A DNA stretch of 64,000 nucleotides from Lepisosteus oculatus (taxonomy: Eukaryota; Chordata; Actinopteri; Semionotiformes; Lepisosteidae). The stretch spans positions 19,539,817-19,603,816 of the forward strand of contig NC_090699.1 in NCBI RefSeq assembly GCF_040954835.1. Direction: 5' to 3'. The position numbers were made by a program, and so were the translations under genes. The stretch's first letter is position 1. Every line of letters begins with the position of its first letter. Shown piece after piece: positions 1 to 64,000 of this stretch. A model generated the notes under the pieces. It saw only the letters and a list, made by a program, of their open reading frames with translations. It did no database searches and was not told the DNA's origin.

Positions 1-111
1 GGGGGTCAAACACGTTAGTCTCCATTGGGATGAGCAGGATTATATAATCATGAACGTTATTAAAGGTCATTTGAGGGTTATTGCTGCTCTGGAAGCAGAA
101 CAGTTGCCTGA

Positions 112-456
112 GGTAAACGTAAAACTGAGGTCCTGAGTCTCTGTGGTCATTAAAAATCCCAGGGCGTTTCTCAAAAAGAGGAGGGGTGTAACCCCGGCAT
201 CCTGGCCAAAATTCCCCATTGGCCCTTACCAATCATGGCCTCCTAATGTTCCCCATCTATGAATTGGCTTCATCACTCTGTTCTCCTCCCCACTGATAGG
301 TGATAAGAGTTCTGGCGCACTACGGCTGCCGTTGCATCATCCAGGTGGGGCTGCACATTGGTGGTGGTGGAGAAGGGGAGTCCCCATTACCTGTAAAGCG
401 CTTTGAGTGGAGTGTCCAGAAAAGCGCTATATAAGTGTTAGCAAATATTATTAAAC
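112..456 (+). repeat. 5S-derived SINE (SINE3-like), 5'-truncated copy
   Basis: This copy shares the body and 3' tail of the fuller element at 5211-5733, read on the opposite strand. Shared blocks are the 'ggtcattaaaaatcccagg' segment, the 'accaatcatggcctcctaa' segment, and a tail around 'ctgtaaagcgctttgagtgg' followed by 'agcgctatataagtg' and an ATT-rich end. The 5S rRNA-like head is absent, so this copy lacks its internal promoter. The family assignment rests on the fuller copy and on my memory of SINE3-type elements in fish. Confidence 0.8.
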
Positions 457-1440
457 ATATGACAGCAGGAGCAGTAGTGTGCCTTGCAGGAATACCACAA
501 ATCCAGGTATCTGAGTTAATGTATTATAGTCCAACAGATTATCTGCTGAATACCCGTTTTCATGAACTCAACATGTTGAGAGAGAGACAATTTTCCTTCT
601 CTGCTAACTGGAGAAGGAAATGCTTTTGTATTATTTTTTTTTTAGAATTTTTTCAAAAGAGTTGGTGACAAAGCGGTCTCAGTTTTGAAGCCCAATTATC
701 ATATTTTTATTGTACAAAGGGTAAAATCACAGTTTAAATCGAGGGCAAATTTTGAAAATTGAACTGTCACATCAATCTGGTTTTCGAGTGTCCTAATTTT
801 ACTGAACACGTTTTTTGTAAATATACTTTATTCTTTGCTGCCCTCTAGTGCTTTTAAGAATTACGTAGCCACACAAGAATCTGCTGCTAGCGTGAGCGAA
901 TAAAATACGAATTCGAAACTCGATACCAAGAGTTAATGTAATAATGTATAAGGGTCCAGAATAACCATAAATGGAGCCGTAATACCGCATATAAAAAGGG
1001 CAAAGGTGGAGCTATTTTCCTCTGTAAATCAGAACTTTCTTATCGTTCTAATCGGCATTTATGTTTTACAGGTCGAGAGATCGATCTAGAAATTTGGAAA
1101 TCTAGAAGCACGTTGGCCAAAAACATCCAAGTACAGACTTCCAGTGCTAAATAATTTTAAACAGGATTTCGTGTTAATTAGTCCACCATCCCTGCAGAGT
1201 AAACACACATCTTGTTAGCGTAAGATAAGTACATTCTTAACATTCTTAAAAAGTGACATTACACTTAATTTGTTATACAGGCTGAAGAACCTCATACATG
1301 TTATGCACATGTCATTAGACATTTCTGCAATTTCACATTTCTTGCAAAAAGTATATGATCACTTGTAAGATACGTAGAAATGAGAAGAGATTCGTGAATA
1401 CCATACACCGCGAGCGCGCAAACATCGTCACCGGCGCTTG
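457..1440. other. Upstream region of sar1a, no gene seen
   Basis: This is AT-rich DNA without a convincing exon. Only a CTCF-like motif near 837 stands out. Base composition becomes richer in CpG from about 1400, where the sar1a promoter begins. Confidence 0.6.
837..850 (-). promoter_or_regulatory. CTCF-like motif
   Basis: On the minus strand the stretch reads CACTAGAGGGCAGC. It agrees with the CTCF core consensus CCACNAGRKGGCRS except that the base in the first position is G. It is single and lies about 600 bases upstream of the sar1a promoter. Chance matches of this quality occur in tens of kilobases, so it is only a candidate. Confidence 0.3.
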
Positions 1441-1593
1441 GCGGAAGTGATGTCATGGTAAGAGGTACCGGAAACTCAATGCGTTTACGCGGTTCCGGTG
1501 TTCAGTCGGTGGTAGAAGAGAGTTCGGCGAAAGGAGAAAGCGGTACGGTTCGGTTTTGAACAGACAGCGTTAAAGAGAAACGGGCACGCTGAG
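1400..1593 (+). promoter_or_regulatory. sar1a: sar1a promoter and probable non-coding exon 1
   Basis: A CpG-rich patch contains an ETS site (CGGAAGTGA, 1442-1450) overlapping a CRE-like octamer (TGATGTCA, 1448-1455, one mismatch to TGACGTCA). Further ETS cores are ACCGGAAAC (1467-1475) and an inverted TTCCGGT (1493-1499). There is no TATA box, as usual for a housekeeping gene. A strong donor (GAG followed by gtaagg) ends at 1593, and the next acceptor is at 2321-2322, so a non-coding first exon of about 90-100 bases ending at 1593 is inferred. The transcription start is not determined. Confidence 0.65.
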
Positions 1594-2322
1594 GTAAGGA
1601 GGTGACTTTAACGAATTTACAAAAGTTTCTATTCGAAGAAGCTTGTTCGAATGTGTTTGGGTGCTAGGCCCGAACCCAAGTGCTGAAGCTGGGGAAAAGT
1701 GATTCGGTTCCGATTTCAACTCTCGGCCCGGGCCGTATATCGGTGATGGAGTAGCGAAATGACGCAAAGGAGAAGAGACCTCCTGCTGTCACGTATTTGA
1801 CAAGAATGGAACCAAAGTCCCCCGACCCCCACCTTGGTTGAAGGGAAACGAACTGTCTTTGGTGGTGATCAAATCTAAACTTACGTGGCTTAAATACCTG
1901 TAACTGTAAACCGGAGGGTCGAGTGCTGGGAATCGCGCTCGGCCATTCCCGTGTCGCTGGCTCCGCATATTTACACTTCAGTGACAAGCATAGCTGCCTC
2001 TGCACGTCATTTATGGAATTGCATGTCGAGAAGGGCATTTAAGTAGCCTCTGACGCCTTATGTTCCAGACGAAACCACACTGGACAGCAGCGGAGTATTA
2101 AACGGTTGTAGTCGACTGGCTGCCGGTGTTGTCCTCGCCGATGAAGCGGTCCCTCTGAACAACTTGAAACTTTGTGCCGCTAAGAGACGATTAAGTTAGG
2201 ATAGTGTTTGGTATTTCAGACGTACAGGACGTTCATCTGTGGGGGAAAAACGCAACATGATCTGTCGTGTAACTGCGAAACAGGTTGCTGTCTTTTCACT
2301 TAAAACTTCTGTTTTATTTCAG
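1594..2322 (+). other. sar1a: sar1a intron 1 (5'UTR intron)
   Basis: The intron runs from gtaagg to a pyrimidine-rich acceptor ending TTTATTTCAG. It is moderately GC-rich for its first 500 bases, continuing the CpG-rich promoter area. Open frames in it do not resemble any family I know. Confidence 0.65.
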
Positions 2323-2395
2323 GTGACAACAACAGAAATGTCATTTATATTTGATTGGATCTATAAAGGTTTTAGCAGCGTGCTACAGTTTCTAG
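2323..2395 (+). CDS. sar1a: sar1a exon 2, start codon
   Basis: The exon follows an AG at 2321-2322. It carries 15 bases of 5'UTR and then ATG at 2338, with coding 2338-2395. It encodes residues 1-19 and the first base of Gly20. The donor is gtaatg. Confidence 0.93.
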
Positions 2396-5300
2396 GTAAT
2401 GTATCACACTTGTTGTTTCCTCCTGTCTATGAGCAAAGTAAACATTATCTTTATTATTGGCCTGAAAAAGCTTTCATTTCTTGATTCCTCAGCTGTATTT
2501 GTCCTTCCTAGTTTTTAGGCACTTGTGTATATAAATGCAGTAAAACATTATGGGTTGTAAATGGTTGATTGGAGTGAATAGTGTAGGTGTATATGTAGAA
2601 TACTTTTCAAAACTCCTATATTGCTTCTATCCTAGTTTTATTTAGAAGATATTAGTTTTTCTTTTCAACCAGATGTTTTTTTTTTAATGTCTTTTCAGGT
2701 TTGTACAAGAAATCTGGGAAGCTAGTTTTCCTCGGCTTAGATAATGCTGGCAAAACAACATTATTACATATGCTTAAAGATGATAGGCTTGGGCAGCATG
2801 TTCCAACATTACATCCAAGTAAGTACTTTCCCTCTTTGTGTTTTTTTCTTTTAGTAGTATTGGCAGTTTTTAGAATGGATGTTTAATTTAAAAGCTAACT
2901 GAATTCATAGTAGAAATGATATTTGGTCCGTGAAACCTAATTTATGCTTTTGTAAATATGATATGAAGACTAAATGTTTTGTTCTTCCAAGCATTGCTGT
3001 AGTATAGTGTAAACAAAAATCATTTCCATCAGTCTTATTGCTGTAATGTAATGAAATTTTCCACTCTTTTTATGATAGCCTCGGAAGAGTTAACAATTGC
3101 TGGAATGACGTTCACAACATTTGATCTTGGTGGACATGCACAAGGTAAGAAATTCATTTCTGATGCAATTACATTTGTTTACTTCCCCTTTTAAGTAAAA
3201 AAACAGGTGCCATAAAATGAATCAATTAGCAATGACTCTGATGCACCTGTAGTGCTAGGAGCACAACCTTGAAGCAGTGAAAAATGTGCTTTCAGGATGG
3301 TGTTGTTCCAAAATGTGCGTAGCAACACATAAGGTGAGCGAAGGTAGAAAATATTGGTGTCTATTACAATGTCATTAGCTGAAGGAGTGTTAATGTTACC
3401 AGCTGATACTGGCAGCTGCTTTCTGTAGTTTAGAGATTTCTTTTTTTTATTGGAATGATTGTATGCTGATTGTCCTGGTACTTTTATGATATATAATGTA
3501 AAAATCAGTATATAATATTCCATAAGAAAAGCTCACTCATATTAGTGTGATTTACCTCTGCATTATACCACTTTTGCAACAGTTGTTTGTCATTTCTTCT
3601 ACACAGCGAGAAGAGTCTGGAAGAATTACCTCCCAGCTATAAATGGAATTGTCTTTCTAGTGGACTGTGCAGATCACCCTCGCCTTCAAGAATCAAAAGT
3701 AGAGCTTGACGTAAGGTCATAAGTTGTTTGCATAATTGTGATAGTACTGGAATCTTGAGAAGATAATTTTGAAGTGCTTTAATTTGGGGGGGGGGATCAG
3801 ATGTTGAAAATTTTCACAATTATTGTATTTTTAAGCCATACAAAACATGAACATTACTGTCCTTTACTGTAAAACCAGCAGTATTTCTATTGATACGAAA
3901 ACACTACACAAGGCATGTAAATCGTAATTATGTTTTCTAAGCAAGAAAATTACATTCTCTGCTTTACAAAGTAGTGTACTTCGCACACTGGAAGATATGA
4001 CTGAATGTTCGTCTTTGGGAAGATAAGCAGCATGACCTGCCAGCAGAAGTTTTGCATATAAACACTAGATACTAATTAACTAGGGCATGTAATTATCAGC
4101 CTGAAGTCGTAATGATTTGTGTAACATATTTTTGGTATTGAGTGTGATATTTTGAGCTGTCCTTTCCAACAATGAAAAAGAACATAGTTATAGAACCCAT
4201 AATGGGAGAGAACATTTTCAAGAAAACCAATAGGATGTTTAAAATATACAAACGTCAGATTAAACTTGTGTGTTTTATCCGTGCTATGTTATAGAGTGCT
4301 TTGGTACAGTGGTTAAATAAAGTATTTGTGTGTTATTTTAAAATGGTTGTAAAAGCTTCTTATTGAGATTTTAGCCCTGTAAAGCAAGTAACAGCACATT
4401 TAAAAGAAAGTTAACTTTTGTACAGCAGAATGGAGTTTATAGTTGTGTAGGACATAATGTGTACAAGGTTGTACTGCTCATTATTCGTTTTCATTAACAG
4501 GCACTATTGACAGATGAGACAATCTCCAATGTGCCAGTCCTTATTTTGGGCAACAAGATAGACCGTCCAGAAGCCATCAGTGAAGAGAGACTGCGAGAAA
4601 TCTTTGGTCTTTATGGACAGACAACGGGAAAGGCAAGATTAATTGTTTTATTTACTTTCAGGAGTACACTTTTGTGCAAAGAAAACAATTTTTGCATGTA
4701 AATATATAGTCTTGTAAAAATATTCACCCCTTTCATTAATGTCTTATTTTGTTGAATTACAAACATTATGTTCTCATTTTTTGAAAGGGATTTTGAATTC
4801 AATACTCTTTTAACCAAATTGAACACTCACTTGGCAGCAGTTAAAGCTATGAGTATTTTTAAATAAGTGTCAGTATCACACGCTAGGGTGGTTCAATTTT
4901 TGGCCAGTTGTTCTATGCGAATCTGTTGTGTCAGGTTGGTTTGTATTCTTGATGGAAAGTAAACTTGAAGCTTTGCAACTGATGGAATCTGATACCATTG
5001 TACTGGATTCAGATCAGGACTAGCCCATTTAAGGACATTTGCTTTCTTCTTGTTATGCAAAGCTCAGGCCATGTTTTGTGTCATTGTCCCCCAAGAGAGT
5101 TCAAATTTCATCCCAGTTTTCAGTCTTTAGTAGACTGAAAAGGGTTTTCCTCTATGATTTGCCTGTACTGAGTTCCAACTGTTTTCCCTCAATCTTGACA
5201 AGAGTTACAGTTAATAATTGCTTACACTTTTCTGGACACTCCACTCAAAGCACTTTACAGGTAATTGGGATCCCCTCCACCACCAGTGTGAAGCATCCAC

Positions 5301-6728
5301 CTGGATGATGCGACTGCAGCCATAGTGCACCAGTACGCTCACCACACATCAGCTATCACTGGGGAGGAGAGCAGAGTAATGAAGCCAATTCATAGATGGG
5401 GATTATCAGGAGGCCATGATTGGTAAAGGCCAATGGGATATTTGGCCAGGACACTGGGGTAACACCCCTACTCTTTTCGAGAAACACCCTGGGATTTTTA
5501 ATGACCACACAGAGTCAGGACCCCAGTTTTACGTCTCATCCGAAGGACTGAGCTTGTTTACAGTATAGTGTCCCTGTCACTATACTGGGGCATTAGGACC
5601 CACACAGACCACAGGGTGAGCACCCCCTGCTGGCCCCACTAACACCTCTTCCACCAGCAACCTTAGCTTTTCCCAGGAGGTCTCCCATCCAGGTACTGAC
5701 CAGGCTCACACCTGCTGAGCTTCAGTGTGCTGCCAGTTCTTCATAGTTGTTCAGCATTTCATAGTTTCTGCTGATGAGAAACAGCCCCATACCACCATGC
5801 TTGACAGTAGTGATTGAGTAATACATTGTGTTAGGTTTTTACCATGTAACACTTTGCATTTAGACTAAAATGTAACAATTTTGTTCCATAAGATCACAAC
5901 ACTATTTGCTACATGTTTGCGGTATTACATAGATGATCTAATACAAATTCCATATGGGGTTTGAAATAGGTTTGGCAATCTGGCATGGAGTGACCCTGAT
6001 AGCCCATCTCAGCCAGTAAATTAATCTAAGAGCTCTGTCAATCTTTCAGAGTTGTTGTTGGCCTCACAGTGGCATCTATAACCAGTTTCCTCCTTGCCCT
6101 GTTGTTGTCCCTGCAAATGTAACATAGGCTAGACAGTGTCTGAGTAGTAAGATACATCTTCCACTTCTTCATGATAGACTTCACCATGCCTTAAGAGCTT
6201 TTCTGTTACTATCCCTTTTTCAAAAGTTCTTTTGAAAGCTACTTCGCCTTCACATCTTTTCTTGCAGTTCACTACCTGACTGAGGGGAGACGTAAAGTGT
6301 ACTATATTGATTCATGTGAACTATTATTATTGCACACAGATTCATTCATCTATTTGTGTGACTTGTCAAAATACTTCTGTGCATCAGAACTAGTTTAGGT
6401 TTACCATAGCAAGGGAGGTGAATACTTAAGCAATAGACATATTTTAGTTTTTCATCTTTCTTTGCAGTTTTCACCTGTAAAAATGTTCAGTTTGAGCATT
6501 CCAATTTTGCTTACAATATCCACAGCAATATTCTGGTTAATGCTTGAGCAGTTTGTTACATGTGGGCCGCTTTTTGGCGTAATGTGTTGCCACTTGTCTT
6601 TGTGTATTTAGGGCAGTGTGCCATTGAAGGAGCTGAATGCAAGGCCAATGGAGGTATTCATGTGCAGTGTGCTGAAGAAACAGGGGTATGGAGAAGGTTT
6701 CCGCTGGCTTTCACAGTACATTGACTGA
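2338..6728 (+). CDS. sar1a: Small COPII GTPase SAR1A (six coding exons, 198 aa)
   Basis: Coding exons 2338-2395, 2699-2818, 3079-3144, 3607-3710, 4501-4632 and 6612-6728 join in frame to 198 residues, the usual SAR1 length. SAR1 is the ARF-family GTPase that, when GTP-loaded by the ER exchange factor SEC12, inserts its N-terminal helix into the ER membrane and recruits SEC23/24 and SEC13/31 for COPII budding. Visible features are the hydrophobic STAR-type start [10 protein letters not shown]-loop GLDNAGKT (residues 32-39), DLGGH with the catalytic His at 79, the NKID guanine-specificity motif (134-137), and the C-terminus WLSQYID. There is no N-terminal myristoylation Gly, as expected for SAR1. 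Residue 80 is Ala where human has Glu, a position variable in the family. The paralogue SAR1B is very similar; the adjacent tysnd1, also next to SAR1A in human, favours sar1a. Confidence 0.97.
2699..2818 (+). CDS. sar1a: sar1a exon 3, P-loop
   Basis: It encodes residues 20-59 and the first base of Thr60, including the P-loop GLDNAGKT. The acceptor is TTTTCAG and the donor gtaagt. Confidence 0.96.
3079..3144 (+). CDS. sar1a: sar1a exon 4, switch II
   Basis: It encodes residues 60-81 and part of Ala82, including the DLGGH motif. Splice sites are ATGATAG and gtaaga. Confidence 0.95.
3607..3710 (+). CDS. sar1a: sar1a exon 5
   Basis: It encodes residues 82-116 ([20 protein letters not shown] and onward). 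It is bounded by CTACACAG and gtaagg and ends in phase 0. Confidence 0.95.
4501..4632 (+). CDS. sar1a: sar1a exon 6, NKID exon with GC donor
   Basis: It encodes residues 117-160, including NKID. The reading frame requires the exon to end at AAG (4630-4632), followed directly by gcaaga. The donor is therefore GC rather than GT, in the AAG|GCAAG context typical of functional GC-AG introns. Confidence 0.94.
4706..6480. mobile_element. Tc1/mariner relic in sar1a intron 6, split by a SINE
   Basis: The left edge reads 'cttgtaaaaatattcaccc' and the right part 'gggaggtgaatacttaagca', matching the two ends of Tc1-like elements whose termini read 'ccttgcaaaagtattcacccc'. Between them are decayed pieces of a transposase gene on the minus strand. 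One segment, 'ctgctgatgagaaacagcccc', is the complement of the region encoding the family's GGSIMLWG-type block. The element is broken by deletions and by the SINE at 5211-5733, and no intact transposase frame remains. The outer boundaries are approximate. Confidence 0.7.
5211..5733 (-). repeat. Near-complete 5S rRNA-derived SINE (SINE3-like)
   Basis: Read on the minus strand, the head matches the internal promoter of 5S rRNA. A box A-like GCTCAGCAGG lies at 5711-5720, an intermediate element GTCAGTACCT at 5691-5700, and a box C-like GGATGGGAGACCTCCTGGGA at 5671-5690. A long body follows, then the tail 'ctgtaaagtgctttgagtgg'. It has inserted into the Tc1 relic, so it is the younger of the two. 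This is the most complete copy in the window and ties the truncated copies to a 5S origin. Confidence 0.85.
6612..6728 (+). CDS. sar1a: sar1a exon 7, C-terminus and stop
   Basis: It follows TGTATTTAG and encodes residues 161-198 ([16 protein letters not shown] and onward to SQYID), then TGA at 6726-6728. Confidence 0.96.
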
Positions 6729-7005
6729 TCTCTTCGGGATTGAGCTGTGCGGACTGAGGTGACTCCTAACTTCGTGACAGTTTTTGTACCTGGACGTGGA
6801 AAAGACAAAGGACTTACACCTTATACTGGAGAGTTGTCAGCAACCAATGTATTTCCTCACCTTAATTACAGTATGTAAATGTCCAAATGGCCAAATATTT
6901 AGCCCTGTACTGCACAATTTGCTCTGATTTAGAAGGTGTGTTACCCTTAAGTACAGGGTGATGCTTAGAAATGACACAGAAGTTTTCTAAATTGGGAATG
7001 GATTA

Positions 7006-7011
7006 AATAAA
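7006..7011 (+). terminator. sar1a: Proximal poly(A) signal candidate, sar1a
   Basis: This AATAAA lies 277 bases after the sar1a stop. A second AATAAA follows at 7142-7147. It would give a short 3'UTR. Confidence 0.45.
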
Positions 7012-8998
7012 ACCCCCTGCCTGTTTTATATGGCTCTTTCATTTTAAAAGGTATAGTCATTGCAAACAAAAGGTCTTCTAATGATATGTAATCCATTTAC
7101 TTTTGTGCAATTAATTGTGAATTTATGTAAATATCTCCTTAAATAAACCCAGTTTTCTAGAGTTTAATTTCCAATTATAAAGACTGGGTACATGAAGGGA
7201 AAGTGTGTCGGTAAGGAGAGAAGCAATATTCAGATGCACTGCTATGATGATACTATGATTTGATTTAAACAAAACTACTAGAAATGTGGCTACTATTGGC
7301 TTTCGGAAAGATTACATATGGTTGTAAGATTTCTATGTAAAACTGATTATCAGTTTTAATTAACTCCGTTCTTCTCCTGAAAATTAAACCCTCACTAATG
7401 GTAACTAAGTGGAATAAGTGAGTAGACAACAAAAGGTCTAATTTAGTTTGAATAAAAAATAAGTAAAACTTTTATAGTACATTTAAAGAATATTTTGGCA
7501 AATGTCTCATATATCTTTACAGTGGTCCCCAGTGTCACAGATATGCCCATATTGTGACTGAAATAAGTAATATTAATCTCTTAAAAAAACAAGATCATAA
7601 CTAATTATTATTATTATAACTGTTTCTGGGGGGAAAGGAATAATTGCACAGAATTGGACAGAATTTGCCAATGCTACTATATCCAGTATAGACTCATCAA
7701 AAATGTGCAGCTCTTTTTAAATTTACAAATGGATGTGTTTTCAGTGCATTCTGATGCACTTCAGTTTTTGCTTAAGTAGAATCGAGATGGAATATTTTTT
7801 GTGCAGTCCAGTAAAATACTCATGAAAAAGTATTTCACATAGAGCAATAAAATGTGGAGAACAGCAATAGCAAATCTGGTGGAAAAATGTCAAGGGTGAT
7901 CCATTCTTTAAAAGTATGTGATGATGGAAACTTTGAACACCCCATCCTTACTACAAAAGGTATAATTACGACCTAGCATGCAAGTATAATGCTTTACAAC
8001 AATACTAGGCAACAGAAGCGCTGGATCGGTTCCACTGTTTCTAGTTAAGGCAGAACGGATTTGTTCAAATGCTCTAAATTTACACTTCACGTTACCTCTT
8101 ACGGTTTGAAGTGTTTGGTTTTTTTGGGGGAAATGGGGTATTGACTAACTAGAGCGGTATGGCCATCACTGGTTTGCTTTCTGTTTTATTTACACTACGT
8201 TTACAAGCTTTCATGTTTTATTTAACTTTGCATTTAAGATTGGAATGCCTTTATTTAAAGCTTTTGCTGCATACACAAGGTAACACTGAGACAATTTTAC
8301 TTTGTATTGTAAAGAGCGGGGGGGGGCAAGGGGATTCCTTTATGTACTGTACATGTTAATGCAGATAATGACGTTTGTCCGTGTTGTCTACTGTTAGAAT
8401 TCTTTCACTTATTACACAGCACGGGTGGAGTAAGTATTTTTTGAATATCAACTGCTGTACGTACAAGTTACTGTAAGTCGCAGGTTGAATATGAGAGTAC
8501 TTATTTTGTACCGAAACATAACTTGAGGAATTCAACAGCCTTTGTATGTGTACTAAGAATATACATCACGCACCACTTTTATTTGCAGCATATTTGTAAA
8601 TAATGTAAAATAGCTTGGGCTTTTATGCATCTTATTACAATTCATGAACTACTGGAAATGTCACTGAAGGAAATGAAAATGAAAAGGAGTACAGTTTTAT
8701 TGATTGTATACATTTGGATTGATAATCACCAAAAACATTTTAATCAGTCATATTAGCCATCTGTCACATTGTCCGTTTTGACCTTTTTATTGATGAGATT
8801 GTATGGCTCTAAAGTAGCAATTTTAAAATACTGTCACATAATGAGCATGTTCTTTTATGCAATTTGTACATAATACCCATGCTCTAAAGTCCTTCAATAG
8901 CACATGCTTACAGATCAAACTTTTACCTCCCAAATTGTCCCTAATACTTTCTAGCAACATTCTTATTGTTTTCCATTTGGGTCATTTCAATATATAAA

Positions 8999-9004
8999 AA
9001 TAAA
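8999..9004 (+). terminator. sar1a: Distal poly(A) signal candidate, sar1a
   Basis: This AATAAA is followed within 10-25 bases by GT-rich sequence (tgttgtacaaagttgttttgg), which suits a cleavage site. It is the last good signal before the tysnd1 promoter. Confidence 0.4.
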
Positions 9005-10189
9005 TGTTGTACAAAGTTGTTTTGGCCTTTACATGTTTTGCGTATTTTTTGCCATGTTAACACAAATAGAAATGGCAGTTAGCCTTTGCTCATCATTTTG
9101 AGACTTGTTTGCCACACTTAGTTTTTTCATCCCTTGGTTAGCAGGGCATTGTTAGAATTGACAGAGATGCTATAATTTGTTAGAATGTACAGAGCAAATG
9201 TGTTTTGTTTTTTTTGCTTCACGTTCTGAAAATGAAATGAATTGGAGCTTCTTACATCAGACCCCATAAAGCATTGTGAACACAAGATGACACCTTCCTT
9301 GGAAGCTGTGTGTTGTGATTGCTTAGCTATGTTCCGAAACCGCGTCACATTATTCACAGAAAGTGTGGTCCTTCAGTCACAGCACACCACCATCCAAACT
9401 GAAAACAATGCAACAACTCACAGAGATGGCAGTACCTCCATATGTGTTTCATAGAGGGGATATTTTCTCATTCTGGGCAAGCAGAGGCTAATTCCAGGCT
9501 GGTTCTGGTGTGTGAGAGAAAGGTGCACTAATATGAAGCAATATTGAGTAGATACAGATAATATTATTATAGTTGTTTTGTTCATTGTAAGATACCTTGG
9601 ACAGAAACCACAACCTGGAGAACACTCAGGTGTGTTGAATCTTCCTCCAGTGTGGCACTGGTGGTATAGGGAACCCACCCCTGCTGAGCTCTTTGCTCAA
9701 GAGAAATCTTCCCTTAATCAGTAAGACATTTGGTTAGAATCTCTGCAGTCGTGTGTCTGCTCAAGGCTCGAAATGTTAAGCACAATTAACAAATTCCATA
9801 GTTAAAAAGTAAAAATAAACTCCCAACAGGTTAAGGAACTGAAAACCAATTAGAGATGTAATCAAACCTATTATTAGATCTATTAAGAGGCAAAAAATTT
9901 GATTGAGGGCTCAAAATACAAGTGTGTGGGTCCCCACGTTCAGGATTGGCAATTCCGTGGTATAGGCTTGCCCCCAAAAAGAAAGGCAATCTTTTCGCCC
10001 AGTGTACAATGATAATAAGTGCACAGCGCACCTGTTGACCTGCAGCTCGGCTTTTAATATTTAATATTGCAAACAACGATTTTAAAAAACAGAGGTTCTC
10101 GTTGAATAAAAGTTTTGAAAAAGACTCCACACCGCTGAAATTGTTCAGACCTCCTTTTAGCGCTCACCACGCACTCCTCTCGCCTGGCT

Positions 10190-10410
10190 TTTTCTGGCCA
10201 ATCGGATTTGGAACCACAAACAACAACCAATAGAATAATCCTATATCCCATATTTTTTTCGCCACCCAATGAAATTGCACGTTGAAAATCTACGTCACAC
10301 ATTGGAAAGGGGAGCCAATGAAAACCGATTATTTTATTCGTGATCTTTTTTTTCCGGAAGCGAGTGTGTTACTGAATGCTGTTCGAGGCTGGCCAGTGTG
10401 ATTGGTAAAT
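10190..10410 (+). promoter_or_regulatory. tysnd1: tysnd1 promoter with six CCAAT boxes, CRE and ETS
   Basis: CCAAT pentamers occur at 10198, 10227, 10266 and 10315 on the + strand, and inverted (ATTGG) at 10301 and 10401. That is six in about 208 bases, mostly 29-39 bases apart, a pattern suited to NF-Y. A CRE-like TACGTCAC lies at 10291-10298 and an ETS site CCGGAAG at 10354-10360; no TATA box is seen. The start codon is 470 bases further on. A possible acceptor (CATTTTAG, ending 10802) and weak donors near 10406 allow a non-coding first exon, but this is inferred. Confidence 0.6.
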
Positions 10411-10870
10411 GACACGTTTCGGTAACTCAACTGAAACATTGAAAGTTTAAGTTCTAATTTTTTAGGCAGATTGCTGTGTTGTTGATAAAAATGTGACATC
10501 CTTCTGAGTTAGAATACATTTAATAACGATAATGTTCCTAATTGTGTACGATGTTTTAATCTATCAAATGGCTCATGAATTACGAAAAATATAGGTTTCC
10601 ATAAATACACACCTAAAAGCAGCGATACATTGCTTTTATGGATTTCCAAAATACATTTCGTAACATTAGCACGACGGTGTCACACGAAATAAGGTATAAA
10701 GTACTGTAAAATATAGATTTTTAATTTATTATGCAAACTGCTTTGTACGTTGAGTGTTTTATCGCTTTCTGTAATTAAGACTAACGTCGAGTCTCATTTT
10801 AGGTGATTAATATGAGAATGTTGCGTCCGTTCTTCGTGCATAGAGTAATCTGAGAGTCTTTAAAGGGCGT

Positions 10871-12042
10871 ATGTCAGACATGAGAGCCGTAGAGGACTGG
10901 GGTTGCACGGTGTCGGTTTTTGAGATAAGTGAGGAGTCTTTACATATAAACATAACCAGCAATGGGAAGGTTTCGAATCCTTCTGTATCCGAGGGTCCAC
11001 AGCGCGGTTTAGCCGAGCCTTTAAGCTGCAGTGGGACCCTTTTGGACAGTCGGTCTGGGATAGTGCTGTGTCACAGCCTCGTCTTCTCCGCTTTCCTCAA
11101 AAAAAGCATCAATATCTCCGATTATCGGGTCCTGTTTCCAGACAGCTTCAGCAGTAGGCTGCACGTCTACGTGCAGCGCCCCGAAGAACTTAAAAGTGTA
11201 GATAACACGAAGCAGCAAAGCCATGTAATGCGCCAGTGCCTCGGAAAAGCCAAGCAAACCGTGTCCAAGCCGTCCCCTCAGAAGGCAGAGCTCCTCATGC
11301 TAGTCTCCAATCCGCAATTCCAAAAAGCGTTCACGAGGTTATTTAATAAACCAGATGAGTGGAGATTTTGCAGCAACACAGGGGATATAGACCTGGATGA
11401 CCTAAAAAAGGACACAGAGTTTCTAAGTTGGTTTGCTGTGCTTAAGGTTCCAGGCCTTTTGGGTAGAGGGCAGAGAGCTCTACCTTGGGTGTCCAGTTCT
11501 AGTCTGAAAAAGGGGGATGTCGTTTTCGCCTGTGGCTCCCCGTTTGGCTCCTTCTGTCCTGACCTATTCATGAACACCCTCAGCAAAGGGATAGTGAGCA
11601 ATGTCGCCGGGGAGAGCAGGGCCTTGATCCTCACGGATGCCCGCTGCCTGCCTGGCACAGAAGGAGGGGGACTCTTCTTGGACAAAGGGGGCCGCTTCTG
11701 CCTTGCTGGGCTGATAGTGTCCCCGTTATGTTGGAGGGCAGGGGAATGGATTGGCCTGACGCTGGTGTGTTCCCTGGAGTCCGTTGTCAGGAACATTTGG
11801 TTTGTGAATAAAGGGGACCCTTGCCTGAATTGGATACTGTCCGACACCCCGTCGCACTTCGTACAAGATCTGCCAGTCACAGGTGAAGCCAAAAGTGTTA
11901 GACAGCACCCCACCGTAGCATTAGTACAGAGCGGCGAGCTCTGGGGCTCTGGAGTCCTGATGAACTCAAGAATGATGCTGACATGCAGACACGTTGTGAA
12001 CGGAGCTTCGAGGGTGGTTGTGAAGATCAACAATAAAGAGAG
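10871..12042 (+). CDS. tysnd1: tysnd1 exon 1
   Basis: This large exon encodes residues 1-390 and two bases of Arg391. It includes the whole N-terminal pseudo-protease half and catalytic His374. The family block CGSPFGSFCPD followed by LFMNTL is clear. The donor is gtattt. Confidence 0.95.
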
Positions 12043-15000
12043 GTATTTCTAGCTTTGTCACTCTTGAACTAGTTTTGCCAAGGGACTTGTAGGTGTATCT
12101 CAGGATTTTGAAAAAGGGTTTGCTGTGCTTTGCCGGTGATTTTCAAGGGGACAGAGTTACATGATCATGAAACATATACCAGTGCCTTGCAAAAGTATTC
12201 AGACCTTTTAAAAGTTTTCCAAAGTTACTGGATTCCAAATCATGCTTGCACATCTTTTTCACAATCAGTATTTTTATTGCCAACTCACATGCTCAATCAA
12301 AATGTTCAAAGTCAAAATTAGTTATTTGTCAGCCTATAACTTAAAGAAAGTCAAAAACTGATATATTTCAAGTAGGGAGCTGCGTCAGCATGCGTAGGCT
12401 GCAAAGGAACAAGTAAAAGGTTTATTCCATGCTGAGGAGAAAAGAAACATGTTTCGGCTGTGGAGCCTTCAAAAATATTCTGCTTGCATAAGTATTCAGA
12501 ACCTGCACATTTGTATTTGGTAGAGCCACCTTTTGCCACAATAAAAGCTTTAAGTCTTCGGGGGTAGGCGTCTACCAGCTCTGCACACTGGAAAGGAGTG
12601 ATGCTCGCCCATTCCTCTGGCAGATTTGCTCCAGCTCATTCAAGTTTGGAGGGGCCTGAATACTTTTGTTAGCCAGTATATACGGTATAAAAAACAATTT
12701 CAGAATTCTTTTGAAAAAGTAATGTATTTTGTCCAAATCCCTGATGTCTATAGGATTTCATTATGTTTATGTTTGAATTCAACTTCACAGAGGTGTTTTT
12801 GATGTAAAAATATAAATATCTGGTAGAATAAGTGTACAGTTAGCTTGCTCATCTCTCTGTATCCCAGATTGCTTACTGCGGTGGGGAATGTGGTTTACTC
12901 CACTAAGGACTCTTCGCCCTACGATGTAGCAGTAGTGCTCCTGGCAGAGCCCCTTCCCAGTACTACTGTTCCTGCTGTGGCCAGGGACTTCAGAGCAGGT
13001 AGAGTGGTCAGTTACACTTCCTTTGCTCAGTGTAAGGTGTCTGTTCAAGGTCAGTACACGTTCAAACATTGTAGCATTTGGAATTAAATAATGCTGCTGC
13101 CTCAAAAAAATTAACAAACGTTTTACTTGAATTAGAACAAAGAGCAACTCACAATTTCTAAATATCTGGGCATTTGGTCAGATAGTGCTAGAATTTTCAA
13201 AGTTAATATTAATAAACTCCTGGTGAAGTCTAGACATGGTTTCCTTTATCATTATAATCTGGTTTTGCATGTTCCCCTAGTTATACAGTAATTCAACTGT
13301 CCATACTCTTGAACCGCCCTGGGCTGTGGTGACAAGGCCTGAGGGCTTCTACCATTCTGCCATCAGATCTGTCACTCGCGTCCCATATTCCACTTATCAT
13401 TGTGTCCTTCATTCTTTAATTAATTTGAGTCTTTTTGCCCCTACGAAGGACTGGCTTCCCATCCAGGGTGTACCCTGCCTTGCACCCATTGCTTGCAGAG
13501 ATAGGCTCCAGCTCCCCCCTGCGACCCTGAATTAGATGAAGCAGTTGGAAAACGGATGGATGGGTGCATTCTAGTCAGATTCTCTGGTTTAGGGTAGTTT
13601 CACAATCGGCAGATAGAGCTGAAATTCCCCAACTTCAAATCTGAGGGCAGTCTTAGTCATATGAGTGAGTGTTTTATGCCTGACACCTGCACTTGTCAAC
13701 TCTGCCCCATTCCACTGTTTTAAATCCAACCAGTTATTTTACATAAAACCTCTCTTTTATATTGTTCCTTTTGGGGAAATTGATTTTTTGGTATCTGTTG
13801 ATTTTTTTTAGAGGTGGCACTTTTCAAAAACCTGTAACGAACGTATACCATGTCATGACTGTATTCTGCATGTTGCATATCATAGCTTCTAATTCCATTT
13901 AATTTACTGTTTTAAACTATGTACACCTGTCTCTTTTGTGTTTGATTACTTTATTGTACAGGAGCCTGAGATTCTGAAAGGCACTATATAACATATCGAG
14001 TAGGTTATTACTATTGTATCCCAGCTCCCAATTGTACCAATTTTTCTTCTGTACATCTGCAATGTGAACCTCTTGGCCAGAATATCACCGCAAATGAGAA
14101 TTTATCAGCTGACCTATTTGGGTAATTAATTCTGCAGCTGCTATTATTGAAAAATGAGGAGTTGGTGCTAGTTACTTCAGGAAAATATTGTATAAATTAC
14201 ACAGGGTGTGCTAAGGTATGCTCTCCAACTTTGGCAACAGGCTGACCCAACGAGACAGCTGATTAATTCTGCAGCTGCTAACAAGTCATCATGACAACGG
14301 TCTTCTGATTTAAGGGTCATCTGATGAATATGAGGTTTTTGCAGTCAAGAATAACTGCAATGAAGGGAGATGCTCTGTTCGGAGTTGTCTTCGAATGCAT
14401 GTGTTTTATTCTGTTGAATTCTGTCGCACCCTTTTTCCTTTCTGTGCAGGAGAAGATGTGTATGTCACAGGGTATGGTGTGTTCGGCCAGAGCTGTGGGC
14501 CCTCGGTGACCTCTGGGATCCTCTCCAGAATAATCGCTTGTGATTTCCAGCCTGCAATGCTGCAGACAACATGCGCAGTTCAGGCCGGCGCCAGTGGGGG
14601 CGCTGTGATTCGAGCAGCCACAGGAGAGCTCCTAGGTGACTACTCCTTTATTTAAAACTATAAAAAACAGTAGTTGCTGCATTAAAAATTACTTTAATCA
14701 GCCTATTTAGTACAGTATGTGCATTTTAAGCAGCATTTTGAACTAACATCTTAAGGGATGCTGATGATAATGGAAATGAGTTGGCTAGCAGTATGGATCT
14801 GCTTCACAGAGTGTTGGATTTCTCATTTCTAATGTTTTTCTTTAAGTGGTCAGTGCAGTGTGTGGCTGACTACTGTGATGCTAAATGTTCTCTTCTATCA
14901 GTAACTAGTGCTACTACCAGTTCTTCTGTTGTAAGCAAAACATCTACCTTTTCAAGAGGTTTGTAACACCAAGATGCATTTCTTCACCCCCCACATGTAG

Positions 15001-18000
15001 ATCTGACTCAGTTCTGGATAGATCAGAGATGCTTAGTTTAACAGGAACCGGAATCTTAAAGTGATTGATTTGAAATGATTCTGTTGTGTATAGTACATAT
15101 AGGTAGAACAGTCTGGGAGCATTTTCCGCTTGATGTGAGATTTCTAATTGGAATAAATGAAGTGTGAAGCGCTGGTGTGCTCTACAGAGGTGAGTGCTGT
15201 CAGTGCAGGAGATGAAGATAAAGATATCATAAAGAGGGAAATTCTATTTTTTATCCGCCTCTAATTGAAGCAACAGGCGGCAAGCATTGCTTGTCTAGCC
15301 TGTTTTCCCAGCTCTGACACTTTTTAACATCTTTACTCTCCCAGCCCACAGTGCTTACCTCTTGCTGAGGCAGTGATCAAAGGCAATGAAGAGGCGTTAA
15401 TCTGAAATGTGTAGCACCTCTGTGCCATTTAAATATCCGGGAAGACAATGACAGTCTGTGTTGGTATTGAAATAATATAAAATGCTGGGTACCTCTTGTT
15501 CTCCAAGATGACACTGTTCGTTCATGTTTTGTTTTTCTGTGCGTCCTGCATGTATTCACACAATTGTTTTTGGTTATTTAAAAACAAATGATGTACTGAA
15601 GGGCAGCAGTACCATATTTGCACAGTAGGTGGCAGTAGTGGGCTTTTGCGAAGTGCTGTCACTGGTAAAATGAATCGCTGAGAAGAGGCAGCGCTAGATA
15701 CACAAAAGCTCTAGTCTTTAATCTTAAATTTCGAAGAGAAAATACCTTATTTTTAATTTTTTGCATGCTTTATCCTTTTGTATAACTTGTGTGGTGCAAC
15801 TGCTTAGGTCTCATCGTAGATGTCTGTAAATTAGGTGTCTATAAATGTCTATAAAGGTTTTCTTGAATAGTAACAGCTGGCTAGGTCTCAATAAGTACCG
15901 AGCAGCTGAGGGATGGTAGTTAATAAGGATAAAATGCATTGGTATGATTATATTGCTGGCTTTGAATAACAGTCAGCTTTAGGAATCTGCTCACCTTAGA
16001 GACTTACAGCTGTGTAGCCAATACCCATGGTAGTGTTTTATAAAAGCCTGTGTGGTTCTGGATAATTCTCAGACTGAAAATGTTGTAGTTAGTGCTTTCA
16101 GTGGATAATAACAATCAGATCCTTTCTTTGCCTGGATTACCTGCAATCCCTGCATTAGGAATTAAATTATTCATGGCTTGACGTGACCTTTTTGGAGTCA
16201 AACATGAAAGACTTTATTTTATTGTTTCTTGCTGTGGCCATTAGATGATAATCAGCTCTGTACAGTTATCTTAATGAATGCATTGTAGGTACCTCTGGGT
16301 GCTGGGTTTCATTTTCATTTTGGGGCACTGGAAGCATTCCATTAAAAGGCTAGAGAAACCAATTGCTTTTGAATATTATAGCTACTAGCAGTTGTATTTC
16401 TGAACTTCCCTGATGGGCGTCATAAAAAGGTGTTTTTGTTCTCTTGCCATGCAGTTCCAGTCTTGTTGTGCTGTATCCATGCAGACCTGCAAGGCTGTGA
16501 TTTCTCCCGTGCTGCAGCTGTGTGGTTAAGAGTCCCAGGCAGGTGAGCGGTCCCCCCTGGGGTCTCCTCTCTGCAGAGCTGGGGCTCAGATCGAGGGGAG
16601 AAACTAGGCCACACCACCTCGTTTAACTGAACCAGCGAGAGGTGCACATCCTCGCCACAGGAGTGAAGGAAGGACACAGGAGGGACATCTCTGCTGTACT
16701 TGTTTGCACTAAAAATGGTGACGCAGTTAACACTCTCACTGTTCTTCAACCCTACAGGCCACAGTGTTCTGCTATGTTGTTACCAGAGTTGATAAGAGGA
16801 TTTTCTGGACTTGGCATGCTTCAGAATCGGAAAAACCCATGCCATAAAGTAAAAAGTTTTACATATGAAATACGTTTGACATTCTGCCAATACATTCTGC
16901 TCGCACCTCACTTGAACACCTAAGTGGCAAATACAAGAATAATGTGTTCATCTGTTACATTTGCATTAGAGGCATTGGCTTTGTTCGGACTTGCACCTTT
17001 AATAAACGTGTAAAAGCTTTGTTCAAAGTGTGGGTTTTAGTGCAGCAAGAGGCCTGTAAAGGGAAAAGCAACCCTGGCCATGAGGCATGGTCATTTCAGT
17101 CACGTGAAAAATTACTTTCTGCTCACAACGTTTGCTTAGACTGGAGGTGAGTCAGGCAATCAAAATCTTACTCTTCCTGTATCAGTAAGACAACAACAAT
17201 GCGGTTACTAACAGTGTCCACAGCCCTGCACTGTAGGATTTGCAAGTAATTTCCATTGTGATGCAAGTACCTGCATCGGGAGAATGTTTTCTGAGCGCTA
17301 AACTTGTCCTCTTTAACCACTGACAAATTTCAGCTTCCTGTGGTGTTTTTTAAATGCATTTGTTCGAAATCTCAAGGCAAGTATTATCTTCAATGTTGTC
17401 AGGATGCTCCTTCAAATTGAAAGTGCAAGCTGGGCGATACTGGTCGTGGGAGTCTCATTTACATGGAAATAGTTGTTTTGAGATCTATTAGCCTCTTAAC
17501 CGGTGGGATACAACAGTCAAGCTTGTTTTTGCAGCCTGTAGAAACTGCAATTTAGTTTGCGCCTCAAAGCATTACTTACTGCTTAAATGAAAACCGCACT
17601 ATAATCAAGTCTAGGGAAAGATCATTGGACTAGTTTGTCTTCACATACTGTTATCGAACTGACTTGAAGAAAGCTTTGAAAAACGTCTTTATTAAGTCCA
17701 CTTTCATGCTTAGTGTTCTACCAGATGATTAAAAAGGTGGTAACCTTGTTTTGTTTGTCGTCATAGGTAGCTTTCTTGTTGTCATAGGCATTTGATTCAT
17801 ATGGTTGGAAGTGTGCCGTTTTATTTGGTTAGTCAACTTGGTTATTGAAGTCTGTGATGGAGAATGCTGCTTTTCAGAAATTGACTGCCAAGCTTCCGAA
17901 TCGGTTGTTTCATGTGCACTATTTATTAATTGGGATTGTAAAATGGCTTCGATAGTTTTGGGTTATCTGATTTTACTCTCTACTTTTGAAGTTGGTTGGT

Positions 18001-20230
18001 GTCATGTTCCTTACTTTAAACATACAAAATGCAATTTTGTTTAAAACACTCTTATCACCTAAAAAAGTCCTTACCAGGACATGGTACATTTATGTGGTCA
18101 CTTTCAAAGTTACAAAGACTTTATTTGCATCCACCTGAAACATTTTCTATTATTACTGACAGAGAAGAACCAAATAAGAATTCTAATATAAATATGGAAT
18201 TCTGTAATTGATCTCCACTTAGATGTTTCATTTCTATTTTCAAATTTATTTTAAAGTGCATGTTGATAGAATTAGGGTTTGATCTGTTAAACATGAATTC
18301 AGGTCAGAAAGATTCCAGCCCTTGTTTTTTTGTATTATGGCTGCTTACACTGCTACATCTGAATTAATAGAAGGCATATTTATTGCTGTTGAAACATTTA
18401 ATCTCACAGGTAAACATTTTGTAAATGATTGCATATTTGAGATATTGAGATTATTGCAATTTAGGTGATGAGTGTGGTGCTGATACCCCCAGGGTCTGAG
18501 GTTCAATCCATGTATGATCTCTGATCTAAGCTGCTTATGGGACTGTAGATACTGTGCATATGCTGCTTGAGCTAATGTAAGAAATAAATAAGAGGTAATT
18601 CTTTAGTAGATCATTTTAATCCCTTTTTTTACTCTTTTGTTGGGATTCGCTAGATGGTTAGGAAGTGCCAGGATGGTTTTGTCAGAAGCAAACAGTACTT
18701 CGAAGGCCAGTCACCTGTGGAGTGGTGTCATTAGTGAGGCACTATATCAGGTTATGTATAAATAATCAATAACAGTCTCCTAGACTCAGGTATTGCTGGT
18801 AAACTTGTCAGATTCACGGTGTCCAAGCCACATTGCAAAGAGTTTTAACAACAGCACAAGGAATACAGGAGGATTTAGACAAAATCCACTATGAATCTAG
18901 GCAATTTTGATGCCAGGCACATTTATTGTGGATACATTCAAAGCAATACATGCAGGACGTGAGAAAATGGAATTGAAATTTCACATCTCACTGAAACAGA
19001 AGACGCAATATACGAGAAAGCTTTAGGGGCTTATGTAGACTCACTTTCTTCAACCAGGTAGAGTGAGGAAGCAATAAATAAAGGCCAACAAAATGCTTGG
19101 GTTTATAGGAGTGTAGAATTTAAATCAAGGGAATTCATGTTCAACATACACAATACCTTCGTTGCTAGATGTGACCTGGAAAACTTTTAGTTGGCGCACT
19201 AAGAGAAACATTTGGCTGCTTTTTTAGAGGCAGAACAATAAGTCTTGTTCCCAGCATGAAGGGAATGTCGAAACTGGACTGAGGGAACTGAATCTATTTA
19301 GCCGTTTTCAGCCTGGGTCAGGAAGCATTATGTCAGGACCAGATTCAGGGGTTCAAAATCCTGAAAAGCTTTGATTAAATCAGCTCATTGTGCATCTTCA
19401 CATTATCAGCAACATAAGAGCCCATGAACAAAGGAAGGAATTAGATTTAGGGGCCATTTAAGACCAATAACAGGAGATAATTGTTTACACAGAGGACATG
19501 GGAGTCTGGGAGTAATGTCCTGTACATATGCATGAAGCTGACACCATGGACCCTGTATAATGCCAAATGCATTGCAAATGTTTCATTTAATTGACCTGTT
19601 CCATTGTAATTGTTGTTTGTATTATTACTATTACTATTAATATTACTATTACTATTACTATTAGTGGTGATGTTAATAATATGTTAGTGTGTAAATCAAC
19701 CTCATATTTACAAAATGTACAGCAATGAGCGCAAGCGAGGCCAAGCACGTGAACCTTATTTAAAAATAATACATTTTAACAAAAAAACAGTTGCACAGTG
19801 GTGAACCGCAGAAACGCAAACCAATATTCTTTGTGAATTTACCTAAACCCTAAATAAATGTGTTTTACCTGGATGGATACTTGGTTTCATTCCTGAAGTG
19901 CAACTTATATTTCTAATGTGCTATTGATCAACTAGCCACCAAACAACCACTTTCCCTTCCTTCCTGTCTGTCAGTCTTTTCTGTTCCTCTGATGTCTTAT
20001 TTTCGTGCCCAGGCCTGGTATCCAGCAACACCCGGGACTGCGCTGCTGGAGTGACGTACTCCCATCTGAACTTCAGTGTTCCAGTCACAGTGCTGTCCCC
20101 CCTGCTGCGCCAGTATGCCCTGACTGGAGACTCGGGGGTGTTTGAGGAGCTGGACCGAGCCAGTGACGCTGTCAGAGCTGCGTGGAGACTACAGGGCAGC
20201 CACGGTCTGATTCCCCGGAGCAAACTCTGA
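10871..20230 (+). CDS. tysnd1: Peroxisomal trypsin-like processing protease TYSND1 (four exons, 568 aa)
   Basis: Exons 10871-12042, 12868-12998, 14450-14635 and 20013-20230 join in frame to 568 residues, close to the length in mammals. TYSND1 cleaves the leader peptides of PTS2 cargo and processes PTS1 enzymes of beta-oxidation in the peroxisome matrix. The C-terminal half is the active serine protease: His374 in LTCRHV, Asp410 in SPYDVAVV, Ser483 in GASGG. The N-terminal half is a degenerate trypsin-like fold in which LPGTEGGGLF replaces the GxSGG motif. The protein ends PRSKL, a classic PTS1. Human TYSND1 cuts itself after a Cys near residue 110; Cys123 (MRQC|LGKA) is a possible counterpart. 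The start is chosen at 10871 because an in-frame TAG lies at 10841-10843; Met4 is an alternative. Confidence 0.96.
12180..12790. mobile_element. Tc1-like relic in tysnd1 intron 1
   Basis: The left end reads 'cagtgccttgcaaaagtatt' and the right part 'ggcctgaatacttttgttag', the opposed termini of Tc1-like elements. The inner part keeps short pieces such as 'gcgtctaccagctctgcaca' from the transposon body but no transposase frame. It is interrupted at about 12371-12477 by another repeat. The right boundary is approximate. Confidence 0.65.
12371..12477 (-). repeat. Foldback repeat family, copy 1, nested in the Tc1 relic
   Basis: The stretch 'gctgcgtcagcatgcgtagg' followed by 'ctgcaaaggaacaagtaaaa' and 'ggtttattccatgctga' recurs, with variation, at 29905-30108, 39156-39228 and 47085-47150. 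On the minus strand the inner part reads GGCTCCACAGCC (a four-base-pair hairpin) followed by GAAAC, the layout of hammerhead helix II plus GAAA. It splits the Tc1 relic and so inserted later. The possible link to Penelope-like terminal repeats is an inference. Confidence 0.6.
12868..12998 (+). CDS. tysnd1: tysnd1 exon 2, catalytic Asp
   Basis: It encodes residues 391-434 and part of Gly435, including PYDVAVV with Asp410. The acceptor is TATCCCAG. The donor gtagag is rather weak but is required by the frame. Confidence 0.92.
13430..13566 (+). repeat. LINE/SINE 3' tail (L2/Maui-type)
   Basis: The sequence contains 'catccagggtgtaccctgcc', 'gataggctccagctcccccc' and ends with 'gttggaaaacggatggatgg'. 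This is the common tail shared by many fish L2-like LINEs and their SINEs. Only the tail is recognised here; the family name is from memory. Confidence 0.65.
14450..14635 (+). CDS. tysnd1: tysnd1 exon 3, catalytic Ser
   Basis: It encodes residues 435-496, including GYGVFGQSCGPSVTSGIL and the GASGG motif with Ser483. The acceptor is TCTGTGCAG and the donor gtgact. Confidence 0.95.
18850..19520 (+). mobile_element. CR1/L2-type LINE relic, + orientation
   Basis: Decayed coding sequence on the + strand gives short recognisable blocks. The clearest is GLRELNLFS near 19280, typical of the C-terminal end of CR1/L2 reverse transcriptases, preceded by 'aaatgcttgggtttatagga' and similar family sequence. 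There are many stops and indels and no intact domain. A copy of a related family in the opposite orientation lies at 34822-35420. Confidence 0.6.
19621..19665 (+). repeat. ATT/ACT trinucleotide microsatellite
   Basis: An imperfect (ATT/ACT)n array lies inside tysnd1 intron 3. Confidence 0.85.
20013..20230 (+). CDS. tysnd1: tysnd1 exon 4, PTS1 C-terminus
   Basis: It encodes residues 497-568 (LVSSNTRDCAAGVTYSHLNF onward), ending IPRSKL and TGA. The acceptor is CGTGCCCAG. The block before the C-terminus (FEELDRASDAVRAAWRL) matches the family's conserved end. Confidence 0.95.
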
Positions 20231-20410
20231 CTCCCTCTGCCAGCCACAGGCAGGGAGAGAGACTCCTCTGACTGACCTGCAAGGGCTACAGATGTGTCTT
20301 TGCTTAAATCAGATGCTGATAATCTGTCACTGAGGCTGATCACATGAAGAGATTCTAAAGGAGCAGTTCATAGGGAGCTCATAAGGAGGACATGATTTAC
20401 AAATCAGAAA

Positions 20411-20416
20411 ATTAAA
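20411..20416 (+). terminator. tysnd1: Poly(A) signal candidate, tysnd1
   Basis: ATTAAA lies 181 bases after the tysnd1 stop and is followed by T/GT-rich sequence (gattttgtatcaagagtgtg). No better signal lies closer. Confidence 0.4.
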
Positions 20417-23400
20417 AACTGATTTTGTATCAAGAGTGTGAAAGGAGTCAAATATTTAATCTTACCTAAACGAGAGTGCTCATAATTTTGTTCGTTTCGA
20501 TTAAAAGGTAGTTTTAGCGCACTAATGTGTTGTTTTGCCTCCTTGATTTGGATTATTTTTGGTAGTGTGTACTGGCATGAGGCAATAGTAGCAGCTCAGA
20601 ATGAAAATCAACAGAAAAGGTAGATTCGAGCAATATGACTCAACGCATTTCCAGGGCTTCCTGCTAGCTAGACTCATGAATATGAATTTTCAGAAGAAGG
20701 AATGTATTTATGATAACCTGGACAATGTTTGGGAGAAAACAGTCATTTAAATTTGATGTTGCAATATGACAATAGGGTATTATTTTAGTTTATCTTAATT
20801 GCAGAAAAAAGGTGCAATATCAAAATATCTGCATACGTAAGAAGTACGTTTAAAATTCTGGCTAGTGTCCAAGCCACGTTTGATCAATTAATTCCTATTT
20901 ACCATGCCTGTGGCACAAAGCAGAGTCAAATATTATGTAGTTTCTCTCCAGTGCTGCTATGAATCAGCCACTTCTGTATATAACTGTAAAGGTGAAGCTT
21001 TAGTCATGACAGTGATCACATGTAGTGTTTGGATTTCTCAAGACCGCAAAGGTGCAAAAAGGAGAAAAGAAGACAAAGGTAGTATCTTCTCTCTTCCAGT
21101 CTCTTATCCAAAAAGACCAGAAACAGAGCAAAGGTTAGAGTTCTATTTTATTATCAAACACAGTGTAAATATTATGTTTAATATACTGTATTAAGCCTAG
21201 GTAACAATAACATGAGCACACAGCACTTATTTTACATTCTATGCGTAGTATTGATAGTAGAAATGAACATTTTTTTAAAGCAGATCTAGACTATTGAACC
21301 AGAAAAACATGTTTGCACATGAACAAGGCAGTACAGTACATTGCTTGTGTAACTGTTGTGTAATTTTTTTTTCTGCACCCTTGCCTGATATAGAATAGGT
21401 GTCTCTTGGCCTATTCCAGTTTGTTCTTCTCAAATGGTGGTGGCAGAATGATCACTAAGGTGTCTTGTGTGATTTACAACTCCTCTCCTCACAGCAAAAC
21501 AAGACTATATGCAATTTTCTTTCAACCAATTTTTCTTTGTCACATCTGAGGCATTGGATTATCCCCAGATGTCATATATTGTATGTATAGATAAATTAAT
21601 TGAAGTAATCGATTCTACCTGATTAAATATATTTCATGAGAAATAACGACACACAAGAATTAGATGTGCTTGAGGATGTTTATTGAGTAATAAGGTGAGG
21701 TAAGAGTTGGTTTGAGGGCTTATCTGAGGGCCAGAACCAGTTAGGGAACCCCTACAGAGAGAGGCCTGACCGACGGGAAGCAGGAGAGGTGGAGACAAAA
21801 TGAGAAAAGGGATTTGTTCGTGACATCTATAACTTGTGAGGAATGATATCTGGAATGAATGTGATTTAGAACATCAAGGAATTGGCTGAAAAGTGTCTTG
21901 GCTGTCGTCAACCTTCCCAAACATCAGTTAAAAATCTCCGTGTGGTTTTGTGTGGAGGGCTAGTGTAAGATATCACTCTTTTTTGGGCAACAGGCTTTAA
22001 GAAATGAATTGTGGGTTTTCCGGTTACCTTAATTCTGCTTTAGAATTGTTTTTACATACTAGCCTTGCAGGAAACAGAGTAACAAACCATAGGTTTTCTA
22101 AACATGCAGTTGTCTTTCAAGTAAATTTATTCAATAAAAATTCAATTCCTTCGAAAAAAGAAATGGCTTATGTTGTTGTCATCTATAGGCTTCTCACGTT
22201 CATCCCGTTTTGCATTAAAACAGGTCTCTGTTAGCATAAAGATCATGTAAGAATTTTGAAGTGGTGCAGTCAGATACTCATGTGGGCAATTTGATGGGGG
22301 AATATTGCTTTGGAAAGCAGATGTGTTTAAATTACCAAACATAGGCTGTTCTGATTAGCCAATTCAAAAGACTAGTCATTTAATATAGTATGTATAAAAA
22401 GTAAATGCACTGAATGACTTAAAGCCACATACTGTATATAGTAACATATACGAACAATTCCACAACAAAACTATTTCATTTAGAAATACCTGTTCTTCAA
22501 AGTCTCGTTGCCTTTGAAATCCACATATTGTCATATATTTAAAATAACTTAGAAATACAAGGAGTCTGAGGCCCACCGCCTTTAATATTAAAGTGCTCAG
22601 CCATTGAAAATTACATACTTTACTTTTTACTAACATGCATTACTAGAAACAATCTAATGTATATACCTTAATTTAATGGCAGGCATAAACAAGTTACAGT
22701 TTACTCATGGAAAAAATATGCTAATAGTGAATATTCAAGTATACACAAAACTTCAAGTAACATACAATTTTAATTAAAATTCAAGTAGCATAATCAGAAT
22801 AGAGCTTCAAGTGGCACATTCTTTAAAGTGTAGTATTTGCAGTATTTCAGGACCTCTCATTTGAAAACTCACATTATAAAAGGGTGCATTTAGTGGCTTT
22901 TGTTGTGTTCTGCTGCAAATAAATAGAATGGAAAAAAAGCAACTCCTGTAATCCAGTGGCTGTTAATCTAGATTAGTATCTCACTAACAGTGTGACTCGC
23001 TTCATTAAATTGAACAGCAGAGTCTGCTAGCATCCACAGGCTCTTGAGAGAAACACTCCATCAGTGAAGCACAATTACAGTATACTGGCAAGAAATGTAA
23101 GCAAATCAAAAAGTACTAATTAAAAAAGTGTTCTAATAATATCTTATAGTTGCTGTATGTACATATGTATGTGTACATTATCATCTCAGAAGTAGCACAA
23201 AATCATACTAAATAACCCTGCTTTTTACAAACCGGGTGACTATGTCTGGTTCGCACTGTCTTGTGTCATCACATAAGCAACGTGGCTATGTCTATTTTCA
23301 TTTTAAGCACTACAGAACTACATTGCATCTTATTTTCCTCTTACTACAATGAATGATATCTGTTAGTCTCTGGCATCCTTTTTTTTTTACTCGAGCTGTT

Positions 23401-23724
23401 TGGCTTATGAGCAAAGTTGCAATCTGCTCATATCCACCGTTTGCCATCAATGGGGAAATCTTGTGACACCCGACGCACACATCTGTCTGCTTTAATTAAA
23501 GCATTCCGGCTCTTGATACGCTTAGTGATTTCTGGATTTAGACATCGTAAGACTTTTTCCCCCCCCGTTCTGCAGTACGTATTAACATTTTGGCGCTGCA
23601 GTGCCTCGCTCACCAACTCGGCGTCTCAAATACCCCGTTGTCCATCTCCTCTCCACGCACAGCACAGCATCCCAGGCTAGACTCTTCATCGGCCTTGTCA
23701 CGTCCTTCGGCAAGAGCTGCTGAA

Positions 23725-23791
23725 ATGGCCAGTAGAGGCCTTCTGGAGGCATCATTGTCTCAGTTTAAAAAGCTGCTTTCAGACGCAATAG
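23725..23791 (+). CDS. Possible unassigned first coding exon
   Basis: An ATG in good initiation context (gaaATGG) opens 22 codons, MASRGLLEASLSQFKKLLSDAI, which end at a plausible donor (ATAG followed by gtatga). The preceding 150 bases are CpG-richer than their surroundings. I do not recognise the peptide and could not find a matching downstream exon. It may be a small gene antisense to the spock2 end, a lncRNA start, or chance. Confidence 0.2.
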
Positions 23792-26210
23792 GTATGATAG
23801 TCAATGGAAACATTAGCAACTTTTCGGTCGTGTCAAAGGGAACCGCCTGTGGGTTTCAGAGGTGCTGCGTTACAAAAGCGTTGAAAACGCACAGATCACA
23901 ATTGCAGTGAATCCTGCGCGTCTTCCTTTTTTTGAAGCGGTTTCATTTATTAGGAGCTTCATGAACGTCTCCTCGCTTTAAATAGACTTGGAGCCGGGGC
24001 AGGGGGCAGGCGCTGTACTGCATGTGGACTGTACTGAGAAGCGGGAGAGAAAAGGAAAAGACCCAGGAGTGAAGATAATCCTGCTGGGGCCTGCCATCCG
24101 CAGCCAGGGCACGCAGAGCACATGAGGAGCAAGTGTAAGTGGAAAGCAAACATGAAAGTTGTCAATCCCTTCCTCTTCTGTTGACATAGCTATCCAGCGC
24201 TTCATTTAATAGAGGGATGAGTCTTTAAACACCATCTCAGTTGTTGAACTATTTCTTTAATTTTGTAAAGGCTCGTTCTCTGTTCTTACTAAATAGGGGA
24301 TCCTTCCATAAAATGAGGCTTGAGTTAAACTAGACAAATGGTGATTAGAGCAGAAAATGTAATGCCATTGTGTTCACAGCACACAGGAGACAGCCCAAGT
24401 TATATATATATATGCAGATACAAGCTTATCTGGCATGCATTATTTTGTGGCAAACTCAAAATTTTTTATAGATACCACATCTTTGCCAATTTGTCAACTG
24501 TCTGAAACATTTGCTGTGGTAGCATGAAGCATCTGTTAATCCAAATGCAGAATAATTTTAGCGAGACATTAATCGCACAGCCTGTGCACACACACACATA
24601 CTTTGGTCTTATTTTAAATTCAAATACTAAGTAAAATGTCTTCTTTAAAAACGTATAAATGTGATGGGTATATATAGCCTAGTTTATATATAAATAACTA
24701 TGGTAAATTAATTTGGTATTGATTTTGCAATGATGGCAGATTTACGTGAAAAATAATAGTTACATGCAGGATACTTGTTACATTTTGATGATGGAAAAAG
24801 AGCTTCAGTTTCCAACTGCTGCCTCAATGCTTTGTAAAATGCTACAGTACTGCATTGATTACCGAACAAGGCTTGAGGCATGGAACAGAGGGTTTCAATT
24901 GTTTCAATTAAGTCACTCTTCATGAAACACAGCTACTGTGTTCTACAATCTACAGGTGCAGATTTACCATTTGTCGAGTTTACCCATCCTAAATTCTAAA
25001 ATAAAGTCTGATCTAAGTAACACTCCAGTTAGGATGGTTAAAGTTCAGTTAAGATAAGTGGTGTGTTTCCAGAAGTGACGTTTGTACGAGCTCATCTGTG
25101 TGATCCGCTTGTCACCATGATCACAATGTGCCATTCATCACATGACACGCCATAATACTACTATGTGGGAAGCGAAAGAGATTTTAAAAAATGTCTACCA
25201 CAATGCTTTTGTCTTCGATATTTCTCCTAAAGATGTGGGTTATAGAACTGAAAATTCACATTCACCCTTTTTTTTCTTAGTCTTGGCAATGATCAACTCA
25301 TACACTCTGATCGCATGATTTCTGCAAGTTTAGTGTAAAAGCTATAGAAATTGTCAAGTGTTTAAACTGCATGTAAAGCATATTATTCATGACCAGCGCA
25401 GTCCTGTCTGGCTGGACACATTCTCAGTCTCACAAGGACTTTCACACATGAGAAAAAAAAACAATTCAATAGGTAACAAGTTGTCACATAATTAATTCAA
25501 GGCATTATGGGACTCCATTATCTTTGGAATATGAAAATGGAAAAAATAGCCTTTTGGTGCAGTATCAAATTGATTACCATCAATCTCGAACTATACAATT
25601 ATGTCATTATAAATGGAGCTAAAGGCAACAAATAATTTCTGTATTATTTTCCAACTCTATTCAGCACTTCCATCATGCCATGATTCAAGAGCTAAGCTAA
25701 GTTCCTCAAAAATACAATAAGACTACAGGAAATGGCATGCCAGTTTCTGGAATGCATGAAGCAGAGATTTTCTCAGTATTTTCGGTTTTCCTAAGACCTG
25801 AGACACAGCTGATCAGTGGGAGACAGTTTCAAATCGTCCAGGTATAAATGCCAACATTGAAGCTGCTCATTGTGAGCTTGTATCCATTACTGACATGACA
25901 GTGCTGTGACAGACACCTACTTCTCTAACGTCACCACCCTAATGAAGGCCACTCAGAGACCAAGTGCCACAGAGCTCTCATTTCCATTGTGCCTATTTAG
26001 CTGGCTCTCTCTGTGGAAGGCAGTGTGTATCTTGATATGAACAAGCAGCTGCTTCAGCTGAGGCAACTCTGTGATCCCTGTGGGGCTCATAGGTCTGTGA
26101 CAAGCAAACAAATAACTGAAACTCCCAGATTTCTCCAAGCCCATCCAAAAGCAGAGACAATATCTTTAGAAGGAGTCAGGCGGCCAGAGTGGGCCTACAC
26201 ACTGCCTGCT

Positions 26211-26216
26211 TTTATT
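26211..26216 (-). terminator. spock2: Poly(A) signal candidate, spock2
   Basis: On the minus strand this is AATAAA, about 675 bases after the spock2 stop. Another AATAAA on the same strand lies at 26444-26449. Testican mRNAs have long 3'UTRs, so more distal sites are possible. Confidence 0.35.
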
Positions 26217-26889
26217 TTTGCATTTGTGGATGTTGCAGTCACAAAGGTGTTGTTGTATGCAATACATATTAATCTGTAAACAACAGGATCACATTTATCC
26301 TGGATGGCCATGTCTTCAGGTACAAGGGAAGAGGAATGTGCTACTTTAATGAATAAAAAAAAAACTTTGGGAAGGAAAAGCATTCAATAATAGAACTGGT
26401 ATGTAAAAAGGGTATGTTGTATTGTGGGAATTGATATAGCTTGTTTATTAGATATTTTGACAACAATCCTTCAACAGCTAATGGCATATGATGTTAGCTA
26501 TTCTGCTAAGCTGAATGACAGTTTTCTTTGCTCTGTGGTACATACTCTTTCCCCTGAGCTCTGTACCGGTGATGTGCTGAAGCGTATGGCACAGGGATTC
26601 TCTAGGTTCCTAGCGTGAGCGCTGTTCTGCAGCATACCAAAGGTCATACCCAGGTGAGCGTGGCTGTGGCTTCAGATGCTAAGTACTGCTAAACAGAAAT
26701 CTCTCTTGCAAACACACACAAAGAATGAAGCTTCACACATATTTAAGACAAAGCCTGATCATCCCCAGAGTCAATGCTGTGCTGAATGTGGTTTAGTTTC
26801 TGCCCTTTAGTTCCCAGGATCCTTTCTGTCAGAGTGAGAGCTGCGTCCCAGCCTGGCCAGAACACTACAGCCGAGCGAACTGGACTTTT

Positions 26890-27035
26890 CTACCAGATGT
26901 AACCCCCATCGTCGACCTCTCCTGCCTCCCCCTCCTCTTCCTCTGCCTCTTCGGCATTCTCTTCCGCCTCCTTCTCCTCTTCATCCTCCCATCCTACCCC
27001 ACTGCCAAAATCTCCCGAATATCCCACCAGCTCAT
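26890..27035 (-). CDS. spock2: spock2 last coding exon, acidic GAG-bearing tail
   Basis: It encodes DELVGYSGDFGSGVGW, then a Glu-rich stretch and DDGGYIW, stop TAG at 26890-26892. The Ser-Gly pairs next to acidic residues are the heparan/chondroitin sulphate attachment type. The acceptor (TTTCCAG) is preceded by a (CT)n run. Confidence 0.96.
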
Positions 27036-30000
27036 CTGGAAATGACAGAGAGAGAGAGAGAGATAGAGGCAGACCTGTCACATTGAATACTGCCATCCAT
27101 CAACAGGTTAATCAATGAACTCCCAATATTGTTTTCTGCTTCAGTTTAATTATAAAAAATGTGATGTGTAGAATCTGGAAAAAGTGTTAAGATACAGTTT
27201 ATTTACTCACTGGGAGTGTTGAGATCAAATAGAACATTCATGGTGTTAAAAAATACAACACTTGCATTTTTAAATGGTTATGTTCAAAAAGCTATTTTTA
27301 GCTGCCTTACCATTTTTAAAAATAACTCCAGAATGTCTTGAAAAAATCTGACCAGTTCTGAGTGGAATTAAATATTTCAGTATGTTACCCACACAAACTT
27401 GGGTGCCTTTAATTATTTTATGTAATGACGTCTTATTAAGACGACACCTGGCGAGGGCACAGGGCCAAAGAGGAGTTTTTAAAGTCTGTGAAGAGTGGGG
27501 GAAAAAAAGAGACTCCTCAATTTTTGTTTAAGCTGTTGTGTTTTTCTCGAGCTTCCCCGGGGCAAGGAGATAGAGGCCGAGCGACTCTCTTGACACGCAA
27601 TACATCGCATCTCGCCATACACAGCAAAGGGCGAATTTCACTGGCTGCTACAGTTACTGTAGTGACACTCTTTTAGAGGCATTCAGACCTTTGGAATGAT
27701 GATGACAGCAGGACGTGGGTGATGTAGGGATGTATGAGGACATACTGGCCCTGCTCTGATTCCACTCTGCCTTACCGCAGTCTGGGTTCCCATGGACTCG
27801 GGATCCCACCAGCTCCCCTCCATGTTGGTCCACACACCAGCACTCCCCCCGGCTCTGGTCGCACTGCAGCTTCCTGTAGTAGCCGTCTTCATCGCAGCTG
27901 GGAATGTACATCCCTAGCAAACACAACAGACGCAGGTCACGACTGGAGAGCCACAGACTCTTCCCAAAATCAAACTGGTTCTCAGTTCCTGACCTGACCT
28001 ATAGCTGACTAACCTGTAAGTTTACTGGCCCAAGACCCTGGAGTATCAAACATTGTGTACTTCCTGGGAAAGGCAGAGCACATGGCTTATCTGACTGGCC
28101 CCTTACCAAGAGGATGCAGTAGGCGATAGGTGCTTACTTCCATCCCTTTCCCAGGGGACTAGGGAGGCCTGGCAGACTGCAACACTGCATTGCAACGCTG
28201 ATTTACTATGCAAGGGGATTTACAACCGATTGGTTTTTAGCAGAGGAGAAGAATGCAATGGAAAACCTGTGCAGTGCCCTTGGGGAGTCCCGAAGTGTAT
28301 GGTGCCAAATCCAAAGCCCTCTCCCAGATGCCAGTTCTGCTCTCTAATCCTCGTACTGATTACGAGGTAATCCCTGCCTCGCGCTTGTGATCTGTTTAAT
28401 GAATCGCGCCGGATCCTGCCGAGAGTGCTGTGTCACACAAACATCCCGCAAAGGCCCCACAGGTCACACACCTGGCCCCTGTGTTTTTACTGAGTCTGGT
28501 CCCTGACGGTCACTTACCTGGCTTTTTTTTGGCCACCTCTTGCACTTGAATCCTCTCGAGTTCAGCAAGGCAAGGAGGCTCTGAGAAAGAAAAGAGAAGC
28601 CGCAGTTCTGTGACAAAGTGCAGCGCACTAGAATATGTGCTGTGTTTCCAGATCACTTCTTATCATCCACCTGTCTGTTTGTTTTTCACTAAATCTACAG
28701 CACTGTCCTTGAGTGTCTGGGACATTTTGTGCATGAAGACTTAGTTTCATGGGAAAAACCCAACCACGGTATAAGGACATCTTCACAGCAACTCTCACTC
28801 AATGAGAAACAATGTAGAACAGTTTTTGGCAGCCTTGCTGGAGTCTTGAACATTGGCCGTTTCTGCATCGCTGCCCAGCTGAATGTTGCATTCTCAGCGT
28901 CCTGGGAGCCAGGATGTCAACAACACAGACGATGCAGTACAGCTCTGCCACGGAAACTTCCAGTGCATGTTCGTTCCCTTGTAACAACGAGGAGACAAGC
29001 TGTGTCAGGCCCGATTGAGCCAGCAGAGCTCCAGTGAGACTTGTCTGCCTTTGATCAAACGTGAGCAGTGTTAGTTCAACTATGAGTTCACGTCAGCAGC
29101 CCATTGGAGTCTGCTCTGAACCACAGTGTAGGGGGAACTCAGTCATCTGCAGAGTCATTGTGAATGTCGGACTGTAATAACAGAGTCAAGGATAACGACT
29201 CTTCCAGGACAGTCACGTTCAAAATACAAATCTAAGATGAGATCACTTTATCGGCCATATACAATTTCCTGGATTAGGAATTTGTCTTTTCGCATACCCC
29301 AACTTGCTCTTCATGAGACAGGGAGAGAAGCATGGGGTCAGAGCACAGGGTCAGCCATTTTATACAGCACCCCTGGAGCAGTCGGGGTTAAGGGCCTTGC
29401 TCAGGGGTCCACTGGAGTAGAATTTCTTTGCAGGTCAAGGGATATGAACTGGCAACCTTCCAGCCACAGGCGCAGATCCTTAGCCACAGAGCCGCCGCAC
29501 CAGATCTAAATCCTATTATTGGGAATCAGACTGCGAGGCCGGATCGCTTTTGGCAGCGGGCCACTCTTTGTATTTTGCAAAGTCTGTAAAACTACAGTCA
29601 CAGTCTCTGATTTCCAATTTTAGCACACAACTTCAGCAAAGCCCTATGAGATTCTTTGTTCTGATGTCTTTTGTAGGCTATTAATATCTTTGATTTTCAT
29701 GAGAACTACACTGCTAAGCACTTTGAGATGAAAGTACCGCTTTTATTCCCAAGACACCACATGGACCAAATGTGCAGAGAAACTACCTTGTTAAATATTT
29801 CCCAGTATCCAGAATTAATCCACTGTTGACATAAAAACGAATCTTGCATTTTTGAACAGGTAGTCACGATTGTCTAAAACTAGTTATTGTTACCTACACC
29901 TTTTGAGTGGAGAGATGTGTCAGTGTGCGCTGGCTGCAAAGGAACAAGTAAAGGTTCATTCCATGCTGAAAAACAGAGAAACAGAATATTTGGTCTGTCT

Positions 30001-33000
30001 TTGGGTTTGAGACTCACAGCCCAAATGTTGTGTTTCTTCTTTTTCAGTATTGAATGAACCTCTGCTTGTTCCATTGTCAACTAGACGCCCACTGACACAG
30101 CTTTAGTGCTTGTCTGGATTCTGTCTCCGACTTGACAGAAACTTACTTTCCCTCCAGAAGCAGAAACACCACTCCGCGGTGGAAACCTGCCCATCTTTGT
30201 ACGTGTCGCAGGAGTTGAAAAAGGGCCGGATGCAGATCTCGTACTTGTCCAGGTTAATGGCCGCCAGTTCGGACTGGTCCAAGTAGAGGTCGCTGTTGGT
30301 GTCAAGTCTCGAAAACATCCAGCCGATGGAATCCTTACAGCTGGCCACAAGGCTCTTATCCAGAACTGCAGGTGAATAATAAAGTGTTACTGCACCAGGT
30401 ATCAACCGAGAACAATTTCCCAATTACAACTGATGACCCAGGAGGTGACCATTTAAACAACAGGGCTTTTAGCCAGATCTGAGTAACCTACCTTGCGCAG
30501 GACTACGACAAGTGTGCCACCACCTGCAATCTGATCTCACAAGCATCCAGGTGCCAGTCCAGAGTCCTCACCTCTCCTCCTCATTGCTGAGCACTGCAGC
30601 TGCACGTTGTTAAATCACTCGCTGCCGTCCTGTGAGGTATCTTTTTACCCCCTCCTATGTTCAAGAGGTTCTGAAATTTCCATTCCTTTTCCTGCCGCCA
30701 GCTAATGTCCCCAAGGTGTGCATGTGTAAAGAGTCAGTAGTTACCCTATTGATGGGGCGGGGGATTTAGAAAAGAGTCTGTCCCCTGTCTGTAATAACTT
30801 CTTGCCTCACTTCATTCTGAAATTGCTTCAAAGAGCCGGGAGTCACTAGAACTGAGCCATTTTAGATTGGTTGGCATGAAATTATCTTTACTCCTGCTAT
30901 TAACTCTTTTCTAAAAATATTTCTCCTAAAAACAAATTGGATACGGACAGCTCTGTCAAGCTGAAATAATACATATTTCTGCAGGACGTTAACAGCGAAG
31001 GAGGGATTTCGGCCCAGTGGCCCCCCTTACCTGAGGCCGTGCTGGCTCCTGGCCTCCCTGAGCTGTTCTGCTTGGCGTTTCCATGAAGCAACTGGAACCA
31101 GTCCCTGAGGCGATCGCCCAGGTCAGCCAGGTCCTGCCCAGTGCAGCTCTCTGAGGGACAAAGACACCAACCGAGTCGGGGAATCAGCCCGGCAGCAGAG
31201 AGGCAATTTCCAGAGCAGCATCTACACTACACTGTACTGGGAGACCGGTCGTGGCCGTCCTCCCGATGGAGGCCAGTACCTGGAGTGGGGTAGTCCCAGA
31301 CCATTGTTGCTCATGGTACTGTAGGTGTTCACATTGCCTGGTGAGCACCTGACAGTGGTCTTGAGGGTTTTACAATGCAATACTTAGAGGAAGTTATTAA
31401 CTGAAGTTCAGGAGGAATATCAATGACAGGTCAATCTGACTTAGCAGCACCTAGTCAACATCATTCCAAAACTAGCTACAAACTGTATACTGAACTCAAA
31501 CGCTTCCCTTTGCATTTTGTCTCAAGCATCCCTCCTCCACCCCATCTCTTCATTGCAACTTCCCCTTGGTCCACTCCCTCCGAATGGGGCTCGAGCTTCT
31601 TCATCTTATGGCCAGGACGATACCCATGGAACAAGCAGGTTAAGCCAAACGTTTCTCACTAAGTATTCCAAACATTTACAAACCATTCAATTCTTGGATG
31701 TTGTCGTCCATAGTGAAACGCAGTATTAAAAAGAAAAATTGGGCAATTGCTCTTGTTAGCAACATTTAGGCCTGTTGCAACACAGGAATTCATATTGGTG
31801 GAGATGGAGATGCAGCCCACATTTCAGAGCAGGCAGCTCTGTCGTGCCGCACTGCTCAGCCGTACTCACCCTGTTTGCTTTCGGAGTCGGATGTCAGGGA
31901 GGTGTCTGTGGCACACGGACACTGTCCAGTGCATTTCACAGTCAGCTCTTTCCCAGTCAGACAGCCCTGCTGCTCCAGTTTACACTGCAAGCACACAAAC
32001 AAGAGGGCGAGGCCCTCAGTAACTGGCAGCAAGTGCCTGGGGCTTCTGCAGGGCAGTGGTGCTGTCCATTCTCAGACCGTCGTCTGCACGATGAACTGGC
32101 AGCAAGAGTCTCATCAATCAGCTTGCAGCAGACAGGGCAGTGATGTGCAGCTTCTATCCACATCAAATATTTATTGTAGTGACGGGGGAAAAACTGCTCA
32201 TTCAAATGACTCAATTTTTGAGTGCAGATTATACATTAGTTTGGTTGATGCTTTTACCCAAAGCAACTTATATCTGTATCGATTTACACATTGTTTTACT
32301 TAAGCCGTCTGAGCCGCAGAAGAGGTGAACAATCATTGTGCTTTCTCTTTTTAACAAGGCTGAAATTACAGACAGAAAGAAGTAAAAATGAATTCTACAG
32401 TCATTCTTTTAATTTTTTTTAAATTTGCCCATTCAACGCCGAATGCCTATTCCATGCACAGTGCAAGTCTCTTCATGCACAGAAATGTCTAAACCAAAAA
32501 AATGTGCTGTGCAGTGAAAATGATCATTCTACATGTGGCTGGCTTTTAGAATTTTGTGACTTCAATTATTTAATAGGAACAAAAAAAATTCTGTAAGACA
32601 TCAAGCCATGTTTTGCTTTCAGTTCATAACTTAAAGCATAGGGAACAGCGTTTATGCTAGGTCAAAACCCATCCTGACTAGTCCCAATTGAAGATTAGTT
32701 TGCAATTTACAATGTGAATATACAGTATGCCGCAGTATAAAGTAGCATCATGAGATACATTTCCTTTACCTGAGAAGCGTAGTTGTGCCCGTCGGATCCA
32801 CACACTGGAGTAGACGCAGACACTGGACAGGGCTTGCAGCTGTTGTCTTGCAGCTTTACTGCAGGCTGTTTGATTCTAAGTGCAAGACCCAGGGCAAAAG
32901 AAAAATCAATTTGGAACGTACTGTGAAAACAGGCTACGATTTTCTGTTGAGCTGTGTTGAGCCAACAGATATTTTTTTTATTGAGAAACATCAGGTATGC

Positions 33001-36000
33001 ACAGAGTGGCCCTGTCTTCACAGGCCTATCGGTCCGCTTATCAATAAAGGCAGTTTTCAGAAGGATGGCAATTATGCAATTGTACAATTTCTCAATCCCT
33101 GTCATTTCATCGTGTATCTTCAGAGCCTCATAATCCTCTTCTGTTTAAAAATACCAACACACCATCTGGAATTAATTTTCAAAATGTTGTGCCCTTTGAA
33201 CATCTACAGTTTTAAAGATTTGTTGCCCATTTTGGTGACCTGACATTCATGGCTTGTATTTAATGACGAATTTATCTTCAGGTATCATATCGTTAGGAAT
33301 GATTAACTCTCATGCAGATTTCCCATTTTCCCACACTTGTAAAGAAACAGAGTTGCACACCTCATGGGCAATTTCCCAGATGAGGTTCTATTTTGAAAAA
33401 GATTAATGTCTGTCACTGCAGATAGAACTTGCACATAATAATGTTTCACTCCATTACGTTTTCTGATTATTCTCCCTGCTTATTGAGCACTAGCTAATCT
33501 TTCCTGTTTTATGTCAGTAAGCTAAATATATATTTTGGGGGGTTTGGACAGTGAAAACCTGCAGGTCAGAGAAAGGATTAAATGGTCAATGTCTGACCTC
33601 TTATGTAAAAAGAAAGGTATTAAGTATCTGCACACTTGGATTATGTTTCTCACACTGTTTTAAAATATATTAATACACCAATATCAACAGGAAATTAACC
33701 AGCAACAGCAGTATTTTCCAAGCAATATGACTCATTCTTGCCACATGTGATCCATTAATGGATCCACAATAGTCAAGGGCAATGCTGTCAAAGACACTAT
33801 CATAATTTAGCTTTAGTTATCTGTGAATATATGGAACTGCTACAGGTGATGTGGCCTGTAGTTATCATCTCCATATTACCTAATGTTGTGTCCTAAACCT
33901 CTAAAAAAATTCAGCGCATAAAGCAAGCCTGAATAAACTTGGAGGCTGCTGCGCTTTTTGTCCAGGCATGGCGTTAGATGCCCCAGGCCCGTTGCTCACC
34001 TCTGCTCCAGCTTCTTGCGGTTGATGCACATGGCCCGCTGGTAGCCCTGGGCTATGCAGACTTTGTGCCGGCTGCACTTCACCTTCTGGCACGGGTCCTT
34101 GGTGGTGTCCACAGCTGCAGACACAAAGTGATTCAGCACGACATCACAGGGAAACAAGCTGCTCCGTGCTGGCTGTCTCCCAGAGATCAATCACAGAGCA
34201 GGGCACCTCTCCACCACATGTCAGTGCAGAGGAGGCACTCATATTTTATTGCCATCTTCCTAAATGAAGGCAGTGTCTCATTCAAATGCATCTGCCTTTA
34301 ACCCGCTTTCTCCTCTACTTTCTTCAGAGCCTCTCACACGGCTATGGAGCAGCTGTGAATCTTTCAAATCGTAGTAAACACTGATTCTCTATTCCTATAC
34401 ACTACTTAATAAATTGATTCATATTTCAGTCATTTTCATCATTTGAGATTGGAATATCATGTATGAGTTGAATGGATAGCAGCCCCGTCGCAGTAAAGCA
34501 AGACCCCAAATATTGTGAGCCAGTTCTCATCAATAGAAGGGGACACTATATTGTACATTCAGACTGCTTTCTGCAGATTTCTGTCACAGTCTTGACAAAC
34601 AAAGACATTCCAAAGAGAGATTAATCATAAATGTTCTGAGGAAGAACCAGTTGTTCAAGGTCAAATGACAAATGAATTGCTTTCTAAATCTCCCTGATCA
34701 TTGAGACTATTTCCATTGTTTGTTTTTAAATCACAGCACAAAGCACTTGCAGACAGCCCTTTTTATATCAGATGAAAGGTTTTCTTTCTATAGAGTGTTG
34801 GAAGGCACAGGAAAAATGAGAACATAAGGACATTAACATAGTGCAAAACGGACAGCCATTCTAGCTTGTTTGGTACTTAGTAGCTAAAGCAATCCAGCCA
34901 GATGTTATCCAGCCATTTCTTGTAAGAAGCAAAAGCATCACTTTTTTCAACACCGCTGTGTAGCTTGTTTCATACTTCATACATGGTCCATATTTGCAGC
35001 TCTTTGTGTAAAAAATGCATATTGTTAAATCATCCTCAGTGTGAAATACACTGCCCCAAAGTTTCTATTTGTGTTATTCGTGTTCCAGCTGACTTTGTCA
35101 ATACCTTTGAGAATCTTGAATACGCAAATCTGTTTAGCTCAGGAATGCATCTATTTTCTCTTTTCTGGACTAATTCCAGAGCAGAAATGTACAGTATGTG
35201 GTGACTGAAACTGTACTCCAAATGAAAGCTTACCATTGTGTCACACAATATTAACATTACATCTTTCAATTTTAATTCTACACTTTTATCTAGATATTCT
35301 AAAATTGTAAGCCTCTTTATATTGCTTTCCCATGTTTTCCAGAAGAAAAAAAAGAATGTGTGATATCACATCTGACTTAAGTGACTGCTGGAAGTGTTTT
35401 GTTAACAGTCTATGAATAACATCTCTTGTTTCTTTAAGTGCAATTTCTGGAGATGAGTTTATGTTGTAGTGCTTCTAACACCTGTACACTTCTGCCTCTT
35501 CCATGATAACGCTGCCTAATATATTAAAAACCTTTGCCTTTAGGTCTTTATTATATTAGGCAGTGTTATCATTGTCATCAGTATTAGTGCAGCCTGTTCT
35601 CAGTTTATGCCTTAATAAAAACTTGTGCAAAAAACTTGTTTATATTATATAAGCCGTTTAACTCAAAAAGTTTTTATTTATTATCTCTGGGACACTTTTC
35701 TTCATCCTCTACTGTTTCATTGTAATTTTAAAAAGGGCATTTATTATTCAGCCTAGATTGCAATAATCTTTTCTATTTGTGTTTTTTCTTATACATTCTA
35801 TAAAGCACTGCCTTACTCCTTTAATCTGATAGAAATTCCACCAGATTATGCTTCTGCATTAAAAGAAGTACACTGGGTCCTAACTGGTATGTTGTTTAAG
35901 ATTAAGATGTTTAAGAATAGATTTACCTGGCTTAACAGTGTGCTGTAGTACTATTTATAAGGAGTTATAGAAGCTTCAATAAACCACAGAAATGCACACT

Positions 36001-39000
36001 TAGTGGCTCATCATAGTATGAGATAGGAATCAAATCTTGGTCCTTTGGGGTTGCAGACAGTGTGACATTTACATATTGACATATTTAAAGGAATTTGCTG
36101 GGCACATATAGCACTCCATGCCTCATAAATGACAAATAAAGCTCCCAGGCAAAGAACTTTCACATTCATCCTTAACTAATGGATCTTGACAACTTCAAAT
36201 CCAGATACAAAAAAGTAATTGTGAGCCAGGTACGAGATTCTGAAACTTCTACGAAATACAAAACAAAACTTGCGATGTGTACACACAGTAAGCTGTCAAT
36301 GTGCTTCCACTTGGCCACAAAACTTTGAGATCTTATAATAGTTAGAAGCATTTCAATTAATTATAAAGAATTTGACAGCCTGGAACAAAAAGAAAATCCA
36401 TATTTAAAATCTGGTGCTAGAAACTGCAATATTTTTCACTATAAAAACAATATCATATGTATACTGTGTTATCATGGGTACTGTATTTCAATACCGCTTC
36501 AGCACATCAGTCATTACAGTTTTTTTAAAACTTCAGTGACTTTAACAATATATCTGTTTCCTCCGCCCACTTCCCCCCCTTCCTGGCTGGATCAATGGTT
36601 CAACCTGAGTTAATTTACACTGATGTATCAGTGTAATGGAGGCAGTAATAGCTCAGTGTCGTCTCAGTTTGGCGGACACCTGTCAGGGTGTGAAAGATCT
36701 TTACTTTAACACTCACTGTCTCATCGATTTCCTCCAAGAGGAAAAAGCACAGAGGGCAATATACAAGGAGTAACTGCTCGGACTGCACCCACAGAGCCAT
36801 TTATTCATTGTCCCGTCTGCCAGGGAAATTATGGCTGTTTAGTTTACCAATCCTTAAACAGCCACTGTCTTCATCAAACCCATTTGAGCTTGATCTTGAG
36901 TGAACTCAGTGTAATAAAACACAGCCACTGTTTCACAAACCTTGAGGCATGCTGGAAAATCGTGCTTTAGCCAGAATGAAAGGAACCCCTGAACAGGTGA
37001 GGAACAAGATGATAATAATAATAATAATAAAAATAATAATTACGCCACCACCAATGTGCAGCCCCACCTGGATGATGTGACGGCAGCCATAGTGCGCCAG
37101 AACGCTCACCACACATCAGCTCTCATGTGAGGAGGAGAGCAGAGTAATGAAGCCAATTCATAGAGGGGGATTATTAGGAGGCCATGATTGTTAAAGGGCC
37201 ATTGGGAAGCAATTCAACACATGTATAACACTTATTTTCCTTTACCAGTAGGGATAGGTATAAACTGAAACTTCAATTTCTATTTCACACTGTATGTTAG
37301 TCATGTTGTAATTTTGAGCAAAAACAAACTTTGTAAAGAATACAAATAAATTACAGTCAGAGTAATATTACAGAACTGATTGCATTGCTTCTCTTCTCTT
37401 CCACTATGTTTCAGCTCCTTATCACCTAGGAAAGAAGAATACTACGAATTGTTACTTCTCAAAATATTTAGAGAAACTAACCGGGTAAATCTGCGAAACG
37501 ATGTGAAAACATACAGTACATAAAAGCATAGCTGCACTTCCTCCAGGTATTTCACTTTGTACTTTCACTTAACAAATCTTGGCAGCTTAAAGCAAATATG
37601 AATAGAATGATGTTTCCATGGAAACTGGCACACTGTGTTGATACTGGCATTTACTGAACTGTGATTTGCTGCTCACAAATAGAACATGGAGGCCCTACTG
37701 CTGCCTTTCTAAAGCTAAGGAGCAAAATGTGTTTCACAGCATGGCTATACTAAGCTTACAAATCTAAAACACAGAATGAGTCTCCCGTTTTGTAATCTGC
37801 CCAAATCCTGCTTAGCAGGGGAAAAAAGCCAGACAGAGTAGATTTAATGTATCCTGAGGCTGGTACAATTTGTACACTTTCATCTCTTCCATCCTTTGTT
37901 TGTGCTTGGTAGCCTTCAACAGAGATACCCTCCTCGCCAAACACTAATTCTAATGCCAATAATTAAGCCATATCTGGGGATAACGTGCTGAGCAAAAGAC
38001 AGACTAGAACAACTCAGAGCTGTAAAGAAACTGAACATTGTTTGCTGTCCTCCCTTCTATGTTAGATACCTCCACTTATTTGCTTTAATTTTGTATAATG
38101 TATCTAATTATGTCAATTTTACTTCTATATTGTTCTGCTACTCCATGTATCCTTTGCACTAAGGATGATGTCATGTAATGTACAGGTCAGTGAGGGTTTT
38201 TAATGCAGGTATACCTGAATGAAGGGCTGAGCAAAGCCAATCTTCCAAACAGCTAAGAGTGACACCACCTCACAGCTGACATCTGTCTCGTTTCAAGCTG
38301 CGTTTCACAAGCACTCTTTTGTAAAGAAATTACCTAAAATACTTTGTACAAAAACTGTTTTCAAACTGCCTTTCACTGGAGGAAGATGGGCGTAGAGACT
38401 CTATGCATCCCGATGAAAGAAAGTGACATGATTCAATTTCATATGAATTTGGCAGACATTAATATTTTGGATTTTTAAAATGTTCTAAATAGGAGGAAGC
38501 ATGAGCCTCCCTCTTAGGTGAGGTAAGTACAAAGGTATTTCATGCGGTGATGTTTAATTAGCAGTCTCTTATTAAATCAATAAGAGGTGGCTTGTGAACA
38601 TGACACTCTTTTAGGTTGGTGCACTGCTGCTGTCTTTCCCATGTGCATTAGATTATATTCTTGTGCTCTCTCTCATGGGAGGTGCAGTGACTCAGCAGCA
38701 CCTCAGAAACAACCCAGTGAGACCTGGCATTGTGACACAGCAACACTGCGACCATGAACCTGGAGACACAAACATTAATATAGACATTTCCTATGAATAA
38801 AAAAATATTTTGTTCACAATACTGATAATTTTGGCGCTTATTCAGAGGGGGTTGGGATTGAAGGAAAAGCGGTCGAGCACACAGACTTGCCAGAAACAAA
38901 CATGTAAACTGACCCACAAGAGGGTGATAGTGGAAGCCTTCACAGCAATCACAGCAATTTTGCAACCCAAGGAGTGATGTCAAAAAATGTCCAGAATTAT

Positions 39001-42000
39001 TGGTTTTAATAAACTGTTCTTTTTTGTAGAAATATCTATTTGTGTTTGATTATATGGCCTTAGTAGCAGATTTACTTGAATACTCTCTCATTGGCCTTGT
39101 CAGCCAAAACCCACATGCATCTACATCGTTTATACAGCCCCATAATATATAGTTCAGGTGGGTAGCTGCGTCAGCATGCGTAGGCTGGAAAGGAACAAGT
39201 AATAGTTTAAACCTATTACTTGTTCCTATAATATATAGTATACATTATGTATATAAAATTTATATAGCCCTATAACAGATGGAAGAAATTTAGAAAGTTG
39301 CAGCACCTTTACAAACAGTGCAGTGTTTTAATTTTTTGCCACATTTATCCAGCTCTTCAGCACCGAGAACGTCCATGGTATCTTGCTAGCTAAGTAAAAT
39401 TCAAGCAGGGCCAGGGCCTTGGATTAAACACATCTGGAGATATTTCGGGAATATCCCTAGGTGGATCTAGTTGACAGACCATTTTACAGTTAATGTATAT
39501 CTATGTAGAATGATCATTGGACAGCAGAGTAATAACCTCGTAGCCTGTTCTGCTCAGGTCTCAGAAGCTAGGCAAGGCCGGGCCTCGTCCGTTCCGAGAG
39601 GAAAGGCCTTAAGAGTTTTTTTTGCTTCAAACGGTGCCGGTGCACGTGTAGGCGGGGCTCTTCTCCCTGGACTCTTATCTGCATGCCAGTGCCCCAGTAC
39701 AGTGACCAGGGACATAGTGCTGGTCATTATGTTAACCCCTAACTAGGTTCCACATCTCTCCCTGCTTTGCCTGCCCTGCTATGCAGTGGGGCTGTCGACT
39801 CATAACTGCTGCCACCCATCTCCCAGGTGTGGGCTGCACCTCAGTAACTGGGCTTCTTCGTTTAAGCAACGTACTTCCACTTCAAGGTGCTTTGGGATGA
39901 ATAAAGATATAAAGATGCCAGTAATTATAATCGTTATTTGAATTGTTGAATTTTGTCTGTGGTTTGTCTGTGGTTGTGGTTCCAAACATTCTTCTGGTTC
40001 ATAGCAGGGAGGCATGCCTCTGGCTACCCAGCTGGATTACACTAAATCAGGCGTTTGAAGCATAAATATCAATAAATGCACCACACTGATGTCTATATCT
40101 TTAAATCCTTAAAGGAAAGATATCACACTGATTTTGTAATGCCTGAATGTGACAAATCTCTGGAGCTCCACTTTTCTACTGCCTTATTAATTCAGTTTTA
40201 GAAAGAGGCAGATCAATGAGGCCCGTTGAATTAGTCCCTTTGGGAGCAAGATCAATGCTATTAAAATGAATATTGCCCCACGCAGCTGAGAACAACGCCC
40301 TTTCAGATGCTCACGTTGGACAGGAGGATGAGGCACATTACTTTAGAATAGTAATCACGCCCTCCTTGGCTTTCAGCAGAAATTCCCACACCACCTCACA
40401 GTGAAGCGCAGTGGGCGGACTGGGGATAAGGAACTTTTTGTTTTTCCAGCCCGTCCATCTTATCTGCAGAATACAAAAATCCTTCTGGAACACGCCGGCT
40501 CACTGTGGGATGAAAAGGCAGAACACAGGCTCTTCTGTAGCTCTGTTTTGCCTCCTTATCTATTCCCTTTTTCTCAAAAGAACCGAGGGAAGGGAGTACA
40601 AACACGAGACAGGAGGCACAGGTTGATTTATATCAAAGTTGATGTTTCTTAACACTTAAGGTGGTCTCTGTAACTACTCTTTATTAATGTCAGAGCTTTG
40701 ACAATTGCACAATTCCACACTGACATTCAAGCTCCAGAACATTTCAGTTATTTTAAGGGCTTTGATGACCCTGGTTACAAACAGGTAGCTCAGAAAAAAA
40801 ACTCACCACAAAAGACTACAAGCTACCTTAGGGGCTGTGTGGTTTCAGATGTGGTAATTAACAGTGAGTCATTACACTTAACATGGACTGTTATTTGACT
40901 CTATACCTGATGGAAGAACACAAAGAGAAAAGAAAAAGAATTAGGTGCATCATCCTATGTCGACTACTTTGATTCTTGTCAGAGGAGTAAAATATTTGGT
41001 TTATGCAAACATTAAAAGGCTTCTACAGGACAGGACTGCTCAATGGGAATCAGAACCTGGTTCTGAGTTGCGACTTGGCTGTCAGAACCACAGAGTCCCC
41101 TGCCTCTTGCAGCCAGTCCTGTAAATCAGTCAATTTCCACTAAGAAGAAACAGCAGTCACACTGACTGCTAAATAAGCCCCTTTTAGCTTCCACTGTTAT
41201 ACGGCCACAGTTGTAATTACACAATGTTTTACCTTTCTTGAGGCATTAGCTAATGGACTGCTCACTTTTGAAAGCTTACTTTTTACATGCAATCAATTGA
41301 AAATGTTTTATTGTAAGAGGCCCTTTAACGAATCCATATTCACAAGTTGGGAATGACCTCACCACATTCGAGGGCAATTAAATGTAGTTTGAAGGGCAAA
41401 AGCACCCTGCCGAGAAAACAAATGAAAGATTTATAATGGAAATTTTCACATGCAAATGTACTTTGATCACACACATTAAGAACACTGAAATGTGCTGGTC
41501 ATTCTGAAGATTTAAAGCTTTTTTTTTCAAGAAAGCAGTTAAAGAAAGCTAAACTATTTCAATAAAACATCCACCGTTTTGAAATATGCATTTACTTTGG
41601 TCTGACCTTCACATGTGGTTCTTGTGTCACAGCTAGACTTCTGAAACCAACATGATGGTGATAATAAACATTATTTTTATTTTTCATTGTGATGGCATTG
41701 CATCTATTTTAGAGTATGTACAGTAATCTAGCATTACATTAAACACTTACTTTAATACACAGTGAACCTTCTTCCTAATAGCAGTGTCACATAGTGCAAT
41801 GAGTCAGAATACACTAAGTGGTTGTAGCACAGTAGATGAACTCATTAGAAATAACAATGTTGAAATGTTTACTACATAAGGAAGGTTTTTATACACCTTT
41901 TATAGAAACATTTATGCACTGTCGATCTCTGGACAAAAAAAGACCAAGGAAGTGAACAGATCAGATCAATTTCTATTGTTCAGGATGAATAAGCTATTTT

Positions 42001-45000
42001 ATAGCTATGCTGATGTTGAGTATTTCTTTCTGCATATAGAAATATCCACAGAAACCCCATTACAAGATACAGAGAACTCTCTCAAGTTCACAGTTAAAAT
42101 ATAAAAAAGAACCTGCTGAGATTTAATTGTTAATTTTGTAAAATAAAAATGCTTCACCTGGACTGGTTTCCTACTGTATGTATGTAAGACTATTGTTTTG
42201 ACTCATATGATACCACTAATTTCATGTGTAATCAAACATTTTACCACAAATGTGAATAACATATAATATTGGCTAGCATTGTTTTAAAGGTTTAATCCTT
42301 TATACTTACTCTCATCTGATCCTTGGTTTTCATCCCAGGTTCGGATATAATCATCCTACAGAGAAATAAAAATGTTTTTATTGTTCAAAAAGAGCTTATA
42401 AAATACTATATAAAATAAAACACACTCTGTTTCCTTAAAGCTATGAATTGAATTTCTACAATCTTCCCAAAAACCTGTTCTCTTACAGATGGTTATGAAT
42501 TTGCTATATGTATTACTTTTAGATTATTTTGAAATACATATAATTAAAAATGTATGAAAAGCTGTTTACACACTATAGTATCCTTATAAATTGTATTAAA
42601 ATATATGTATTTAATTTAAAAAATGTAAAATTATGGTGAAAAATAATTATCAACTTTGAGGAGAGTCACTGAATGATACAATTATTGCATCATTTCCTGT
42701 CAGGTACATTTCATTGAATTTGACCCCACAGAAATGAAAAGATGCAAAAATAAATGATTGTAAATGAAGCATAACTCACACAACAGATGAGAATTTGTGA
42801 CAAAAACAAATGTTCTCATGAAAAAACATCTACTAATTAGATATTTATCTCTTTGAGAACCGCAGTTTAGTCAGCACTTTTAAAACGCTAAAAGCTTTCT
42901 AATTGTTTGAAAAAAAAAACAGGAAAAATACTTCATTGTACAACAGCAGCAAAACGACAAGGGGAGTTTACTGGTCATGTCAGAGAATTCCAGTCTGTTG
43001 CCAGGCCCGTGTGTCTCACAAGACAGTTTTAATTTTAATTGATCCAAGAAGCAGGCTTTATGCTACGATATACAAAACAACCCAGCTGAGGATTGAAGGT
43101 TCCCACAACGGGCAGGGAACATCACAGGTTTTGAGAGCAGTGGTCTTCCTTATCTATTTATCTTCCTGACTGGGAATATTTCCTAAGGACCACCGTCTTC
43201 AAAGTGTTCCTCCCATGTACGCGCCATTGAGACATCAGATGATTTATTAATCAGACACGCAATACAAACAGGGTTTGATCCTGTTTTGTCTTGAACTTTT
43301 TAAAAATATTCAAATGAGTATAGACATCGTTGTTAGTAAATCAATGCATAACTGGAAATTCACGCATTCAGAGACAGAACTGGAAGGCTCATAAGGCAGA
43401 AATTCACCATGGATGGGATGTCAGTCCATTGCAAGGGTTTCCTCTTTAAATAGAAATTCATTTCAAACTTTCTCCATGAGTAGATGAGGGACCATATACC
43501 TCAGTGGTGTGAAATACTTATAATTAAAATCTTCAGTTTGCCCATTCCTTGGGCTGAGTAGCTATAATTAGACGAGGCACATCTAGACAAGTGCCGATAC
43601 TCCTTGTATTGACTCCATCAAGACGGGAGCATTTATAAGCTTCCTCAGAAATTCAGCTTATGAACTGACAATATTTAACGGTTGGGATACTGTAACTCTT
43701 TCACATCGCAGGCAGTGATTAATGAAAGACAAGCCCATTGAGTGGTTGCAGTTCAGTCCACTTCAGTGTTTTCACACCTTAAAATCTGATGAAATATAAG
43801 CTCCAATAAAAATGAGGAAGACCGTCAGCATTGTTATCCCAAAGTTGACTTGCCCTTTTGGTATCTTTCACAAATTGAATGCGTACAGATTCAGGACTGG
43901 TTGCATTCTCATCATCGAAGAGGAATTTCACAAGTGACATTCTGTGCAGGTTAAAAAGCAGCCAGGCCTCTGGCACTACAGCTGTCATCTTCTTTCAGCG
44001 GGGAATACAGTTGAAATGGATAGGCCCATTTTTCATTGTGAAAATACTACTATTTTTTTTTGTGTCCATAGAGAAGAAGGTCAAGGTTTAGGCAACCATG
44101 CCTCAGTTCAGAAGAAGAGTGCTCTCCTTCCCTCCAGTGCTGTCATCTGTCATTTCACAAACGCTTCTGAAGAAGGTATAATTACTGTTATGGTATGATT
44201 TTTTTCATGTCATCTGGGATGTTTTCTAAATAACCTATAAAGTCTGGATGAAAAGATTTTGTTTTACATTTGCTACAGTATTTTGTTTTGACTTTGAGCC
44301 TGATTTATTTCTTGAAATCTGATTTATAACTTGCAAGAATACAATATCATTAAAAATCATTAGATACTTGGCAGGCATTCACAGTCTCCTTCTTTAAAAA
44401 AAAAAGATCATGACTGAAACTCTCTGCCCGATTTTCAATTAGATTGTAATACCGGTAACATTCGTTTTCTCACCGTTTGAAGCACAGGTGAAAGAACATA
44501 ATGCATACTGAGCAATGGGCATTTTGAGAAAAACATGTACATTTGAGTAAGCTTGTCTGACAAAAGCAGAGTGCTTGTACAGATCCAAGAGATGTTCAGA
44601 GCCCAGTCCAGACGCTGCATTCTTGGCAAATCAGATAAAGGTAGCTCAGAACTTAGTTCTTCAAGAGGATGGTCCTGTGCCTTAATAATTCTTATTCAGC
44701 GTGATTCTCCAAAGTCTCCATGGGGAATGTCATGACTTTTTTATTTCATGGTTATAGCTACACTTACCCTACTCTTATCAAGCTCTGTTTAGCTCTGTTC
44801 CAAAAAGTTAGGGCTCTCATGTCCATCTTCCCTTACAATTGTGACACTAACTGCATATAAAAAGCTTTTTCCTTCAATGTCACCCCTTGCCTCCCTTCGA
44901 GTATATTACCCAATGGAGATATTAATGGGCCTAATTAATGCAGGCAGGTAACACCTGTAAGTTCAGGAAACATTCTCTGGGGTTAAAAAAAGACGTCAGA

Positions 45001-45054
45001 CAAAAGTGGCACGAGCAATGTACAGACTTAGAAACAGCTACTAACCTCCACTTC
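26890..45054 (-). CDS. spock2: Testican-2 proteoglycan SPOCK2, partial (ten exons, C-terminal 358 aa)
   Basis: Minus-strand exons 45046-45054, 42310-42355, 34000-34114, 32770-32875, 31870-31984, 31031-31150, 30147-30365, 28518-28580, 27776-27913 and 26890-27035 join in frame to 358 codons plus stop. Human testican-2 has about 424 residues, so about 63 are missing at the N-terminus. SPOCK2 is a secreted calcium-binding proteoglycan of the SPARC family, abundant in brain matrix. In order come a follistatin/Kazal module (CGSDGHNYASQCKLEQQGC), a SPARC-type EC domain with two EF-hand loops (DTNSDLYLDQSE and DTYKDGQVSTAE), a thyroglobulin type-1 domain with CWCV, and an acidic tail with Ser-Gly glycosaminoglycan sites (SGDFGSG) ending DDGGYIW. 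This tail and VDTTKDPCQKVKCSRHK match testican-2 rather than testican-1 or -3. Confidence 0.96.
27047..27063 (+). repeat. (AG)n run in a spock2 polypyrimidine tract
   Basis: On the spock2 strand this is (CT)n and lies 10-27 bases upstream of the last-exon acceptor, so the microsatellite forms part of the splice signal. Confidence 0.8.
27776..27913 (-). CDS. spock2: spock2 exon, thyroglobulin type-1 domain
   Basis: It encodes GMYIPSCDEDGYYRKLQCDQ through the CWCV motif to HGNPDC. Splice sites are TTTGCTAG and gtaagg. Thyroglobulin type-1 modules often inhibit cysteine proteases. Confidence 0.95.
28518..28580 (-). CDS. spock2: spock2 exon linking EC and thyroglobulin domains
   Basis: This 63-base exon encodes KPPCLAELERIQVQEVAKKK and Pro. 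Both boundaries (TTTCTCAG, gtaagt) keep frame with their neighbours. Confidence 0.93.
29243..29508 (-). repeat. tRNA-derived SINE
   Basis: Read on the minus strand it begins with 'tgcggcggctctgtggctaa', an A-box-like start. A B-box-like GGTTGCCAGTTCATATCC follows about 40 bases on, then a long body ending near 'ccgataaagtgatc'. It lies in the spock2 intron between 28581 and 30146. Confidence 0.7.
29905..30108. repeat. Foldback repeat, two inverted copies beside a spock2 exon
   Basis: The left arm (minus orientation, about 29905-29990) contains 'gctgcaaaggaacaagtaaa' and 'ggttcattccatgctga'. The right arm (plus orientation, about 30018-30108) contains 'cagtattgaatgaacctctg', 'cttgttcc' and 'cactgacacag'. 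The arms are near-complementary over about 60 bases, so the transcript can fold into a hairpin. The repeat ends about 40 bases beyond the donor at 30146. Confidence 0.65.
30147..30365 (-). CDS. spock2: spock2 exon, EF-hand calcium-binding domain
   Basis: It encodes the core of the EC domain: CKDSIGWMFSRL, EF loop DTNSDLYLDQSE, LDKYEICIRPFFNSC, second loop DTYKDGQVSTAE, and WCFCFWRE. Acidic ligands at positions 1, 3/5 and 12 of both loops are intact. The donor is gtaagt. Confidence 0.96.
31031..31150 (-). CDS. spock2: spock2 exon, start of the EC domain
   Basis: It encodes SCTGQDLADLGDRLRDWFQL onward and includes an N-glycosylation sequon (QNSSG) at the position where human has QNGS. Splice sites are TCCCTCAG and gtaagg. 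Confidence 0.94.
31870..31984 (-). CDS. spock2: spock2 exon, end of the Kazal module
   Basis: It encodes CKLEQQGCLTGKELTVKCTG, then QCPC and a Ser/Thr-rich linker. The acceptor is GCTTGCAG and the donor gtgagt. Confidence 0.94.
32770..32875 (-). CDS. spock2: spock2 exon, Kazal module
   Basis: It encodes IKQPAVKLQDNSCKPCPVSA and STPVCGSDGHNYASQ. The VCGSDGHNY block is the Kazal signature. The acceptor is ATTCTTAG-like (ending CTTAG) and the donor gtaaag. Confidence 0.93.
34000..34114 (-). CDS. spock2: spock2 exon, follistatin-like cysteine pairs
   Basis: It encodes VDTTKDPCQKVKCSRHKVCI and AQGYQRAMCINRKKLEQ. It is nearly identical to the human testican-2 segment and is the most diagnostic part of the gene. 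Splice sites are GTCTGCAG and gtgagc. Confidence 0.96.
34822..35420 (-). mobile_element. CR1/L2-type LINE relic, minus orientation
   Basis: The plus-strand sequence runs 'gaacataaggacattaacat', 'tttgtcaatacctttgagaa', 'ctggactaattccagagcag' and 'aatattaacattac'. These are eroded landmarks of a widespread fish LINE read from its complement. All frames are broken. Confidence 0.6.
37011..37040 (+). repeat. (ATA)n microsatellite at a SINE end
   Basis: An imperfect ATA array abuts the truncated SINE at 37041. It corresponds to the ATT-rich tail of that family on the opposite strand. Confidence 0.8.
37041..37210 (-). repeat. 5S-derived SINE (SINE3-like), truncated at both ends
   Basis: It shares 'cacctggatgatgtgacggc', 'gagcagagtaatgaagccaa' and 'ggaggccatgattg' with the fuller copy at 5211-5733. 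The 5S head is missing, and so is the segment between the body and the ATT tail, indicating an internal deletion. Confidence 0.8.
38914..38927 (+). promoter_or_regulatory. CTCF-like motif in spock2 intron
   Basis: CCACAAGAGGGTGA matches the CTCF core CCACNAGRKGGCRS at 13 of 14 positions. It is isolated and weakly supported. Confidence 0.3.
39156..39228. repeat. Foldback repeat, short palindromic copy
   Basis: 'gctgcgtcagcatgcgtagg' leads into 'aggaacaagtaatag', which is followed directly by its complement 'ctattacttgttcct'. Here the family is reduced to one arm plus a short inverted piece. Confidence 0.7.
39541..39935 (+). repeat. Second 5S-derived SINE, different tail
   Basis: 'ggtctcagaagctaggcaag' and 'gccgggcctcgtccgtt' align with the 5S rRNA box A region (TCTCGGAAGCTAAGCAGG, then TCGGGCCTGGT). 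The body and the tail ('caaggtgctttgggatgaat') differ from the other copies, suggesting another subfamily. The box C-like region is badly eroded. Confidence 0.6.
42310..42355 (-). CDS. spock2: spock2 exon, DDYIRTW segment
   Basis: This 46-base exon encodes DDYIRTWDENQGSDE plus one base, matching the human DDYIKSWEDN region. The acceptor is CTCTGTAG and the donor gtaagt. Confidence 0.92.
45046..45054 (-). CDS. spock2: spock2 9-base microexon (Glu-Val-Glu)
   Basis: GAAGTGGAG is flanked by CCCCAG upstream and GTTAGT downstream, and by about 45 bases of almost pure pyrimidine before the acceptor. It encodes EVE, phase 0 on both sides, so including or skipping it keeps the frame. Testican-2 and -3 carry EVE immediately before DDY, while testican-1 lacks it (from memory of the proteins), which fits an optional cassette. 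Confidence 0.85.
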
Positions 45055-45109
45055 CTGGGGTAAAGAAGGCAGGGCAAGCAGAAGGGACAGAAAAAGAGAG
45101 AAAAGTCAT
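45055..45109 (-). promoter_or_regulatory. spock2: Microexon splicing enhancer region (pyrimidine tract with UGC motifs)
   Basis: On the spock2 strand this is a long C/U tract with UCUCUCUUUUUCUGUC-like PTB-type sites. It has three UGC triplets, complements of gca at 45069-45071, 45074-45076 and 45078-45080, about 15-26 bases upstream of the exon. UGC near the 3' splice site is the recognised SRRM4 (nSR100) motif of neural microexons. Function here is inferred. Confidence 0.6.
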
Positions 45110-45827
45110 TAGAAACAAATGATCATCTACCACTCTTTCAGTCAACAGCACAGACAGGTCTTTTAGAACAGTTTTAGAAATGGCCATCCCATAGTTAAAC
45201 CTGCCATCAGTTTTATCGTGTCTCTTTACAAATACCAGTCTAATATTTTTAAGTCAAATCAAATTTCATTAAAAATGTAAAGTGCACTGTGCTTTAAGCC
45301 AAGGACCATCAGTAAGGACTCCTCTGAGATGGAGAAGTGGTGGACTTGAATGCGGTGGACTGTATTAGGATTGCCTCAAAACAACGTCATCAAGTGATTC
45401 ACAGAGCTGAGAAACTGGGATGTGCCTTAACAAACAGAACTAGAAAAGGCCTTTTAAAGCTTTTTGGAATCATGAACACAATAGTGAATATTAAAAATGC
45501 TTGTTATTCACCATTGTTATTGCATACAAAACAGACTGACACACAGTAACTTCAATCAATCCTTTAATGTGTATACAGCTGACACATCTAATTAAAAAAA
45601 TTCTGGATTCCAGACTTCTGGTTTCATTACTGCACCACTAACTGAAACCTAAAACAAAAGCAATGTCAAGATATACAGCGCTTACTGAAAGTCTACACAT
45701 CCTATCCAAGGTTAACTCAGAAGAAATTTGTAGCTCAAGCAAAAGGTTCTTGCACCAAGGACAAACTCAGGGGTGTGTAAACTTAACTAAAAAAATGTTC
45801 TAGTTTTTAAGTACTGTAGCTTCACCA

Positions 45828-45965
45828 TGGACAGGACACCAGTCTCCTGCAGGGCACACAAACACCCTGGACAGGACACCAGTCCACTGCATTTAGGACA
45901 GACCTAGGAGAAAACTCATGCAAATACAGGTGGACATGCAGAAACAGAAGAAACTACAGTCCAAG
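45828..45965 (-). repeat. LINE/SINE tail fragments with internal duplication
   Basis: The unit 'atggacaggacaccagtctc' recurs about 45 bases later as 'ctggacaggacaccagtcca', followed by 'atgcaaatacaggtggacatg'. This is the complement of the common fish LINE tail, with part of it duplicated. Related shorter pieces lie at 43407-43440 and 47630-47680. Confidence 0.5.
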
Positions 45966-47084
45966 AGTTGCACTACAAACCCTGCCCACTTCCAGTAATA
46001 TATATTGAAACTGTACATATTCATTTTGGAACTCTGAACTGATGCTTTTTACAGAACATTTAAAGAAAAATGCACCTTTTTAAATGTGCTCTGGAATGAT
46101 TCTTTGTGCATTTAATGCTATAGAATGCTTTTAAAAGCTTTTTCACATTTGTTTTCCCTTTTTAAGTCTCAATAAATTTGGAGGAGTTATGAGTGCAATA
46201 GGCTCCTTTCTGCAACTCATACATTAAATACAGACCCATTTGAGAAATTTATACCTGTCTCTTTAGCATGGCTCTAGCCTCACGTAAAATATATCACTAT
46301 AAAAATTTACGGCACATACTCTGGGTGCCAAAAAGGCCTTCGAAAGCTATAAACCGTGACACCTAAAATAAGTGCTTCTTCATGGAGAAAAACTGGGCCA
46401 AGCATTTACATATCGGCACCATAGTCACAGCAGTATATGTTATCTTAATTGAATAGAATTAAAGTGAAATTATATCTCAGACACTGGTGCTATAGTGCCT
46501 GCTACACTGCAAATGGATGCCTGCTGTGTCCTAATTCTTCTGGTGAGTCTGTTGACTGTTGAAGGGGAATTTGCTGATGCCATATAGAATATTTATCAGT
46601 GGTAAAACTCTGTGCTGCTTTGCAGAGTGAATTATAGTTCCTAATGTAGAATAACCTTGTCCGACCTACTGAAGTTCCACATTAGTGGGACTTGATCACT
46701 AAACTTTATATCCCCTGCATTAATCTGCTGCCTTTGATGTGCACGTTCCTGATGCTGCCACTTCTGCATTATTTAACATGCTATTTATATTAATGCCAAA
46801 CAGTACTGGAAAATATCTTGTCAGGGACCCACATTTCAAATCGATCATTATACAGGGAATGATAAAAAAACTCTGTGTTGAAGGTATATAATGCCAGCTG
46901 GAAAATAAATCCTAAATATCTACTGTAAATAGTGGTCTCAAATCTTCAAACTATGCCAAACCGAAGGGTTGTCCTTGATTTAACATATAGGCCTCTTTCA
47001 GGTCAGCACAAGGCATTTTATCATAAGTTGGGTGCTAGCAAAAAAAGGTCTAAGGAAAGAAATCCCCCTCTTTCTAACTGCTTT

Positions 47085-47150
47085 CCAGTATCGAATGAAA
47101 CTTTACTTGTTCCTTTGGAGCAAAGGCACGCTGACACAGCCTGCAACTCA
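47085..47150 (+). repeat. Foldback repeat family, single-arm copy
   Basis: 'cagtatcgaatgaaacttta' followed by 'cttgttccttt' and 'gcacgctgacacagc' is the plus-oriented arm of the repeat seen at 12371-12477 and 29905-30108. No opposing arm was found. Confidence 0.6.
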
Positions 47151-50100
47151 TGACTTTACTATGCTGCCTCTGAAGGAGACTGGCCATCCACACAGCTCAA
47201 CTGCAGCAGATTCCATCAGGACTGTAGTGCTGAAGTTGCTGAAAGTAGTGCCGAAGCAGACAGTGTGCTCTCAGTAGTGTGCCTTCTACGTGCTCTTCAA
47301 GTTGCGCTTCAAGCTTTTCAAAACAAAATATCATAAGATTCCCAAACGTCTTACACATTTTCTAATGCACTTATTTCAGTGGTCATCACTATTTACTAAA
47401 ATTTATTTCCCGGAAAATGCAGACACAAACCCCACACAGACACATCTTTTGGTATTGGTCATGTTCTGAGGAGTCGTCTGTGATACACACAAGGTTCAAT
47501 ACACCAAACATATCTGGCTATGAAGAAAATCACCTACTACTGTCATCAGCGCTATAGCAGACATCCTACATAAATTAGTCATTGGTATGGATTATTCTTA
47601 TCCTTATTTTCCTTCTAAGAACTATGCTATTCCATCCATCCACTTCCACCCTGGACAGGATGGCAGTCCATCGTAGGGTTGCTATGCTATTCCCTAAATT
47701 AGAAATTTCATTTTAATGTATATTGCTGCACATGCACATTATGTTAAGGCACATTAAATGTATAATGGGATCGTGAAAGCTTTCACTCCTAATTTTCTAA
47801 TCATGCCGCTTAGTATATTTCAGGTAAGTCGCCAGACAGTGCTTTTTCAACACAGCAGTGAATTCATTGAACCAGTGGTGGTAGTTTATTTCATTCTGCA
47901 GATACACAGCTTTCATTTTTGTTCCCATCAGCTGTGTTTCCTTGTATCTCTTTATCTCATTTCCCAACAACGCCTTCATTAACTTCATAGTTCAGCACAG
48001 GATTTCTTACCAAGTTTGACATTCAAGAGCAGTAACAGATCTCGGGCTATAAAAGGCCTGTTGTCACTCTTCCAGGAATGGTTACCTTTCTGTCATTTTG
48101 TGAGGCCGAGGGAACAGGATGCCACCTCATCAGCTGCAGAGGCTGGTCTTGGGAGGGAGACCTTTTCTAGAGCCACTTTCTAGCATCAAGACCAGCTTGA
48201 TCTTCCATGATGTCAACCAAAGACTCGACCAAAAAAAGCAGCCAATAGAACTCCAGAAAAAAAAAATCATATGACTCTGGAAAACCTGTGCTGTGGGGAA
48301 AAAAAACCCAATACTGAACTGTATCCATTGATTTCTGAGTCATTTTCCATGTTGATATTGCACAGTGTTCACTTATGTGCGTTAACGCAGGGTCGATCTG
48401 CAATTTATTCAGCATTCAAGAAAAGAAACGGCTCGGATTTCTTTGCTAAACTTACATGTGCTTACTTACTGCTGTAAACTTGTGTGCCTTCAAATATAAA
48501 ATACAGCAGGAATGATTTTAAAACAAAAGAATTTGGACATTCAATTTAAAACATATTTCACATATGCAAAAAGTATTCCCCAGTCGTCCCTAGTGTGCTG
48601 TGCAGGGGCTTAAAACCCAGTTTCCTGAAATGTTTCCTTTCCAAATCCAAAAAAGTGGCATCACTCATCCTCAGGCTCTAGCAATCAGCAATTTGCAGCA
48701 ATTAGTCCCTAAGGTCTGTGTGTTTCTTTAAGTGGTGTTGAAGCATCACTTACACTGTGTACATGGACCTAGATATTGAAGAGCTCCAGCTGAGAAATCT
48801 GTGCCTCCTAGCTGCCCTCAATCCATCATGTGCAGTGCAGTATTATACTAAGAGGGCTGCAGTTGAATTGTCGTTCTGACTGACTTGCTGCCGAGATCAA
48901 ACAGAAACAGAATGTCTGGATTAGAAGAGAGACGTGTAAAGACAACAATTTAAATGTTTGTTTCAGTTTTGTGACTGGAATAACCTAGAGAAGCCAAACA
49001 CTGTAGCAGAAACTCAGGAGAGAAAATCCTGCAGTGTCAAAGCTTAGAGAAATGCAGGTGCTGGGCAGAAAAGAGCAGCAATCCTTCATTTTTCATAAGA
49101 ATATTCTTCCTTAATCTTTATTCTCACAGTATAAATACATCTGACCACAGCCTGAGGATGGATAATCTGCTTGCTCTATTTGTTCACTCTTTCCTTTAAA
49201 TGCTTACATATCAGCCATTCTCTGAAATGTGTGGTGAGTTCAATGTCTGTTTTTGACAGGCCTTATCGGTGCTGAAATGCATATTGATCATATTTACATT
49301 CTTGTTATTAACAAGATTCTGGGAGACAACACGGGAACTTTTAAAAGGAACTATAGGGTGTTTTACTTTTTTTTTTTACTTTCAAAGACCCTTTAAAGAA
49401 TAATGGGAGGTTCAAAACATCTTGTCGCAATCGAATTCAGAGAAAATATGTACAGATGCACAAAAAACAGGTCTAATTTTTACATTAACTTCATATATCG
49501 ATTTATTGAGGTAGAAGATCTCATTATTTTTTGCTATATTCACCATCAAACAGAAAAGACTTCTCCATAGGTAACAGGTAATTGGTAATTAGACCACAAT
49601 GTTGTTTCTTTTGTACATCAATATAAGTATCTTACAGACAAAAAGTCATAATAATTGACCCAATTAAACCTGCACTTCATGCTGAATTATGACTGCCTGA
49701 TTCTTCATCTGTTTTGAAACTCTTAGTTTGTCAGCAATTTGTTACAATTTGCCTTTTGCAAAAATTACGACACTTAAGTACATTACAGTAATTACTCTAC
49801 CAAGGTGACTAGAATAAGGCTGATTGATCTATTGATGGTACACGTCCTTAATCTTAATAAAGGTCGTAAAAAAAACAAGAAAAACAACTACTGTACCGTA
49901 AATAGCACAATGTGGGGGGCTTTAACTGAAAGTTAATTTTCTAAAGCAACAAAACGTTCTCTTCTGAGAAGAAGCTGAATCGCCCCAATTTATCTAGATT
50001 TTTTTTAACGTTTGTCTTCAGCAGCATAAAGACGGTTAAGTGTTCACAGGACGCATAATAGTAGTCTTGTCTGTACATTTATCTGCTTGTTTGCAGTCGC

Positions 50101-50559
50101 TGTGGGGTCGTCACAGGCAGAGATTTCAGCGCCTCGCTGGAGGGCTGCAGTGGCTATTTCTAAGGCAGCTGTTCAGCGGTTGCCAAGGAGCTAATAGACC
50201 AGCAACAAACTGGATTTGCTCACACCACCAATTTGCAGCACGCTTGCGAGTCATTCATCACCATCTTCTCATGTGCATCACGGCCGTCCTGTGTTACAGG
50301 AGGGCTGTCATGTGTAAGATGCCGAGTTCTATTTCCCTTTGTGTGCTTCTGTCGCTGGCGCCTGTATCAGCATTTTGATCTCGGGCTTCATCCTATTGTA
50401 ATTCAACTGGTGTTTTAAATTTCTTCAGCTACAGAGAATCGGTGTACCCAATAACCACATCAGATAAGACCGAACTGCAAGACTGCCAGTTTTTTCTTTT
50501 TTAAATTTATGATTTTTCTTCTACCCACCCGATTTGGGTTTTTCATGTGTCAGCTCACA

Positions 50560-50930
50560 GCTGTGAATGCCGCGACCGCACACGGGGGAGAATGAGGAGG
50601 TATAGGCAGACCCCTCCGACCCTCCCTAGCTTCGATATTCTTTCAGTACGTCACAGGCAGCACAGCTCCATACCGAAGGATCACCGCTAATTGGAGGAGA
50701 GGCGCATCAGAGCACCACATGCCTGCAAGGGGTCAGGAGGCCACAGGGGGCGCCTTGTCACTGGGAGATGAGAGCCCAGGCCAACTAATCCCACCCCCAT
50801 TCTCAGCGGTGCACAGCTAACAGTGGGCCACTGCTTGGGGAATCCCAGTCACAGTCATTTAGTCACCTGACCCAGCCTCGAACCCACAACCACTGTACTC
50901 CTACACCACCACACACACGTAAGCCAAAAT
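50560..50930 (-). repeat. tRNA-derived SINE, minus orientation
   Basis: The complement of 50880-50930 reads 'ggtggtgtaggagtacagtg' then 'gttgtgggttcgaggctggg', an A-box-like and B-box-like (GGTTCGAGGCT) pair as in tRNA-derived SINEs. The body extends to about 50560 and contains 'ggccacagggggcgcc', a CTCF-like core. Its family is not known to me. Confidence 0.6.
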
Positions 50931-50999
50931 TGAACTGTCCCCTCGATAGCCCAGTAAAATTGTAACAGGCATAATAATATTTAATATTAACTAACCATA

Positions 51000-51290
51000 C
51001 TACTTTTAACCACACTATTTTTTTGCACTGTTCCAAGAATTACCTTGCACTGTTTTTGTCCTGTTAAATTTTCTGTTTGTGGAATTGTGCACAGTTTTCG
51101 ATTACTTGATTACATGTTATTTATGTTATGTTATTACATGTTACTGTTATTGCTATTGTGTTACTGTCTATTGTCTTATCTTCTGTCCTATTTATATACT
51201 GCACCTGAGTGACTAATGAGAAACACTTTTCATTATACTATGCACCTGTGTAAGTTTAATGACAATAAAGTTGAACTGAATTGAATTGAA
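51000..51290 (+). repeat. LINE 3' end with AATAAAG and GAATT tail
   Basis: The stretch ends 'gacaataaagttgaactgaa' and then 'ttgaattgaa', the short-repeat tail common at fish LINE ends. The upstream 200 bases are T-rich and lack coding sense. Exact family and left boundary are unknown. Confidence 0.5.
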
Positions 51291-54200
51291 GACAGAGGAG
51301 CTTAACCTGCATTTGGGCAAATGGCTGTACTTGTAAAGCCACTCAGGAGATGGTCATTCCAAACATCCATATAACAAAAATACCAGCAGCGGCCTAGTTT
51401 ATTCCCGTAACTGAATAGCCATTGTGTAGAGCCCATACATCAGCTAGCAAGCAGGACCTTTTGTCCGCTCCACACAATTACACAAGCTGGTAATAAAACA
51501 AGCTCTAAATGTCATCAGAAATATTGGAAAATGTTTCTTATTGCTTCATAGTGCATTAAATCTAGCCTGAAATTAGAAACAAACACAGACAAGACATCAA
51601 AAGCTTACTAACCTTAAAAGAACAGCTTTTAATAAGTGTGTCAATGAATGTACAGCCAATCAAACTGATTCAGAATACTTAAGTACAATGGACGCTGCAT
51701 TCTCACAAACAATATGTGCTTGGGATGAGATGAGAAATCACGACCTATTTTGTTTGGCATCCACATACCTGTACGATGGGTCTGATGATACTCTATAATA
51801 TGATGTGCTTTGAAATCTCATGAATGTCCTCTGCAAACTTATTCTGGAGATGAAAAATTTGATTCTCCGTAAAGCAAAAACCTGGTTAAGACAAATGCCT
51901 TCATATGAAAATAAGGGTGCCACACTTGAAAAATAACAATAACACCTCAGAATCACAATTCTTTACACCACAAAAACAAAAGTTATAAAAAAGGTTATGA
52001 CACAGCTCTCACAGCTCTCACATAAAGACACAAAACAAAAGTGAAAAATGAAAAACACACTGAAACATTGTGCACGATACAGCTGGAAGATGCTTATCTG
52101 TCTCTTGTAAGTGCTGTGCATGCCTATGGAGAATGTCAGAATATCAATTCATTTTAGAGCATGCCCAGGAATGACTCCAGTAAATTTGTTTCATGAGCCA
52201 AAGATTCAGAGTATTATTTAGTTTTGCATGTCCTTCAGGGATCTACAGTTTTTTCTGTAATGATAAAAAAATACACACAGTTGGCAATGCCCAGGGTACT
52301 GTAAGTATGCATTTAATTAAATCTGCAATGGGACAAATTGAGATTTATTAACATCCTGTATTTTAGCAATAATCCAGATGAAATGTTATATGACCTGAAA
52401 GCACTGAACAGTTTCAGTTTCCACTGCTGCTCTAAGGTCCCTTACACATGTTGGAAGTGTGATGAAAAGAAGAAGAATGTTTATTTCATGGCATGGGGAA
52501 GACAATCCTGAGCTGGTGATGAAGCAGCTCCACCATTACAGAGGGCAGGTGTCTGCAATGCGGTGTGCGGTGGGTGGTGTACTTTGGAATCCCACCCCCC
52601 ACCTGGAGGAAGAAAGCTCTTCTTTTCTTGTGAATGTGATTTTTTTTTTTCCTTCAAACAAAGGACGCTGCTTTCCTGGGATCTGCAAGCTCTCCATCAA
52701 TAAAGCAAAAATTGGGGTGAGGGGTTAGAAGTACTATCACCTTGGAAAATCAAATAGCTGGAGGAGTAACTGTAGACTCTCCTTCAGCTCTACAAAGCCG
52801 AGTAATTTCAATTTCTCGAACTGCTGATTCTCCCTCTCCCCCTGCAGTGGCCTATCTCATTTCATTTGATATCAAATGGCAGCTAGCAAATAAACTGGCT
52901 AACGTGTGAACTCAGTCTTCATTCTTAGCCTGTCGTTTTTTTCCACTTGCTTGCTCGCTTTGTGAATGAAGCGAGCCTTCATTTCACGACCTCATATTAG
53001 AGCTTCCAACAGACAGCGAACGCCCGGCAGCACAAACCTACACATCCACCTCACGGAAAAAAAAAGAGAGAGCGCCGGGCTTTTCCACTGAGATTCCTAT
53101 GAACGTAGCTGTAAAAAAGTCATTTAAGCTGGGAAGAAGCTGTTTCATTGTAAAAAAAATAATGTTTTTCCCCACTGTTATCTCCAGACGTTTCAGCAAG
53201 GAGATACATTCAGTTTTGGCAAGGTAGATATGCTTGCAGTGCAAGGAGTTACATCACAAAGCGAGCCTCCTACATGATTCACGCAGGATGCCTTCCAGCT
53301 GGGGTTTTCTAATTACTAGCACAGCAGCTCCTCGAAAGGGCTTCTCTTTGCCCATTCCTTTGACTTGAAGGATGGTGCCCTCGCAGACCCTTCTTCGTGT
53401 ATAAATGCACACCCAGGCAGGAGAAGTGCTTGGGAAAGCTTTCAGACTGCCCAGAGTAATCCAAACCTGGGGAGGGGGGTTTAGCTAAAAAACGAACAGG
53501 AAAAAAATTCCTCAAATCAATCCAGCAGCAAAAACAGAGCACAGTAGTGGATTACCTTCTCAAGAACACAGCAGTGCAAAGGAAGAACATCACTTTCATC
53601 CAGCTCATGAAATGGAAATAAACGCACTTTTAAAGGCTGGGTGGTACAGTGAAATCTCTTTTATTTTTACAGACTTCCTTAATGTTCTTTTTTTTACTTT
53701 TGCAAATGCTAATCATTAATCAGCTCCAAGCGACTGCTACAACTCCCATACCAGCAGAGGAGAGATCAAATCAATACGGACAGGCCCTACGGAAGGTGAC
53801 GCTGCCAGACCATCAACATGTCTGCAGCAGAGATTAAGGCATCACACTATGGACGGGTGCAGCTTTGACTTGTCACACTCCCCACCACGAGTACTAGACA
53901 TGCATAGGGGTTTCTATTGTGTGACATTAGGACACCCAGTTCAACTCCAGCAGCTGTGTTCCATCTACTGAAGATTCCCAGTATCAGCTGGGCCAGCACA
54001 CCTAACCCAGGTGTGACATAGCAATCTCTGGATTACATGAGATCTTGTCTGCACTCCACATGGGAACTTTTCTGGTGCCATATGGAACCCAGTCTCTACG
54101 AATCTGTGAATGAAATCAAGGTTTCACGAGGTTTTTGAAAAATTACAACAGACATGGAGTTTAGGACAACCAGAAGAGGACCCACAGTCCTGCTACTACC

Positions 54201-56250
54201 CACCACATGCACCTGACTGCATGAAAATGAGTTCCTAACACTCTGCTTGAGAAAAGGACATTGTGTCGTACTGTTCTGAATCCTTGATTTTGCACCTAGA
54301 AATCACCATGCAAGAAAGGGGATCATTCCATGTTTAGATTATATCTTCTAACATGAGTAGGCTTGAAACCGAGCAAGGCTCTAAAGCTGAATTGCAAACC
54401 TTTTGTCACACAATACTTCTAACTGAAATGACTACATACTGTACTGCAACTAAGCACAGACACTTTAACATCATGGCAAGGACTGTCATACAAATTAACC
54501 AGGCTTCCTTTCAGAACTGCTAGTATCTCTTCAGGCACTGGCAAATTCTACCGAGTTTAAAATTAGTGTGGTTCAGGACTCCTAATCCCTGTAGGCATTT
54601 ACACTTTGATTCAATCTAGGACTATATTAAGAAACCTGCAATAGAGAAAATCTGATACCTTTGTTTGCACAACTCCGTGATGGTCTCAATGAGTATCCAA
54701 ACTGCCAGGTAAGGTGAAGGTCACAAAACAACGACATATCTATGTAACAGGACTCGTTGTACCAAGAGAGTTGCAGAAGTGACGTCAACCCTTTCTGAAA
54801 CCTAGACCGCGATAAGAGACCCAGTGTTTAGGCATGGAGGAGTTACCTGCTGTCTAATGAGTGGTGCTGGGCGTGCTCAGAGCTCACAGGCAACTCCAAT
54901 TGAATTCAAGCTGGAGCAAGGGGAGTCGTCCTTGTTTCTGAATAATCATGCAAATGTCTCTTTCAGTACTGTGAGTTATACTTCATTTTACAGGAAGCAT
55001 TACCATAGTTTGCATGGAACTATTCAATGTTTTCAAAAAATCTAATGTACAGAAATCAAACTTGGTCCGCTTACCTGTATTAACATCATGTTCACTCTTG
55101 AAAGTAAAGCGTCAGACACTACCAGCTCCAGTCAGAGGAAAAATCAATACCAGTAATAGTGCTTCAGAGGTGCAGATACGTTTGGTGAATTTCTTGAACA
55201 AATTAAATTGATAACCATCTTGTAGAAACTGAATTAGGCTGACTTGATGCTATGATTCAATGAATACAAGGCAGGCTGCATTTATAACTGTAAAAATCAA
55301 GTTACTAGAAACTTCACGCAGTGAAACACTGCTTTGAATACAATGCAATTAAACAGTGTTATGTGAATTCACTTCTTTGTCTAACACTGGTACCATATTA
55401 AAAACAACTTACATTTCCTAGAAAAGGTTAGGGTATAAAAGGAAATAAGACACAGGACAAACTATTCATGTAGCTCCAGTCCAATTACTTATCTTTTTAA
55501 ATAATTATTACCAATGTTTAAGGGTATTTGAACAAAATAATTACTTTAAGCAGTGCTACAAGGCAAAGGGCAGTAAGTACATATCTGTGACAGGTTTCTT
55601 CTTAGCAATTGTAGTAGTAATAGTCATTTAATTTAATTTAAGTAATTTACTGTTGATTATTTTTGAAAGAGTAATGAATAAAAATACTGATATAAAAATA
55701 AAATGAATACCAACAGTATAGCTGAGCACATCAGTGCCCTGGATGGTTAAATTAAATTGATCTCATATCTGTCTGGGGAATGAACACAAATTGCCTTGCA
55801 CTGCCTGCTCACGGAGGTTTTCCTTCTTCCTCTCGGTGTGCATGTAAATCCTAATGTCCTCGATAGCCTGAATACGAATTAAAACCAGTGGATGTCTCTT
55901 TGGTGCCTCACACATCTCTTGAAGTATATCAACAATAAATGAGATTCTGATGCACTCCTTCAGCTGAAGAAAAGCCATTAACCATTCCACTCGGCAGCCT
56001 GTTCCCGCTGTGGCGAGCTTTGCTTGATTAAGGTCATCTCAATATGCCTGTGTTCTGCATATCTATTACCGACCGCAATCTGGCAGATTAGCAGGGACAC
56101 GAACACATTGACTAAAACATGCAAGGTACAGTAGGCCCCGCCATTCCTCATCGATCCAGCTCACGTCCCTCCCCGCATCTCCGCCCTGCTGTTGAGGTGG
56201 GAGACACCCAGAGAGGCCCGAGCAACACTGACGCGCCAGGAAACCCAGTG

Positions 56251-56268
56251 GTGTGTGTGTGTGTGTGG
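56251..56268 (+). repeat. (GT)n microsatellite
   Basis: A short (GT)n run lies in the region upstream of the spock2 microexon. Confidence 0.85.
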
Positions 56269-57643
56269 GAGGGCTGGCCTTTAATTCTACAACAATCAAG
56301 TGCAGAGGGGCTCTGAGCACATAAGGAGCAGCATTCACACCAGGGATTTACCCCCTGCATGTTAGCCGCCACACTGGCAAACACTTAACGCAGCATGAAC
56401 ACTTTCCCTGTTGGCAAGCCAGTGAAAAACAGAACGTTCATGCTCTCGGCTAAGGTTCTCTCCACAGGCCCTTAGGATATTTTGGAGGGAAAGAAGTGAA
56501 AAGGTCTCCGCGGGGAAAACTACAGGACTGTTTCCCTGCCTGCATCGCTCCAGCTCCAGCTGCGGCACAGATTAAGGACTGGATTACCATCTTTGCCTGT
56601 TGACCTTTAACACAACGGCCTCTATTACTTCAGCCCTCTGTTAGGATTCTAACAGCAGAGGGATAAAAATTAAGTCGTTTCCATCCTCACTTTCATTAAG
56701 ATCAACGTTCTGCTTCATTGTGATACATGGAAAATCTATGGAACGTTATAAGCCAAGCAAAAGCCTTCGAGAGGGCTAATATTTTAGAATAACCTAGTAT
56801 GTGGAAAAACTGAATTAGAATTAAAATTGCACCTAAATAAGAGTGGTGCTTTGCTTTTCTGTATGAGCAGATTTTCGGGATTGTGCCTCATTGTCTCGTC
56901 AGCAATGTACAACTCACATCTTTTTGCAGGGTTCCAAGAGGCCTTGCTACCTTCTTATTTGCACTGAACACCTCTCGGTTGTTATTTCTAGCTGGACTCA
57001 CTGCTCATGTTACCTATTTCACCAGGGAAATTATTTCAGGTCTTTCTGCCAGGTCACATAAAGAAGCCAATTACCCTTCACGTTTGACTCTTGGGAACCT
57101 TCTCTGTACAACAGATCTGCTGCTGCCACTTCCTTCCACTGGTCTTTGGGAATCCTTGTTCTTATGGTCTCTTTCAGCAGCTCAGGTGTCAGAGGATGTC
57201 AAACACTAATCGATTCACAAACAACAACTTACACTTCCACAGAGAGACACGTAATAGGATGTGCCACAACAAAACCAAGTGAAAAAAAATGACCTCCATA
57301 ATAACAAAATACCCAGGCGAGAACAATCAAATCTGAGATGCATAAGGTTTTCACTTTGCTTTGGGATATGTATGACAATATTTTAACTGCCTAGAAGATC
57401 CAAATTTGCAGGGACTCAGAGACTTTTATTAATCATCTACCAGATCAACACTGATGTTGTCATATGTTGGCTGGATGAAAGCCAAGACCATAAGCATTTC
57501 TTCTAAACATACAGTATTTGTTTTTGCTTCATACTGTATGTTTCATATGTAGGATCTACATCAGAAAACAATAACAGGCTGCTCCCAAGAGGCTGTACCA
57601 GCAAAGGCTTGTTCAGAGTCTACGTTCAGGCCTATGGCCTGGA

Positions 57644-57770
57644 TCAGGGGTCTCCAGTCATATGACCTGGAACAGCTCATTAATGACTTATTCGAACCTG
57701 CAGCTTTATGGGGACCTGGAAAACCGGCAGAGACACTGGCCTGTCCAGGAGCATGACTGGGGACACCTAA
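57644..57770. mobile_element. Small MITE-like inverted-repeat element
   Basis: The left end 'aggggtctccagtcatatga' is complementary to the right end, whose complement reads 'aggtgtccccagtcatgctc'. This gives imperfect terminal inverted repeats of about 28 bases around a 70-base centre. There is no coding capacity. No clear target-site duplication could be read. Confidence 0.55.
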
Positions 57771-60700
57771 CACCAGGCAGTGACAAGTCGTGTCTTCAGC
57801 CAGCCGTAACCAGGCTTGGCCCAGCAGTGGGGCACATTTGTCTGAGCAGCCCTGGTGTTGGCTGGACTTGAGCTGGTTAGAATATCCTCATCTTGCTCTG
57901 CAATAGTGACCCATGGGATGCCAACCCTCTTAGGCCAGCAGTGTCGCCAGCAGAAGATCCATCAATCAATGATGAGTGATGAAAGTAACTGTCCGGTAGG
58001 CTCTGTGGGACTTGGAGCATGAAGACATATGCGGGAATCTGGAACATGCCGCCCACACATGAATTCAGTGCCAATCTGGCTTCTTTGAAACAATGTCTGG
58101 ATGAGGACTGCTTACTGAGCTGGGTGGGTTGAAGGGCCTCAGCGTTTTGAAGAACGGCACATGCAAGCTCCAGCTGATCCTCCCTGTCCCAGGTTCAAAT
58201 CACAGCCATGAAACGCAACTGATTTACAAACCGTGATTTCAAACTGGAGGGTTTAAGTAGAAAATGGACTGGAAATGTATCACCAAAACAAGCATTCTAT
58301 GCACGCTCTCCGATTTAGCAGACAGAAAGTGATGTGACTCAGGGCATGACCCCTTGGTAACCTTTCAACCATTAGCCCACAGCTAATGAAATTTAGATTC
58401 AGACACTTTCCAATAGAATTAAGCCACTGAAAAGCATTGAAATGAAATGTGACCTGGTGTCACAGTATCTCAAGAGTGCCTTCAGCTGTGGTGACCTTCC
58501 ACAGTACCAGAACAAGGCAGACCACCGCAGTCTGACTGGCATAGACAACATTATGACATGCAGTTATTGTTCCCACATTTTCAAGAAAAGGAACTTTCAT
58601 TCTGCAGCAAGCACTCTTCCAAAGACCAGAAGATGACCAACATGCCCTCCTAGAGACCTCAGGTTTCCCTTAGATCACAGCTGGCTCATTCTGGACTGCC
58701 CGCCAAATCAGTGACCTCCAATTTGAAGTAACCTGTGCTTTTAATAAAGCAATGTAGTTTTATCCAATGTATACAGTACCAATACCTTGATACTTACCAT
58801 CTAGATCTAACAAGTTACCATGCTGTAGAACCCACAGATGGTAGCGTTGATGGTCTGACCCTGGAATCTGTCTCTTTCATAAAAATTAAAATGCATCATT
58901 TTGCTATTGGTTTTGTTTTTGAGACTTAAGCTCTTAATTGAAAACCCGTGTATGAAGCATAAGTGATCTTAAAGATTTATTTGCCTTGAACCTAACATTA
59001 AAATGTAGATTTTTCAAAACTCTTGCTATTTTCATAGACTGTAACAATGATGAGAAATATGGTGAGGGCCACAAGATGCATTGCTTCCATAATTTAAAGA
59101 GACAAACACTTTCCGCTCGAATGAAGACAGGTTGCAGAGAAAGCAATCATTGGACTATAAGAGTTTTTTCATGTTTGTTAAAAGTCATATCCCAGGAGTA
59201 GGCAGTGTTGTAGCAAGCCGTCGTACAAGACCCTTCTTAATACTTAATACTCACGCAACGTAAGAGAACCTTTTGTACTGTCTGACACCAACTAAACCAT
59301 ATGAACTCCTTCAAAGGGCTCCTTGTGTTTGTCTGATCCACTCACACACGCGTTCTTATCCAGAAGCATCACCAAATCATATTTTTGGAAACATATGTTA
59401 GTTAATTAGGCACTTAAACAGTAATTAAATAGCAAACGCTCACACTCTGAAGTGGGTGAGACTCATGTTTTTATAACGCCCCTATTTGCACACTTTCTCA
59501 ACCTGTTTTTGTCTCTGCCTCACAATCATCAGGCATTTCACCCTACTGGAACAGTTCATAACGCTCCTCTATGTCTAATTGGTATGAGATCAATTTTTTT
59601 AACTCATAATTAATAACAACAAAGGTTATTTGTGCACTAACTGCAAACCCTGCCTCTTCCTGACCCCATGGAACATGGGCTTGGCATTTTGGGTCAAAAT
59701 CTTGCTTAAATTTAAAATTTAAATCTGATATAAAAAGGTTTCCACCAGGAGTACTTTCTTCGCATGGGCTGAATATATTTTTAAAGCATTAGTCACTGTA
59801 TGTAACCAGTACAATTCTTTTTCCCTTCACAGGATTCGACTAGTGTAGTTTTCTCTGGGCAAGATACAGATCCTCGCTGGCGCTGGCCGTCCTCAGAGCA
59901 TGTTTCTCAGCCTCGTGCCCAGCGCCTGCTCTGCCGAAGGGCTAGCTTCCTGCATTGCACACAAAGAAGTCCCAGTATCCATCATCTCATCCCAGGCATC
60001 AGGCACAAACGAGAACCAGCGAGCACAGGAAATAAAACGTCTTCCATGAGCGAAGCCTCGATGTGCTATTCATGCACCACGGACAAAAACAAAAGAACTG
60101 AGGGACCATTTTCTACGAAGGAGAAAGCAATTTTCACTCATTAAAAATTCAGCGGGTGGCAAAGCAGGAGCAGCTCCATGTGGCTCCTTCCAGACTGAGA
60201 GCTGCAGTGCACTTTAACAAGCTCCTTCTCAGAGCACTGCGAAGAGGAGACTGTCCGACTATTCTGGGTGCAGCATTTACTGTCATATATCTCAGTCTGG
60301 CACATAATGGAATCAAGTGCAAAGGTGTAATGTAAGAGTTAAGACAGTCCGTTATTACAGGGCTCTGGAAATGACCACAGCAGGCTTTTGCACTAATGCG
60401 GGAGTTTTCATGTTGTAAGAGGGGGCTATGAATTGATGATTTAAAAAAAACATGTCATCCCGCTGAGACAGTCTGTTTAGTCTTCATCGTGTGTCCTTTT
60501 TCTTTTTAATAACAGCGCGTGGCTGAACAAGGAGTTTTTTACTCCACGCACAGGCCGCTGCCAAAACTAATACTAGAGAATTTTGGAACACATTAATAAT
60601 TTCTGGAGGTCATCAGTCCATATTAAATCTACGGAGTGAATTACATATAGTACTTAAAAATTAATAAATCAAAGGATGATCGAAGTATTTTTATGATTAG

Positions 60701-63700
60701 GAGTTGTCTAATTTTTGAAGATGGAAGATGCTGAACCACATACAATTAAGATTGCTTATTTTGAAATCTACTCTCTGGCCTCAGGCCTTATAACCAGTAA
60801 TGAACAGTTCATAACTGGATGCCTGAAATGAAGCTCAGCAATCAATGCTACTTCATAAGGAAACAAGTATTCTAGGCATCCTATGCTCTTAAAGTCTGTA
60901 CAGAAGCTGACACAAAACAAATATTTTATTTTGGAGTTCTCAGGACCTATTTTTTTTCTTTTTGGTATGGTTTGCTTTTTTTTTGAGGAATTGTATATAT
61001 GTGTGCACTGGGAGAAAATTTAACAGACTAGGCAAAAGCACAGCACACAGTGAACAGATGGAAAAGTATGCTCAGAAGGAAATCTGGAGTGGCAGAAGGA
61101 AAAAAGAAAGATAAAATTACATGCCAGGGAGAAATGCAGCCATGAAAACCATCAGTTCTAAACCTTGCTTGACCTGAATGAATTCAAAGCAACATTATAT
61201 AGCAGGTTTGATTAGTGTGTGCAGACAGACCCATATATATATATAATCACTGCGAAAGGTAGTTCTGACCATGGCTATAGCTTTATTATTTCCTAACTGA
61301 TGTATATGATATTGGAAAGTCACCAAATGCCCTTCTGAAAATAAAGCAGCTGCCCAACTGATTACTTTAAAACTTTTCTCAGCTCCATAATCCTGGAATG
61401 TTCTAGGATTTAAAAAATTAATATTTGAAAACAAACTGGCTTTTTACCACAGATTAACATTTTTGTAGCAGTTTCTGAAATTTCAGCTGTAACTCACATG
61501 AAGCTCTATAAATTTGCACGTAAAAGCTTTTGATCCCCTTTTATTTAGAAATGAAAAGGTGACAAAATTCATATTGAGGATGTAGATCTGGAGTTACAGT
61601 GGGGAAAAAAAACCTCCTATGAGACATTGCTCCCCTTACCGACATGTGTGAGATATTGTGGTTGAAGAAACAGGCAACCAAGGATGGCTTTAATGGTCTC
61701 CTGAGCTCAACACATCTACACACAATGTTCAAGTATCTATGGATTGCAACAGTACATAATTCTCCACGTGAAATTTCTGAAAATGTTATTTGACCACTGA
61801 GTTGAAGTGATGACAATCTGGAAACCCATTTAAACAACAGGGGGGTTGCTGGAACAATGAGACTGAGATATCCCACCGAAGATTAGAACCCACAACCCCC
61901 AGCTCCTAGTCACTTCTACACTCCCAAAATCTGCAAATCGAAGCCCGGTACATCTTCCTCAGCCAAGTAAATCCCTCACTGGAGGACACAAAAGCATCTC
62001 TGTTGATGTGGCTCTCCACTTTCATGCAGCACCAGAACATGACATTTTTTCTATCAAAAAAGGGGCTCTCAGTCCTGGCAACCCCAACCCCCTTAACACA
62101 CACACCTCTCTGGTATTGATCTACCTGAACACTCATTCAGATAAACAAACTCTTAAGAGATCTAAAACTTTAGATGTTTTAACATGTAGGACATCTGCCT
62201 TTGAACTACTGTATTCTTAAGTAACACAAAATCTCCTATCTCTGAGTGGGGGAAAAAAAAACTTACAAAGGCAAGGCTGTAACTGAGCAGCTTGCTGATT
62301 CAGTTACGGACTCATTTGAGTGAAGAACCCAGCTGCAATAAAACCAGTAGGTATGGGGGACTGGGAATTCCTGTTCAATACTATGTATTGAGAGAATGAT
62401 GGAACAAAGCCAACTGCAGGATGGCAGGTCACTGATATTCCCCTAGTCCTGAAGGGTCACTGTGTTACCACCCTGGACACTTAATGACTGGATTCGTATC
62501 AACTGTTCATTTAACTGGTCTATCGTACCACTGTGTCTAGGCTGTTACTCATTGAGGACATTAATCAGGAGGACTGTAAATCCTGACAGACTGTGGCCTT
62601 CCAGGAATGAATATCGGCGACAACACGTTCCTCGGAATGAAAAGGACCTCAGTCTTGTCACTACTGCGTGCATTCTGGTTGGCATCCCTGAGGCAGAGAT
62701 GAAAGGATGAACGAGGTGCAAGCTTTACAAGATATCCTCCCCCTATAATACTTCCACTGCAATGTGCAGGTTTTCCATTTAACTCAGTTTCATAAAACGG
62801 TACACCAAACAAAGCCTTAAAACACACCCTCTTAACCTTTGGATCGTCTAAATATTAAAAACAAAGACCTCCGCTATCGTGATTAGAATTAGCCCTGCCT
62901 CCTGTATGTAACACTGTCTGAAACAAGCTGAGCTCCACAGCAATTTGGATCATTGCAAGTAGGGACCAGTGAAGCAAAGTATGGTAATCAGCTTTGTTCT
63001 ATTACAGTCAACAGCACCGCATCGACTGAAGCACTGTTTTAATTGTGTTGTGGGTTTCTGATCAATAAAAGCTTAAGTGGTCACTCAAAAGTAGTCACTC
63101 TACCAAATTTCCAAATGTTTTCCTATGCATACTACGATAAGCCCTAGGAGAGCTGATAATACAATTCTGCTGTGTCATTGATTGTTCGATTGCGTTCTGC
63201 TGGATGAAAAAAATACATTTACTGGCTAAATACCACATTTTAATTCTACGTCAATGGACGGTACATGCTGAATGGAAAGAAACCCATTAAACAACTATGA
63301 ATGGGCTACAATAAAATACGTCATATCTAAAGTAAATTACAACAACAAAACTTTATTAGTAATCAATAGAATATTGCATATCTTCAGATGAAGCTCATAA
63401 AGAAAACAGGAAACGTCCAGACGACTGGCAACTTATGCGCCCTCAACTTACGTATTCGGAAAATAAAAAGTATTGAAAAATGCTTTATCTGAAAAATTCG
63501 CCAAGCACGCCTACAAGAGCTGGTTAATGAGCCTATACAGTCATGTTATTTACTGTTCTTATGCTTATATTTAATATATTAAATTACCATAAGAGGTTAG
63601 TAAGGCGTTTATATTAGGGTTATATGGTAAAATTTGACTACCGCGAATTTTGGCTTTACACGCTACTCAACATTTTATTTACGCACAAGTTCCGAGTCGA

Positions 63701-64000
63701 CTCATTTCTGTTATCATTTTACTGGAGACTAATACAAAGTCTAACAAAACACTGTGCATCATCTACATGTAGTTGACAGAGCAAGACCACGCAGGTGGAG
63801 CAAGGCAAACATCAAAACCTCCACCTCCACTCACACAAAGAAGCAGAGACAGTGGGTCACGGAGGGGCTGACTGTAGGAGGAGGCTCTTTCTCAGCAGCC
63901 TTCCGTTGTAATGACAAGTAGCACATACTGTACCTGTACAGTACATGCGTTCATTTTGTGTGGAGCTCACGGAAATACAGTTCAGCTCTGGCAATCTCCG

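Follow-up and report, generated by a model that had tools for sequence, protein, structure and literature searches.

The window, a stretch of 64,000 nucleotides (C4:19539817-19603816) presumably from a ray-finned fish, carries on its minus strand a brain-matrix gene that we take to be spock2, encoding testican-2, by its similarity to human testican fragments. Ten exons were mapped, from a nine-base microexon (45054-45046) to the last coding exon, which begins at 27035. The microexon is followed by a 46-nt exon (42310..42355), by the exon in which the follistatin-like region starts (34000..34114), by the Kazal part (32770..32875) and by two exons at 31870..31984 and 31031..31150. The extracellular calcium-binding (EC) domain lies at 30147..30365, a short exon at 28518..28580 and the thyroglobulin type-1 domain at 27776..27913, and the final coding exon (26893..27035) encodes an acidic tail and precedes a stop codon at 26892-26890. 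From microexon to stop codon the spliced reading comprises 358 residues, in which Pfam recognized Kazal_2, SPARC_Ca_bdg and Thyroglobulin_1. Against the human fragments the EC exon scored 369 with testican-2, 257 with testican-1 and 262 with testican-3. Searched with the EC exon, neither bacterial/archaeal nor viral contigs yielded a testican relative, as expected of an animal gene. At gathering thresholds Rfam returned nothing in the window, and ARAGORN found no tRNA there. On the plus strand, positions 10844-12052 hold an open frame of 402 residues in which Pfam recognized Trypsin_2 (E 6e-12); it resembles the peroxisomal protease TYSND1.

The preliminary description had placed a nine-base exon between CCCCAG and GTTAGT, and indeed both splice dinucleotides are found there. 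The minus strand at 45054-45046 reads GAAGTGGAG (Glu-Val-Glu, EVE), directly preceded by CAG and followed by GTTAGT; the wider context is CTGCTTGCCCTGCCTTCTTTACCCCAG upstream and GTTAGTAG downstream. The AG of the 3' splice site occupies 45055..45056 (context ACCCCAG) and the 5' splice site GTTAGT 45040..45045. The next exon (42310..42355), which encodes DDYIRTWDENQGSDE, lies behind an intron of 2,690 nt and begins with GATGATTAT, that is GAT GAT TAT, in phase 0 at 42355. A search with human peptides did not find the exon upstream of the microexon within the window; it was located beyond the window in the same contig, where its last base corresponds to window coordinate 70307. This exon ends with KIKHWNRFRD before GTGAGT, likewise in phase 0, so that the described continuity of frame on both sides was confirmed. 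From these coordinates the introns flanking the microexon measure 25,252 nt (5') and 2,690 nt (3').

EVE could in principle belong to one of the neighbouring exons. This was ruled out for the exon starting with DDY, whose acceptor directly adjoins GATGAT, and for the upstream exon, which stops at FRD before its donor, so that a larger upstream exon ending in EVE, a possibility left open in the preliminary description, does not hold. Since neither neighbour codes for EVE, the three residues come from the 9-nt exon alone. Its inclusion yields KIKHWNRFRD-EVE-DDYIRTWDENQGSDE (WNRFRD-EVE-DDYIRTW) and its skipping KIKHWNRFRD-DDYIRTWDENQGSDE (WNRFRD-DDYIRTW), both in frame. With 9 nt, AG/GT flanks and phase 0 on either side it falls within the definition of a microexon, which asks for 3-27 nt, AG/GT flanks, a length divisible by three and equal phases. 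The Pfam domains, the exon chain and the flanking phases together support an in-frame 9-nt exon of spock2, and we regard the nine bases as almost certainly a real exon. Judged from its sequence, this exon is probably alternatively spliced.

Upstream of the microexon, three UGC triplets lie at 45069..45080 on the minus strand, starting at -26, -22 and -17 and with the last one ending at -15, which bears out the earlier description of a long C/U tract with three UGC triplets 15-26 bases upstream. They are candidate SRRM3/4 sites (PMC8797185). Every one of them is followed by a pyrimidine (UGCY), and the triplets therefore also fit YGCY, the MBNL consensus (PMC12064062). A long UCUC-rich pyrimidine tract, a candidate PTBP site, follows at 45081..45105 (minus), and the acceptor region contains four UCUC/CUCU words. 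A CUAAU branch-site match is present at 45108..45112 (minus), with the predicted branch A at 45109 (-55), and an AG exclusion zone of 70 nt extends over 45057..45126 (minus). When we asked for an AG-free zone of 60, three UGC, three UCUC/CUCU words and a CUAAY, thresholds that were set after seeing the site, all four features coincided at a single AG, that of the microexon acceptor, among the 8,458 that the two strands of the window contain. None of the nine other spock2 acceptors combined them (0/9). Taken singly, an AG-free zone of at least 60 and at least three UGC were each found at one of these nine acceptors, at least three UCUC/CUCU words at four, and CUAAY at none. The donor GTTAGT scored 3.52 bits on a frequency table, the second lowest among the nine spock2 donors scored. 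Shortly downstream of the microexon, at window positions 44993-44971 on the minus strand, we noticed a second pyrimidine-rich stretch that resembles an acceptor, CTTTTTTTAACCCCAG followed by AGAATG, which may be a decoy or a cryptic 3' splice site.

This arrangement corresponds to a published splicing code. Exons that depend on the eMIC domain are characterized by extended AG exclusion zones, by UGC close to the 3' splice site, by pyrimidine tracts that are UCUC-rich and longer than usual and by strong CUAAY branch sites, and the same features were seen in mammalian targets; AG-free zone, CUAAY, UCUC and UGC are reported to occur in full combination almost exclusively in exons of this type (PMC8797185). 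UGC near the 3' splice site, a long AG exclusion zone, a UCUC-rich tract and CUAAY are all present at the spock2 site. The earlier suggestion of SRRM-type signals near the exon thus agrees with the cis architecture published for SRRM3/4 targets. Among 11 candidates scored, SRRM_C (PF15230) matches over the curated cut-off were found at no fewer than two loci of the genome, C22:4209389-4209544 (minus) and C29:3374088-3374225 (plus). We take SRRM_C to be the eMIC domain, and the two loci are presumably srrm3 and srrm4.

A genome search with the EC exon recovered three loci of testican genes, together with two weaker matches that are SPARC-like. The latter, two EC exons on the minus strand of C1 at 72.55 Mb and 72.31 Mb, lie about 240 kb apart and have 49-51% identity; as further testicans they were rejected, being SPARC-like by sequence, and we take them to be of the SPARC or SPARCL1 type. 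Human fragments also served to assign the two other testican loci, which we take to be spock1 (on C11) and spock3 (on C1). The EC exon of the former scored 367 with testican-1 versus 257 and 316 with the other two, that of the latter 359 with testican-3 versus 296 and 248; the FS exon of the C1 locus separated testican-3 from testican-1 by a small margin (157 versus 154).

Both paralogues contain an EVE site of their own. In spock1, GAAGTAGAG lies at C11:33632789-33632781 (minus) with the strong donor GTAAGT, 8,380 nt ahead of the DDYFKNWSPSKPFDQ exon, and the upstream exon ends with KDRYWNKFRD before GTGAGT. It was the sole 9-nt candidate to pass a candidate filter in the 8.6 kb searched; these are part of a 113.7-kb span upstream of the DDY exon, which may hold a second EVE site. 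In spock3, GAGGTTGAG lies at C1:14134587-14134595 and is the one EVE site in 39.7 kb. It came from the peptide pattern, no 9-nt candidate at this locus having passed the filter for donor score (>1.5) and pyrimidine fraction (at least 0.65), and its donor GTTTGT is poor (0.54). The exon 92 nt after it reads EPGTWNPGKPFDQ, with EPGTW in place of DDYFRTW; this exon (in the region C1:14134587-14134727) is two codons shorter than those of the paralogues and has no DDY. An upstream WN[RK]FRD exon of spock3 was not found by a search of C1. All three EVE sites precede the exon that lies 5' of the follistatin-like exon. A position between the WN[RK]FRD exon and the pre-follistatin exon was seen with both neighbours in spock2 and spock1 and with the downstream neighbour only in spock3. 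The EVE codons of the three genes differ at synonymous positions only, a pattern that would fit selection on the peptide.

The paralogous acceptors carry the code to differing degrees. At the spock3 site the AG-free zone measures 77, and there are three UGC triplets but no CTAAY; counting the sites themselves, an AG-free zone and UGC content as good occurred at 1 of 533 AGs for spock3 and at 3 of 4,252 for spock2. The spock1 acceptor is a weak version of the code, with an AG-free zone of 43, one UGC and no CTAAY, and is not distinctive in these two features (17/664 AGs in a 10-kb stretch do as well). The preliminary description had held that testican-2 and testican-3 contain EVE and testican-1 does not. 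Its second half fails here, since spock1 carries its own site and EVE is no speciality of testican-2 and -3 in this genome. Skipping in spock1 gives FRD-DDYF, which resembles the human testican-1 reference; that reference is not known to contain EVE.

How could the spock2 site be explained otherwise? If GAAGTGGAG merely happened to stand between AG and GT, it would be no exon and the testican-2 of this animal would lack EVE. In the assembly (1.2 Gb, 813 contigs) the bare string CAGGARGTGGARGT has 92 matches, close to the 86 of a reversed control pattern; we therefore dropped the string as evidence, and the case rests on place, frame and flanking signals. Between the flanking spock2 exons GAR GTN GAR bordered by AG and GT occurs exactly once in 27,951 nt, while only 4 of 500 dinucleotide shuffles of this span contained such a site (mean 0.008). 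When the 21.6 kb of window sequence that lie upstream of the DDY exon were shuffled 400 times, an EVE site arose in 1.5% of the shuffles and one accompanied by a pyrimidine tract in none (0/400). One site was found in each paralogue stretch too, against shuffle expectations of 0.004 for spock1 (2/500) and 0.010 for spock3 (5/500). The strong pyrimidine tract and the branch-site match at the site also speak against coincidence, as does EVE occupying the very same position in human testican-2 and -3. We consider a chance occurrence extremely improbable. A real exon might still be constitutive, with EVE in nearly all spock2 mRNA and with the long tract and the UGC triplets merely compensating for its tiny size. 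The human testican-2 reference, which contains EVE, would suit this reading. So would the finding that some 81% of micro-exons no longer than 51 nt were constitutive, although their number falls sharply with exon size (PMC4317164). However, in the same source constitutive micro-exons tend to have strong sites and to be flanked by introns that are short. Here the introns are long (25,252 and 2,690 nt), the donor is moderate, the AG-free zone is long and the branch-site match distant, which makes up the opposite profile. The spock2 features match the eMIC code instead (PMC8797185), and the SPOCK3 counterpart is alternatively spliced (PMC12626424, PMC5122892). Constitutive inclusion thus seems rather unlikely to us.

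An exon that is regulated could be controlled mainly by another factor, either MBNL acting on the YGCY motifs or PTBP by itself, and its pattern would then be something other than neuron-specific inclusion. All three triplets can be read as YGCY and the UCUC-rich tract suits PTBP. Against this stand the full feature combination, given as largely characteristic of eMIC-dependent exons alone (PMC8797185), and the zebrafish spock3 microexon, an srrm3/4 target (PMC12626424), and we hold control by such a factor to be unlikely. We favour inclusion of the spock2 exon in neurons under SRRM3/4, which we hold to be reasonably probable, and repression by PTB is plausible.

Under this SRRM3/4-dependent model PTBP-type repressors would occupy the pyrimidine tract in most cells. 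There the distant branch site, the long flanking introns and the modest donor would favour skipping (WNRFRD-DDYIRTW). In neurons SRRM3/4 would act on the UGC cluster and bring about inclusion (WNRFRD-EVE-DDYIRTW). EVE adds three residues, two of them acidic, and a functional effect can be inferred from this: Glu-Val-Glu would lengthen and acidify the flexible N-terminal segment that precedes the follistatin-like domain, and may tune a contact which this segment makes with a protein rather than affect the folded core. In PMC7763218 the N-terminal region of testican-2 is modelled as disordered, and it is the folded triplet that is credited with promoting cell migration.

Both the position of the exon and the peptide that it encodes probably go back to the ancestor of the vertebrate spock1/2/3 set. 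More tentatively, and with slightly less than even confidence, we propose that the one testican gene that existed ahead of the vertebrate genome duplications already carried the EVE microexon and that all three daughters kept the neural switch, the mammalian testican-1 reference representing the skipped form. If true, a three-residue N-terminal toggle would have been shared and coordinately regulated across this proteoglycan family for about 450 million years. Microexons this small easily escape annotation and read mapping, and an overlooked spock1 isoform is predicted. With an EVE site in synonymous codons in each of the three testican genes found in this genome, what looked like a peculiarity of one gene becomes a testable candidate for a switch of the whole family. 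Testicans act as modulators of cell migration and of MT-MMP activity, and testican-2 has been reported to oppose testican-1 and -3 (PMC5122892, PMC7763218); a shared neural toggle in the N-terminal region would therefore suit as a control point.

Microexons of this gene family have been described before. Our literature search found no paper pairing SPOCK2 with microexon or micro-exon, supplementary tables such as VastDB-type lists lying outside its scope, and the matches for SPOCK2 with SRRM4 were unrelated by title. In zebrafish, a spock3 microexon is among 21 that were picked because their inclusion is sharply neural, because srrm3/4 regulate them strongly and because they are conserved in human, and all 21 were checked by RT-PCR (PMC12626424). 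Its deletion led to the inclusion of cryptic sequence, and the deletion line was for that reason left out of phenotyping. Human SPOCK3 has two identical 9-bp microexons, designated exons 8 and 9, that were missing from a generic PCR product sequenced from pancreatic stellate cells; for the murine SPOCK microexons Hartmann et al. 2013 is cited (PMC5122892).

The spock2 exon can be compared with three known systems. To constitutive micro-exons (PMC4317164) it is alike in size class; it differs in having long introns and a moderate donor where those have short introns and strong sites. With eMIC-dependent neural microexons it shares the 9-nt length, the preserved frame, the UGC triplets, the AG zone, the UCUC tract and the CUAAY, whereas its donor is weaker than consensus and the likeness is one of sequence. 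Closest is the SPOCK3/spock3 microexon, which belongs to the same family, is also 9 bp long in human and is alternatively spliced, with neural, srrm3/4-dependent inclusion in zebrafish (PMC5122892, PMC12626424). Human SPOCK3 has two such microexons where spock2 here has one EVE site in 27.95 kb, and the genes are paralogous; we infer that the published SPOCK3/spock3 microexons and the EVE site share their place. With the SPOCK3 microexon already in print, this kind of exon is known, and the present genome adds two members to it, one in spock2 and one in spock1.
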